Below are positions 1 to 64,000 of a stretch of 64,000 nucleotides of DNA, in pieces. Position 1 is the first letter of the stretch. Each line of letters starts with the position of its first letter. Both the position numbers and the translations under genes were made by a program. This DNA comes from Blastobasis lacticolella. Lineage: Eukaryota > Arthropoda > Insecta > Lepidoptera > Blastobasidae. The notes under the pieces were generated by a model. It searched no databases and had not been told where the DNA came from. It saw only the letters and a program-made list of their open reading frames with translations. The DNA is taken from the NCBI GenBank assembly GCA_905147135.1, contig LR990043.1:7971057-8035056 (forward strand), written 5' to 3'.

Positions 1-113
1 TATATACCTAAAGTAACAGCAATAATTCAGTTTTAAGTGTAAAACCAATTATAGGTAAACAGCATGCATTTATAATTAAATAGTTTAATTAAATATCCAC
101 AAACAAACTGTGG

Positions 114-328
114 CCATAGGGAATACTCATCTTGGCGTTAATGTCCCGGTTGTGCTCTCAAACACGAGGGCCCAGGGTCCGCCTTGATCCAGGATTTGGC
201 AATCAGATAATTACAATGGAGCGACTACCGTCTGACATCCGTGACTCTGCAACCAGGGGAACCTGACCAGATTGGATCATGGTTACAAATTCAGGTGCCT
301 GAATTTGCAGGTTACCATAGGGAATGCT
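114..328 (-). mobile_element. SINE-A copy 1, 5'-truncated, with target duplication
   Basis: This is a minus-strand copy of the tRNA-headed SINE whose complete copy lies at 23945-24225. It holds only the 3' body; the tRNA-like head is missing. The copy is bounded by a near-perfect 14-bp direct repeat, CCATAGGGAATACT at 114-127 and CCATAGGGAATGCT at 315-328, which is the expected target-site duplication of LINE-assisted insertion. The element itself is 128-314. Confidence 0.85.
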
Positions 329-804
329 AAGATGTCAAGCCTCGCCCGCACTAGGAACAATTTCTATAGCAACACGCTTTCGGCACAAGTTGCGAATTGG
401 ATGTTTTTAATTGTTTATGCAAAACCGAATTAGGTATGCACGGAAACATCTGTGCAAACATCTCCTTTGTTGTATCTGATGCAACCGTTCAAAATATTGT
501 AATTAGGCGGTACTGTTTAACACATGATGTCACAGAGTACAACATGGACTTCTAAAAGAAAGTGGACAAAACGTTTTATAGGGTTGGCAATACTGCAGTG
601 ATATCTAAACGTATAAAAAGATAAAGTGGTAGATAAAGGTCGAGCTTGCTTGCGACCTAAGTGGTACCTACAACAAAAGTAACAGATAATTTTAGGACAA
701 TTAATAAGCTCGATTTAAGAGAGTCTTCATTGCCAGTTATTGTATGGCTATCTATTAGAGACCCTGGTGCGGATGAAGATTAAGGTTTTTTGAAATCGTT
801 CATT
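329..804. other. Unannotated AT-rich DNA
   Basis: Nothing recognisable. There is no long ORF and no repeat shared with the rest of the window. Confidence 0.5.
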
Positions 805-1152
805 AAGATATATCGTCAATATCCCGATTGAACTCTTGCACGCTAGGACCTAGGATCCGCCTTGACCATGATCTAGGTAGGATTTCGCAGATCAGGTAAT
901 TACAGTAGAGCGACTGCCTTCTGATCTCTGTGACCCTGTTCACAGGGGTAGGAACCTGACCAGATTGGATAATTCTGTCACCTGAATGTACAGATTCCTC
1001 ACAATGTTTTGCTCATCGTAAGAGCATCGGTTAGTGTTGAATTGATGTGTAACTCAGAAAAAGGTCATTCGTTAATGGAGGCACTAGGGATCGAACTTGA
1101 TACCCCTCGCTTACGAGTCGGATCTGCTAACCATTAGTTCACCGACGCTCTC
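805..1152 (-). mobile_element. SINE-A copy 2, near full length
   Basis: This is a diverged minus-strand copy. Its 3' end is at about 805 and its tRNA-like head at about 1080-1152, where the inverted B box and the anticodon-arm segment (CTTACGAGTCGGAT) are visible. No clear target duplication remains, so this copy is probably older than copies 1 and 3. Confidence 0.8.
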
Positions 1153-2354
1153 TACAGCCGTAAATGGATTTTCATAATTACTTTGACATCAAGAATTTAA
1201 ATTCGAGGTGAGGTACTCGTACGTACTTGCATTAATTAGGAAGTTCAATTGTATGTCATTTGTATTTTCCATTATAAGTTACTGAACATTGCATGAATAA
1301 GCAAAGTCAAGAATATTGCATTCTTAATTAAAACATACGCAATAAAGGTTAAACACATTCATCAATTTTAATATTAATAAAACGCGTGTGCGTCTATAAA
1401 ATGATCAGCGTTTATTATTTCAATTTATGCTGAGTACATTTATAATTACTAAAATGAAACTTGTTTTACGTTGTATTTGTATCTCAACTTAAAGACACTT
1501 CAATTATGAAAATAAGTGGTTACGTAAGTACCGACTATAGATTTTTAAACTATTTGATAACCATACAAAAACAAGGCACATACAGTGTGTTTGTACAATT
1601 TCATAATTGTACCAAACCCTAAAACTATATCACACACAGCTCTCTATTTTCTGGACAAAGCAGATTATCGTTTTCTTGTTTTACTACGAAATCCTAAAAA
1701 AATTAGTATCCGTAGGTGTCCCCCTGTAAATAGTGAACTAAATAAAAATATCACAGATAACATCACGGACTGCCTACTATGAGAACTCTCTCAACTGTAT
1801 GAGTTACCATGAGCTAAGTTACACCCGAAAAATAAAAAGAATTAAGCGTATTTTGACACCAGACACGTTTCGTCATAACTACGAGTGTGACTCCTGAGCG
1901 CAGACGGTGTCAAGTGTCATGGGACATTGTGGCTGTTGGTAACTAACTGTTCTTCATTGTCACGGGTTTTTTGTTAGTGGTAACTCATTACTACTCGCCT
2001 TTTATTCTTTTTTCGTCGCTTTTATTGTACTTTTCGAGAGAGTTTCGTCTGCCAAGAACTGAGAGCTAGTGATATGGGATTTAAAGTACAGGGGGTCGTG
2101 TATCTTTTGTTCGCCGCTGTAGATCCTGGTATAGGAGGGGCAGCGGTGTTAATGAAAGATGGACTTTGCTCGTATATATTTTTAACATTAACATCCTGTA
2201 AGTATATGCATAATGTTTTAAACTATCGCGGTTATTATTACACATTTTAAAGGTAGGTATGAAATCAACCTCTGCATTCACATTTCCCGATCTGCAGAGA
2301 ACCTTTGAATGTTTTACCGGGGTCAAAAACGGTGTCTGAGGCCTACATTAGAAT
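1153..2354. other. Unannotated AT-rich DNA
   Basis: Mostly AT-rich sequence. Short open frames at 1585-1782 and 2081-2326 show no domain, no biased composition and no similarity I recognise; I treat them as chance. Confidence 0.5.
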
Positions 2355-2755
2355 AAGCCAGGGTACCGATTCTGGTGTGCAATGCAGTTGTTATTATGTT
2401 GCAATGTAACTGTGATGTTACTATAACTACGTCGAGGTATGGAGTCAGTCCCAGCATCATCCCAGTTAAATTGCAGTTAAATGATTGTTCGACCTTTGAC
2501 ACGTTTTCGTAGACAGAATTGAAGGCAGTTTGACAACTAAGAAAGATGCAACTTAGTAATTTATTTATTGGAGTACCAACAGCCATATAAAACCATAATG
2601 CAACTAAAGTACCAGAAAGCGAATTGTGGAAAAGTTGAAACTCATGAAAGTTGCAACTCAACATCTGTCATTTGAATAACAATCACACGTTTGACATTCG
2701 ATGCAATTGTAATGTTACTGCAACTGAGACGATTTCCGTACCAGAATCGAAGCCC
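2355..2755. repeat. Candidate MITE with inverted ends
   Basis: CGATTCTGGT near 2368 is mirrored by ACCAGAATCG near 2740. On both sides the next bases contain a CAGTTGC/AATGTTGCAA-like string, so the similarity extends beyond the ends. The size of about 390 bp and the lack of coding fit a non-autonomous DNA transposon. No convincing target duplication was seen. Confidence 0.4.
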
Positions 2756-3099
2756 AGGACATGTTCCTCAACACTAACGACATCAAAACCATCGAATATC
2801 ATAGTAAGCCCTTCCCGATTACCGTAGCTGTTTACCAAGGTTCAGTCCTGAGCTGTTACCTGAGTTCTCTCAACTGAAATCCCTCCATGACTCTTAGAAT
2901 ACGCAGATAGCATATCACTGGTGGACAGTCTTAGACAAGATCTTCAGACTACGTTAAGCACGCTAGAATGAAGCTGTCAATATAACATATACATTAAAGT
3001 TCCTTGGATTCGTGCTACAAGAGCCCGGAGGTATCAGATCAAACGTCAAGTTCCATATCGCAGCTTGGGCCAAGAGTTTAGTCACTTGTTGAGCCCCAA

Positions 3100-3235
3100 A
3101 TTGATACGTTGAAAATAGGTGCACAATGTCCTGTCGCTATCAAGGAAAGATATCCCGAGAGAGGCCTAAGAAGTAATGACGTCGCTGAGTCGGATGAACG
3201 GCTTACGACGCACGTGAGGATGGCGATGACCAGGA
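3100..3235 (+). repeat. Dispersed repeat R, copy 1
   Basis: Shares an ordered series of strings with 59045-59180: AATAGGTGC, CCTAAGAAG, CGCTGAGTCGGATG, CGGCTTACGACGC and GAGGATG. A shorter part recurs at 39200-39245. The family is unidentified; it may be a LINE 3' region. Confidence 0.5.
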
Positions 3236-3244
3236 TGGACTTTT

Positions 3245-3560
3245 ATGATAATCATCATCCTCCCCACCTGTGGGACACTGGCGTGAGCTTTATGTATGTG
3301 TATTATCACAGTCCATAACAGTCCACTGCAAGGCTTTGGTCTTCTCCCACGAAAGAGGAGGTTATTTCTATAGTCTCCACGCTTGGCAGGCGAGTTGGAG
3401 AACGCAGTGTTGTAAATATAACAAAAAAAAACTGCTGCCCGTTTTCCAGCCTACGGAGAACTTCTAGATCTTTTGCCTCGAAATCAATAGTCGCCTTGTA
3501 GGACACCCACGGGTGTACAGGGTTGGTGCTATTCTACTCTGCCGGCCACCACACGGAAAA
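3245..3560 (-). repeat. GAT-tailed repeat, minus copy
   Basis: Read on the minus strand this repeat ends in a (GAT)n run preceded by the motif TGCAGTGGACTG. Its body carries AACACTGCG, GTTTTCC and CCACGGGTGT-like blocks that recur at 5940, 28190, 34040, 49150 and 58385. Tails of this kind are abundant in moth and butterfly genomes and resemble RTE-type 3' ends. Class assignment is inference. Confidence 0.6.
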
Positions 3561-3569
3561 TTATTATGA

Positions 3570-5075
3570 TAGTGATGAAGAATTAGGCAGTGACGAATTT
3601 TTTAAACACTTGGATTAGTCTGCTCTATAATTAGTGCTGTACACAAACCCCTAACGATGACGCTGTTTAAATCATCTACAATAGATGTTTACGACTAATG
3701 ATGATGATGATAATTAGCCAAAACCCTTTACGCTTTGAAATTCTAGAATATCAATTTAAAACGTAGGGGCACACACCGCCCGTCCTAACTAAGACTCACC
3801 TCGCGCGTTCCTCCTACAATTACGCGCTTGTGTCATATTTACAGCCCAGGTAATTGCCATTCAATTACGTAGCCTGCCCGCTGCGCGTGCGACGGAGAGG
3901 TATAAGCTGTGGTTGTATAGCGGCGTCCCTCTCGCACTAGGCCCGCAGCCGGCCAGCCATCCATCAGAACACCCCCCGCCGCGCTAGTGATGCGCCACAA
4001 AGCAAGTGTCTCGGCCACAATACTCGATAAGTGGTCAAACGACACGCCAAATTGATTCTGAACCGTGCTAAATCGGACGTTGTTTAGCTCAGCATTAATT
4101 TGGAGTTGCCATGTCCGTCGATTGACAAGCTTCATGCTGCGAGAGATTTGTATCGCATCAGAGCACTAGTCTATTTCGATTGGAAGAGCGCATCTTCTTC
4201 AAATCTAGAATCTAATACGTAATAAACACACTAATTATCCGTAAAATTCAATAGTCAATTCCTACTACCCAAATTCTGAACAAGCCTTGAGGCCATGAAT
4301 CTCAAGTGTTTAATAGACTCTCAAAATGGTATTTATCATAATTAGATCAGAAATATTTAACTTATGTTGATGTTGTTGAGTTGTTGTCGACCGCCCACGT
4401 ACCAATTAAGTTAATTGCCTGTATCTGTTTTCGATTAGTAAGGTCGCCGTGAAATTGAAAGTACATATTTAGACAAAAGGGGAACAATTTTGTTTCAATA
4501 CTTACAAGTAATCGATAAAATCAAATTAAATAGGCTTAAGTTATCGTAAAACTTCAGTTTTGAGCATCGACATGAGCTTTAGTTACGTCTCTATTTTGTA
4601 AAGAGCACGAATTCTTTCTAGGCAATACATACTACGTTCTTCTACTTCGCATAATGCGAATATGTGCGTATTCTACCTACATACTTAAGTATTGCCGCAT
4701 TAGCTTTTACGCACCCGAAGGATTTTAAAAAGGCCAGTGACTTCATTTACAACCTCTTGATTGGAATACATAAATTACTCCATACAAACACACAAAAATA
4801 GATAACAAAACAACAATTTACATTGTAGAACATTTGTAATAGGGTACATTACATCTGGTTATAAAAAGATAAAATTAATAAAGTAGTTCTACATGTGTAT
4901 ATCGTGAAACAGGATGATAACGTTTACGATTATCGCATTGATATCTATTGCTATGGTATCTGATTCTATCGTTAATATCTCTTCACCTGAAGGGGATATA
5001 CCTTGATATTGCCTTGATAATCATATAGGCACAATACAATATTACAATCAATTTATTCAATGATTTTGAAATTGT
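3570..5075. other. Unannotated; moderately GC-rich patch at 3780-4130
   Basis: The patch at 3780-4130 is richer in CpG than its surroundings and contains a 98-codon minus-strand open frame (3839-4135) without any recognisable domain. The rest is AT-rich and shows nothing. Confidence 0.4.
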
Positions 5076-5076
5076 A

Positions 5077-5300
5077 TTCAATTCAATTCAATTCATTTAT
5101 TTTGATAAACATAAATTTACACGTCAAATGTCATCAAATTCTTAAATAGTCATTATTTTTAAAATAATGTTACAACAGATAAAGGATATCACAATCTTAA
5201 TGTCATGAGGTTAGTTACACAGATTAATGAATATTGTCCAAGGGAGTTAATTACAAATTTAGATGTCATAAACATTATTATTATTATTACAATTCAATTC
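5077..5300 (-). repeat. Retroposon 3' end with (ATTCA)n tail
   Basis: On the minus strand the sequence ends in AATAAATGAATTGAATTGA, a polyadenylation-like signal followed by pentanucleotide repeats, as in many insect non-LTR 3' tails. A second short AATTCAATTCAAT run lies at about 5290. Confidence 0.45.
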
Positions 5301-5514
5301 AATCATTAAAAATGTATATATATATTATTTGATGTCAATGTTTGCTTATATTATTTAATACAAGTGTCTTTATAATGCGTCATTTAACAATTAAGTCATA
5401 CAAAGTCATACATGACAACTTATATACGACGGTATTATAATTATTGTATTGTAAGTAAATACAATAAACAAATGAAATAAAATAAAATGAATTTATTTCA
5501 TCTGTAAAAGGCCA

Positions 5515-5740
5515 ATTAGAAATTGTTCGAAAAGAAATAAAGACAGCTGTCAACAGTAATTTGAGGCCGGTTTCGTAAACATGTGTGCCATGGCGTAGTT
5601 TGGTTGTCAATAGACCCAAGCCTAGTTTGGTTGTTAATGTGTGCGTGTGACCGTGTACGTACACACAGCATAACGTAGTTTCATGTGCGTTTGTATGTTG
5701 TTTTTATTTCTTATTTGGTCTGAGGTATCGCGTAATTGTG
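5515..5740 (+). repeat. Dispersed repeat G, copy 1
   Basis: Matches the reverse complement of 17225-17495. Shared blocks in order are CTGTCAACAGT, GGCGTAGTTTGGTTGTCAAT, ACCGTGTACGTACACAC, CGTAGTTT and TTATTTCTTATTT. Part of it is internally repetitive (TAGTTTGGTTGT twice). No coding and no known family. Confidence 0.6.
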
Positions 5741-5939
5741 TCTTTTGCTCCATGAGGAGAGGAACATTAAACGTAAAACATTGCCAGGAATAATTGTCTT
5801 GACTATTATTTCCTGACATTTGTAAATCTGAAGTTTTTCTTTAGACAGGAAGTGTTATTACTTGTGTCTGTACTTTTTGTCTACTACCTACAAATAATAA
5901 AAAAGTAAATAATGCATAATTCCATTTCTATATTTACAA

Positions 5940-6260
5940 CACTACCATCTCCAACCGCCGTATTGCCGTGTGGTGTCCGGCAGAGTAAAATAGCACCAAC
6001 CACTTACAATATTGCAAAATCGGCAGCATCATTTCCCATAGTTATATTTATAACATGCGATCTCTAACCCGCCTGCCTTTGAGATTATGGCAATATCATC
6101 CCCTTTTATGGGAGAGGCCCTAAGTTCTGCAGTGGACTGATATGGGCTGTGATGATGATCTCCAACCCGCCTGCCAAGCGTGGAGATTATAGCAATAACA
6201 GGACCTCTCATGGGAGAGATCCTAAGTCCTGCAGTGGACTAAGTGACTGTGGCTGTGATG
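5940..6260 (+). repeat. Two GAT-tailed repeat fragments in tandem
   Basis: The strings CTCCAACCCGCCTGCC, GAGATTATGGCAATA and CTGCAGTGGACTGATATGGG appear near 6060-6160 and again, in part, near 6155-6255, giving two consecutive 3' ends of the same family. The first copy also retains the upstream GTGTGGTGTCCGGCAGAGTA block. Confidence 0.6.
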
Positions 6261-6509
6261 AAATAATAAAGTTTATATGTTTCAAAGTTTGGGAACCTAC
6301 ACTGCAGGGTGTCCTATTTTCCATGTCCCACGATCCAAGGATTTCAATGGTATCCAACTCGTCCCGCCATCTCAGTTTGAATTTACCGCGCCTATAGAAA
6401 ATTGTAGTTGGTAATATTAATTAAGATGAAAAAACACTTGACGAGTCAGAACCTTTTATTGACTTGATGAGGTGGAACCAAAACAAGTTTTGACGAATCG
6501 GAACAAAAT
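6261..6509. other. Unannotated
   Basis: No recognised repeat. A short open frame (6149-6397) spans the repeat boundary and is a chance frame. Confidence 0.4.
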
Positions 6510-6606
6510 TAAGATTTATTATTTCAATTTCTGCTCGGCCGGAAATTGAACCCGGGACTTCTGCGTGGCAGCCCGCATGTTAACCACTGAACCATACAGG
6601 TCGCCA
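6510..6606 (-). mobile_element. SINE-B head fragment
   Basis: Contains the inverted tRNA-like B-box region (GAACCCGGGACTTCTGCG) and the inverted A-box side (CATGTTAACCACTGAACCA) of the family seen complete at 14644-14893. The 3' tail is missing. Confidence 0.65.
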
Positions 6607-6674
6607 AATCAGCAGGTATACTGTTAATTTTGATCACGGATAAATAAAAGATCGCCCGATTGGAGGGGAAAAAC

Positions 6675-7006
6675 TTCACAGATAATCTCTATATAAATAA
6701 TCATCTTGGCGTTAATGTCCCGGTTGTGCTCTCGCGCACGAGGCCCCGGGGTCCACCTTGACCATGATCCAGGATTCGGCAGGTCAGGTAGTTACAGTGG
6801 AGCGACTGCCATCTGACCTCCATGACCCTGCTACCAGGGGAACCTGACCAGATTGGATCATGGTTACACATCCAGTCGCCTGAAGCAGGTTTCATCACGA
6901 TGTTTTCCCTCACCGTAAGAGCATCGGTTAGTATTCAACTAATGTACATAACACAGAAAACAGTCATTGGTACATGGCCGGAGCGGGATTCACAGATAAT
7001 CTCTAT
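6675..7006 (-). mobile_element. SINE-A copy 3 with perfect 18-bp target duplication
   Basis: TTCACAGATAATCTCTAT occurs at 6675-6692 and again at 6989-7006, flanking a minus-strand SINE-A copy. The element ends in an ATAA-rich tail beside the left duplicate and is 5'-truncated inside the tRNA-like B box at the right duplicate. The intact duplication suggests a recent insertion. Confidence 0.92.
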
Positions 7007-7745
7007 CTGACCTTATTCCTTATCTGGCCTTGGTTATGTCAGAAAAACAAGGAATATCCCAGTCGAATGTTTACAGAGTTCGACCTTCATGCGAGTGAAA
7101 CGCGGGCAGACCACATGCGAACTGAACGGATCGCGAATGGGACTAACTGCTACGAACCCAGTTACTGTACCTACAATAAAGAATTTGAATTTGAAGACCG
7201 ACGAGTAATGACTGCGAGCAGCCCACGTTATTTACGGCAAAGATTGTTAAATAAGATATTTTGGGCTGATAAAGTCGCGAGTTAAAGCCAATCCAGAAAA
7301 AAAAATACAATTTATCTATCTATAAATATACACTAAACAATTACGAATAATCGAGCCGATGTAAGATAAAGGAGTGGATGAAGTTGTCGGCGCAAGCGCA
7401 GATCGGCCGTACGAGATCGTATCGCATGCGACGCTATACGCTCTCTATCTCATTACAATATTCACTCGATAAAGCGTATTTTAGTCGAGTCGATAATAAA
7501 TATTCAGTTAAATTGCAATGCTGTCTTTGGAAGACTACGTGGGTTCTTGTTTACTCTTTGCTTGATCAAATGTTGGGAGGTTCAGCTTCAGGTTATTTAT
7601 TCTAGATGGACCTTGGTGAGAGAATTACAGAAATGTATTTTTAAAAAATTAATGTGAGCGTTTCTTCTTGAATGCAACTGTACATGATAATTTATACTAA
7701 TTTGTAAAGATCGTGTAGACTAATAATAATAATAATAAAAACAAT
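7007..7745. other. Unannotated
   Basis: No recognisable gene or repeat family. A CpG-bearing patch at 7375-7450 has no clear identity. (TAA)n occurs at about 7722-7738. Confidence 0.4.
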
Positions 7746-8094
7746 GGTGTCGCCACAGAAATGAAACAAAAACAGAATCCATGTGTCTTAAGTCATGAGG
7801 GAAGCATAGAAATGGCCGCCATTTTATATGTCTGCGTAAGTTTAGGGTTGCCATATACATGATCCATTTTGCCCTCTTTATGTATTATGTTAGCAATACA
7901 ACTTTACAATAATAAATAAATAAAAATTATTAATTTCTGATTGAAATTATTTATTTAAAAATTCTTAAGTAATGAAATATTTTGATAAGAGGAGTCTCCC
8001 CGAGTACGCTCCATAGAAATAAAGTTTGATCATATTTTCAATATTGCGCATTTCTGGCAGTGTTATTAAAAATAAATAACAGACAGCTGTCCGG

Positions 8095-8545
8095 TGCAAT
8101 TTGTTCTCGTAACCCTCCCGTACCGTATGCCTCCCGTAACCTTCCCGTACCCCTCCCATACCTCTCCTGTCACCTTCCCGTACCTCTCTTGTCACCTTCC
8201 CGTACCCCTCCCGTATCCCTACGGTATGCCTGCCGTACCCCTCCCGTACCCCTGCCGTATCCCTCCCGCAGCCCTGCCACACCTCTCACGTCACCTTCCC
8301 GTACCCCTTCCGTATCCCTACCGTATGCCTGCTGTACCCCTCCCGTAACCCTGCCGTTTCCCTCCCGTACCCCCACCTTATCGTGCTCCCATAATCCGAG
8401 CCGTACCCCTCTCGCAACCCTCCCCTAGGTCTACCGTAATTCTGCCGTGCTCTCCCATAGCCCTGCCGTACGCCTGCCGTTTCCCACCCGTACCCCTACC
8501 TTAGCCTTGTCGTACCCCTGCCGTACCCCTATCCTGCCCTATGTT
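8095..8545. repeat. Minisatellite with about 10-bp unit
   Basis: Imperfect tandem copies of CCCTCCCGTA run for roughly 450 bp, C-rich on the plus strand and G-rich on the minus. Because the unit length is not a multiple of three, open frames appear in several frames (for example 8060-8428); these are artefacts. The array lies inside the P-like element. Confidence 0.9.
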
Positions 8546-9117
8546 CTTATTCTGCTATTCGAGGCGGGTACAAATACATCAAATTATAAAAAACAAAATA
8601 GCTATTCAGTTACCAACCAAGCATCGTAGCCCCTTCGCGGTTGTTAATAAATCCACGTCATCAAAATGTGCACTGCACACGGTACTCGCAGATGATGGGT
8701 TCCAATTGGTTTCTCTTCTACAGTTTCGTATAATTAGAATCCAATAGTGTTTACGGTTTTTATTACTAGGAAACCTATTAAAATAATATAACCCGGTTAA
8801 AATAAAATCGGGATCGAAAATAATAAGGGCTCCGCAGAAAGCGGTGTTACATTATTTAATTATAAAATCGGACTACTATGCTTACATCATAGCAGTACGT
8901 AGGGTAGACTATAATTACAATCATTCAAGTTCTTTTCAGATACGATAGGTAATAAAAATTCGGAAGCTGATCTGAGTCACAAAAATTTAATAAAGAATTC
9001 CCCACTTTATGGGAATTTTCCCGAAAAACAGGTAGTCACATCGTTGTACTTTTGTTAGAAATTTGCACCAAAGTAAATAAAACATTAATAAAAAAAAGTA
9101 GCCCGAATCATAATTAC

Positions 9118-9198
9118 TTATGCGTTGTAGGTAATTCCTCCTGCCTTGTTACATTTTTTCCAGTAACTTTTACACGATTTCACTACACATGACGGCAT
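9118..9198 (-). pseudogene. THAP-domain N-terminal fragment of P-like transposase
   Basis: A minus-strand ATG at 9198 opens 26 codons followed by TAA. The peptide starts MPSC and has Cys4 and Cys9 followed by a basic stretch and a GGIT segment, which matches the opening of THAP zinc fingers (C-x2-4-C near the start, then a glycine-containing strand). The later Cys-x2-His pair and the AVPTIF box are absent, so it cannot fold as a whole domain unless a splice site near the stop joins it to lost sequence. Its position just inside a 31-bp terminus supports P-element ancestry. The fragment is short, so the THAP call rests on pattern plus context. Confidence 0.6.
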
Positions 9199-9365
9199 TT
9201 AAAAATATTTTTCATCGAGGATAAATATGTCCGATCGCTACGAAATGGCGGCGCGTTGTAAGACCCGATGAGTGTATGTCATGTACAACAAAGGAGATTG
9301 TCACACCTTGCAAGCACCACATCTCTTTAAAGTAACATGGATTCTGTTTTTGTTTCATTTCTGTG

Positions 9366-9504
9366 GGTGTCGCTACATATAGGTTAGTGTCGAACAAATA
9401 ACATCTCGGGAAATCTTGTAGGTACGTGGTAAGTTTGAATTTTGGGAAAATAAATAAATCGCATGGTGCCAGGTTTGGACTACGTGCGGAATGGGTCACT
9501 ATAA
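9366..9504 (-). pseudogene. Mariner transposase, C-terminal catalytic fragment
   Basis: Minus-strand translation gives HSARSPNLAPCDLFIFPK, the counterpart of the mariner block HPPYSPDLAP(C/N)D(F/Y)F(L)FP, with the third catalytic aspartate at codon 9458-9460. The fragment stops abruptly at 9504, where the 6.57 kb element begins. The matching N-terminal part resumes at 16074. Downstream of the catalytic block mariner similarity fades before the P-like insertion. No complete frame is left. Confidence 0.8.
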
Positions 9505-9699
9505 AGGCCTTGCCACACACAAAGCTCGGCGCGAGCGCGGCTCGGGCGCGGCGCGATGCTGGCGCGTTGCCTAGGCAACGATCGCACCGCGCTCGCGCCG
9601 CGCTGTCGTTGCCTAGCAACTATCGCGCCGCGCTGTCGTTGCCTAGCAAATATCGCACCGCGCTCGCGCCGAGCTCACGCCACGCCGGCACCGCGCCGC
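9505..9699. repeat. Left GC-rich terminus with X-box-like palindromes
   Basis: A CpG-dense terminal region built of GCGCGAGCG-type units. It contains GTTGCCTAGGCAAC (9566-9579), GTTGCCTAGCAAC (9608-9620) and GTTGCCTAGCAAA (9638-9650). The first two fit the RFX X-box consensus GTNRCC(N0-3)RGYAAC exactly. The longer open frames here are produced by GC content. Confidence 0.8.
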
Positions 9700-10074
9700 C
9701 AGGGGTGGACTAACGAACAAAGCGGGAAAGGCGGCCTGCCCCGGGCCTCTGGTCCAGGGGGGCCTCCAAACGTCTCCAAGTTGCCTTGATCAAATCCTAT
9801 ACAAGGCTTTAAAATATGCTTAGAACATATCGAAGAGGTGGTTCGGAGTTGTGACAGGGGCGTAGCTATCGCCGTATCACTATTCAAACATAATTAAAAT
9901 CAGGGTCGAGGACCCCCTCCGCCAAAGAAGTAATTTTAACTAAATAAATAAAAACACTTAAACATACAAATGTGAACTGAATAAAAAGCTTGTAAAATTA
10001 CATCAAACTTCTTAAACTGGGGGCCTTATAAAGGTTGTCCGCCCCGGGCCTCTGATGGACTTAGTCCGGTACTG
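9700..10074. mobile_element. Candidate hAT-like MITE
   Basis: Left end CAGGGGTGGACTAA and, inverted, right end CAGTACCGGACTAA share CAG...GGACTAA. Further in, both sides carry GCCCCGGGCCTC. Length 375 bp, non-coding. It sits inside the GC-rich terminus of the larger element. I see no clean 8-bp duplication, so the class is tentative. Confidence 0.5.
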
Positions 10075-10389
10075 CCGGCGTCGCGCCAACAAAGTGTTGC
10101 CAATGTACGCTATTTATCGCCATTTGGGGTATTCGAGATTAAAATTAGCGACGAAAAAATTGTAATGGTGAATTGTTTAGGCTATCTCAGGCTTTGGGCC
10201 AAGGTACATAAATAAACATAATCTAAACCCGACGGTTTCGCGGATGATTGTGGGTTCCAAGTACATTTACCTACTATAATAGGACCATGATTAGTCCGAA
10301 TCAACTGACAGTGGTAGAAAATATAAAATGTGGATATGGCAATATCTATTGGATAATCTGTCCTTGTCAGTCATTGTCCATTATTATTT
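10075..10389. other. Unannotated interior of the 6.57 kb element
   Basis: AT-rich with no ORF or repeat match. It could be original internal sequence of the element. Confidence 0.35.
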
Positions 10390-10849
10390 AGGCGATCCGC
10401 ACACTGGAACGCAGCACCGTACAGTTGTGCGTGAGGTGCGTTAGTGCGTGACATAAAGTTATTTGAGCTGTCATCGGTTTCTATGGAAATTACTCATAGA
10501 CGAACACACTGACAACACATCCACGCGCGTTCGTGCGGATCCGTAGTTTTTTTTTCTTTGCAACATTTGACACGGGCTGCGGGTCAGATAAGTTTTTGGC
10601 GCTGTACTTTCCACATAAAAAGGCGTCAAATAGGCCGCTGCTGTGAAGTGAGGTCTCCAGGATTGTCAAATAGGTATTCCGTTACTCAGTTCTCAAATTA
10701 TTTTTCGCCTAAATAATATAAATTTATGAAAAGATTATAACAATTTGGAGAATTCCTAAATTTTTTATTGTATATAAAACAATATAAAAATTATACATAT
10801 TTCCAAATTTCGCCAGAATGAACGCTGCGCTCCAATGTGCCAATCGCCT
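10390..10849. mobile_element. MITE with about 30-bp inverted ends
   Basis: AGGCGATCCGCACACTGGA at the left end and, inverted from the right end, AGGCGATTGGCACATTGGA continue into GCGCAGC/ACGCAGC-like sequence. Length 460 bp, non-coding. Flanking T-rich sequence gives no certain duplication. The part at 10580-10607 resembles one end of MITE family N. Confidence 0.6.
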
Positions 10850-11096
10850 CAACAATATTTTTCAAGTCTGTCAAATTATTTGTTATGACTTTTATGAATG
10901 ACGTTCTATGACGGATAAAAGACATAGCATTAGTTGCCATACAGAAATTTTTTTTTTTTTAAAGCGATTCGGTCTTAGCGTGGTCCTACTATACTGCTCT
11001 TGCTGACACTAGCATACATCAGCTATACATCTTGATGCGGTTGAACGAACAAATAACTCTGACGGTTACCGTAGTCAATAAAACAGCGCCGTCTAC

Positions 11097-11213
11097 AGTG
11101 CCACAAAAATGTCTGACCGGGTAACAGCATCGCTGTTGTTGGCATTGACATAACATTTCAAAACGGCAACACTTAGTTCCGGTTTTGGCCACCGGATCGA
11201 ATAGGTTTGTCAA
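11097..11213 (+). mobile_element. MITE family N, copy 1
   Basis: Inverted ends AGTGCCACAAAAATGTCTGACC and, from the right, TTGACAAACCTATTCGATCC flank an internal CGCTGTTGTTGGCATTGACAT block. The same arrangement recurs at 42541-42644 (+) and 15784-15897 (-). Confidence 0.6.
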
Positions 11214-11296
11214 CAATCTTGTCTAGCCGCCAGATATAACATTGTTAACGCGTACAAGAATTTGTATGGACAGTGGTAACCATTCCAATAGCTATG

Positions 11297-11319
11297 TTTA
11301 TTTATTTATTTATTTATTA
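11297..11319. repeat. (TTTA)n microsatellite
   Basis: Simple tetranucleotide run. Confidence 0.9.
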
Positions 11320-11460
11320 GTCCTTACAATATTTCGTACATTCTGTCTTACTTATAGTTACCCTGCCAAACTGCATAACAGTTTGTTGGCAATGGTGTTT
11401 CTCTCGTAATACAATCCGGATAACGCTTACAACTGGTTAACAAATTCATCACTTAGTTTT

Positions 11461-12085
11461 ACTTACACAACCAACTTGTAATCCTGTGCATACACAATAA
11501 GTGGAGCCATACAGATAGTTCATTACATACTCATATACTACACCACTATACACCCCGGGACGGGTCCCAAGGTATACAACGGTGCAACACATGATCATGA
11601 ATACCGTGCGACGGTTGCTCATTGGGTGGACCCAACGAGCAACCGGCACACAGCACTGCATAGGTACAAATCTGTGAATGTCTTTAACTCACACAAGCAA
11701 CCCATATGAGCTAGTCTTGAGCATATATAATAATAAATAGAGCCATATAGATAGATCATTACATACCCATATATTACACCACTATACACCCCGGGACGGG
11801 TCCCAAGGTATACAACGGTACAACACACAAGCATGAATACCGTGCGACGGCTGCTCATTGGGTGGGCCCAACGAGCAACCGCCACACAGCACCACGCAGA
11901 TACACCTCTGTACATGTCTTTTACTTACACAACCAACCCACATGAGCTAATCTTGTGCATATACAATAAGTGGAGCCTATAAAATAATAAATGCAGAATG
12001 CATACATAAAAATGGAGCCATACAGATAGTTCATAACATATCCATATATTACACCACTATACACCCCGAGATGGGTCCCAAGAGA
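11461..12085. repeat. Tandem repeat, about 230-bp unit, 2.6 copies
   Basis: Units start with ACTTACACAACCAAC-like sequence at 11461, 11687 and 11923 and share CACTATACACCCCGGGACGGG. The first two units contain a strong hairpin (11613-11644 and 11849-11880). The third carries a small internal duplication around a GGAGCC boundary and is truncated. Minus-strand frames 11449-11661 and 11619-11915 encode near-identical peptides because the DNA is repeated; no known domain. Confidence 0.85.
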
Positions 12086-12620
12086 TGTGTAATACGTCGT
12101 TGGATAGCTATTTTCAAGCTGAACAAAAGTAACTATGGCGCTTGTTCCAAATATTAGTCCGTTCCGGTTTATGCTGTACTATACATATTACAGTAATAAG
12201 TATTTTTTTCTGTTCTACCCACATTTAATAGTCAGAACTAAATCCACGGTGTTTTACCGCCAGTGCAAAGTTACATCGTGCGCATGCATGTAAGACGGCC
12301 AAATCAAAAACAATCAGATGGAGTGCATTGAATTTGATTGAAGATACCAACTAATTATGGCCGTTTTTTTTTTGCAATAAACACTGAAATATTTATTGCA
12401 AATGCTAAAAACATAAGTTTTACAAATAATACATGATGTTTATTATACTTTACATAAAAAAGATACTCCATTGCTGTTTTTGGTTGCTGCTTATCGGAAT
12501 TGCGTACGAATTAGAGGCAGCCTCAGGTTGAGGCACGCACTAAAATATAAATATATAAATTACAAAAAAATTCTACCATAAATATTCAAAAAACTCCAAA
12601 AAAATTCTACCGTAAATATT
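12086..12620. other. Unannotated AT-rich DNA
   Basis: Contains a short AAAAAATTCTACC(A/G)TAAATATT direct repeat near 12566 and 12600. Otherwise nothing. Confidence 0.4.
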
Positions 12621-12628
12621 TAATAATT

Positions 12629-12844
12629 TCACCTGGCAAGTGCGTTTTGACAAATGTCAAAGACACAAATACGTAAGAGTGGGTTACTTAAGCCCGCGGG
12701 GACTATTCTAGCGACAAATCCCGGTTCAGCCGCTAGCGATAAATCTGTTAGAAAAAAGTCGAATTTGATTCTGTACGGCGGTAAGTCAATTGTACACGAA
12801 CAAGAAGAACTACGATCCATGGCCATGAAGTAAGCTTTGGGCAA
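12629..12844 (-). other. Short ORF of unknown nature (71 codons)
   Basis: An intact minus-strand frame beginning MPKAYFMAMDRSSSCSC. It has more ordinary protein-like composition than most chance frames here. I do not recognise it and see no domain, signal peptide or membrane segment. It lies inside the 6.57 kb element, upstream of a repeat tail, so a mobile-element origin is more likely than a host gene. Confidence 0.25.
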
Positions 12845-12883
12845 TTGTTCGTCTATTTTATACTGAACTAGCGGACCCGACAG

Positions 12884-13080
12884 ACGTTGTCCTGTCTACA
12901 CGTCTTTAATTTGAAAATTTCAAACTTTTTTTAATAAGCTAAAACATTCTGACAAAATTGTGAATCTAAACCATTCCCAGATCCCCTTGAACACTCACAA
13001 AAAATTTCATCAAAATCGGTCCAGTCGTTTGAGAGAAGTTCAGTGACATACACACTCACAGAAGAATTATATATATAAAG
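12884..13080 (+). repeat. Common insect repeat tail (CGGTCCAGTCGTTTGA type)
   Basis: Starts CTAGCGGACCCGACAGACG and ends with ATCAAAATCGGTCCAGTCG, a run of ACACACTCACA and ATATATATAAAG. This layout is widespread in insect genomes as the end of a non-autonomous repeat. Assignment to LINE or Helitron type is uncertain. Confidence 0.6.
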
Positions 13081-14367
13081 ATATTACTCGAGGATCGCCA
13101 GCTGATCAGTGACCGTCAATATGGCTTTCGTCATGGTCGCTCAGCTGGTGACCTTCTTGTGTACCTAACACACCGGTGGGCTGAGGCTGTCGAGAGCAAG
13201 GGGGAGGCTCTGGCTGTCGGTCTTGATATAGCCAAGGCATTTGATCGGGTCTGGCACAGGGCACTGCTAACAAAACTCCCGAAGTACGGTATCCCCGAGG
13301 GGCTCTGCAATTGGGTATCCAGCTTTCTGTCTGGACGGAGCATCCAAGTCGTTGTCGACGGATGCTGCTCCGATACCAAGACCATTAATTCTGGAGTACC
13401 CCAAGGTTCAGTGCTATCTCCCACGCTGTTTCTTCTGCATATCAATGATATGCTGAATATTCCCAGTATTCATTGCTATGCAGATGACAGTACTGGAGAT
13501 GCTTGTTATACTGGCCGTGCGAATATCCCTCGTTCCGTGGTGTCGGAAAGCCGAATAAGACTTGTGTCAGAGATTGAACACTCCTTGGAGCAAGTTGCTC
13601 ACTGGGGCAGACTGAACCTAGTGGAATTCAACCCTTCAAAGACACAGGTCTGCGCATTTTCCGCCAAAAAGGATCCCTTTGTCAATGTGCCGAAGTTCCA
13701 AGGGACACCCCTTTCCATCTCAAAAAGTATCGGGATCCTTGGTGTCGACATATCGGATAACGTGCGCTTCCGGAGTCACCTAGAAGGTAAGGCCAAACTG
13801 GCTTCGAAAAAGCTTGGCGCGCTTAACCGGTCCAGGCGATACTTCACCCCAGGGCAGCGCCTGCTGCTGTACAAGGCACAGGTGGGGCCTCATATGGAGT
13901 ATTGTTCCCATCTTTGGGCCGGCGAAACTGCCGACCTGCTTAATCCTTTGGACTCCGTACAGAGACGCGCCGTACGAATTGTCGACGATCCCATACAAAC
14001 AAGCAAGTTAGAACCACTGGCTAACCGAAGGGACTTTGGCTCCCTGTGTGTGTTCTATCGGCTGTACAATGGGGAGTGTTCCGAGGAACTTTTCGATCTG
14101 GTGCCCACAGCACAATTCCGCCATCGCACCACCCGCCGTGGGCTGGGTACTCATCCCCACTACGTAGACCCTCTGTTGGTCACCACGCGAAGGTTCGAAA
14201 GAACGTTTCTCGCTCGTACGATTCGGATGTGGAATGAGCTCCCAGCCACAGTGTTTCCTTTGGACTATGACATGGGATCGTTCAAGAGGTATATTAGAGG
14301 TCTCTTTAGAGGCGGGCAACGCATTGGTGACTCCCCTGGTGTTGCTGATGTCCATAGGCGGCGGTGA
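13081..14367 (+). CDS. Jockey-type ORF2 reverse transcriptase, partial
   Basis: Encodes the C-terminal part of a non-LTR reverse transcriptase, the enzyme that copies element RNA at the target site. The frame is open from the truncation point at 13081, upstream of the GTG at 13159, which is not a real start. RT blocks in order, numbered from that GTG: QYGFRHGRSAGDL just upstream, the first catalytic Asp in GLDIAKAFD (D23), SGVPQGSVLSPTLF (78-91) and the YADD box (107-110). All three active-site aspartates are present. After the RT come about 290 residues of the C-terminal extension with PHMEYCSHLW and RMWNELPATVFP, typical of jockey-clade proteins. The endonuclease and early RT are missing, so the protein cannot act alone. 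The frame is uninterrupted, which suggests recent insertion. Confidence 0.92.
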   Translation: MLLEDRQLISDRQYGFRHGRSAGDLLVYLTHRWAEAVESKGEALAVGLDIAKAFDRVWHRALLTKLPKYGIPEGLCNWVSSFLSGRSIQVVVDGCCSDTKTINSGVPQGSVLSPTLFLLHINDMLNIPSIHCYADDSTGDACYTGRANIPRSVVSESRIRLVSEIEHSLEQVAHWGRLNLVEFNPSKTQVCAFSAKKDPFVNVPKFQGTPLSISKSIGILGVDISDNVRFRSHLEGKAKLASKKLGALNRSRRYFTPGQRLLLYKAQVGPHMEYCSHLWAGETADLLNPLDSVQRRAVRIVDDPIQTSKLEPLANRRDFGSLCVFYRLYNGECSEELFDLVPTAQFRHRTTRRGLGTHPHYVDPLLVTTRRFERTFLARTIRMWNELPATVFPLDYDMGSFKRYIRGLFRGGQRIGDSPGVADVHRRR

Positions 14368-14428
14368 CCACTTTCCATCAGGTGGCCCGCTTGCCTGTTT
14401 GTCTGCTAAGTAACATAAAAAAAAAAGC
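13081..14428 (+). mobile_element. Jockey-type non-LTR retrotransposon, 5'-truncated
   Basis: Begins abruptly inside the reverse transcriptase domain, runs through the C-terminal part of ORF2, a short 3' UTR (GGCGGTGACCACTTTCCATC...GCTTGCC) and a poly(A) at about 14419-14428. Its 3' end is repeated at 47339-47507 with about three differences and in several older fragments. SINE-A copy 4 is inserted right after the poly(A). Confidence 0.93.
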
Positions 14429-15040
14429 GAAATTGAAATCTTAATAAAAAAATCATAATCACCTTGGCGTTAATGTCCCGATTGTGCTTTTGCGCCCGAA
14501 GGCCTGGGATCCGCCTTGACCATGATCCATGTTTTCGCAGATCAGGTAATTACAGTGGAGCTACTGCCATCTGACCTTCGTGACCCTGCTACAAGGGGAC
14601 TCTGACCAGATTGGATCATGGTTACACATTCAGTCGCCTGTATAAATTAAATAAATAAATATTCGTGGACAAATTCACACAGCGCCATCTAGCCCCAAAG
14701 TAAAGCTTGTGTTATGGGTGCTAGATAAGTGATAAACTACTTAAATACTTTTTAAATACATATTTATTATACATAGAACACCCAGACCCGTAACAGAAAT
14801 TAAAATTCATTATTTCAATTTCTGCCCGGCCGGGAATCGAACCCGGGACCTCTTGCGTGGCAGACCGGCATGTTAACCATTGAACCACTCAGGTGTATGT
14901 GCAGGTTTCATCACGATGTTTTCCCTCACCGTAAGAGCATCATTGGTACATGGCCGCAGCGGGATTCGAACCTGGTACCTCTCGCTTATTAGTCAAATAC
15001 CCTAACCGCTCGGCCACTGAGGCTCTCCAGAAATTGAAAT
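14429..15040 (-). mobile_element. SINE-A copy 4, interrupted by SINE-B
   Basis: Flanked by the 11-bp direct repeat GAAATTGAAAT at 14429-14439 and 15030-15040. The left part (14455-14643) is the SINE body, and the right part (14894-15029) is the rest of the body plus the tRNA-like head with an intact inverted B box (GGGATTCGAACC). A SINE-B copy splits it at 14644-14893. Confidence 0.88.
14644..14893 (-). mobile_element. SINE-B, full-length, nested
   Basis: A 250-bp minus-strand element flanked by TGTAT at 14639-14643 and 14894-14898. The head at the right contains, inverted, the B box GGTTCGATTCCCGGCCGGG. The body has GTTACGGGTCTGGGTGT, and the tail has TAGCACCCATAACACAAGCT, GGGGCTAGATGGCGC and an ATTT-rich end. 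This is the best copy of the family in the window. Confidence 0.9.
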
Positions 15041-15783
15041 GTAAATATTATGGCAATACTTGCATACCATAAACCATTTCTTATTATATTACCATCTATT
15101 ACTACTTATCATCTGGCAGGCCGAAAGATTGTCGAAAGAAATGTAATTTGATATCAATGTGTTTTGTACCATTGTGGTGGATAAGATTGAGCGCAATTTT
15201 CTGTGTACTGTAGCGGGTACTTAAACAAAACATCTATATCAGCGTTAGACTCTAGCCACCGAATTTTTGCACTGTAGAATTTGTGCTCTATGTTACGGTA
15301 TCACTAAAAGTTTGTCTAACTCGACAAATAAGTCGGACTGAAATGTTTTGATTCTGATGTAGGAGAGCTGTGCCCCCTCATCCTACCTACCTTAGGGGGC
15401 CTACCTAGGGAGCAAAATTTGCAGTGTGGTGTCCAACAGAGTAAAATAGCATCGCCGTCCACACTAAGAGGTGTCGTAAAAGGCGACTTATTTCAGAGGT
15501 AGGGCTTACTTTTCCAAGCTTCAGGTTTTTACCTACCTTATATATACTCTTGCAAGCTAGCGAGTAGAGGGGAATAAAAAGTAAGCCTAAATTCGTCCTC
15601 AGGTTCTAAATTATCTGCGTAATGCACCAGTCAAATTAGGAGGAAAGATTCGGACTGTTGGTAAAAAGAAACGAGTAATTAACCCGCTATTACGACATGT
15701 GGGAGTATTACCATCCTAAAAATTCAATTCCCCGAATAATGGAGCAGCCACTCTATGTGTGCCGATTGTCATAGAAACGCGGT
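15041..15783. other. Unannotated; fragment of GTGTGGTGTCC repeat at 15424-15450
   Basis: A short GTGTGGTGTCCAACAGAGTA block matches the body of the GAT-tailed repeats. It is followed by CACTAAGAGGTGTCGTAAAA, a motif common in moth repeats. The remainder is unrecognised. Confidence 0.4.
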
Positions 15784-15897
15784 GGCCAAAACTGGAACTG
15801 CGGAAAAATATCGACACTTACTTTTGAAATGTATTTGAACTGACATGTCAATCCTAAAAACAGCGCCGCCGGTACCAGGTCTGATAAGTTTGTGGCA
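15784..15897 (-). mobile_element. MITE family N, minus copy
   Basis: The reverse complement starts CAGTGCCACAAACTTATCAG and ends TTTTGGCCACC, with ATTGACATGTCA inside, in the same order as at 11097-11213. Confidence 0.55.
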
Positions 15898-16070
15898 CTG
15901 CACAGCGCAGGCGCGGCGCCGCGCTCACGCCGGCCTGAGCGCGGCCTGAGCGCGGCGTGAGCGCGGCCTGAGCGCGGCGCGAGCGCGGCGCGATGCTGGC
16001 GCGTTGCCTAGGCAACTATCGCACCGCGCTCGCGCCACGCTCGCGCCGAGCTTTGTTTGTGTCAGGGCCT
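15898..16070. repeat. Right GC-rich terminus with X-box-like palindrome
   Basis: Inverted counterpart of 9505-9699. It contains four or more direct copies of (C)TGAGCGCGGC and GTTGCCTAGGCAAC at 16003-16016. The outer end is AGGCCCTGACAC on the minus strand. Confidence 0.8.
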
Positions 16071-16960
16071 TAATAGCTCTGCCTTTTCAAAAGCCAAAAA
16101 TGACTTGTCTTATTTGCGGTGTGCGCCACAGCATTCTCATATTTGTCATGGTGCAATAGGATGCGACTTCTTGGCCGCTCTCCCCTAACTTTTTTAAAGA
16201 CACTAGGCAAACAAATGGTGGTGTACCACCCAGCATTATATGTTTTTGTTCTTCAAGTGGTAAAACAATATTTTGTTCGCCTACGCTTCTTGCCTGCCTA
16301 AATTTTGTTGATTCGCCTTCGCATACCCATAGGTACAGAAGACGATTTCTTTCTTTCCGAAATGTAACAATATATTTCATCTCCTATTACAATATCATAC
16401 ACAGCATTTGAACGTCCGTGATCGTACGTCGTACGTCGAGATAAGTACATAAATGTAAATAATGGCTCTCCAGACGTTTTGGTTTCTCAACTGTAAGTCT
16501 GAAAGCATTTGAATAATAAATAAATAAATAAATCATACTTATCGTACGTGATCGTAAATGGAAGCTCTCTTTCCGCCAAACACAGGGATACATGGCGTAG
16601 CATCGTGAGGGGCGGTAGCGCAGGACTCGACCGACACATGACCACGACCACTCTGTCAACCAACTTGAGTCTGATTTTGTTCTGAGGTCCATTAGGAATC
16701 CAGCGGCAACAAAGTTCACTAACTTTTAAATGTTGATGTATTCTTTTATGAATTTGGATTGGTGTGAGCACACCAATCCCCATATGTCCTCGAATCTCTT
16801 CATAGGTTTTCTTCAATTAGTTGCCTGATAGTAGCTACATTTTTCTCAGTGATCGAATATCATTATGGAGAGAAACACGGCCACAATCAAATTCTACGTA
16901 CCAACGCCTTACGATGCTTAAATGAGGTGCTCGCTTCCAAAAGCATTTTAAAGACGAGCA
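16071..16960 (-). pseudogene. Mariner transposase, N-terminal and central fragment
   Basis: Minus-strand peptides in three frames line up with a mariner transposase: RRI and GRVSLHNDIR (about 16880), IRQLIEEN, TYEEIRGHMGIG (HTH, about 16810-16775), IHQHLKVSELCCRWIP (about 16740), VIGDEIYCYI with the first catalytic Asp (about 16385), WVCEGE and ARSVG (about 16320), and LLHHD with the second catalytic Asp (about 16148) followed by AHTANKTSHF. Several frameshifts and an inserted ATAAATAAA run near 16520 make it inactive. Its last segment (EKAELL) is continued by IVTHSARSP at 9504 across the 6.57 kb insertion. Confidence 0.82.
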
Positions 16961-17224
16961 GTGCAGTCTTTTGAAGACAGTGAACTTTTAAAATCTTTTC
17001 GCGTTAATTCCATTTCTACTACGGACGACGAACTTCTTAAAAATTGGCTTAAAAAAAGCCAATAATTCAGTTTAAACAAATATATAACATTCGAAATTCA
17101 AACATTTATGAGTGGCCAGGAACGCAGAACTTTCAGTGTGGCTACCTTAGGATAGGAAAATCCTAGAAGCTCTATTAGAACATAAATAAACACAACACAT
17201 ATAATAGGTACACTTGAAAGAAAA

Positions 17225-17495
17225 GTCGAAGTTTTACGTACAGTCTGTTCCCCTCAGACAAAATAAGAAATAATGACAGAATGCTACGCGAACAATATAC
17301 TGACGCACGCAAAACTACGCGTTGTTGTGTGTACGTACACGGTCCCACACGTACACATTGACACCTAAAGTATTGGTTGCTATTGACAATCAAACTATTG
17401 GCTGCTATTGACAACCAAACTACGCCATGACACACTTCTCGAAACTGGTCTCATGTCACTGTTGACAGCGCGCCATCTTTCTTTGTTCCCTAACT
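17225..17495 (-). repeat. Dispersed repeat G, copy 2
   Basis: Inverted relative of 5515-5740. Here the CAATAGTTTGATTGTCAATAG unit occurs about three times in tandem, and the copy retains CTGTCAACAGTGACATGAGAC and TTGTCTGAGG. Unidentified family; it may be a 5' UTR or promoter region of a retroelement. Confidence 0.6.
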
Positions 17496-17499
17496 TATG

Positions 17500-18640
17500 T
17501 CACCAGGCATGGCATATTGGTTGTTTTGTATGCACATCGTAGATTGCTCCAAACATATGCGATACGATAGTAAAAATCAATTCGTAGGCTTCTTCTGTGG
17601 TTCAACGATGCTTGGACTGACTTTATTTACAAATACCTAATTAGTAACCTAGTAACTTTATGTGTCCCATAAATTTATTTTCAAATATAAACCATGTAAT
17701 TTATGTGTGAAATAAGCATACGTTAGATAAGTTTGCTTGATGAGGTTACTTGTACCTTCAACTTGCGATTTTCGTTCACGTGACATCCAATTCGTAAGGA
17801 ACCACCTTGCCCCTGAATTCAAGCTTACAACTTGACCAATAACGTCACGAAAACCTTAATAGAAAGACAGATGCATGTGTAATATGAAGGGTATAAGAAT
17901 TTTTAGTCTGATACGGCAAAAACTGGTAATGGTAATGCTAATTTTAATTATTTTTCTTATATCCTATGCATAGTTTAGACGCACATGTACTATTTCAAAT
18001 AGTCCCGCCATAATAAATTATCTTGCCTTCCTTTCCTATTTACATAATTTGCATAGCATTTATATCCAATCCATATAGCTTTACCATTGAAAATAAAAAA
18101 CATGTAACGAAAAAATTTTTCAGATAATCAATACTTTTTAAGGGTATGTTCCGGGTTTCCTACCACGTACCTGTGTTGACGAGTAAAATGTGTAATAATA
18201 ACCGCGATAGCTTAAAACATTATGTAATTAATACTTTGTCTGTCTATCTCTTCATATCATAATTGAATATGCTATCAGTATTCGCAACTTACAACATAAC
18301 TCCACAATATCTTGACCTTACCCTATTCAGAGATGCCAGTGTAGAAATTTTAATAGATATTGATGGCTTATAATATTATAATTGATCATTGTTAAAGTGC
18401 ACAATCTCATTGAGCCATCTACATTCCATTGTCTCCGCTTTCTTTTTAATTTATTTTAAACAAGCGTCATTACAAGAGATATTGACGATCGTTACGACGA
18501 TAATCCGACACATTCGGAATGCATTACTCACGCCTATCTCTAAATAGATTTCAAGCTAATTAAAATCCCACTCGAATATTCAAGGAAATATTCCAAGCGA
18601 AACCAGTGTTCGGTCTCAGTAATTAAACGTAAGCTTTTAC
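17500..18640. other. Unannotated AT-rich DNA
   Basis: No recognisable repeat, ORF or motif cluster. Confidence 0.5.
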
Positions 18641-19560
18641 TATGGTAATGGCATTCAATTAAAAGGAAATTGCGCTTAGTTACATGTTGATACTAACTTA
18701 CGATCGGTTTGCTACACTGACGAGAATAAATTTGCATATAAATATTGGCCGGCGCGACAGCTCGCCGCGCGATTGCGGAGCCGGTGTCGGCGGCTAATTT
18801 GCGAAACACCCCGTTCGCAAATATAGAATCGTCAAATTCAATTACCAAATTAGATTAGTGTTACCCGGCCAGATAAGAAAGGCGGCAGCGCGGGCCGACC
18901 GGCACGGGCGGCGCGGCGCCCCGCAGCGGCCGCGCTGGCGCTGGATCGATGCCCGCCCCAATCAGCTCCATCAAAACTCGAGCTCATTACTCAAAATCAA
19001 TTAGCGTTATTAGTGCGGCGCGTCTTCGTTAGCCCGTGATGGAGGGTAATTTATTGGCATCTCTTAATTAGGGATAAGTCTAATTGGAGGCTTAGTCGTA
19101 ACGAGGCCCTCGAAATCTGACGTCCCGCCGAATAAATTGGCCGGCGGAGCGGGCGCCGCGAGCGTCGCGGGCGCCGGGGCGCTGCGGGCCGCGTGTGCTC
19201 GGAGGCTCGGGGCTGGCGGCTCACCGCACCATTTATCGCAAATGGGTATTGTTTTTAAAGATGGGCTGAGATGACGGGGTGCGGGTAATCGGCGGGTAAG
19301 CGGTGCGGTCGCGGCCGCGGCCGGCGCTCGCCGCCGCTCAAAGTGGCTGCGGAAAAAACACATGTGGAACAAAAAGAGCGCAGACAACGGCATGATCAAG
19401 TGCACCGCTCGATGTAACGCGATACTTTGTGGCGTGGTATATTCCGATGGACCGACCGAACTGGTCAACGGCTATAATTAGATCGGCCACGGTGACACGC
19501 TGTGCGGGAATCATCCTCGGTGCCCGTTTAGGTATGTATTGAAAGTGACTTTGATGCCTA
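18641..19560. promoter_or_regulatory. GC/AT mosaic, candidate conserved noncoding block
   Basis: CpG-rich runs alternate with TAATTA/ATTAGCG segments such as CTCAAAATCAATTAGCG and ACCATTTATCGCAAATGG. There is no repeat signature. The 134-codon minus frame at 19064-19468 is low-complexity Ala/Pro from GC content. Regulatory function is inference. Confidence 0.35.
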
Positions 19561-20330
19561 TATTAATGGGAAACATAATAAGAAAATTATAGGCATATTT
19601 ACAGATGCCCACGGCATTATTCAAGATATCACGTGTAGCTTCACCTAAACTATCATTAATATGTAGTTGAGCCATTAAGTACCTGACTGAAAAAATTTAT
19701 AACTTTAATGTAAAGACGGGCACGGTCCTCGAAATAAACCTTAATATTATAATAATCTTATCTTACAAAAATAAAAATAAAAGATGACTGATTAGTGTGC
19801 TCTCTGCCCACCCCTACTGGAAAAAGTAGAGACATTCTGTACCACTGATTCAGGATGAGTTGAGATGAAATTAGTTTGCGAGTTTTTGGAAACTACCACG
19901 GTAAGATGATTGAGAAGGGTGGTTGGAAAAATAAGACACAAATGTGGATCACGCTGATGAAGAAGTCGTTCTTAACAAAATGGAATATCAGTTTTTACCG
20001 GGCACTGTTTTGATATTCCACTGATAAATCAGATTTCGGAACTGGACAGAAAGACTGTTTATAAAAAAAACATTTATCACTGCCTATAGAAATTGACGAA
20101 TAAATTATTTTATTGTTCTAAAAGAAATTCCCAAACTTTCAAGAACTTGCCTATAAATAGGTAGGTATAGGTTTAAACAATAGTCATTATGACCATTGAA
20201 AATCCCCAGACTCGAATATCTCCCGAGAGGCCGTATAAGGCAAAAAACTTTCGCGCCATAGAACAATCCGCCATTGAAAGGGGCCATAAAGATCACAGCT
20301 CTAATCCTTACAGGCAGTTTCAAATAAAAG
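19561..20330. other. Unannotated
   Basis: AT-rich, no recognised features. A 72-codon minus frame at 20105-20323 has no domain. Confidence 0.45.
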
Positions 20331-20560
20331 CAGTTGGGCCTGCGCCGCCATACATTAACCCTTAGGACGACGTCGGCGGACTAATGCCTACAATGTGTAT
20401 TATAGCATTTAATATAATAATAACGTAATGAAACGTCTCGCGGCCGGGGGGCGCGGGGCGGGCGGAACCGGTCGCGAGGTCATCGGCTGCGAGCCTTCCG
20501 CGACCAGTGTTGCCTGCTTAGACCCGCGGTGCCCATATTTGTCCATTTTAGACACAAACG
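20331..20560. promoter_or_regulatory. GC/AT mosaic block
   Basis: GC-rich core (GGGGGGCGCGGGGCGGGCGG region) next to ATTTAATATAATAATAACG. Single copy in the window. Confidence 0.3.
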
Positions 20561-21149
20561 AGGTGAACTGGGGCAAACCGTGATAACTTCTTCCTTATTG
20601 AGCTAGCCATTAGTCTTGTGCCGATTTGAGATGACGTTGTGTCTTATTAGGCATGGATTTTAACAATTGTCTTTGTAGGCGCTCGAAATTAAAATGCAAT
20701 TTGTAGGTACATCTTATTTTTTTAATTTAATGAGGTAATGATAAACTATTCCATCCTTATAGATTTGCAATGCTGTACGACGTTGCTACAGTACAACAAC
20801 TTGGTAAGTTTAGGTACTACGATATTTATCCAAATTAAAAAAAAACAGTACACTACAATTTCTCGATATTTTATTTCGTTAAAACTGTAAGTTTCGTTCC
20901 TAAAACTGGATAATTTTGTAGTGTTTTAGGGAAACGGAATGCTACTACGAGTTCCTTTGAATAAAAATTTAATTGTAAAAAGAACATCACAAACAGTTTA
21001 AAATATGGTGGCACCATCTCTGTAATTAATTACTATTTATTAACAAGTAGGGTCGCCAGCTAAACTAATACTTAGTAGATCTGTATTTTTACGAACTCAA
21101 ATCGCATGTAGTGCGTAAACGCCCTAAATGTTATAAGTGTTGCAAAGAG
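20561..21149. other. Unannotated AT-rich DNA
   Basis: Nothing seen. Confidence 0.45.
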
Positions 21150-22500
21150 ATGTTCATAACCCGAGACGCGTAACGACGCAGCGGTGCGGTGCGTGCGCTC
21201 CCCGCTGGTATCCCAACCGCCGCCGTGGTAATGCTCCGACGCGCCGCCCGCACATATGTTAATGCTCCATTAAGATTATACTAATTGAAAGCCAATAAAT
21301 ACAACGGCTATGAATATTAATTTTATTTGGCTTCGACTGAACCTGCCCGACCAGCGCAGGGCTCGCGTGCGACAAATCGCTTTAGCCTGCTTCGCCACCG
21401 GACTGCCGGGATGAAGAATGCCGACAGACAACAGTGAAAGTTGTTTACCACTATTATCATTTAATGTGTACTTTAATTATTAAAACTTTCTCTCTCTCGA
21501 CTGCAGTTATACTCAATTTTGTCTTGCGACAAATTAAGTGCTGCTTCTTAAAAGTGTTTCGGAGGTAATTTTGCCTAATTAATCGAATACGTATGAAGCT
21601 TTCTAGTTTTCTAGCATCCGTTATGGTTATTAAGGCAAATGAAGCATCATTTATTGGGGTATTGGAGAACTCATGTAGTAGCAGGTGGAGGGCGGCGGCC
21701 CCGGGGACCGCAGCGGGCGAGAAGGCCCGTCGCGCTGACAGGCCGTCGGGCCGTCGATTACGCAGGACAAATCAATTACCGCTGCATTCCACCGCCAGGC
21801 GACCGACGAATTCCCTGTCACGATCCTATCGGCCGATGACGAGACCTCTCATCGAATATGCCGCGGCGTCGGACTCCGGAATGCAGGGCGACGCGCTCGG
21901 TGCGCTACCCGGCCGAAAGCCTACACTGACAGACCGCTCGGCGGACGACGTGCCTCAATCAATTGTCGGTGAATTCCTCCGTTTCGGACACACGTCTGCA
22001 GTATGCTACGCCGTGCCTCAAGTATGGTTGCTGGCCGGCCTCGGCGGACGAGAATTTCGTGTTCGAATCCTGCCGTGGAATGTTATCAGTGCGCGGTATC
22101 GCCGCGTCAAACGCCGCCCGTCGCCGCGCCGCCCGCGCCGCGGCACCGCACATAACGAACTACTATTTAAATTGAGCTGAATTAATTGAAACGTGCGCGT
22201 AATGGTCGTATCACGTAACTACATCCCGCGGTAATCAGCTAATTGGATATGAATTATTGATCTGGCAAGTGTAATAATCGGTTTGCGCGGCGCGCCGGAT
22301 GGGGATCGCGCGGCGTGTACTTAAAAGTCTTTAGTTTTTGCTGTAAATACGAGTGCAAAATAAGAAGATGAGGCAGATAATGTCGGATTCCGCAACGGCG
22401 CTGCGCCGCGTAGGCCCCGCCGCCGGCGGGTCAATGTCGGCTCTCGTGCGGTTTTCCTTCGCCGCCGTGAAGCGAGGTCGACTAACTGCTAATTATTTTT
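21150..22500. promoter_or_regulatory. GC/AT mosaic blocks
   Basis: Includes TTAATGCTCCATTAAGATTA (about 21259), TCAATTACCGCTGCATTCC and CGCGGTAATCAGCTAATTGG. A 195-codon frame at 21593-22180 covers the GC-rich part. Its Arg/Ala/Pro-rich content, lack of domain and overlap with open frames in other frames argue against a real protein. Confidence 0.35.
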
Positions 22501-23344
22501 CGACTCGGTTGCGACATAAGCTAGTTTAGATGACTAAATGGCTAAAACGTTTTGTGGTCACGAACAAATTTGAATGGTTATCTTGTGCGCTGATTGTGCG
22601 GTTGTATGAAAAAAGCGATGTAATTAGTTGGTTCAGTGTCGGTCTACGGGTCGGCGAGGAGGCGGCGGGCAGTGCGCCCACGCAGCCTGGAGAACGCTCG
22701 CTTCAATTTTATGTTAATCGAAGAGCCGTGTCTTAGTAGAGTTGTGTATACACGCCGAGGGCCGGCCGTACATTAAATCCACCATTACCCACAACTGAGG
22801 ACAATTTCACATTTACGACTTAAAACTGACACGTCGTAAATAGAGATTATATGGTCACTACACAGTGTCCATGTTTGCACGTAAGGTGAAAGGATCAAAG
22901 CTCGTGAACTAGGCATGGTCGTATGACACCCATAAGTGCAGCCTTCGTATGAGTATGGACTGTTTGTGCAAAATCGTTATCAAAGGTTCTATAGTCAAAT
23001 GGCAAAAAAAAATTATGCTGTCAGTTCGTCTAGTTGGATATGAGGAGTCAAAATCCATGTGTAAAATCTACTATTCTCGTTATAGTTCTGTCAGGTTGTC
23101 TTTTGGTAAATTTACATAGTTCAGAGCCACATATTGTATTTTAATCGACGAGACTATATTTATGTAATTGGTGCTACATAGACGAAAGTTGCAATAACGT
23201 GGTAAATTATAAGGAATAAAGCATTTATATTGGCTGGCTCTCCAATATAAATACGCACTCGTAAAGTGTTAATAAGTTAAAAACTATCCCCGCTCCTTGT
23301 CTAACGTTTGAATCATAATAGAGAGATAGTTTTCAGAGACAGTT
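22501..23344. other. Unannotated
   Basis: No repeat match or credible ORF. Confidence 0.45.
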
Positions 23345-23480
23345 TTTTATAAGTAAACTTGCCAGGCATTTAACAGCCATCTCACCTGGTGGTAAGTGAA
23401 GACACTGCGACCGAAGATGGAGCATGTCTGTCTAGGAACAGCCTATTCACTCTAGCCTTGAAGATGGACTGTAGATGGGA
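23345..23480 (-). repeat. LINE 3' fragment (CACCTGGTGGTAAGTGA type)
   Basis: Contains GCCATCTCACCTGGTGGTAA and CCTATTCACTCTAGCCTTGA, strings I associate with a common moth/butterfly LINE 3' region. It is related in layout to the jockey tail but a different family. Confidence 0.5.
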
Positions 23481-23944
23481 ATGTTTACCTAATGTAACCA
23501 ATGTTTACCTAATAAATTAAATAAATAGAATAGCTAAGTATATAGTTCTATATACCTAATAATAACGTCTATAACATTTTCATTCATTCGTTTCCCTAAT
23601 CATTTCTAACTATTTTTATGAAGGTGTTAAAAACAAGACATTTCTTGTACAACACGGCGGTGTATGCAATTCGACATTTCCTCTTATTCGTGTTATTATG
23701 ACATGTTAAAGACAGTAAAATAAACATAAACCAACGTCCTTTTCCTGGTAATGCATTAGGGCGTGATGGATGGCATTAACTATAAATTTTCTCCTACGCA
23801 TGTACGCACACACACCTACTAGATTAAAGCTTAGCTATTAAGCGACATGTTGTTTTATTAAGGCTTTTATTTTAAGGCCTTGTCAAAGTGTATTCGTCAA
23901 CAGATTGTTTTAATCGACATCAGAGTTTAGATAACACGTAGTTA

Positions 23945-24225
23945 TTTGGTAATCGGTGTCCGAGTGGTCAAGGTATCCGACTCGTAAGCGAGTGGTACCT
24001 GGTTCGAATCCCACTGCGGTCATGTACCAATGACACTTTTCTGTGGTATGTACTCTTACATCATGATCCAATCTGGTCAGGTTCCCCTGCTAGCAGGGTC
24101 ACGGAGGTCAGATGGCAGTCGCTCCCCTGTAATAATCTGATTTGCCAAATCCTGGGTCATGGTCAAGGCGGACACCGGGTTCTCGTGCGCGAGAGCACAA
24201 CCGGGACATTAACGCCAAGATGATT
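23945..24225 (+). mobile_element. SINE-A, complete plus-strand copy
   Basis: The head at 23950-24023 has a tRNA-like A box (TGTCCGAGTGG) and B box (GGTTCGAATCCC), followed by a body (TCTGGTCAGGTTCCCCTG, GGTCAGATGGCAGTCGCT, GGTCAAGGCGGACAC) and the 3' end ACAACCGGGACATTAACGCCAAGATGATTATTTTATTT. Known: pol III promoter boxes of this kind drive SINE transcription. The A box resembles Ser/Leu tRNAs, so descent from one of these is likely. It is not a functional tRNA: the acceptor stem does not pair. Confidence 0.9.
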
Positions 24226-24289
24226 ATTTTATTTATTTGATACTCAATTAACGGTGTAACTATTGTCCGAACGGCTCCGCAGCCGGACG

Positions 24290-26300
24290 CTAGCCTTAAT
24301 TATACTAATGTTTTATCACGAATTTACAATTCAAACAAAACAGACGAGCTGTAAGGGCCGTCTAAGCATAAGTATTAATTAAGAGGGTTGAACCACTCCG
24401 TATCTAATTAACCGAAGGCCCGCGCCGCATTCAGTGTAATAATTAGTTTCCTCCGAGGGCGCTTCTCACGCTCGCGCCCGCTGAATAATGGGAATTTCAT
24501 CGGTTTCAATTATGCAAATAACGTAAAAAGGCACCGTGTCTTAATAAGGGCGTCTCGGCCGCGAGTGAGATGTCCCGCGGCCGCGCAATTTGTCCCACAC
24601 TACGTGCCGGGCTTATTAATAATCCCGCTACAGTTATTCGCGATACGTTTCATTAATTGCACCCTTATCCGGCGACGCAGCATCGGCAGCCCGCGGCCTG
24701 CCAGAACCCTGCAGACACGCCGTGACATTTTTATTGGTGCAAAAACACGAATACGATACCAACTTTTTAATGTCAACAACTCAACAGCCTGTCATTGTTT
24801 GAAAGCGACCACGGCAACGGGCAACCGGCGCCCGCGAAAATAATCCATAACGTCGCCGATCGGGGAGCCGTCGACACTGAAATAAATGCTTTCGTCGCAG
24901 CGGCAATAAAAAATCTTAATAAGGATTTTTGAAACAATAATACTCCGTCGAGGGTGGTCGGGAATCTTTATTAAAATCTCGAGCGAGTAATAAAAGCACA
25001 GTTAAATGCGGAGAACTCTGATGAAAATATTAATTAATGTTTCGGAATGGGGAACATGTTGCTAATTAAATGGCGATATCGCATAAAACGTAATTAGAGA
25101 GTGGGAGCATTGGTTTCTCGCGGCGGGCGCGGCGGGAGGGGCGCGGGGCGCGGGGCCGGTGCGGTACCGGCGCGGGCGCAGTGTCCCGCATCACCGTTTA
25201 TGAAAGGAATGCAGCGCGCACGCACAAAAACAGGTTACAGCTCGGTGAAGTCATATTGAATAAATATTTTCTTAACCACGACATTAAGTACGCGGTTAAT
25301 ACTTGTTCAGTAACTTTTTGCAGTCCGTAAGCAGGTAAATAGCTCATTGACATAAAATATTTAAACAGTCAATATAAACACTAAAGGGGATCTGTTGCGA
25401 ATCGCTGTTAAGCCGGTGTAGTTGCGTCGTAGTTTAGTTTTAAATATTAAACGGTTTGAAAAACTCCGGCGTTTATAATAGAAATTCCGCGCGCGAAACT
25501 ACGAGCATTCCGAGGCGCGGGCGCGCTTTATTAACCGCGCTGACTGGCAACTACGCGGCGTGATGGACGCCTCAATGGCGGCTGTAATTAAAAAACCAAA
25601 TGATCACTTATTGTAATTAGCGATGTGAGTGATGCCGACAAAAAGCCGTGTAATTGTTTCCGAGCGGGCCGTCGGCTGACGCGTGCGGTGTCGCTCGCGC
25701 CGTCACTAGCTTTTATAAGACCACTATAATAATAAACGTCCGCGGCGACTATTTCGCTGTCATTTAACAATATTCATGTAACGGAGAAGATACTTTATAA
25801 AGAAGACGAGTCACTCATCGGCCGGCGCGCGCCGCAATCTCGCGCCGATACGTACCCGCGGAACATAAACAGCGCTATCTAAGTGCCGCAAACGCGTCTA
25901 ACTCACGCTTATCCTGGAATCGGACAAACATAGAAGAAGCGTAGTTCATAATGAGGTTATTACCGAGCCCCGTGCCCTTATCTGGGGGCTAGCTTTGGAA
26001 AGCTCGCGCCAAATTGGCGTGGCGGAGTCGCGGCGCGGGCGCAGCGATCGCCGCGATATAGTTAATTAAGGGCCGTGGGCTGGCTTCCCGCTCCCCCTCC
26101 CCCCCGCTGATCTATTTGGCGAGATCTAGCCTCGCACCAAACGCTGACGTGTGAAAATACCCAATTAATTAACGCCCGCCGCGCCCGCGACGCGATCGGC
26201 CATCGCTCCGGCGAGGCTCGCGTGCCTAACAGCGGCTCTAATGCCTGTCTATTTTCTTTAAAACAGGGGCCGGCCCAGTATTTGGACCTCATTATGTGAT
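24290..26300. promoter_or_regulatory. Extended GC/AT mosaic, candidate regulatory DNA
   Basis: About 2 kb without repeats. It alternates CpG-rich stretches (for example 25120-25190 and 26020-26250) with AT-rich homeodomain-type cores (TTATTAATAATCCCG, CCCAATTAATTAACGCCC, TTAATTAAGGGCC). Short frames at 24565-24843, 25588-25770 and 26062-26292 lack domains. The pattern resembles conserved noncoding clusters near developmental genes; this is inference. Confidence 0.4.
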
Positions 26301-26449
26301 TCCGAGGAGTGTTTTATTGAGTGTTTAGATGGCTAGGATGGATGTTTAGTTTTATTGTTAGTTGCTTAGATGGCATTTTCATTAGGTATTAAGAAATACG
26401 AATTTTGTTCCTTTTTTTAGTTTGTTATTTATTCTTTTATAATCATATT

Positions 26450-26700
26450 AGCCTTTGCCTACGACTTCGTCCACGTGAAAATAGTTTTTACGACAGTTTA
26501 GCTTTTTCCCGCGTAACCATTTTAAATGAACTCCGTATTGTATGAATGATAGTACTACGAGGAGGTCAAGCTGCATGAAAAATGACTTAGATTGTATCCT
26601 GGACTTCAGCTACCAAACTATCAAAACAGAATGAAAATCCGTTCAGTAGTATTTGCGTGATGCGCAAACAACAAAGAGGCAGGCAGACAAAAATTCAAAA
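26450..26700 (+). repeat. Common insect repeat tail (GACTTCGTCCRCGTG type)
   Basis: Begins GCCTTTGCCTACGACTTCGTCCACGTG and ends near GAAAATCCGTTCAGTAGTAT, TTGCGTGATGCGC and a run of CAGGCAGACAAAAATTC. This is a widespread insect repeat layout; the autonomous parent is not identified here. Confidence 0.6.
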
Positions 26701-27189
26701 TGTTTTTTTTTGTCATAGTTACGTCCTAGAATCCTATCCCGACAATTTTTTAAAATACATATTTTCAATGTCTAGACTCGTTTAATTATTGAGATGAAGC
26801 GGTACCAATGCATGTGCTCGTGATAACAAACTCCTGAAATCGTGAAAAAAAATTAGCTGTACATATGGACAGAATTCCCTTTCAATTTTGTATGAAACAG
26901 CTGCGTTTTTCGTTTAAATTTAAAATGTGAATTTACCTACCTAATTCATTGATATCAGTTTATTATATAACATAAATATTTACCTTATCCACACCATTTT
27001 CTTCCGAAAGATTTGATAAAGGGAATTGATATGAGGTGTTCGTTGCTTTATCGCTGCTTTCCTGTTGCCGCTTCAATATTTGGCATCAACGCTGTCAGTA
27101 GCGTCTACCAAGCTGTCAAAGGAAGTACCTACACCTACCCCGCGTTCTCCCACATTATCCGGCCCAGTATTAGTAAAGCAGAATATTCG

Positions 27190-28060
27190 GGACTTATGTG
27201 TGCAGATTCCCGTCAATGAACTGACGCGGGCGGGGACTAGCGGGCGGGGGCGGGCGGGGCTCGCTGTAACAAGCGGATAGATGGAGGTAAGCGATGCCCG
27301 CGCCGTGTAAAGCGAGTGTTAATGGCCCATTAGCCGGTAGTGGCGGACGTCTAATTGGCGCGGACTCGCCGCACCGCTCGCCTCGCCGCTCGCACGCTAG
27401 ATGCGCCGGATACCACGCACGCCCGATCATTAGTGCAGGATTCGGCGTGCGCCAATTTAATTGCTTGTTTGTTTTTGGTCTCTAGTCGGTTCGCCGCTAT
27501 CGCCTACGGGATCGCATGTGGTGCTGTTGCGATAGTCGAATTCGCCACTAGCTACGTCCATCTGCATCCGCACGTAGCCCTAACGACCTCTCGTACGGAC
27601 CGAGGCCGAATATTCGCAAGAGAGGCGTTCGGTACTGACCATTACGCACTACCCCCTACAATTTCACTTCGAGTCCTATATGCAGAATCCAGTATCCTGC
27701 AGAATCCAGTCAGAAACATAATCCTGCAGAATCCAGTTCTCCCTTTTTCAGATATCACATAAACAGCCCCCCGTCATCAACCATCGACACCGAAAGCCGT
27801 CGCAAATCAAGACATGCATCCACTCCACTTCTATCAAAGTCGCCGTCGCGCCAGCATACGTGTTGGCAATAAAACTAGGTCCACACATCCTTCCACTCAG
27901 CGCGTCGACGGCTGAGGAAATTGAACCGCGCGGACAGCAGTCGTCACGTCATTCAGCCGCGCGCCGCCTCTATTTGCTAATGGGTTTGCAGCGCGCGCCT
28001 GTTTCGTACCATTATGCGTCTTAATTAAGTGCCTTCAGTTTGCGCACTCGACTTGAGCAC
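27190..28060. promoter_or_regulatory. GC/AT mosaic block with small tandem repeat
   Basis: CpG-rich segments at 27230-27430 and 27890-27990. CTGCAGAATCCAGT is repeated about three times at 27680-27742. The overlapping frames 27294-27485 and 27355-27762 show no domain and are treated as chance. Confidence 0.35.
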
Positions 28061-28184
28061 TCGCGACGCTTAAAAACAAGCGGACAAACCCTAATGAATG
28101 TTTAGCTGTTTACCTTGCGATGACATTTACAATTGCATAAGCTAGCGAAGATGGAAAACGTTGATGTACATTTTCCAGTCTATG

Positions 28185-28480
28185 GAGACTTTAGATATTT
28201 TGCCTTGAAAACATTAGTCGCCATGTACACCCACGAGTGTACGGGGTTGGTGCTGTTCTACTGGCGGACACCACACGGTTAGGTTATATTTATAACACTG
28301 CGATCTCCAACCCGCCTGCCAAGCGTGGAGATCATGGCAATAATCTCCCCTTTTTGAATGTGTTATGGGACCAAATCAAGATACGTTTATGTCTATGTAT
28401 TTTGTGGGAGATGTCTTAAGTCCTCTATCCACTGTCCATCCACTGCAGGATTGATATGGGCTGTGATAATAGCATAGCAT
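28185..28480 (+). repeat. GAT-tailed repeat, plus copy
   Basis: Has GAAAACATTAGTCGCC, CACGAGTGTACGGGGTTGG, CTCCAACCCGCCTGCCAAGC and the terminal TGATATGGGCTGTGATAAT. It is the mirror image of the copy at 58385-58660. About 45 bp of foreign or diverged sequence sit near 28355-28400. Confidence 0.65.
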
Positions 28481-28794
28481 AGATGTATGAGGTACAATTT
28501 CCGCGCAGCCCAGAAGTTTCTCTCTTAATCTGTATTAATTAAGAACGTACTGTGGAACTCATTTAATCTCGCTGAACATCTCAAATGCATGCACGCAATT
28601 CACCCAGTCTGTTGTTGTTTAATTTCCTGCCTGGTTCGGATACTAGGATTTGCTATTAATTAAGCAACTCACTTACAGAAAGTTGTTGCAATAGATGCAA
28701 TTTTATGCGGGATTCCTTTTAGTTAATTATTGTTCTACTTGTTTTGGTTCTGAATCTACCTGAACCGAATATTTACAATAACTAGAGCATGCTC

Positions 28795-28834
28795 CCGGGA
28801 AATACCGGTTCCAATTTTTCCCGGTATTTCCCGG
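28795..28834. repeat. 14-bp inverted repeat (CCGGGAAATACCGG)
   Basis: CCGGGAAATACCGG at 28795-28808 is perfectly mirrored at 28821-28834. A TCCCGGGAAATCGCGGG-like string recurs near 61430. It could be the terminus of a DNA transposon. Confidence 0.55.
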
Positions 28835-29093
28835 TACTGAGAATTCATTTCCCGCGAAATTTGGTTTTGTTATCACTTAAAATTAAGGTAATATAACAAT
28901 TGTTATTCAATAGTTCTGCAAAATAATATGGGAATATAGACACAAACCGACATTAAATGTGTATAGGTATGATTAATTTTTGGAATTGCTAACTTACTAG
29001 TTAAATTACTTTAGCATTTATTCAATTATCTAAGCTAATATACACATAAGATGTAACATAATAAATAATATGTACAATAAAAAGAACAAGAAA

Positions 29094-30071
29094 TTAACTT
29101 AAAATATGTAAAAAGTTTGGGCCGTGTGGAAGCGTACCCAAGATGCTGGCAGCATTACCTCTCTGAATAGCAATGCTTATTCTTTGTGCGAGGTAGCTGC
29201 CAGCTCTTCGGTCACCTGTGGTGTCGACCAATTTCTTCGTAATTTCTCTGTATAAAGAGAGCGCTCCGGGGCCCCACGGACCCAGGGTCTCGACACCAAA
29301 TGCAACAAAATTGTATTGGGTGCCGATACCCCGGTATTTAATAATTTTTTGCCTTTCAGCTGTCTCAGCCGCAGCAGCAACCTTTTTCGAAGTAAATGGC
29401 AGATGGGAGGGTGCCAGAGTGTCAACACACGTTGCATCCCACACTAAGGCCCGACCCATCTTCCAAGGGATGAGCGACATTCCGTCCGGTCTCTTACCAT
29501 CGTCACGTGCGATACCGTTCGGCTCTAGAATAGCCGGCACGTTGACGGTAGCAAGAGAGCGGCGCAAAATGTCGTTCAGGGCTGCGTGGCGTGAAAAGCG
29601 TCCTGCGCTTTTTTGGCAGGATAGACCGTGGTGTCCCAGGTGGTCGACATCCACTCCACACGGGCATTTATGTGGGGTACAGACCTCAGCACCAAGGCGG
29701 AGAGCCACGGCCAGACGAAAAGTGGAGTTATCCAAAAAAGTGCCGGTATTGGCCGATGGGTAGGCCTGAAGCCACTGGCCAGACTCCCACCTGGACACAG
29801 CTTCCAACCTGGCACGGGTAGAGTCGGTGCAGTTACCAAACAGGGTCGAACGTATAAATTTAGATTGAATATCATCCCAGCTCTTTTGACTTTTAGGGCA
29901 TAATGGTGAACATGGACTCGGGACAGCCGTAAGCCAAACGTTTGTAGCCTCGCCCAGATACGCCACCTCAAAGTTTGGGACGGAAGGATTTAGAATTCTT
30001 TCTATGAGGTTGGACGTGCTGTGGATTGAAGATAAAAAAGCAGGTAAAGATACGTTTGAAATTAATACATA
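29094..30071 (-). CDS. Retroelement C-terminal protein with endonuclease-like domain, partial
   Basis: An uninterrupted minus-strand frame, open from 30071 to the stop at 29094; the GTG at 29966 is not a natural start, and the 5' part of the element is missing. Numbering from that GTG: a Cys/His cluster (C96, C101, C103, H113, C117, H127) in PHKCPCGVDVDHLGHHGLSC, then E148, RPDG (159-162) and LVWDATCVD with D177. Spacing and order resemble the restriction-like endonuclease found at the C-terminus of some non-LTR retrotransposons (Cys/His knuckle, then PD...D). Proteins of this kind are abundant and unnamed in many invertebrate genomes. Element class and function are inferred; intactness suggests a young copy. 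Confidence 0.6.
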   Translation of the reverse strand, partial: YVLISNVSLPAFLSSIHSTSNLIERILNPSVPNFEVAYLGEATNVWLTAVPSPCSPLCPKSQKSWDDIQSKFIRSTLFGNCTDSTRARLEAVSRWESGQWLQAYPSANTGTFLDNSTFRLAVALRLGAEVCTPHKCPCGVDVDHLGHHGLSCQKSAGRFSRHAALNDILRRSLATVNVPAILEPNGIARDDGKRPDGMSLIPWKMGRALVWDATCVDTLAPSHLPFTSKKVAAAAETAERQKIIKYRGIGTQYNFVAFGVETLGPWGPGALSLYREITKKLVDTTGDRRAGSYLAQRISIAIQRGNAASILGTLPHGPNFLHILS

Positions 30072-31185
30072 TTATATTATTACTAAAAAGTCTATAAAGT
30101 GCATACAAAGCCACCGATATACCTGGTGACATAAGTCATGGGAATAGACTGTACCAAACAGGTAATATGACGGTTATTTTTATTAACCGATATCTAAAAA
30201 CAAAAGAAGGATAAATAAATAAATAAATAAATAATCGTGGATTCTATGTTCCACTGTATGGTGGTGGTGGTCCATTTTTCATGTATGTCCACCGATTTCT
30301 CCGTCAATTGTGGACCAATTTTCAATTTTTTTTAATGGGTTTTGATGTCCCATTTTAATCAGATTGGAATCTGATGATGGAAACTTTGTAAAATCGAGGG
30401 CCACCCTCGTAAATTTCAGGCACGTATGGTGTGTTAGTTTGGTTGTCATGTCTTATTTAGGTGTTCAATTTAGGGTGTCGTCAAGTAATCATAATGATTT
30501 ATTTCGATATAAAATTTTACACATCATATTTAGGTGGAGATCTCCTATTAAGTATAGAAATACTTGTATCAGGAGAATCTCGCTCCTTCACATAATTAAA
30601 TTTCACTTGATAAAGTGATGCTTCTGTGCTGATGATAAAGCCACAGAACTCCTTAACGAGTAGGAATTGGGGGATAGTACTGCAATTGGTTGACAGGAAC
30701 TAGTTTGTATTATCCAAGGGTAACGTGATGCTTGACGGGGTATACCTACTTCTGAGGTGGTTTTATTTTCTCTAGGTCAGGATGTGTTTACAAAATTTCA
30801 GAGATATCGAGAGAAACCCTCCAAGATTATGTGCACGTACAGTTTCTTACGTATGTCACATATTGCCTAACTTTAAGGAAAGTATTGAAGTTACAATAAC
30901 AGGCACTAAAATATTGAAATAAAATATATGTTAATAAAATAGTAAAACCGCCTTCAAATGACAAAAAAGTATAAAATAAGCTTTTTAACAAACAAACTTA
31001 GGTATCATTTATTATTGGAGTTGGAACCATACACCAACCCTCCCCCTCTCCTTCCTTGACGAACATGCATGACTATGCTGGCACCGAGTCCTAACACATA
31101 TGGTACCTCATATTGTATGTTAAAATTTTTATTAATATCTACTTTTAAATTTTATTTTATTGACGATACAGTAAAAAATTCGTAT
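30072..31185. other. Unannotated; (AAAT)n at 30210-30236
   Basis: Simple repeat AAATAAATAAATAAAT at the left, then AT-rich sequence with GGTGGTGGTGG near 30262. The 84-codon frame 30364-30618 has no domain. Confidence 0.4.
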
Positions 31186-31681
31186 TACCGAAAGTATCGA
31201 ATTGCCCTATTTCCCCGGTACCAGAGTTAGCACATCACCAAGAACTCACTTTCCCCCACGGCACCGGTAACAACCCCTAACCATAACCAATCTCCCGAAG
31301 CCTACACCCAAAGCCATCGAAACTCGCATCCCCAGCAAACGAGACTGACTTGTCTAGTATCTAGACTCTTCAATCTTGATTTCTAGAAAAGCAACAAAGG
31401 CCCTGCCGCTTGGCGCGAGCTAATTAAAAATATCCTTAGTACTGAAAAGTACCGAATTTCCCTATTTTCCCGGTACCAGAGCTACCACATCACCAGGAAT
31501 CCAGTTTCCCCTACAGCACCGGTAATGCAACCCCTTACAACCAATCTCCCGAAGCCCTACAACCGAAGCCGTCGAAACGCATCCCCAGCAAACGAGACCG
31601 ACTCGTCTAGAATCTAGACCGCCCGATCTTGATTCCTAGAAAAGCAACAAAGGGCCTGCCGCTTGGCGCGAGCTAATTGAA
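31186..31681. repeat. Tandem duplication of a 242-bp unit
   Basis: Unit 1 at 31186-31427 and unit 2 at 31440-31681, in direct orientation. Shared blocks: CCCGGTACCAGAG, CACATCACCA, CAATCTCCCGAAGCC, CATCCCCAGCAAACGAGAC, TAGAAAAGCAACAAAG and CTGCCGCTTGGCGCGAGC followed by TAATT. Non-coding. The last block is the best conserved. Confidence 0.88.
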
Positions 31682-31689
31682 TCTGTATC

Positions 31690-32358
31690 AGATTACGCGA
31701 CGGGCGAGAGTGAGCGCGCTCTGACGAGGAAATTAAACGTCATTCCGTAGACTTGCATAGACAATGCTGATTAAAACGCACGCTGCGGTTGCAACTGACT
31801 GGTTTTGAAGTCTTTAGGTCTGATAGGTACTAAAGTTAAAACGTAAGGCATAGATACAAACCTACTTCAGACGTCAGTTCTCTCATGATCTGTAATTACC
31901 TATACTTAACAAATGGTGTGCATTATTGTGTCATATGTTGCAGTTATGTAGAGAAACTAAAAACTATTTTTATTGTTGTTATTATTATTTATTATACATA
32001 AGGCTCCACAGAGGCTCTAACAGCGCGTCGTTGTGGATGTGAGTACGGTAATACTACACTATACTTTACCGAATTTAAGTTAGTAAGAAAAATATTGTTA
32101 TTTATTTATATAGTAGAAATTGCTGTGTGTCCAAGCATATTTTTTTATTTAATCCAAAACCGACAACAGAACTCAAAAGGAGCTATCGCAAATCAATTTA
32201 GTGTCAAAACGACTATAACAATGTCTTGCTTCACACTCAACAAGTTTTACAGCTAATTACACTCAATACATGGCAGTATTGTGAAAAATCCGATGGTGCA
32301 CGTTAAACAATGCAACTCGCAAGTATGGCGCAGTCAGGACTCGGCGCAAAACAGCGAC
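31690..32358. other. Unannotated
   Basis: AT-rich sequence without recognised features. Confidence 0.4.
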
Positions 32359-32452
32359 CAAGTAATTTCCCTTGGCGAAGGGTTGGGATCGTTCCGGACT
32401 ATTTTTATTTGGTCCGAACGTCGTAACCTTTTAGAGGGATGAAAATTACTTG
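32359..32452. ncRNA. Long imperfect hairpin, candidate small-RNA precursor or MITE
   Basis: CAAGTAATTT at 32359 pairs with AAATTACTTG ending at 32452. Inside, CCCT/AGGG, GGTT/AACC and TTCCGGAC/GTCCGAA continue the stem, with a terminal loop near ATTTTTATTT. The size of about 94 nt fits an animal pre-miRNA, but bulges are large and a decayed short inverted-repeat transposon is equally possible. Confidence 0.3.
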
Positions 32453-32864
32453 AATTATTGTCAAATTGCATTATAATGAAAAGGACGCGAGTTAAAACGA
32501 AATATGACACTAAGCTATAGTTTTAAATAGGATTACTTTAATTAAAACTATACTGAAAACAGTCTACCAAGGAATTTGTGCAATTTGTTTTACCATTTGC
32601 GCATTATTGCAATCACGTCTGTAGAAACTCGTTGAACAAGTACTTATGCTGGTTGCATTGTCATGCTTAGGGTCAGCATGGGTCACACAATGCAACGATA
32701 GATGGAACTATAAATTCATCGTCAAGAACTATGTAAGCAGCGTAAGTTAGCATTAGCTCTATAAACATGAAATATACTTTGTTATAAGCAAGATATGTAC
32801 TTATAAGCAACAAATACCCTTACAATAAGGAAAAAAAAAAGTGAGGAAACCAGCTCATTCACGC
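32453..32864. other. Unannotated AT-rich DNA
   Basis: Nothing seen. Confidence 0.4.
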
Positions 32865-33000
32865 AACTGAATGTGCAACCGTGATCAAATCTAGTCAGGT
32901 TCCCTGTTAACAGGGTATTGGAGGTCAGATGGCAGTTGCTTTACTGTAATGTGCTGATCTGCCAAATAGTGGATCATGGTCCGAGGCGGACACCGGGCCC
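32865..33000 (+). mobile_element. SINE-A fragment, body only
   Basis: Contains GGTCAGATGGCAGTTGC, CTGATCTGCCAAAT and GAGGCGGACACCGGGCCC in plus order. Both the tRNA head and the 3' terminus are missing. Confidence 0.75.
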
Positions 33001-33420
33001 ACGCAGATCGAGTCACGATTCTCAGCAGCGAAAGAACGCTCAAGACGAGAGCTTCAGATTCCAGACCAGTGCGACCGAAACCGAAACTTCCCCTCCCTAT
33101 CCCGTAGCAGGAGCTCGCGTGTTTGCTAGTTAGGATTCGGGTGTAGTTCGGAAATTAATCAGCGCCCATTGTGGGCGCTTTGTCGCGGGTCCTGGTGCCA
33201 ATTATTGGCTGGCGGGCGCGGGGTGAGGGGGCAGGGTAATTGAACCCGTGGCGGTCCAGTTGCCAACTCCTGCGAGTCCTGCAATGCTGATTGGAAAAAG
33301 TTTCGCGTGCATACTCGATTCTAATTTGGGCGCGTCAGAATGTTGCGTTTTGATTGGAGCCGAAATTAGCTGGGGCTTTATACGCTTCTCCGCAAAGTTC
33401 ATAGTTTTTATGAGTTCCTA
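33001..33420. promoter_or_regulatory. GC/AT mosaic with AGCGCCCA palindrome
   Basis: AGCGCCCATTGTGGGCGCT at 33161-33179 is a perfect 8-bp stem around TTG; its centre CCATTGTG resembles a SOX site. AATTAATC and CCAATTATTGGC flank it. No repeat match; regulatory role inferred. Confidence 0.3.
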
Positions 33421-33469
33421 TAAAATTCATAATAAGAAGGAAAACATATTAAGATTTTTTTTTGCCTAG

Positions 33470-33600
33470 GGTGACACATGGACGGACGGTCCACATGATG
33501 GAAAGTGGCCACCGTCGTCCAGGGCATCTGCAACCTAAGGAGAGCTGATGCGTTGCCAGCCTATGATGTACCTGTAGACATGCTTTTTCAAGAACTCCAT
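33470..33600 (-). repeat. Jockey-related 3' tail, degraded
   Basis: The plus-strand order GGACGGTCCACATGATGGAAAGTGGCCACC ... GATGCGTTGCC is the inverse of the jockey 3' UTR layout seen at 14340-14400. Confidence 0.55.
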
Positions 33601-34039
33601 GTTGTTATGTAAGTAGGTTTTATAGAAATTGCGATAACGTGTATACTGAAATCTACAAGAATTCCATTGGGGCGTCGTTATTTTCTGCATTACTATTAAC
33701 AATATTCCAATATTTATAACACCGAAAGTTACATCACACAGAAACTACATCAGTCATCAGTACAATCTGACAAAAACATGTACAGAGTGCATAAAAAATG
33801 CAGCCAGCAATCACATCATAAGCAATCACTCGCGGAGTGAATGAAACAAATTGCACGTTCCCATTTACAGCGTTCGTTTTTTGAGAAAAATTGCTATGAA
33901 AACACGGTTCGCGCGGCGCGCAATTTGGCGGGCTTGTGCGGTATCCAGTGTTACCAACGCTTCTAGCAAAAATGCGCTACGATACATAATATATTTAAAA
34001 TAATCTAAATTTCTAGATGTTGTATGAAAACAGTATCTA

Positions 34040-34175
34040 TAGACTGGAAAATGGGTCGCAGTTTATAACGCCTGCCGAGTGTGGAGATTATGGCAATAAC
34101 CTCTCCTTTCGTGGGAGAGGTCCTTAGTTCTGCAGTGGACTGATATAGACTGTGATGATGATGATGATGTATGAA
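34040..34175 (+). repeat. GAT-tailed repeat fragment
   Basis: GGAAAATGGG, GTGGAGATTATGGCAATA, CTGCAGTGGACTGATAT and a final (GAT)n are present in family order. Confidence 0.65.
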
Positions 34176-34494
34176 AATAGGCGCTAAACGTACAAAAAAC
34201 AAGCGCTAAATGTATGAAAACCGTTTCGATAATGCGCACCAAACATGTCGAAATTCCGCTAGATCTGGCGCCTAATGCGCTAAGTTGGCAACTCTGGTGG
34301 TGGCTCCCCCGCCCCCGCCCGCACCCACTCATTGATAACAATAAAATAATTTGCATGAGCGCAAACTTTCTCACTCGCAATCCTTTTGGTGTGTAAACAA
34401 TATTTATTTCAATTATCGACCTATACGCGCTGGAACTATTCGTGTTTCAATTGGTGTTTGGACGTAAGTTTAAATTAGTTTTGCGTAAACGTTT

Positions 34495-34622
34495 TCATGG
34501 CCGTTTTCACAAAACTTAGGAATTTCGTAAGTTCCATCTTTACTAGTCTTTAGCCAATCGGCAACGTCTTAATTGAGATAAGAAAGAACTTAGGCGATTC
34601 CTAAGTTTAAAAACGGTTATCA
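34495..34622. repeat. Short MITE with about 35-bp inverted ends
   Basis: CCGTTTT...AACTTAGGAAT...TAAGTTC at the left is mirrored by GAACTTA...ATTCCTAAGTTT...AAACGG at the right. The total length of about 128 bp makes it nearly a perfect hairpin with a small loop. Confidence 0.55.
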
Positions 34623-34654
34623 GTGTTTTCATTTGCGGCTAATAATTATACTTT

Positions 34655-34756
34655 TTACGGGGTCGGCAACGCGTGGGTGATGCCCCTGATATTGCAAACC
34701 TCCATAGGCTGCGGAGACTACTGCCGTAAGCTTGTTTGCCACCTTAGTCGTATAAA
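34655..34756 (+). repeat. Jockey 3' tail, degraded
   Basis: GGCAACGCGTGGGTGATGCC, CTCCATAGGCTGCGG, AGCTTGTTTGCC and poly(A) follow the order of the jockey 3' UTR. Confidence 0.6.
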
Positions 34757-34879
34757 AAAAAACTAAATAGTTATGTTCAGCCAATAAATATGAATGTCAA
34801 AAATTATATCATAAGCCACAGGATTAAGCCAACGAACAGAATAACCGGCGACTCGCGAACAACAATGCATAGCGCACCT

Positions 34880-35170
34880 TAAATAAAGACACTTAATAAT
34901 GTAACAAAAGCAAACAATGGGGGCTAAGTAGAAAATGCCGGAGTTATTCACAGGGTGGTTAATGAATTTAAAGGTATAAAACTGGGCGGGCAAAGCGACA
35001 GTATTAAAACAATGGCGGTGTAACGCGCTGGTAAACGCCGCCGAATTTGCATTCCTCATTGCGGGCCACATAAAAACGCTCTCATTAACCTGCGGCGGTC
35101 AAAAACAACCACCCTGTAGACTGTCCGTCCGCGCCGCAGTACGGTGCGCTCGCTGATCTAGGGTGCGAAT
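34880..35170. promoter_or_regulatory. GC/AT mosaic block
   Basis: Contains AACAATGG-type strings (34912 and 35008), GGTTAATGAATT and CTCATTAACCTGCGGCGG. No repeat signature. Confidence 0.3.
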
Positions 35171-35199
35171 GAGGTTTTTGTAGAAGAATTTTTATTTTT

Positions 35200-36085
35200 T
35201 AAGTTACTTGAGATTATACTGTTTTAAAAAAATATATGTTTTAATTCAGTCATATGTACAAGAAATATCAAAAAGCACGTGTGGAAGACGTAGAAAGTTC
35301 AAGTTCAACAATGGACTGTGCTACGGAAACAATTTATTGATTAAATTATTCTTATTTATTAAAAATATAATAATAAATATATATTACGTTAATAAGTTAC
35401 GATTCGATATGATACGATAATACTTTAGTACTTATGCACATGAGCAGCCCACGTCCTGTATTGGACTGACTCCTTTGTATTAGGGGAGGGTTTTGCATTC
35501 TTTTTTTTTGTGCATACTTCTGCTTTCCTTATCTTCTTCCCCCACTTTACCCGTTTAGATTGTTTAGATTAACTAACTCACGTCGAGTTGCGTATGCGGT
35601 GCCACTGATGTAGCCACAAAATCAATCCAATGTTTATGTTACACCGAACTATAGGAACAGTGCTCTCTTTGTTTTAATTAATTTGTTCCTGGAGCCGATG
35701 TGATCAATCTCAGGGCTGTATTTTGTTAATGTAAACTTTCAGTCTCTTTGTTCTGCTCACAAGTTGAATACATGCGTTCCGAGAAATAAATCATATTTCA
35801 GATATGATAACTTATCTTTCGTTGTTCTCTAATTCTCTGAGCCATTTCCAATAGCCCGATCTTCAAAATCCCTACGTCGTCGCAGGCCATCGGCTTTCGC
35901 ATACGACTCAGCGACTTTGTAATGTTTCGTTTTAAACATATTTTAAAAGATTTACCTCTCTACTTGGCCTCAAACATTGCAGTCTACCCAAAAAAATGAA
36001 CTCGAATCGTACTCTTCGTAAAAGCGCACCCGAATGCACCGCACGTGCTGCACCCACAAAGCGTGTTACAGAACAGAAAGATCTA
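35200..36085. other. Unannotated AT-rich DNA
   Basis: A short string near 35440 (CCCACGTCCTGTATTGGACTG) may be a relic of a GAT-tailed repeat in inverse order. Otherwise nothing. Confidence 0.4.
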
Positions 36086-37130
36086 GAGTTGAAATCGTGT
36101 ATTCGCCGGTTTTCATTACCGGCTGTTTAAAATAGCGGGCCGGCATTCCGGGACGCGGCACCTGTCCGGTTTTTATTGTGCCTAATGTTTATTGCCGCAC
36201 TGTAATGCGAATGGTAATCGCGCTTTTCCACCGGACAGTACCGCGGAGACTTAGTTGCGTTTAATTAATTTTCCGCGACGAATAGCTAGGGGTGCTCGGG
36301 GAAAATATTCGGATAGTTGAGCGACGTTTTAGAGCGGTCATTTGGGTGTGGGTGGGTCGCTGCAGCTCGTTTTGTTGTTGTAGCTGAAGAATGCATATGA
36401 GTTGAGTGGATTGTGGAGTGACCTTGATGAGTTGATTTGGGAGCTGACTCAGTAATTGGAAGTATGACGTGTCATAAATTTATCAGACGTTATAATACTT
36501 TAATTAGATATTTAATTATTTGTATTAAAAATTTAATTATTTGACATTGCAGTAATAATATTGAAATCTTAAATGTCTAAATGTACATAAAATCTAAAAT
36601 ATAGAAAATCTGAAATAAATGAAATTTTATTTTAATTAAATACTAGTTTTATTAGGGAAAATTATGTACACTTTTGATCAATTTTTTAAATTATGAATAA
36701 TCCGATGAAATGAATAAACACGGCGTGCCGTTCCACGCGGCGCGTAATCTGGCGAAGGGTTAAAATTCAGGCCGCAATGGCAGCCATCGCTCCATTAACA
36801 CAATTTTATGCCCGACATATTAAAATAATAAAAACTTATGCCTCCTCTTAATTAAATAATTTAGCGGCGGGCTGAGCGGAGATATGTAAATTGTTTTAGG
36901 GGATAGATCAAACAACCCTTTTTTATGACTTTAATATGCGGTCGCCGGGCGGGGGAGGGGACAGGCGGGGGCGAGGTAAGTTATGAAATATTTAATAACG
37001 GCGCACACGATTCCATTTGAATTACTTTCGAGGAAATGACGGAGTGCAGGGCTGGTGGCACACCGCGCCCGAGCGCTAGTTTCGCGTGGCCGCTGTGGTC
37101 GCAGGCGTGGCGTATAATCTCCTGCATGAG
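36086..37130. promoter_or_regulatory. GC/AT mosaic blocks
   Basis: Two islands at 36100-36350 and 36720-37120, separated by AT-rich filler, with TTTAATTAATTTTCCGCGACG and CTCCATTAACACAATTTTATG segments beside G-rich runs (36945-36975). No coding evidence. Confidence 0.35.
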
Positions 37131-37899
37131 TAAGTAGGAATTTACATGATTAAGAGTTGGTTGGTAGTTAGAGATAGTTTTCAATATTGAAATTTGTCAA
37201 TTTTAAAGTAAGTTGTTGAACTTGTAAAAAGACATCTACTGCAATAATAAAGAAGCTCAAACGAAAACGCGGTTGGTAATCATTGCACACAGACAGCGCT
37301 TACTTAAATAAATGAAGTACGTACATTCATTATTCAATATCGTTCAATTTTCGCTATACTAACTACTTTAAACAGCATCCAAATGATCAACCGCTGAACG
37401 TCGGTCTCCGAAGTGGCTGAAGTCAATTCGTTAGGACAGGATGGTGGTTATCTACCGGCGGGACGAGCTGCTCACGGCTTATTTTGAGGGGGGTAACTCA
37501 TATTGATGTCAAATTCCATAAAATCACCAAGATAACTGATAAATAATTCCAGCAGTCAATTGCGTTGACTATCGGAACGAGTTGTCTTTTAAAAATAAAT
37601 ATAAAGAGTGGTCGATTCGTCCCCTAGAACCCAAATTCCAGCTTGAGTACCGATTTAACAATTCACTGTTGGACTTGAGCCCCCGCCTCCCCTATGATAG
37701 AGGAAGGCTGTTAGCAAAAATTTAATCAGCAATGTACATAACTTAAATACAGAACCTTTAAAATATTATCTGTTACCTACGACAACTCATAATAACAACA
37801 CATTACCGGACCAAACCACCCAGTGTGTCCCACGCTTAGTCCTGGCCGCTTCACTGTCTCAACATTGAGGGAGTGTTTTAATTAATATTTCCAGACAAA
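37131..37899. other. Unannotated
   Basis: No recognised features. Confidence 0.4.
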
Positions 37900-38110
37900 T
37901 TGAGAAAAAACCCACATGGTGACGTCACATATCTCGCTCGTAACGACTTGCCAGTGTAATATTTCTTATTACAGCCTAGTTGCAGTCCTCATAAGTACTG
38001 GGGCCCCTAAATTGCTGCTCGAGTGGGGACTCATGTAGCGGCCTGCGTCAACGTGACGTCACATGTGCCTAAAATGACGCCGGGGCCCCATATCACAACT
38101 CTTATTAAGA
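37900..38110. promoter_or_regulatory. Segment with two CRE-type palindromes
   Basis: TGACGTCA occurs at 37920-37927 and 38054-38061, both followed by CAT. CTGGGGCCCCTAAA and CGGGGCCCCATA add a second repeated palindrome. This may be a CREB/ATF-type site pair or part of a MITE. Confidence 0.3.
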
Positions 38111-38284
38111 TGAGCAATAATTAACTCATCGTCTAATAAATGAGCGGCAGAGTATAAAAGCTTGTAAGGAATGTAAGTTAAGCGCAGGTAATTTAATTTT
38201 GGCTTTTTTGTTAATGTTTTACGTTGGGTGTTTTTGTCGCCTTGTGAATTTTATATTTTTGCTTATTTTAGGGTTAAGCACGTT

Positions 38285-38590
38285 GAACAAAACGGATTTT
38301 TTAGGAGAAAGAGGTCAAACGATGAATCCAACACAGTTGGGCAGTGTTCGGGAATTTACGGAAGCTCTTCTCGTCAAAATTACTGCAGTATTTCAAGACG
38401 ATAGTCTTTGTCCGGTATGTGTTGCCAGTGATGAAATACGAATCAGAAATGGCTCATAAGAAGGTTGAGGATCACGCAGCGGGCGCTGGAGAGAGCTATG
38501 CTTGGACTTATCTACGTGATAGGATCCAGAATCTCAAAACTGAAGTGGCATGGACAGCCACGAAGCTTGTATAAATAGCTGATGGGGCTG
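38285..38590 (+). pseudogene. RTE-type retrotransposon C-terminal fragment
   Basis: FGNLRKLFSSKLLQ, FVRYVLPVMKYESE, LRDRIQN and ISKLKWHGQP occur in this order in neighbouring frames. They correspond to the RTE-clade segment FGKLR..F.SK.P...K...(N/D)QCVLPVMTYG.ETW, then LRDRIRN, then LKWQWAGH. Frameshifts and stops separate the pieces. RT catalytic motifs lie upstream in intact elements and are absent. Confidence 0.75.
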
Positions 38591-38900
38591 AATAGAATAG
38601 AATAGAATAGAATAACTTTATTGTTGAACTGTGTAGGTACATTTAGGTAATACAGATTATATTTGTGAGTCTCAACAGTTTGCCCATTTCGGACATACAA
38701 TATTTAAAGTAGCAATAATTCACATCCATTTAAAACAATACCAAATAAAACTTGGAAATAAATCAAAATATGCAATGTCAAAATACGTAATAAATCAAAA
38801 ATGTCAAATTAATTTGTCAATTAAATAATAATATGAATGTCAGTTTATATTTTACAATATCAAACTCTTATTTCGTCCAAAATTCCCCCAGATTATAAAA
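38588..38900 (-). repeat. Retroposon 3' end with (AATAG)n tail
   Basis: On the minus strand AACAATAAAGTTATTC leads into five TATTC units (38588-38612). The body to the right is AT-rich and unidentified. It abuts the RTE fragment on the opposite strand. Confidence 0.5.
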
Positions 38901-39039
38901 GGAGGGAGAGGTTCTCAAGTGGACATCCTATGCCCTGAGATGATAATGATTTTGAAGAACCGGAATGGGAACTAATCCACACAGTAACGACTTAATCGAT
39001 TCGGCATGCTTTTAATGAAATTTCCTACTACAATAATTC

Positions 39040-39250
39040 ACATTACGTAGATCCTCTATTGTTGCACACGCAACGGTTCGAAGTAACGTTTCTCGCTCGT
39101 TATATTCGAATATGGAATAAGCTTCTGGCCACAATATTTTCTTTGGACTATGACATGGGATCCCGCAAGAGGTATATTACACATCTCATTAAAGCTGGCA
39201 ATGCTGAGTCGGATGCAAAAGCCAACTGCTTACGACGCTTGAATGAAAAA
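39040..39250 (+). pseudogene. Jockey ORF2 C-terminal fragment
   Basis: HYVDPLL, RFEVTFLARYIRIWNKL, SLDYDMGS and KRYITHLI match the end of the jockey ORF at 14160-14320. Codon changes (RIWNKLLATIF for RMWNELPATVF) show it is an older copy. Its right side joins a piece of repeat R. Confidence 0.75.
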
Positions 39251-39599
39251 AATTTGAATCTGTTGGTAAATTAAATAAATAAATAAAAATTAACGGTTAC
39301 GAGTATAGTGCCCCCTTTTTAAGTTGTACAAGCTGCATCTCGATTTCCGAAAGTCGGTCTAGAAAATATGTCTGAAACGATTTTTACACAGACAAAGTAG
39401 TGAGCAAAAGCTAGTTTGACTATAAAGGTCAATCACAAACCCGTATAAAAGGAAAAATCCAGTCTTTTATCGGCAAGGCATAGCCGACACTGGTAATTTT
39501 TGCGCACCCTGAGAATGGTGCGAGGCGCGCTTCTCACGGGACGCGTGACTACTGGCGAGTGTGAACACGCCTTAAGATGCCTCACCTTGAAAAATTACT

Positions 39600-39955
39600 A
39601 TAAAAAATAAATCATCTTGGCGTTAATGTCCTGGTGCACTCGCGTATGAGGGCCCGAGGTCTGCTTTTACCATGCAGGATTTGGCAGATCAGGTAATTAC
39701 AGTGGATCCACTGCCCTCTGACCTCAATGAATCATGCTACAAGGGGAACCTGACCTGATTGGATCATGGTTACACCTGAATGTGCCGGTTTCATCACGAT
39801 ATTTACCCATGAGATCGAGAGAGAGATAAGAGATCGGTTATCATTCAACTAATTTACATAACTCAGAATTGGTACATGGCCGCAGTGGGATGAGAACCCG
39901 GTACCTCTCGCTTATGAGTCGGATACCTTAAACACTCGGCCACCGACGCTCCTTA
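39600..39955 (-). mobile_element. SINE-A copy, near full length
   Basis: From CATCTTGGCGTTAATGTCC at the left to the inverted tRNA-like head at about 39875-39950 (GGTACCTCTCGCTTATGAGT). A GAGAGAGAGA stretch near 39815 is an internal expansion. No clear flanking duplication. Confidence 0.8.
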
Positions 39956-39994
39956 GTGTTAGAAATAGTATTACTCAACTTTTTTACACTACTC

Positions 39995-40060
39995 ATTGAC
40001 AAACGACGAGATAGCCCACCTGATGGAAAGCGGTAACTGTCGTTCATAACTTCTACCATT
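39995..40060 (-). repeat. LINE tail fragment (CCACCTGATGGAAAGCGGT)
   Basis: Carries GATAGCCCACCTGATGGAAAG, the inverse of the jockey-like 3' motif. Too short for finer assignment. Confidence 0.45.
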
Positions 40061-40490
40061 CATTTACTTAATTAAAATGCAGAACCGTAGGAGTGTTTTC
40101 ACTGTAAGGATTAAGGTGAAATGCCTCATGCCAGTAATGGTCCTGACTGTCTATGTTACCTTATCCTTGTTGTTGCTTGGCGGTAGAAATTGATAAGGCG
40201 GTGTTGCTCACTCATCAGAGACAGACTCATCATACTTGACAGATTCTACCACCTGATAATGATCAAATCTAATCCAAAAGTTACCACAGTTGTTAAATAA
40301 TTTATAACGCATTCTCAATCGTCACATAAAAATTTCACACTCGTTACACAACTGTAATTATCTAATGTGATTTTACAATAAACCTCCCATGAGTGAAAAT
40401 CGAATAAAACATCACTAAATTCCGCGATTAGTGATAACAGTTAGTGCGCAGTAACATACATAGTAGATAAAAAAAATCATTAGATCATAT

Positions 40491-40895
40491 GTTTCATATA
40501 AAAGACATCAACGCGCGCATCTGATTGCGTTGACGTCTTTCAAAGACAATTCTCATCTCATAATATTTAATTCCACTGTAGTCCGTTAATGCACCTAAGC
40601 ATACTATTTATGTTATATTTCGAATAGGAATTCGATGCAGCATATTTACATTACCATAAAATATTCGAGCAGCGTCTTCTGTCGCGGATTTTGTAGTCAT
40701 ACCTACTGGCAAAAATTTGTTCGCTTTTTGTCACGCGTCAACGCTTTTAAACTAAGGATTTAACTGTTGGCTCGACGGCAAAGTATTATTCAAATTCTGT
40801 CTTCAGATATAGATTTGTCTATTATAAACATACCGCGAAATATAATATAGACATCAACGGAAAAATACGACCGCGTTGATGTCTTTTGTATGAAC
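40491..40895. mobile_element. MITE with 24-25-bp inverted ends
   Basis: Left end 40491-40515 and right end 40872-40895 share CAT(A)NAAAAGACATCAACGCG in inverse orientation, with about two differences. Next to the left end a second inverted GCGTTGACGTCTTT makes a subterminal hairpin, and ACATCAACGG does the same beside the right end. Length about 405 bp, non-coding. Target duplication unclear. Confidence 0.7.
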
Positions 40896-41034
40896 TTAAT
40901 AATGAAAGACTTTATTTATGTTATTGCGTTTGCTAGAATCAGTATTGGTATTGAGTCCACTTAAAAATAGGTGTTATTTGGATAATATTTCAAGTAAAAT
41001 AAGCAAAAAGTGTAAAAAAGTGCAAGCTTAAATA

Positions 41035-41318
41035 TGTCGGCATCAGCCCGTGCCGGAGCCAGCAAGCAAAAGAAATCATGGCTATCGTCGGAAAGATAGG
41101 GCTATGGGCCATGCGTGGGTACCCCAATGTCCGGAGCTGAGCGAGTTAGGCAGTTTCGAGTGCGTTTCAAAGCTGTCAAGGTACCGCAAGGCTCCGCGAG
41201 CACAACTATATCTGCGACCGACCCCGCGAGCACCTCTGCACAGCCCCGCGAGCACACTGTTGAAGCTGCCATAACACGATTATTAACGAAACTGACCCAC
41301 ATAGACGTTTTACGTTAA
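41035..41318 (+). other. Possible coding fragment (ERVRQFRVRFKA)
   Basis: The frame 41115-41318 starts MSGAERVRQFRVRFKAVK and continues with a Ser/Thr/Pro-rich stretch. Short basic repeats of the form (A)ER.R.(Y/F)R.R.KA occur in proteins of some insect mobile elements. The sequence is too short to identify, and antisense frames are also open here. Confidence 0.25.
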
Positions 41319-41319
41319 A

Positions 41320-42385
41320 ACCAACGGAAGCGTGTTCTGACCACAGACTATACAGACTACAAGCCCATCCGAATTTTTGAACACAACTTGAAAGACTCGA
41401 TGAATAATATTCGATCCATGCAAGAAACCCGAGTCTCGCCAATCCAAATCCAATCGCCAATTCTCGGCGAATATTCGTGGGTTTATCTTATTGTGTGTTT
41501 ATGACGTCCAGACCAAAGACAATTATTTGGCTTTTGATTCCAGTTATGTAGAAAATATTACACTTTCCTCATAAAAAAACTATTTAAAACTTGAGTTGTC
41601 ATCTGTTTTCTATGGTTTTGCCTCAAAAGGAAAGTTTTTGTAGGTACCCATGATGATTATGGACCTTAGGTTTCGTAGGTCGAACAAATATGGCATAAAA
41701 TGGCTATGGGTGGGATACATAACTCATGCCTCAAGCCTTTGGGGCATGTAAGTCCTTGAATGGCGACCAAGGCCCCTTAATACGGTAGATGGATTTGGGA
41801 AAGGAAAGGGGACGTCCATCTATGATATGGTTTCTATAGCCCTCCTCGTCACAAAGATCGTGTAGAACGATCCTAACTATTTTTATTTGAATGAATGAAT
41901 GATTCATTCTCACTAAATAGTTCCAGTCAGACATGTCCCGACGGGACTACTGTTATTTTACTTTTTCTCAAAATTGAGCAAAACTATTCCAAAAACTAGT
42001 TCCATCGCACATTTCTCGGCTGGAGATAACTTACTCAGTCACAAGTAAATCCACTTCCAGGTTTTGAACCTACAAAAGCACCTAAAGATTGAAATGCCTC
42101 ACTTTCGCAAAGAATAAAAAGTTATTTCAGCTTATCCGTGCGGAGTAAATGACGTACTTATCTACTCCGAGGAAGTAGATCCACTGGCTCAGCACGTGTT
42201 ATATCTTAGCATCATTAAAATCGGTAAGTACGGTCAATCAAGATTTCTTCATTTTACGTAATCCACTAGGACTTAGTAGCTAGGCACGACTGGCCACCAC
42301 CACCCCACTACGCAGTCGAATAAACTCTCTTATAGGTTGCAGTAAGTACGTACTAGTTTTGTTGTTTAGAATAATTTTTATGGTA
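41320..42385. other. Unannotated
   Basis: No repeat or ORF of note. A GAATGAATGAATGATTCATTC palindromic patch lies near 41889. Confidence 0.4.
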
Positions 42386-42389
42386 AGAA

Positions 42390-42450
42390 GTCACACACGA
42401 GCAGACAGTCCACCTGATGGTGATAGTTGTATCATCTGTCGCTCATGCAA
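42390..42450 (-). repeat. LINE tail fragment
   Basis: GAGCAGACAGTCCACCTGATGGTGATAG belongs to the CCACCTGATGG tail group in minus orientation. Confidence 0.45.
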
Positions 42451-42540
42451 GTTACTTAACTTCTCAATTGAAGATGATAACACGAGGGTCAGGGGGTCTA
42501 AAAAGGCCACATTAGCGGTTCATAAGATGATTCATTTCAA

Positions 42541-42644
42541 TTTGTCGCAAACTATCTGCAGCGTCGCTGTTGTTGACATTAACATTACAATACAGAATGG
42601 CGTCACTTAGTATCGGCCACTGGATCAGATAAGTTTGGGGCACT
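42541..42644 (+). mobile_element. MITE family N, copy 3
   Basis: Inverted ends around TTGTCGCAAACTATCTG and CAGATAAGTTTGGGGCA, with CGCTGTTGTTGACATTAACAT and GGCGTCACTTAG inside, parallel to 11097-11213. Confidence 0.6.
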
Positions 42645-42756
42645 CTTATATGAATTCATAATATGAAACGTTAATGAGCGTTTTTTAGACCCCTAGTTAT
42701 CGCTAAAACCGTGCGTATTTGTAGGCGAGTGTCTAGCATAAGGAGCAGACATATCC

Positions 42757-42894
42757 TGCGTAGCATGACGACATGACGGGCTTCATCGCACGAGATACAA
42801 CGTTGCATCTCACTTACTTCAACGCAAATCAAAACAGCTAGCTAGAGTTTTATATCTCGCCTTCTTACGAGCGACAAAGTCATCATGCTACGCA
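42757..42894. repeat. Inverted-repeat element
   Basis: TGCGTAGCATGACGA (42757-42771) and TCATCATGCTACGCA (42880-42894) are inverted with one mismatch, and weaker pairing continues inward (GCACGAGATA with TATATCTCGC). Probably a short MITE. Confidence 0.45.
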
Positions 42895-43200
42895 CGCCGG
42901 CCGTAGATATCTTAAGGCAGTGCACACTTGCGCGGCCCATTCGTCACGCGGTCCCGCGGCGAGGGGGCGTGGCCGAAAAGACGCCGCGTAAACTATTCCG
43001 AGATAAATCGATGGCTAATTCCGAATGGCGCATTGTTGTCTGCCAGTGCACAAAGGCAAGCAACTTTCTCGCGCATTGCCGGACACAATGGGCGGCCGTC
43101 GCGTAGGATTGCAATGTCGCGGTATGTTTCTACGAGTAAAATCTGTTGTTATGGGGGTGTATCATGTTAAGATTGAGGGTTTTATTAAAGGGAATATTTC
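42895..43200. promoter_or_regulatory. GC-rich block
   Basis: CpG-rich sequence around 42920-43110; several short frames overlap and none has a domain. Confidence 0.25.
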
Positions 43201-43324
43201 CAACTCTATTCTAATTGGACTTTGCGTGTCCCAGAACTCTGATACCAGAGGTTGACATCTCCCACGTTGAATGAATTACAAAATCCGTTTCGGTCGCTCC
43301 GTCTACGAAACTGTTGCAACTTTT

Positions 43325-43712
43325 TTTCGCAGTCGCTCCTCTGTAATTATCTGATCTGCCAAATCCTAGATCATGGTCAAGACGTACCCCGGGTCCTAGT
43401 GTGCGAGAACACAACCGGGACAATAACGCCAAGTTCCGTTCCGTTCCGTTCCGTTCAGGTACAACACCAGCCAGAAATGCTTCTGCAAGGGTGTATGTAG
43501 ATCATATCAGCAAGAACTGGGTACGACATCGCCATACTCGGTGGTTCCGTCGTCTGTACTTGTATTTTGAGCAACCAAGCCCAGTGGTTGTCACGGGTCT
43601 CACCCAAAGAGCTGGTTTGCTCCGGATACAGCATCAGACGTGGGAGTGTTGATTTTAGGCGACACCAGACCTCGTCCTCCACTGATTTGTCAACCGGGAC
43701 AATAACGCCAAG
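43325..43712 (+). mobile_element. SINE-A 3' part, split by another insertion
   Basis: 43328-43433 is the SINE 3' half ending CAATAACGCCAAG. The last 22 bases recur at 43691-43712, showing that a second element entered the SINE end. Confidence 0.85.
43434..43690 (-). mobile_element. Unidentified retroposon-like insertion with (CGGAA)n tail
   Basis: A 257-bp segment bracketed by an exact 22-bp direct repeat (43412-43433 and 43691-43712). On the minus strand it ends in four CGGAA units, which is the layout of a retroposed sequence with a pentanucleotide tail. I recognise no tRNA, 5S or snRNA sequence in it. It may be the 3' end of a LINE or a new non-autonomous family. Confidence 0.75.
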
Positions 43713-43789
43713 TGTAAAAAAAATCAATTACTTTTCAGCAAATTTACAACAGCGTCATAATTCAACCGCAACCGCATTTAAATCTGCGA

Positions 43790-44760
43790 TAGAACGATGC
43801 CCGTGGTAATGCGTTTAATTAACCGGGCGGACTTAGTAACGCCTTATTGGCTGGTGCGATCCAGGTACGGCGCGGACGTGTGAGCATGCGATCACATAGA
43901 CGAGGCCCGGGCCGTAAAGGCGTGTGCACACCGGCGCGCGGGCCACGGAGCCCACGAACACGGCGGGCCGTAGGGCCGTAACAACTTAATAAGCGGTTGT
44001 GCGTGATTTACGCGCGCCCGCGGCGCCGGCGCACTCGCCGCGCGCACCGTCGCTTATTTATACTAATTTATGACAGATAAACATCGATTTTACTTAGCGT
44101 TACCGCCTGCAGAGTAAAAAAACGACATTCCGCCACGATTTTAAGTGCGCCAAATCAATATTTTCGCAAATTGCTCATTCAATGTTTATAAATAGAAGTA
44201 ACTATGTAGCATAACGAAAGATGTTTTCTTCGCTTAAGCAAGATATTTTGTTCATTTTTCCGCTTCACAACATAAACGTACTCGTAACGTAATTCGATTC
44301 AAAATCTCCGAGTGAACAGGTACATCACGACCCCGGCATGGCGAGTATGCACGAACAATAAATATAACGAGCGCTAATTAAAGAAGGAAAGTACGAACAC
44401 CTCATTAGCGGCTGAGCCACTATAACTCTTGCCCTGCACTGAATCGGATTATAAATCTAAGCGCGTGCTAATTACGCCGCACCCAATAAATCTTGCGCAT
44501 AATATGGGCCGTAAATACACCACAAATATACCATAAATATAGAATTCCGAGCGACATAGGCCATGGACCCCACTCGGCGAGCCGGCCCCGGGCCGCCGTA
44601 ACAATCGCTGTGAATCGGAAATAACCGGAAAATTTCCAACTTGTCTAATGGCTTATTGTTGTTGCAGTGTTGTACTCGCGACTAACAAATTGTCGTGTAT
44701 TCGTGTCGCTCGGCCCGTTATTTAGGAGCCGCTTTCGAGGAAGTGCTGGGCCTAACCAAA
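43790..44760. promoter_or_regulatory. GC/AT mosaic, candidate regulatory DNA
   Basis: GTAATGCGTTTAATTAACCGG, GTAACAACTTAATAAGCGG and GAGCGCTAATTAAAG alternate with CpG-dense runs (43890-44050 and 44570-44600). No repeats, no credible ORF. Confidence 0.4.
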
Positions 44761-45374
44761 CAGCCGCTTGTGGATGGTCAGTGGTTGCGTAAAACTATTT
44801 TATTATGTGAGAAAATGGTTATGGCTGCGGTGTGCCGTTAAATGGGCCACTGATTTACGGAAAACGCTCCTCGCTGCAGAACTTAACAATTGTTTGTTTG
44901 GAGGAAGAACTTTGGCGCATCGATAAAGTAAACATTAGTTAGTTAGACCGTTTGTTTTACTTGATTTTATAACTTGAAACAGCCAACACGGGGCTTCTTC
45001 ATTCCTCGGACAGCGTAAAGTTATTTGCCATTCAGCGAAGGGCCTGTAACCTAAATCTAAAAGCTTTAGTTGTAATGTTTCTTTGGTTATTGTTCTATAA
45101 TTAAATATTTTTTCATAATTTCACATATAAATAAAAATTATTTTAATTATGGAAGTGAGTTAATTTATACATTTGTCAGCTTCAACTTACATTTCGCTAA
45201 CATGCGCTACAAAAATAAGCTATCCAGTCCAGCAGAGGATTGTGGACTCTATGGATCGTGGATATTACTTACAATTAGTTAAGGAACTTTCGAAATCGAT
45301 TCATGAACCTTGCACTACGACATCGAATCTTGCCACAGTTTTTTTCCTCTTTGTAATATGATCTATACATAAAT
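44761..45374. other. Unannotated
   Basis: Nothing recognised. Confidence 0.4.
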
Positions 45375-45815
45375 AAATATGTTTGGACAATTCACATAGC
45401 GCCAAATAGCCCGAAAGTAAGTAAAGCTTGTGTTTTGGGTGCCAGAAAACTGATAAACAACTTAAAAAGATACTTACTTTTTTAAATACATGCTTATGAC
45501 ACATACACACGTGGGGTAAGTGCTGTGGTTCTGGGTTTTTTTCTGGTTTTTATCCTCTATTTATGGATCTGTGGGTATTTTATTGTGGAAGAGATCACAT
45601 TAGTGATAAGACCGCTTTTTGTACTACCTACCATATTTTTTGTATCTGTACCTGTGTCCTCTGGTGTGTAATAAAGAGTTTTGTATTGTATTGTATTGTA
45701 TATCACCTAAACCCGTAACAGAAATTAAAATTAATCATTTCAATTTCTGCCCGGCCAGTAATCGTACCCGGGACATCTGAGTGGCAGTGACCACTGAGCC
45801 ACTCATGTCGTCAAG
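45375..45815 (-). mobile_element. SINE-B, interrupted by a TATTG-tailed retroposon
   Basis: The tail part at 45375-45508 (AGCGCCAAATAGCCCGAAAG, AAGCTTGTGTTTTGGGTGCC) and the head part at 45710-45810 (CCCGTAACAGAAATTAAAAT, inverted B box with GTACCCGGGACAT) belong to one minus-strand SINE-B. About 195 bp of another element separate them. Confidence 0.75.
45510..45705 (+). mobile_element. Retroposon 3' end with (TATTG)n tail
   Basis: GGAAGAGATCACATTAGTGATAAGACCGC, TTTGTATCTGTACCTGTGTCC and AATAAAGAGTTTTGTATTGTATTGTATTG. The same sequence is present inverted at 56162-56280. Tails of this layout are common LINE 3' ends in moths and butterflies. Confidence 0.7.
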
Positions 45816-46324
45816 TGACACATATATCGATTATTTTCTTTCAATATATAAGCAGTAGTAAAAACAAGAAAAAATATTGATTTTAGACATCGAGTGGGTT
45901 TCGGACCCAGGTCATCTTCGACTTAAATGAGCGCACTAACCAATAGCATAAACATCAAACTCTATGAACCTTATTATTATCCTTGCCTTATCTATTTGTG
46001 CCGTCAAGCAACAATGCTTGCGTTGTTGGGTTATGGTTATCATAGGTACTTAAGATAGCCAGTGTAATCACAGCCACGAGGCATGTCACATAACACACTT
46101 CTTAGCAGGACTTCTAATAAAACGTCGATTTTATAAAATGTGCGCACTACCTATTTTTTTTTGCACACAATGTATTAAATTAAACTATTACAATGTTTGT
46201 TGAACACTAGTTGATTTACATGATATCTTTATTCCTAATGTTATACTTAAAATTAGTTAATGGATACTCATTATGGGCAGACCCAGCCATGCTCGGTCGT
46301 CCTTGTATGGCTTAAGGGAAAAAA
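45816..46324. other. Unannotated
   Basis: AT-rich, no recognised features. Confidence 0.4.
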
Positions 46325-46510
46325 TAATCTATACATTGTATAAAACAAAGTCGCTTCACTTGCTTCCCGCTGTCTGTCCTTATGTACCTATGTATGTATT
46401 TATGTACGGTTAGATCTTTTAAACACGGTTTTTAATGCGGTTTTCAACAACAGATAGAATGATTCAAGAGGAAGGTTTATAAGCATATTTATAAACGAAT
46501 GCTACAAAAT
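46325..46510 (+). repeat. Dispersed repeat (AAAACAAAGTCGCTTC type)
   Basis: ACAAAGTCGCTTC, CCCGCTGTCTGTCC, TTAGATCTTTTAAAC, GATAGAATGATTCAAGAGG and AAGGTTTATAAGC appear in the order seen in a repeat found across many invertebrates. Class not assigned. Confidence 0.55.
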
Positions 46511-47016
46511 TATTACCATAACAGCACAATGAAAAATAATTAAGTAACAAGACAAGTGTCCGATTTAAAATCTGTCCAGACTGATTTGTCTTATTTGGTA
46601 AACATATATGGCGTACCTACGACAGCGACCAAAGACAATGAATGTGGGTTTTTTACCCTAGGCCTGAAAAAATCATGGACAAAAATGATTTCGGAATGTC
46701 AATAAGTCAATATTATTTTCAATCTGTGCCAGTAAGTGATGATAAAATTTATATTTGAGCAGTATTAGATCATTTGCAGCAGCATTCGTTGGAATTAATA
46801 GAAGTAAAAGAGCAGAGTCGTGAAGCGTCTGTAGGTAATATGGTGATTATTGTTTTGTCCCAACTAGCTATATAGATATCTATACTATAGCTCGTCACCA
46901 ACTTTAACAGAAATTAACACCTATTCTGTTTGTTTCTTGTGTAATTTAAGACATCGATTATATTATAACGAGTATAATTTGTTTACCAAATAAACCACCA
47001 GTCTCGACAGATTATA
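46511..47016. other. Unannotated
   Basis: No recognised features. Confidence 0.4.
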
Positions 47017-47338
47017 GTACGAAATTTCGTACCGAACCGCTAGAGCCGTTACGGTGCGGATTAGTTGCCGTTCCGTTTAATACTCTTATGCAGTCTTAAG
47101 GATTATTAAAAAGGCTAAGGACTCTGAGATCGAGCACTTGCATTCGATGGGCCGCTAACGAGGCACGAGCAATGGCCGATTCCCCATTAGTGGTCGCGGC
47201 GGCCATCTGCAGCGTGAGGGTTATATTATTGAAGGGTTAAAAAATAAGAAGGTGTAGTGGGAGTATTTAATTGAATTGGCGCGAAATTTTGCAAGTATTT
47301 TTATATTTTTTGTACATTTTGACACCAAGTTTTGTTTA

Positions 47339-47507
47339 CTTTGGACTATGACATGGGATCGTTCAAGAGGTATATTAGAGGTCTCTTTAAAGGCGGGCAA
47401 CGCGTTGGTGACTCCCCTGGTGTTGCTGATGTCCATAGGCGGCGGTGACCACTTTCCATCAGGTGGCCCGCTTGCCTGTTTGTCTGCTGAGTAACATAAA
47501 AAAAAAA
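47339..47507 (+). mobile_element. Jockey 3' end, recent copy
   Basis: Matches 14258-14427 with about three differences over the end of ORF2 and the 3' UTR, ending in poly(A). It is 5'-truncated to roughly 160 bp. Confidence 0.9.
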
Positions 47508-47839
47508 TCTAATTTATATAGTACCTGGCGACTAGTTTCTATAGAACATCCAGAAAATGGGAAAAGCGTTAGCTGTTGTACCCATGTCTTCAATACTACG
47601 GTCTCACCGGCATGCTATGCGTAAATACTACGACAATACCGACCACTTGTGGCGGAGGTACAAGTACCGTCTGGGTACACGTTGGATAATACCTTCTTAA
47701 AAAAGAAAAATACCCAATTTCAATTATGTAAGCATTCAAAATGGTTGTTCCACAGCTTTAATCAATGGAAGACAAAACAATAGTTAGGTAATAAATGTCC
47801 AGCCTACTATATTTAGAAGTATTATCAGGCAGGCAGTTT

Positions 47840-47935
47840 ATCAGTTATCTAGCACCCATAACACAAGCTTTGCTTACTTTGGGGCTAGATGGCGTTGTGT
47901 CAATTTGTCCACGATTATTATTATTATTATTATAT
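47840..47935 (+). mobile_element. SINE-B 3' tail fragment
   Basis: TCAGTTATCTAGCACCCATA, ACACAAGCTTTGCTTACTTT, GGGGCTAGATGGCGTTGTG and (ATT)n match the tail of the SINE-B at 14644-14893 in plus orientation. Confidence 0.8.
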
Positions 47936-48321
47936 TTGCTCTCATTTACCCAAAAATAAACCTCAAATACGTATTTAGAAACGATACAAAACAACAAATA
48001 TTCTCTCGAAAACAAGACCTTGTGGGACGCCGATGGAAATCCCTTTTGAATGGGGCTTATTTCCGAAATATCATGAATGAAGCTTATTTCAAAAATATCA
48101 TTCTCACAGGTACATTTGCTTTCGAGCGACCGACGTGCGCACGATTCAGTTTGTGCGCCGGATCGGAACTGTGCTCGGCTTACGGCGACTTACGAGGAAG
48201 AGCCTTCATGAAAATATACCAGTATTCCGTAGACGCCATATGGACATTTCACACCAGTCTTCGATGCCTTGAAGAGTATGTTTTCGAAAATGATATCTAA
48301 TATAATTTTCCTCAAATTGTG

Positions 48322-48728
48322 CAGTCGCGTTCATAAGTGTATTACGACTTTTAGAAAAAAATATTTTGTAGCTACTGCCCCACAGGATTTTCGGTGCATT
48401 GATAAACAAATGAATTGGCTAACAGAAGGGCCTATTGCCTGTCCCTTAGGCATGGGAGAGGCATTAAATGAAAATTAAAAAAGAATTCCCCGTAACCTAA
48501 ACTTTTATTTGGAAGTCAACAAACCATTGTGAGTTTTAAAAGGAAAACTGACAAAGTGATTTTGAATTATAATTAAAAAACAGTTACAAGTGATTTTGAC
48601 ATTATTTTAATTTAAAAATGTTTTTAACTTGATTCCCTTTCGAACTGTATGGTACATTATATAAAACCTTTTGACAGCTGCACAGGAATATGAATTTTAA
48701 GGTGGTCATGCACTTATGAACGCGACCG
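48322..48728. mobile_element. Tc1/mariner-like MITE
   Basis: CAGTCGCGTTCATAAGTGTAT (48322-48342) is mirrored by ATGCACTTATGAACGCGACCG (48708-48728), 19 of 21 matching. The right end abuts TA; the left flank is TG, perhaps mutated. Length 407 bp, non-coding. The frame 47905-48300 just to the left is a chance fusion of SINE tail and unique sequence. Confidence 0.6.
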
Positions 48729-48729
48729 T

Positions 48730-49119
48730 ACATATTTACTAGTCAGGGTATACCTATTCGCAACAAATCATAGATAATTATTTATTCCATTCGTAATTTT
48801 CTAAGTTACACAAATGTTATCCGGAAAATTATATTCCTTTGCTGTAATCGAGAGTTACATTAATAGCTTTTTCATTTCAATAAAAGCTCAATTCAATTGC
48901 AATTTTTTAAAGGCTTTTATATTTATTTAATCGGTTTTAGCTGATTTCCTATACTGTATGACACTGTAAGAGGCAATTTTACGCATACTAATAGATCCAT
49001 TCGTATTAATACGTTTAATATAATGGGTTTCCAAGTGTCAAAGAAAGGGATAAAGATATGCATTAATACTTCATTTAGTGTGTAGTGCGTTACTTGATTT
49101 ATTTCTTTATAGTGTTCAC
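48730..49119. other. Unannotated AT-rich DNA
   Basis: Nothing recognised. Confidence 0.4.
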
Positions 49120-49265
49120 TAGCTTTAGTCCGCGACTTCGTCCGCGTATCCCACGATAGGAGAGATTGTTGCCATAATCTCCACGCTCTACGGGCGGGAT
49201 GGAAAACGCAGTGTTATAAATGTAACAATGGAAAACGCTGCTGCCCATTTTTCAGTCTATAGTAG
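49120..49265. repeat. Two repeat fragments joined
   Basis: CTAGCTTTAGTCCGCGACTTCGTCCGCG (common insect repeat end) is followed directly by an inverted GAT-tailed repeat body (GCCATAATCTCCACGC, GGAAAACGCTGCTGCCCAT). Confidence 0.6.
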
Positions 49266-49689
49266 TTTTAGTAACTACAACTAACACTGTGCACTACGAA
49301 ATAATTAGTAAGAAACTACGGAGCTGGGATCGTTTACCTGTGCAAAGGTTAAAATAATTTCTCGCGCATAATTTAAGTGCTAGCCTTAACTTGAGTTGAG
49401 ATCTCGTTTGAGGTATTCTTATCTCAACCACGCACATTGTAGGAAAAAACATTTAATAAGAGTAATAACTAATACAAAAAGTTAAATTACACACATTAAA
49501 AATTTCCATATTTTACGTTAATTAGCTATAAACGGTTGGTAATAAAATTTTACTCGTATCAGACTCTTATTGGGGTTAATTAATAATAAACCACTTAAAT
49601 TGAATTTAAAACAAGCTTTTTAATTGCTCATAATATTCATAATAAGCTAGGTATCAAACTAGAATATCAAACCCTTTCATCACATGCTA

Positions 49690-50010
49690 TGCTATTAAAA
49701 TTACATATGCGAAAGCTTGTATGTTTGTATAATGGATGTTTGAATCTTTATTCCTCTTTCATGCTTAAGCTACTGAACAGAATTTGATGAAATATTGCAG
49801 CTTTTTGTCTTAGGTATAGCCTATAACATAGAATAAGACATAGAGTAATTGCACTGGCTATTAATATTTCGGAATATCGTATAATTTATTCCGAAATTCA
49901 ACGTAAGTCCCGCGGGAACGGTCAAGTATTAGTATTCTGTGGAAAGGTCTCGAATTTTACGCATACGAACCCGCGTTCAAAAGTCAATCTCCTATACAGG
50001 AATCGATAAA
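49690..50010. repeat. Dispersed insect repeat, degraded
   Basis: Series TTGTATGTTTGTATAATGG, CTGAACAGAATTTGATGAAAT, TAAGACATAGAGTAA and CCCGCGGGAACGGTC follows the layout of a widespread insect repeat (possibly Helitron-derived) with many substitutions. Confidence 0.45.
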
Positions 50011-50119
50011 GAAACAGATACCTGTGTCAGTTTAAATTGATGCTTTGCCACGCACACAAACAGTCAACAAACCGAATGAAAAAGTAATAAAGGTACACTA
50101 CAGATAAAAAAAATATGTC

Positions 50120-50940
50120 CTAATAGGCGGCGGGTACACACGAGCCTATAATACCAGCGAAGCTATTCATTAAGGCAGGTACAGACACACGCGGCGGAGG
50201 TATGGGAACGTGTAATTAGGGGTATCGCGAACGGTCATTTTCGATAATTCATAATGTATGTTAATTATGGAGGCCCGCGGCCCAGGGCCGGGGCAGGGCC
50301 GCCGCGCGGGCACGGGCCGAGCCTATGCAAATTAAAAAATAACCACTAAATGTAAACACGATTTCGCCTTAATTGATACACGAATCTAAATTAATTCAAA
50401 AATACCAAACTGTGTTTATAATTAAATCAATTTATTTTATTTGTTAGATATCGCGTCTTTAGCAGTTTTAGGCAATTGGAGAAGCAAAATAAAGAAGCGC
50501 ACAGGTATAAAGCGAAAATAACGCACATCGTTAGAACTATTCACTCGCAACCACTTCTGTGTGTTTTCCACCGGCTCGAATGGCGAGCTGAAAAGCCCGG
50601 GGCTCCTAATTAGGCTGAAGTCGGACGTGCCAATTAATTCAAGTTTCACTCGGAAACTTTGCTGCGTCAATTAATTTCATAGTTAATTAGCAAGCGCCGA
50701 CAAAACCGCGCGCACGAAAGAAAGGCTAACGATGCCCGGGCCCGCCGGCCTACAATGCACCAATTACACCGCGCTTTGTTGCGAGCTCTATTCGCATCAC
50801 GGGCCCATTCAGCGCGAGTGCCCTCCGCTGCAGCCGGACCTGGCTTCACGATTTGTATTACGGGTAATTCGAATATTTCCTGCCAGCTTCAGATCGTATT
50901 GAGAGGAATCCGTCGAATCCTGTCTTCGGCCCCAACTTAA
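50120..50940. promoter_or_regulatory. GC/AT mosaic blocks
   Basis: GC-rich core at 50265-50330 followed by ATGCAAATTAAAAAATAACC. A second block at 50570-50850 with CTAATTAGGCTGAAG, GCCAATTAATTC and GTCAATTAATTTC. No repeat signature; short frames are not credible. Confidence 0.4.
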
Positions 50941-51590
50941 GACGCAGCCAGAGCCAGCTTTCTGGGCACCATTCCGAGGGCAGCGATGTGGATGACCTTT
51001 TTATTTTTGCAATGTGCAAAATGGCTGTTGCCTATGAGTGAAGGTCTTTAGTTAGACCACGGTTTCTGGTGATGTTCAATTATCTAATTCTCTTAGTATT
51101 ACTTTTATGCCTAAAGTTTATTTTAATCTTTTTTGTGCCATATTAATTGTATAATTGTGTATGTATTTATATGTAAACTTAACGTTGTTAATTTTTAGTC
51201 TTAAGTCTAACCATGACAGAATACCAGTGGGTGTGGGTCCTACCTTCACCCAAACGCTGAGTCATGGATCATTTTGTATATTGAAGCTTTTATTTAAAAA
51301 ATACCTTGATATAAATTTGTTATTTTATAGACAAATAAATATTTCTATTTCTATTATTTTTTAATGTTTTAGATTTAGAGTTAGTTTTTATTTTATTTCT
51401 TATTGTCTCTGTAAATATTGTATTTGTACCGAAAACTAAATAAATTGCTTTAAGACCACAAACTTAATAGCGAAACGTAGGTATCTATATAGAATCACAT
51501 GTTGGTTTTCTACCTACACCTCTACACAGTCCCGTCCTAGAATAGAATCGCGAATGGGTGTCCTCGTGTCCGTAACGAAATTGATGTCCA
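50941..51590 (+). repeat. AT-rich, LINE-like 3' tail near 51300-51360
   Basis: ACAAATAAATATTTCTATTTCTATT resembles a LINE tail with TTTCTA units. Upstream sequence is not identified. Confidence 0.35.
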
Positions 51591-52130
51591 TTAATTCTCT
51601 ATGAGCGGCTATCTACATCGGCCAAGCGAGCCAAGTCCTCGATCCAGCACCGAGTAATAAATAAGTGCGGGTATTTTGTTTTATTTGTAAGCATTGTTTT
51701 ACATCAAGCAATAATGGCCCACGAACGAGCGCCGGCGACGGGCAGAATTTAACAGCATCACGCCGAGACGAAGGCATTCGAGCAATAACTGCGCGCAAAT
51801 AAAATTTTAACCTCTGCTTAATATCCGGCGGAACATTTCGACGGAGTGAACCGAGCAAATTGACAGACAGTAAAATATTTTATTCGCGCAATAATTTCAT
51901 TTGTAAGAAAAACAAGGCGCGCCCCACCTCCCTCGCGGTGCTCCGCAAACATCTTCCACGTGAATTAACCTATTAAACGCCGAATTCGGGGAATAAATTT
52001 CTGGTAGTGCACTCGTAAAATCGCGTATCCGAAAACGCGGCTGCCGCCTGCCTACGGGTTAAATGAGCGTAGACACACGCGCGGCGTTGCGGAATCGGTG
52101 TATGAACGTTCTCAGCTATTCATACGATAA
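51591..52130. promoter_or_regulatory. GC/AT mosaic block
   Basis: CpG-containing sequence with GTGAATTAACCTATTAAACGCC and AATAATTTCATTTG segments. The 81-codon minus frame 51613-51858 has no domain. Confidence 0.3.
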
Positions 52131-52199
52131 CATTTTTTGTTGACAACTGTTTTCAGTACAAATACAAGCCTGGTTGAAGCCGGATGCGGGAAGCAGAGG

Positions 52200-52290
52200 A
52201 CAATGCAATGCATCGTACATTTGAGTTCATTGGGGGTTATGTCCAGCAGTGGACTAATATAGGCTGGTTATGACAATGATGATGACAAGC
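52200..52290 (+). repeat. GAT-tailed repeat 3' end
   Basis: GTCCAGCAGTGGACTAATATAGGCTGGTTATGACAATGATGATGA is the terminal piece of the family. Confidence 0.6.
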
Positions 52291-52654
52291 CTTGTTAGGG
52301 TGCTTCCAAATGCGCGAATGCGCTATCGCAGCAACGGACGCACCCTTAGATATATTAATTGTTATACCTACATGCTGTTACAGTCTACTAATGATATTGC
52401 GTCTTATCCAGTTCTATAATAAAATAAAAAAGTTATTATGGGTAGGTACAAGCTCATTTATTAGCAAATAATCGAGATTTTATCTTGATCATCAAATAAT
52501 AAAAATTGTCAAACGGGTGTTATGTCAATAGTTATTTTTAAAAGAACCTTTTGCTTGTTATAACGTGTAAAAAGAAAATACTGTCCTAACATGGTCACGT
52601 TATAAAAAAAATATGATATGATCATGCTTTTATTTTACTAGGTAAAATAAAAAC
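52291..52654. other. Unannotated AT-rich DNA
   Basis: Nothing recognised. Confidence 0.4.
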
Positions 52655-52735
52655 AGGCAGATTAATAGGCAGGTTGCCCATATCCTGACCGCTTTGATCA
52701 GGTGGACCGCCCGTCCGTGTCAATAAGGCAATAAA
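52655..52735 (+). repeat. Jockey-like tail, degraded
   Basis: CCTGACCGCTTTGATCAGGTGGACCGCCCG followed by an A-rich end keeps the order of the jockey 3' UTR. Confidence 0.4.
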
Positions 52736-52959
52736 AAAGACGTATATATAAACCTGGTCTTCCTAAAGGCAGCCTTATCCACTGGCGGCTTTTCGTGGAA
52801 TCATTAAGGAATCATTAAGTCACGACGCCCTCGCGTCCGCGCCTGATCACGCTTCGATGCTTACGGGATCGGGTGTAGTCGTGTTGTCAATATCGACGAA
52901 TAATGGTATATCAGTTGATTTTTTTAAATTTAGAGATGTCATATATATTTTTTAATGTT

Positions 52960-53275
52960 ATATAGCAGACAAACAGGCAAGCGGGCCACCTGGTGAAAAG
53001 TGGTCATCACCGGCTGTGGACATCAGCAACACCAAAGGAGTTACTTATGCGTTGCCCGCCTCTGAAGAGACCTCTTATATACCTCTTGAACGATCCCATG
53101 TCCTGGTCCAAAGGAAAGACTGTGGCTGGGAGCCACCGCTGGGAGTCAATACAGGTGGCAACGCACTGGCGACACCCCGGTGGGCTGATTGATGTCCTTA
53201 GGCGGGCGGTAAGTACTTTCCAACAAGTGGCACGCTTGTCTGTTTGTCTGCCGCAAAACATAAAAATATATATAG
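52960..53275. repeat. Two jockey 3' tails in opposite orientation
   Basis: 52965-53150 is a minus copy (GCGGGCCACCTGGTGAAAAG to CTGTGGCTGGGAGCC, the codons of the ORF2 end). 53155-53275 is a plus copy (GGCAACGCACTGGCGACACC to GTCTGCCGCAAAACATAAAA). They meet head to head near 53150. Confidence 0.75.
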
Positions 53276-53730
53276 TCAGATATTTGACTGCTATCACACC
53301 TGATTTAACGTGTAGATACAGTCCACGGTGGTCTGCCTGTCTATTAAATGTTTCAATTCACTCTTGTTGTAGCGCCCAATAATTATTAATGCGCCGATGA
53401 TCTTTTTAGTAAGCAACAAGTGTTTCCAAGTTGCAATCATTTGGCTAGCGTAAAATATTTTTGTAGACAAAAAAATTCAAAAGGGCACTTGATCCGCAAG
53501 AAAATATAAAATGGTCAGCAAATACTCAAATGAACGGCCAGCCATAAATACATAGTTAATGTTAGTTAGTTAGGATACAACATAATTATATATTTACAGC
53601 TAACAAGAATAGATACTCAAACCTCATTCAAACACTCAAAAAATCACCCAGAACCCTAACGCCTAAAATCTGAACTAATATCTAAACAAACAAAAATCTA
53701 AATACCAAAACCCAACTCCCTCTCTCACTC
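53276..53730. other. Unannotated AT-rich DNA
   Basis: Nothing recognised. Confidence 0.4.
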
Positions 53731-54589
53731 ACAAGACGACCTACAAATCTCTCCCACCTCTACAAACTGCTCTACATCCGCGTCCTACAGCTCTACACAG
53801 AGACAAGGCGTAAGCGAGCGCAGAGAAGCGAGCGCACGCATCGCGCCCCGCGCCCGGGGCTCAATCATTACGGGATCATTAAAAGTCCGCCGCAATGGTC
53901 TTCCACCCTTTGCCTTTTCACTCACATCGATTTTCGCCAGGTAGTAATGAGGCTTAGATTTTGTATTTAGGTATATTTATTTCTTGAGCTCCTGTACGGA
54001 AGGTACGCATATGGGTGGTTTTTTAAAGTAATAATGGAGAGGCACGCATATGTGTGGTTTTTTAATAATAACGAAGTTTTAAGGAAGTGTGCTGAATATT
54101 CATGTATTAGAATTTTAAGGTACAAATAAGGGTATCCTGAGTTTAGGTAAAAAAGGGAATTATACAACAAGCAAACCCTTCATCACATCGAAAATGTTGA
54201 TATGGAGAAATACAATAAGCCAATGTTTGGCGCAGGTATAGGTAAGTAGTTTAAACTTTAAGAACGTTCAAGAGAACGAAGGAGACATAGGTTATATTTT
54301 GTAATCTGTCTATAATATGTATACGAGCGAAACTGGGAAGCAATATCGTTGTTACAGAAGTCACCTATAAAGGCGCGATTATTTTTGCGACTTAAGCACA
54401 AACTGTCTTTAAGCAAAACATAATCAACACAATTTTTTGGGCTTATACTGCACTAGAAAATAATAATGTAGGCCCTAAATTGTAGGACACCGTCATTAAA
54501 ACTACGTTAGTCAGGCACATCTACTTTGAATTGCGAAATCAACTCATCACCAACGTTTATCTAGACATTTTCAATTTTTAACTTTTTTA

Positions 54590-54735
54590 TGTAATACGGC
54601 AGACATACATTCAAGCGGGCCACCTGATGCAAACTGGTCTCCGCCGCCTATGGACATCAGCAACACCAGGGGCGCCACCAATGCGTTGCCCACCTCCAAA
54701 GAGACTTCTAACATACCTTTTCAACGACTTAACCT
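54590..54735 (-). repeat. Jockey 3' tail, minus copy
   Basis: CAAGCGGGCCACCTGATG, CCGCCTATGGACATCAGCAAC and CCAATGCGTTGCCC match the inverse of 14300-14400. Confidence 0.75.
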
Positions 54736-54749
54736 ACATAAAAACATTA

Positions 54750-55000
54750 AATACTCTGCATTCCTGTCGGGTCGCATTACTGTAGTTGGAGGGCGAGGGT
54801 GGAAAGAGTGCGGGCAAAGCCGCGCGGCGCGGCGGTGCGGTGGCGAGCAAATGAGGCGCGACGCTCCTGCTAACTAAACCAATCGGGCGTGCGAGACGAG
54901 CAGACGGGCGGTTGGGACGCGGGCCGCGGTGAAACCGCTCCATTGTGCGGTGATTTGTGCAAGCCAGGAGTTTAACTGTCGACGTCTCTCTGATGGACAA
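54750..55000. promoter_or_regulatory. GC-rich block
   Basis: CpG-rich sequence following the jockey tail; overlapping frames on both strands have no domain. Confidence 0.25.
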
Positions 55001-55860
55001 TTGATGATTTGGTGGGAAAACTCTCAAAGAAGATTGTTTGTGAACAGCAATTGATTTATGCTAAGCTGTTTACGAACAAGGTATTTATTAGGCCGGAATC
55101 TTGACGGAAAAAGAGGTGTGACATGACGTTATGAGCAACTTGCCAGGCGGTAGCCAGGTGGTAACGTAACAGGTAAAAAATAAGCAAAATTCTAAAGCCT
55201 TTCCCATGAACAACTCTTTCATATTATTTTCAGGTAAAAAACTGAACTAACAAAAAAGCAATTAAAGCTTTCTGGGAAAACCTTAGCTTAAGCATATATA
55301 AGAAATGCATTCTTAACTGGGTGATCAGTCTCTTAGTGGGTATAAAAAACAGTTATATTGTTTACAAGATTACAACATTTGAGTGTATCTTGAACGAAGT
55401 TTTTGGAGGTCGATACTATTGGCTTCCATCCACAAGTAGGTAGCCCCTAGATGGTGCCTAACTATTGGTAGGGCTAAGCCGTGGCTAGTCACAGAATAAG
55501 GCGAGCAACTAAACAGTTTGCTCCGGGTTCCGATAGCGAAGTCTAGGGAAGCTGTTTGGGATATGAGAATAGGCGGTTATATTGCCTACGTTGTTGTCGA
55601 ACGTCGAAGGGGCGTCAAGGCTCTCGAGTGTGTGAGAGTTCCGGCAATCGCAGCGTAGGTGAACCCCATGAGATGGACGGACGACTTCGTAAAGTTCGCA
55701 AGGACACCCTTTCCTGAAAAGCATGAATGCTCTTTCGTAGACTGCTTCTACATTTAACATCAGATGATCAATTACACGATTACAAATTAATTAATACGAT
55801 TTATTTGTGACACGACACAAATCGGTCAACATTTATTTTGATACCTAAGTATAAATAACA
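55001..55860. other. Unannotated; possible LINE relic at 55600-55750
   Basis: A plus-strand stretch at about 55660-55700 reads VNPMRWTDDFVKFA, similar in shape to the RWTDDL(V)K segment of RTE-type proteins, but neighbouring sequence does not support it. An 83-codon minus frame (55509-55760) is unexplained. Confidence 0.25.
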
Positions 55861-56161
55861 GTTGACAACGACACTTCACTTCAATATTAATGGGAGAGCG
55901 CGACCGCCCCGCCCGTCTGCGCCGCCCATTTGCCATCATTTGCGGGAACTGCTTTTTAAACCTCATCTGTTTTAATGCGGCCCTGAATCCTTTCGCCGCT
56001 TGTTAAGCGGAAGCAATATTCCGTGATTCCAGGTGTCTAGTTTTAAAGGAGATCTCGTTACTTTCTCCTTTCTTTTCGCAAACCAACGGGCGCACTGTCG
56101 TAATATTTTAGGCTATATTTATTTTTAAATGCGAGTACGAGGTTGAGACGCTGTTCTAATT
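55861..56161. promoter_or_regulatory. GC/AT mosaic block
   Basis: GGGAGAGCGCGACCGCCCCGC beside GGCTATATTTATTTTTAAATGC; no repeats. Confidence 0.3.
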
Positions 56162-56280
56162 ACAATACAATACAATACTAAACTCTTTATTGCACACCAG
56201 AGGACACAAGTACAGATACAAAAAATATGGTAGTTAGTACAAAGGGCGGTCTTATCACTAATGTGATCTCTTCCAGACAA
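56162..56280 (-). mobile_element. Retroposon 3' end with (TATTG)n tail, minus copy
   Basis: Inverted equivalent of 45565-45705: ACAATACAATACAATACTAA, CACACCAGAGGACACAAGT and CTTATCACTAATGTGATCTC. Confidence 0.7.
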
Positions 56281-56982
56281 CCTTGTAATTAGTAGCGGGC
56301 GGACGACTATGGTCGTGCGACGGGCGGTTTTAAGGCCTCCTATTCGTCGGGTGACGTCTGACGTTGCCAATTATAGGACAGAGCCCCAAACTACACGTAG
56401 AGCACGTCTAGTCTGAAATGACGCGCCCCACTACTTAGTTAGTTGATTTCGATGTGTGAGTGCAAATATTGATAACGACACTTCATCTGTGTGGGAGCCA
56501 ATGAACGACGCGATATCCTACGTTTGAATCTCACCGGCAACTGAATGACCAATTACAACGGGTTTTGTATATGTATTGCGTCCATATTTTAAACTTGCTT
56601 GTGTGCGTTAATGCGATAGTGGGGCGCGTGATTTTAAATTAGACGAGCTCTACTCGAATTTTAAAATAAATGCCCTCTGCTCTCTGTTGAGATTTAAATA
56701 GGTATTTATTTTTGTCCCTAAGCACAATAATAATAGCAATTTTTGCTAGAAGACAGTTTGTGCATATATTATAAATACATTTCGTCTGTCCTTGTAGCTA
56801 CGAGTAGCAGCGATTAAGGATTTTATTCTTCATTTGTAACTAGTTACGAAACATTCTTACTAGGTGTTATTGAATGTTTTTCTCGCAGTATCACTGGCAG
56901 ACTCTTCTACACAAAATATGTCCGCACGCCTACACATGTCTTCCACCCTTGAACGTGTTGAAAGCATGAACTACTCTAATCT
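56281..56982. other. Unannotated
   Basis: No recognised features. Confidence 0.4.
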
Positions 56983-57225
56983 GTGTCAACTGAAGTGGCA
57001 TTGGCACTTGTAGCTCGTCAAACCGTTGGCCAATGGGTCATAAAGGTTTCCGGGTGGCGACCACGTACTGGCAATCGTAATATGTGTGGCCCACACGGGG
57101 TGGACAAACGACCTTTAGGGAGCCGATGGATGCAACGCAAAAGGACTCTGAGCCTCACAGAGTCGATCGGTGTGGAAGGCATGGGGGCAGCCTATGTTAA
57201 GCAGTGGACGTCTCGCGGCTGAGAT
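56983..57225 (+). pseudogene. RTE-type retrotransposon C-terminus
   Basis: Open frame containing WRPRTGNRN, then LGSRWMQ and a final AAYVKQWTSRG, with TGWTND in a neighbouring frame. These correspond to the RTE end WRPRTG(K/R)R..GRP..RWTDDL...GSRWMQ...W...GEAYVQQWTS.G. At least one frameshift, and nothing upstream of LKW. The AGATGATAAGT after the stop is a remnant of the GAT tail. Confidence 0.75.
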
Positions 57226-57524
57226 GATAAGTCATCTTTATGTTTTAAAAACCGGTTATGTGCAATTACCTATTAATACGAGTCGAAGCGGTTCCTTATA
57301 TTCTTAGTACCTATAAAGGTAGACCTCATTTCGCTGCTCAATTCAATTATTAATAGACAATTCGTAGTTGTCCTCCGCAAAAGTGATATTTCTAATTTTC
57401 CTCTAACTTAAAAATTTTATATTGATTCACATATTTCCAAATCAATGAGGGTCTTATATTCATTTTCCTTAAGACAAATAAGACCTATTTCTTGCTTGCC
57501 AAGTTTTTTAGAATTTTTTTATAC

Positions 57525-57600
57525 AACGAGGCAAGCGGCCCGCTTGAAGCGCCCACCTGATGGAAAGTGGTCACCGCTGCCTCGCCAATGCGTTGTCTAG
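57525..57600 (-). repeat. Jockey-like tail, minus copy
   Basis: CCACCTGATGGAAAGTGGTCACCGC and GCCAATGCGTTG after an A/T-rich end are the inverse of the jockey 3' UTR. Confidence 0.65.
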
Positions 57601-57635
57601 TTGTGTAGTTGTATAGCTAGAGTCAAACAGAGGTG

Positions 57636-57638
<3 letters not shown>

Positions 57639-57688
<50 letters not shown>
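57639..57688. repeat. (AT)25 microsatellite
   Basis: Uninterrupted AT dinucleotides. On the minus strand they follow AATAAAGAGATTACATAC, so they may be the tail of a retroposon lying at 57690-57850. Confidence 0.9.
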
Positions 57689-57689
<1 letters not shown>

Positions 57690-57695
<6 letters not shown>

Positions 57696-58384
57696 ATCTC
57701 TTTATTGCATCAATTTATAACATTTTAGGAAATAAAAAATACAGTGATGTCTAAGTTTGCAAGTTTGAAATCACCTATTACATTCCCGGAGTCCGTATGG
57801 ACGGCAGTGTAATGCTTGTATATTTATTACATATACACAAATTATATTAATATTCCGGTAGGTGAAGATTTTTTTTTAAATAGAACTCGTATATCAAGAT
57901 TTCTGCGTAGGAAAAGTTTTTACTTTGCTCACCTGAAAAACAAATTCTATTTACCGACAGACATACGGGCGGACATTAATTAATCTTAAACACTATAGGT
58001 AAAAAGGAATGAGGGTACCGTTTTTTCCTTTTGAGTTACAAAACCCTAAAATATGTTTCGAAATTCGTTATACTCGTATGGATCCCTAAAAGTAGTTTCC
58101 GATTACAATGCAAGTTTTTGTATGTATTAAAAGTGAACATTTAGTTTGCTAACGGTGTGCTTCGAATCGCATTGTAGTATTCAGCATTTTGCTAGTTTCT
58201 CAACACACCATTCGGAAAATTTCCGTGACTGTACACGTTAACATACCAATATTTTCAAGCGTACTGTATGCTGAAACGTGGACAATTAGCTGGTTAACCA
58301 CTTCAAGATCGCTCGGCATGCTATGGTCGCCCGCTGAGGACCCTGGGACTGGTTGAACAGTCGCAGGAGCCGATTGGTGCCCCA
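57690..58384. other. Unannotated; possible minus-strand retroposon body at the left
   Basis: AT-rich sequence. CCCGGAGTCCGTATGGACGGC near 57786 contains a small hairpin. No ORF. Confidence 0.35.
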
Positions 58385-58660
58385 TCATCATCATCACAGC
58401 CCATAACAGTCCACTGCAAGACTAAGGGCCTCCCCCACGAATGGGGAGGTTATTGCCATGCTTCTCATCTCCATTGCCGGCCGGCGGATTGGAGATCGCA
58501 GTGTTATAAATATAACAATGGAAAACGCTGCTGCCCATTTTCTAGCCTACAGAGACACTAGATCTTTTGCCTCGAAAACATTAGTCGCCTTGTCGACACC
58601 CACGAGTGTAAGGGGTTGGTGCTATTCTACTCTGCCGGATACTACATGTTGGCGCCCCGA
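58385..58660 (-). repeat. GAT-tailed repeat, best minus copy
   Basis: CATCATCATCATCACAGCCCA at the left (inverted GAT tail), then AACAGTCCACTGCAAGAC, CCATTCGTGGGGG-type block, GGAAAACGCTGCTGCCCAT, GCCTCGAAAACATTAGTCGCC and CACGAGTGTAAGGGGTTGG. It is the longest and cleanest copy in the window. Confidence 0.7.
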
Positions 58661-58794
58661 TACGCTAATATTATACTCTCTGAAGGGTAAAATTCCTAGC
58701 GGAGTATTGGGTCAGAAAACCAAAGTTACCGACATAGAGCATTGAAATAGTAAGCTGAAGTGGCAAAAGCTATTCATATCGACCGACGAAGGTT

Positions 58795-58855
58795 TGTTGG
58801 GTGAGGTCTAAGTCCAGTAGTGGACTAGCATAGACTCATGTTAATGATAATTGAC
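58795..58855 (+). repeat. GAT-tailed repeat 3' end, degraded
   Basis: GTCTAAGTCCAGTAGTGGACTAGCATAGACTC keeps the terminal motif. Confidence 0.45.
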
Positions 58856-59044
58856 TGAATTCCGCCAGAAATATAAATAATTCAATAAAAATATACAATA
58901 AAATAAATAAAAAAGGATACGATTATTTGCAAATTTAATTAACGGTGTCTACAACAAATATTTTAGAGGTAAAATCTGTTTACTCTGTAACATTAACGCA
59001 CGAGTACCTAACGGTAATATAGTAGCACGGTAGTGTAGGTATAA

Positions 59045-59180
59045 TACGTGGGAAATAGGTGCCTAAATCTCAACCTAAGTATCAGGAATGATACCCCGTA
59101 CGCGACCTAAGAAGCAATGAGTTGACATCGCTGAGTCGGATGCGAGAGCCAACGGCTTACGACGCGAGGATGCCGAACAC
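59045..59180 (+). repeat. Dispersed repeat R, copy 2
   Basis: Best copy of the family also present at 3100-3235 (CGCTGAGTCGGATGCGAGAG, CCAACGGCTTACGACGCGAG). Confidence 0.5.
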
Positions 59181-59207
59181 CGGACGAAGTGTAGAAGAAT
59201 GATTAAT

Positions 59208-59540
59208 AAAGAAAGAAAGAAAGAAAGAACATTTATTGACACAAACAACAACACCACAACATAAAAATAAAACAGTAATTCAAAAATACATTAAAAGAAC
59301 ACAATCATTAAAACATTAAATACACACGGAGACTACACAGCGCCGATGCATATACCCACTTGGTCTTTGTATTTGTTGTGAAGTGTAATTAATAAAGTGT
59401 TGTGGTGGTGTGTTTGTGCAAAAAGGACCTCACTCAGCATTATGCCCCGGCGTGAACCGGAGCGCTGGTTTTCAGTGAGGCCTGCGGATAAAGCGGATCC
59501 TGGCAGAACCTAATATAAGCGCTAGGACGGTAATGTAAAA
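59208..59540 (-). mobile_element. Retroposon 3' region with (TTCT)n tail
   Basis: Minus strand: ...GTGTCAATAAATG then TTCTTTCTTTCTTTC (59212-59229). The right part contains a nested hairpin (59428-59480). The body is not identified. Confidence 0.5.
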
Positions 59541-59559
59541 CCAAACACGTACTTCAATA

Positions 59560-59705
59560 GTAAATAATTATCGTGGCGACAATATCCCAGTCGCGCTTTC
59601 ACTTGCGAGGGCCCGGTGTTTCAAGATTTGACAGACAATAGAGCAACTGCCATCTGACTGACCAGATTGGATCATGGTTACAGATTCCAGGTGCAGTCGT
59701 CTGAA
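59560..59705 (-). mobile_element. SINE-A fragment
   Basis: CGTGGCGACAATATCCCAGTC, GAGGGCCCGGTG, CTGCCATCTGAC and GACCAGATTGGATCATGGTT follow minus-strand SINE-A order with deletions. Confidence 0.7.
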
Positions 59706-60160
59706 ATAGACTATATAGACAAGCCACAACGTCTGTTCAAATAGCTGGCTATTTTAATTAATTAGTAATAAGAGCAGCTTCACAACAGGCACATAGATAG
59801 TCAATCGGTAACTTTTTCGTTTTAGGGACTTACTGGTACCTAAAGTTAAATGCAATTAAAATATATTTTAGCAAATATATATACTTGCGAAAACGAAAAT
59901 TTCGCAAGTACACACAATATAAATACACTTTTTTAAATAATTAAATAAGGAAATCATAATATTAAATACCATCTCAATATTAAATCAAAGAACTCCCTTA
60001 ATGGAATTCCCAAACAGCTTTCAGGAGTAACACAATCGCCCCATTTATTCCTCTATTGCCCTATTGCACTAAACTTAACCGATGCTTAAGTTTGCGAATT
60101 AGGATATTCCTAAGCATGTAGGCGTCACAAAAACGGTGTCATTAATTAAAACTAAACTAG
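59706..60160. other. Unannotated; hairpin at 59882-59910
   Basis: TACTTGCGAAA pairs with TTTCGCAAGTA around a 7-base loop. CTTAAGTTTGCGAATTAGGA and CCTAAGCATGTAGGCG near 60090 resemble the MITE at 34495. Confidence 0.4.
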
Positions 60161-60228
60161 CTAAGTTAAGAGTAACTTAGCTTAGTTTAGTTTTCTAAGT
60201 TAAGAGTAACTTAGCTTAGTTTAGTTTT
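60161..60228. repeat. 34-bp unit repeated twice
   Basis: CTAAGTTAAGAGTAACTTAG followed by CTTAGTTTAGTTTT occurs at 60161-60194 and 60195-60228 without change. AAAACTAAACTAG just upstream is its partial inverse, so a MITE end is likely. Confidence 0.8.
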
Positions 60229-60234
60229 CATTTA

Positions 60235-60420
60235 AGCTTGGTGTTGGTGCAATAGTCCGGGTTCAATTCCCGGCCGAGCACAAATTTAAATAATGAATTT
60301 CAATTTATTTTACGGGTCTGGGTGTAGTATGTAAAAATAATTATATAAGTAGTTTATCAGTTATCTAACTAACTTGGCTTACTTTAGGGCTAGATGTCGT
60401 TATGTGAATTTGACAGAAAA
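60235..60420 (+). mobile_element. SINE-B, plus copy
   Basis: B box GGTTCAATTCCCGGCCGAGC, then TTACGGGTCTGGGTGTAG, CAGTTATCTAACTAACTTGG and GGGCTAGATGTCGTTATGTG. The A-box side is lost. Confidence 0.75.
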
Positions 60421-61034
60421 AAACACAGCGTCGTAATGTTAGAAGTGACTTAGCTATTTTAGTTTTCAATATTGTTATCGGTGCAATGCTTGTTCTTTTT
60501 AGATATTTCTAAAATCAACTTAACCGTCGCCTAAACTAATGCAATCGATCACAAGACCACGGAGAATATAAAGGTAAAGAGTCTATAATAGGCACGTCGA
60601 GGTGACCCTAACTCGTACAAAAAGCCCCACGACCCATTAATCTAACTTCTAAGCATACATATTCACCAGCTCGACCGCAGTGACGGTAACAAAAAGCGAT
60701 AAGGCAGCCAAATCACAATGGGAAAGCCGCGGCGACGCAAAAAGATCGCGCCAATAAACTGGGATCGTACTCAGCGATGATTCGAGCTGATATGGTGGTT
60801 AGGAAGGCTCGCGTTGGGGCGGGGTGCGTTTGGCACGTTTTACTGTTTTTTTTCGTTTATTTTGTCGATGTTGAGGTTACACATGTGATATACTACTTCT
60901 AAAAATCTTTTCGTAGAAGAGATTACTGTCCAGGTTATGGTCCTGGATCTCCTAACATATAGTTATAGCAATAGCGTTCGTTCACACTGCAGTGCGCCGT
61001 ACAAAAAAAATACGTTCATTAAAATGAGAATATC
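60421..61034. other. Unannotated; GC-richer at 60650-60830
   Basis: No repeat except a CTTAGCTATTTTAGTTTTC echo of the 34-bp unit near 60448. Confidence 0.35.
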
Positions 61035-61100
61035 TATAAAATGGCAGGCAGCGGTGACTATTTTCCGTCAGGTAGCCCGCATGCTTGTTTGCCTACCAAC
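61035..61100 (+). repeat. Jockey-like tail, plus copy
   Basis: GGCAGCGGTGACTATTTTCCG and TCAGGTAGCCCGCATGCTTG with an A-rich end. Confidence 0.6.
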
Positions 61101-61259
61101 CATGGTAAAATAAATCATATTAAAAATAGTTTCCTTACATATGTTTTTTGGATTTTTCGTAAAAAATATATTATATCTTATATTAAAATATGTTATATCA
61201 GATTATGTATAAATTACGTGTCAACTTTTAAACCTCACAAAAACCAAAACTATTAAAAA

Positions 61260-61520
61260 ACGTTATCCCATTAACCTGCAACACAACATTCATATCGAAC
61301 GCCAAATACCCCGGAATCCTCATAACTCAATCCCGTTATCCCATTTCCCAAACGGTGCGCTTCCGTTGCGAGATACCCGGGGGAGTCACCGCGACACGGT
61401 TTGGGCGGGCGGGCCGCGGGACATTTTTATCCCGGGAAATCGCGGGACTCCCCGCGCCCTAATCTCGTGCGGCGATAAATCCACGTCGAGTTTATTGAGA
61501 CTATTGCTTCGCGATTGCTT
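61260..61520. promoter_or_regulatory. GC/AT mosaic block with CCCGGGAAAT
   Basis: Contains TCCCGGGAAATCGCGGGACT, similar to the inverted repeat at 28795. Otherwise unique. Confidence 0.25.
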
Positions 61521-62439
61521 CTATTGGCTTTCGATTGCGGTGATGTTGGGTTCGAGTGCTGAGAGGTTGGTTTTTTATTGCTTTTGTCTGTCGTGCTTGG
61601 GGGGTTTAGTTCGATGAATTGGGATTTTTTTGCTTGTTTTTTTATAAATACGTATATATATAAATACGTTTTTATCTACTGTGGTTAAACATATGTAATA
61701 ACTTTCGTGGTTATTCACTACAAATTAACGAAGACATGTGTGAGTAAAGTGTGGTTGAACAGTCTTGGGAACCCATTAGCAACTCGTGACAGTATTTTAT
61801 TTATGTAAGCTACAATTTAGAATTGCCAACGTTACTAAGTTCCTTTTTAGTTTCATCTACGCTTAGTTCTTACGTTTAATTAGCATCTTGATTATTTAAA
61901 ATTTACTTACTATGTAGTACACAACACATTCAGATACAGAAGTAACTAAATGGATTTATTCCATTATTAAACTCAAAACTCATTTTCAACAATTATTTAT
62001 TTAAATACATTAATTAATTTCTTGAAAGACGTCAAAAAACTACGGAAATCCAAGGGATCATTTAACGAGCTCATCCAGGTACGGGGTTTTTTAATTAGTA
62101 ATATCTAACATACTTCAATGAGAAAGTTCCTGACTTAGCAAAAATATTATATTATATTGCATTTATGCAGCAGCGGAATTGAGAGTAAAATCAAGTTTAA
62201 TTGGCTATTTATTTACGATTAAAAACCTACTGGCTACTGTTGTGTTGATTTTTGTGATAAATAAATTAAATAATTTTATAAATATAAGTCTGTATAAGGG
62301 ATGATGACTGGGTCAATATTTTTTAATTCTACTTGGTCTGTCAGCTAAATTATAAATAAATATTTGAAATGTATTAGTTATTTATCAAATAAAAAAAAAA
62401 TTACAAAGATAGAGCATATGACAGTTCATAAGTGGGAGC
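61521..62439. other. Unannotated AT-rich DNA
   Basis: Nothing recognised. Confidence 0.45.
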
Positions 62440-62490
62440 TCGTGACGTCACTTCTCAGCACAATTCGACCGAAAGTATGACGTCACGCAA
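62440..62490. promoter_or_regulatory. Pair of CRE-type palindromes
   Basis: TGACGTCA at 62443-62450 and 62478-62485, 35 bp apart. Function unknown; a MITE origin is possible. Confidence 0.3.
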
Positions 62491-62879
62491 CTTTCCAACG
62501 CACTGTAGCGGCGTAAGAAAAGAAAAAAATACATGTTTATCGAAAAATTTTTGATAATCTACCTGACCTACCTACGGACTAAAAAATTGTTTTCAATCGT
62601 CATACCTATAAAGCGGGTCTCCTAAGACGGACCTACAAAACTTTTTAACTCATTTCTAAAGTGTGTAGAAGAACTTCCGGAAATCTTCAGCAAACACTTG
62701 GGCCAAGTGACGTACCTAATAATGTCACTGCTATAGTTGAAATAGTATTCCACTTGAAAATAGCTAAGCTCTATACCACAAGCCGAAAAGTTTTACGTCG
62801 TCATCGGTCATACTCATACCACATTGGCAATTGTTTACTCTAATAAAAATCATACGTTTCAGACCGTCCTATCGAGACT

Positions 62880-63330
62880 AGTTTACGACTTACTTGGCGC
62901 GTGTGTGTGGGGCGCACGTTCCTTCAGCTCGCGCCCCTGGCACTATCACCGCACTCGGAGTCGGAAAGTTAGTTCATGCACGAGGAAGTTCCGAAGTTCG
63001 GAAGATGAGCGCCGGAGAGCGCGTCGACGGAACGACTGAGCGTCGCGGGCGGCGCGCGTCTGCCGAGCGGCCGGCCACGCGCCGGGCGGGGCTTCGCGCC
63101 ACGCCCCCCGCCCACCCGCGACCACGCCCCCCTGAATTAATAAAGGCGGCAAACACCGCCGGACACGCGGACAATGCTGCATTGTCCTGCGCCCAAAATA
63201 GTTTCAATTAGAACCGAGGACGAAGCACAAAAGCCGCCGCCAGCGGATCATTCACGGCGAAATTGGCCGCTGCATGCGCGATTAGCGACATTCCATCGAA
63301 GACCGGCTGGGAAATGGTGGACTTTAATTA
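62880..63330. promoter_or_regulatory. GC/AT mosaic block
   Basis: CpG-rich sequence at 63010-63130, then CTGAATTAATAAAGGCGGC, GGACAATGCTGCATTGTCC (a 9-bp-arm palindrome near 63170) and TTTAATTAATCGC. Overlapping frames in four frames indicate composition, not coding. Confidence 0.35.
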
Positions 63331-64000
63331 ATCGCAAGACTTGTTAAGACATGCTTTCATTACAATATGCTGAACGAACGACACATGCTCAGGAAAATCT
63401 TACACCACGGACTAATCACCGACATTTCTTACAAGATATTTTCTATTTACAATGCTTTTCACTAGCAAACCGTCGTATTTGTTATATTTTCACAACTCTT
63501 ATTTGTATGGACTCTTATACGAGTATTGGAAAAACATGAAAAATGCATAATCAACTAAGGAGATCCTGACAAACCTCGCTCGCTTCATCTTCATTCAACT
63601 TTTCATATGTTCTCGTCGATTTAGGATTACAATTCCTGACCTGGGGCCCTATATTTGAACTGCTCGCCCGGAAACGAATAGTTTTAAATTTTGATTTACC
63701 TACTCCATTTTTTGGCCGTTCGCTTTCGATAGAGCCCATATAGTTGAAAAAATATTAAGTTTTTCATGCCGAAAATCAAAACTGAAAACTGTTTAACTCG
63801 AGGCGAGCGGTTCAAAATAGAGCTCCATATCTTATTATGATAAACCAAGCGAGTTTGAAATGCTTAAGAAGTTGAATGCCGAGATTACTAGTGAAATATT
63901 ACATGTAGTGCAGATGGGGTAAGAGCAAGGGAATGATGATGAAGTTCAAGAGATTTGTCAGGAGTTCAGGAACGTAGCGTTGTATAATGTGGTCTGTGAC
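63331..64000. other. Unannotated
   Basis: No recognised repeats or domains up to the window end. Confidence 0.45.

Follow-up and report, generated by a model that had tools for sequence, protein, structure and literature searches.

What kind of sequence is the 1612-bp unit at positions 7754–9365 of this window (the whole stretch of 64,000 nucleotides that was analysed), and how could it have come to lie there? The unit is bounded by terminal inverted repeats (TIRs) and an 8-bp direct repeat, a target-site duplication (TSD). Its borders are as follows.

7746–7753, unstranded: left copy of the TSD, GGTGTCGC, identical to 9366–9373
7754–7784, plus strand: left TIR, 31 bp, perfect, first bases CA
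9335–9365, minus strand: right TIR, 31 bp, perfect
9366–9373, unstranded: right copy of the TSD, GGTGTCGC, identical to 7746–7753

The TIR sequence is CACAGAAATGAAACAAAAACAGAATCCATGT, with the opening letters CACAGAAATG; the ends begin with CACAG and are identical to each other at 31/31 positions. The TSD comprises exactly 8 bp and is neither longer nor shiftable (7745 is T and 9365 is G; 7754 is C and 9374 is T); moving the boundary one base outward breaks the direct repeat. The perfect 31-bp inverted repeats and the identical 8-bp flanks, which were both claimed in a preliminary description of this DNA, are therefore confirmed, the flanks being exact and not extendable. The window was scanned for perfect inverted repeats of at least 12 bp, with words of at least three different letters, placed directly within an 8-bp direct repeat and no more than 8 kb apart. 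This structure was found once in the whole window and in none of 20 dinucleotide shuffles. No further copies of the TIRs are present elsewhere in the window, and a 22-bp end pattern had no matches in viral contigs and none in genome contigs, which were bacterial and archaeal and offered a remote chance of a match. The identical TIRs and TSD copies suggest that the insertion may be young.

Members of the P transposon superfamily have 8-bp TSDs, TIRs (27–31 bp long in flies and mosquitoes) and a gene that opens with a THAP domain. In the unit, GGTGTCGC is found on both flanks, the TIRs are 31 bp long and the opening THAP domain is recognised by Pfam, though the gene lacks a GT donor. PMC2646287 quotes GGCCAGAC as the consensus for Drosophila P, with which the TSD agrees at only 3/8 positions.

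The left subterminal region contains one further symmetrical element.

7810–7824, plus strand: perfect subterminal palindrome, AAATGGC-C-GCCATTT (sequence)

The 10-bp half of the palindrome, GCCGCCATTT, is located at 7815–7824 and has an inverted copy at 9243–9252; the two copies lie 61 bp and 113 bp from their respective ends. The 10-bp subterminal inverted repeat had been presented as a sign of a P element. It does exist, but a shared word of at least 10 bp between the two 200-bp subtermini was obtained in 79 of 1000 shuffles; this is chance level, and the repeat was dropped as support for the P assignment. The palindrome includes GCCGCCAT, which resembles the YY1/Pho site, and the THAP start codon follows the inverted GCCGCCATTT copy at a distance of about 45 bp.

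The coding remnants of the element are on the minus strand.

9124–9198, minus strand: putative THAP exon 1, MPSCVVKSCKSYWKKCNKAGGITYN, with C4 and C9 of the zinc site (tblastn)
8775–9121, minus strand: putative THAP-gene intron of about 347 bp, terminating 3′ with TTTTAATAG (continuity of GITYH-(R/K)FP in relatives)
8615–8774, minus strand: putative THAP exon 2, FPSNKNRKHYW...CSAHFDDVDLLTTAKGLRCLV, with C-x2-H of the zinc site (Pfam and tblastn)

The MPSC opening reported earlier is indeed there, its ATG being located at 9198 (minus strand), at a distance of 167 bp from the end; the second THAP half (8774–8615, minus strand) had been overlooked. Exon 2 alone, in the open frame 8609–8851, matches Pfam PF05485 with E = 4.3e-7 and 31 bits (cut-off 23.9). 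Exon 1 alone (26 aa) has no Pfam match, and the joined exons match THAP with E = 3.4e-10 and 41 bits. The best PDB match of the THAP is THAP domain-containing protein 2 (2d8r, E = 0.00081). The Pfam scan of the element comprised the five frames touching it; the exon 2 frame also resembled Agglutinin at 15 bits (E = 0.028), which is below the cut-off of 25 and was taken as chance.

A tblastn search with 11 relatives as queries (designated below by P numbers; E up to 1) revealed two blocks inside the element, 9198–9124 (MPSCVVKSCKSYWKKCNKAGGITYN) and 8782–8609/8615 (RFPSNKNRKHYW to GLRCLV). The exon 2 block was matched by 10 of the 11 relatives, with 92.4 bits for P0006; the exception, P0010, is without a THAP. 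The exon 1 block was matched by 8 of the 11. The best score from 100 shuffled windows over the 11 queries was 32.0 bits, so the five matches at 37.4–40.4 bits (P0001, P0002, P0003, P0006 and P0009) count, and the remaining three (P0004, P0011 and P0012; 26.6–28.5 bits), being at shuffle level, do not. The motif GITYH-(R/K)FP is unbroken in P0001–P0003 and P0006, with P0004 deviating there; because of this continuity, the simplest explanation for the 347 bp separating the blocks is an intron.

The end of exon 1 has no GT donor. An in-frame stop is situated right behind it, and the next downstream GT (9117) lies beyond that stop. Beyond V79 the copy no longer resembles its relatives, of which P0001–P0004 and P0006 continue with PxxIPK at this point; the loss of similarity may represent the edge of a lost interior or an old exon end. 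An exon end at V79 is conceivable because a GT (GTTG|GTAACT) occurs within three bases. We infer that an entire THAP domain is not produced from the window copy. At most, a peptide of about 26 residues is predicted from the THAP remnant, and so no working DNA-binding protein, and the copy probably makes no working protein of any kind.

These features are relevant to a KP-like role, in which a deleted element would still make a THAP protein that binds the ends of relatives and represses their transposition. According to PMC7776569, small non-autonomous P elements of Drosophila are able to code for repressors, one of them being the 207-aa KP protein. Exon 2 of the window copy is open across its domain half, and four short THAP proteins of the same family are annotated in Loxostege, three of them under one prefix. 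Such a role is nevertheless very unlikely, since the donor at the end of exon 1 is missing and tblastn found no match to the coil-like dimer stretch of the relatives; the stop immediately behind exon 1 and the end of similarity after V79 also speak against it.

The relatives were found among predicted moth proteins. A search with the joined THAP yielded four matches from four candidates, all of them Loxostege sticticalis THAP proteins with 63–70% identity. They are encoded on four different longest contigs and bear two annotation prefixes, three proteins sharing one; as two prefixes occur, some of the proteins could be alleles. A search with exon 2 among transposase-length proteins yielded one candidate, also the one match, P0006 of Chilo suppressalis, which has 73% identity to the window THAP over 79 residues. 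Loxostege and Chilo both belong to the Crambidae, and these matches by themselves suggest that the window is lepidopteran, probably from a moth. P0006 contains a THAP, a zinc-finger-associated domain (ZAD; zf-AD, E = 4e-7) and a coil-like stretch, which is a long helix in the AlphaFold model. This model, based on a 4-row alignment, has a mean pLDDT of 44; only the helix at about 300–350 is confident, and the model is too poor for the ZAD.

A search seeded with P0006 recovered seven proteins, including P0006 itself, from 1547 candidates. P0007, also from Chilo, combines most of a THAP, a zf-AD and TNP-like_RNaseH_N in one predicted protein cut short in the RNase H region; its identity to the window copy in exon 2 is 67%. 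P0010 (Chilo; partial, without the N terminus, on a 3.6-kb contig) comprises the Tnp_P_element HTH, RNaseH_N, GBD, RNaseH_C and THAP9_C. Where P0007 and P0010 overlap, they are 92% identical over 87 aa and 85% identical over 86 aa. Thus, in public gene models, a P-type RNase H is present in proteins with the same type of THAP, directly in P0007 and, via the overlap, in P0010. P0010 matches Transposable element P transposase (6p5a) with E = 5.2e-27, and its FDE and QDxxE blocks, which we take to be the catalytic blocks, are aligned. P0008 (Parnassius apollo) has a THAP and two zf-AD stretches, P0009 (Aricia agestis) has two THAPs and no ZAD, and P0011 (Chilo) and P0012 are P-type proteins with a THAP and without a ZAD. 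The arrangement of two ZADs around a THAP in P0008, and of two THAPs in a row in P0009, looks as if gene models had joined tandem or nested P-type genes. Searches for relatives of P0006 and P0010 in viral contigs returned 12 and 29 pattern matches, respectively, none of which was confirmed by tblastn.

Could the two THAP halves stem from a THAP-ZAD zinc-finger gene of the host, a piece of which lies between inverted repeats by chance? Host genes with THAP and ZAD are known in Drosophila, namely CG6689 and CG10431, with the CG6689 THAP in the first two exons (PMC9810180). This origin is very improbable, given that the halves are bracketed by perfect 31-bp TIRs and an exact TSD, a combination seen in none of the 20 shuffles. 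Moreover, the four Loxostege proteins lie on four different longest contigs, with the reservation on alleles made above, and one Chilo relative runs into a P-type RNase H.

The element might instead be a small transposon of another superfamily with 8-bp TSDs (hAT, Merlin, MULE, Zisupton or Novosib) that acquired two THAP exons, whether from a host gene or from a P gene, the THAP being irrelevant to its movement. Duplications of 8 bp are common to several superfamilies and not exclusive to P, and tblastn with the relatives found no catalytic domain in the element, the Pfam scan being confined to the five frames that touch it. The position of the THAP gene and the nature of its relatives make this origin unlikely: the gene starts 167 bp from one end and is directed into the element, which is the arrangement to be expected of a gene belonging to it, and a close relative continues into a P-type RNase H domain. 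For hAT in particular, the hallmarks are a TSD of the form nTnnnnAn and ends of the form CAGRG; GGTGTCGC is unlike the former and CACAG is unlike the latter.

The interior also contains a repeat that had been overlooked in the preliminary description.

8113–8530 (approximate), plus strand: degenerate 11-bp tandem array, unit CCCTCCCGTAC, weaker at about 8383–8460

The GC content is 61% at 8101–8545, as against 31% at 7754–8100 and 32% at 8546–8614. Near-consensus units of the array (at least 9/11) occur 31 times in the window on both strands, 20 of them inside the element. According to tblastn, the array stretch has no similarity to the 11 relatives. THAP1-type sites were also considered in the array: the THAP1 site consensus, TNNGGGCA, is found 0 times in the element and 14 times in the window, where chance would give 26 occurrences, and this candidate was rejected. 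In tblastn with the 11 relatives, none of their ZAD, coil-like helix, HTH, RNase H and GTP-binding parts was confidently matched in the window. The THAP was the only part matched inside the element at E up to 1; neither the RNase H catalytic domain with its GTP-binding insertion nor a ZAD behind the THAP was found in this copy.

The unit 7754–9365 is, then, likely a non-autonomous transposon of the P superfamily, devoid of its former interior and inserted here, in a cut-and-paste manner, by a P-type transposase acting in trans. The two THAP halves would be exons of a gene belonging to the element itself. Its full-length ancestor would have lost the interior, for instance through interrupted gap repair, and would have kept the ends and the THAP exons. 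The transposase of a full-length relative would recognise the 31-bp ends and mobilise the deleted copy, and the 8-bp stagger of that transposase would generate the TSD. Possibly, this enzyme comes from the moth family whose predicted transposases have an extra zinc-binding domain. The link between the ends and a P transposase runs via the THAP domain alone. The earlier P-element-like assignment stands at the level of the superfamily, through the Pfam THAP match and the relatives with P-transposase domains; it does not stand for a complete element, since the window copy is non-autonomous and without a catalytic domain.

The preliminary description had also considered P-like elements in a moth or butterfly notable. 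Such elements have already been reported for Lepidoptera: according to PMC6327564, the P superfamily is present in every species surveyed there, four lepidopterans included, and PMC7764229 reports it in Helicoverpa armigera. Being already in print, P elements in Lepidoptera are ordinary as such, and the insertion by itself, being a crippled P element, is equally ordinary for an insect order in which P elements are on record. The interest of the element is that its THAP leads to predicted moth proteins joining a THAP, a ZAD and P-transposase parts.

Otherwise, the ZAD is the N-terminal dimer module of arthropod host ZAD zinc-finger proteins. A tree was built from 12 THAP domains over 86 columns. 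It groups the window copy with the two ZAD-bearing Chilo proteins and the four Loxostege proteins at a support of 92/91, which is moderate, being below the tool's mark of 95/80. The second THAP of P0009 adjoins this group, and P0011, P0012, P0008 and the first THAP of P0009 are placed across a 100/99 branch from it. The branch of P0008 is long and its placement unsure; P0008 bears a ZAD, yet its THAP is outside the Chilo ZAD group, which goes against a simple story. No single full-length THAP-ZAD-P transposase appeared among these proteins, since P0010 is partial and P0007 ends inside the RNase H region. The THAP-ZAD fusion rests on automatic public gene models and lies outside the window.

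The observations can be combined in a joint reading, which we propose tentatively as a serious candidate somewhat short of probable. The element would be a deletion product of an undescribed lepidopteran P lineage with a THAP-ZAD-coil-P transposase, in which the ZAD is placed between the THAP and the coil and probably provides an extra dimer contact when the ends are paired. THAP-ZAD-P transposons could be the source or the sink of THAP-ZAD joins in host genes, such as Drosophila CG6689. If the fusion is real, it gives a well-studied transposase a new arrangement of domains, possibly with an added dimer module for end pairing, and the origin of THAP-ZAD host regulators becomes testable by comparing transposons with host genes. 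Among the papers listed by the literature searches, none names a THAP-ZAD P transposase in its title or abstract opening, which does not prove its absence; of these papers, PMC9810180 joins THAP and ZAD, its subject being host genes.

Further features were noted elsewhere in the window. At 7517–7657 (plus strand), the left flank weakly resembles the P-transposase RNase H region in P0010, and P0011 matches at the same place (E = 0.80). A P-transposase fossil at 7517–7597 (plus strand; P0010, 48% identity over 27 aa, E = 0.027) was not adopted as a reading: 1 of 100 shuffled windows equalled it with that query alone, and 11 queries were run. Pfam found nothing in the three forward frames of 7300–7753, nor in the two ORFs there. 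The left-flank similarity could be a decayed older P copy beside the insertion. Other tblastn matches outside the element were weaker (E from 0.050 to 0.96). A GC-rich repetitive stretch at 9520–9700 begins about 150 bp to the right of the insertion and includes a period-30 array at 9593–9664. Two-copy tandem repeats are present at 11496–11969 (236 bp), 31191–31678 (253 bp) and 60161–60229 (34 bp, 100% identical). The 444-aa open frame at 13033–14364 (plus strand) matches reverse transcriptase PF00078 with E = 2e-24 and is likely a fragment of a non-LTR retrotransposon. Another open frame (325 aa; 29097–30071, minus strand) has a single Pfam match under the cut-off and presumably resembles the C-terminal part of a retrotransposon polyprotein.

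Among known systems, the P elements of Anopheles gambiae described in PMC1562414 have TIRs of 27–31 bp and 8-bp TSDs, and their P-MITEs are 205–2450 bp long with unrelated interiors. The window element is like these masters and MITEs in TIR length, TSD, size range, a MITE interior unlike P and the presence of a THAP in the masters (PMC1562414). The Anopheles P-MITEs share 114–198 bp in all with their masters, whereas the window copy additionally keeps both THAP halves and, unlike them, has an 11-bp tandem array inside (PMC1562414).

In Drosophila melanogaster, KP and the other non-autonomous P elements described in PMC7776569 likewise have 31-bp TIRs and an 8-bp TSD and have kept their ends while losing the interior. 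KP encodes a protein of 207 aa; the THAP gene of the window, in contrast, is without a GT donor after exon 1, and no coil-like stretch was found (PMC7776569). The zebrafish Pdre2/THAP9 elements are similar in their 8-bp TSD, ends beginning with CA, THAP transposase family and internally deleted copies, as presented in PMC10983969 and PMC7776569. According to the same sources, Pdre2 has 13-bp TIRs and 12-bp subterminal repeats, whereas the window element has 31-bp TIRs and no subterminal repeat beyond chance.

The P-like element in a proviral segment of the Glyptapanteles bracovirus also has perfect TIRs (49 bp) within a perfect 8-bp TSD and a P-like transposase; it differs in being coding, 11.6 kb in size and flanked by the TSD AAATTCCA (PMC2646287). 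Similar in the THAP and, if the window is lepidopteran, from the same order of insects are the Chilo suppressalis proteins P0006 (73%) and P0007 (67% in exon 2). The Chilo proteins differ from the window copy in carrying a ZAD (P0006 and P0007) and P-transposase domains (P0007 and P0010), all of which are absent from it. On the side of host genes, the THAP of Drosophila CG6689, which according to PMC9810180 extends over the first two exons, parallels the two-part THAP of the window element.
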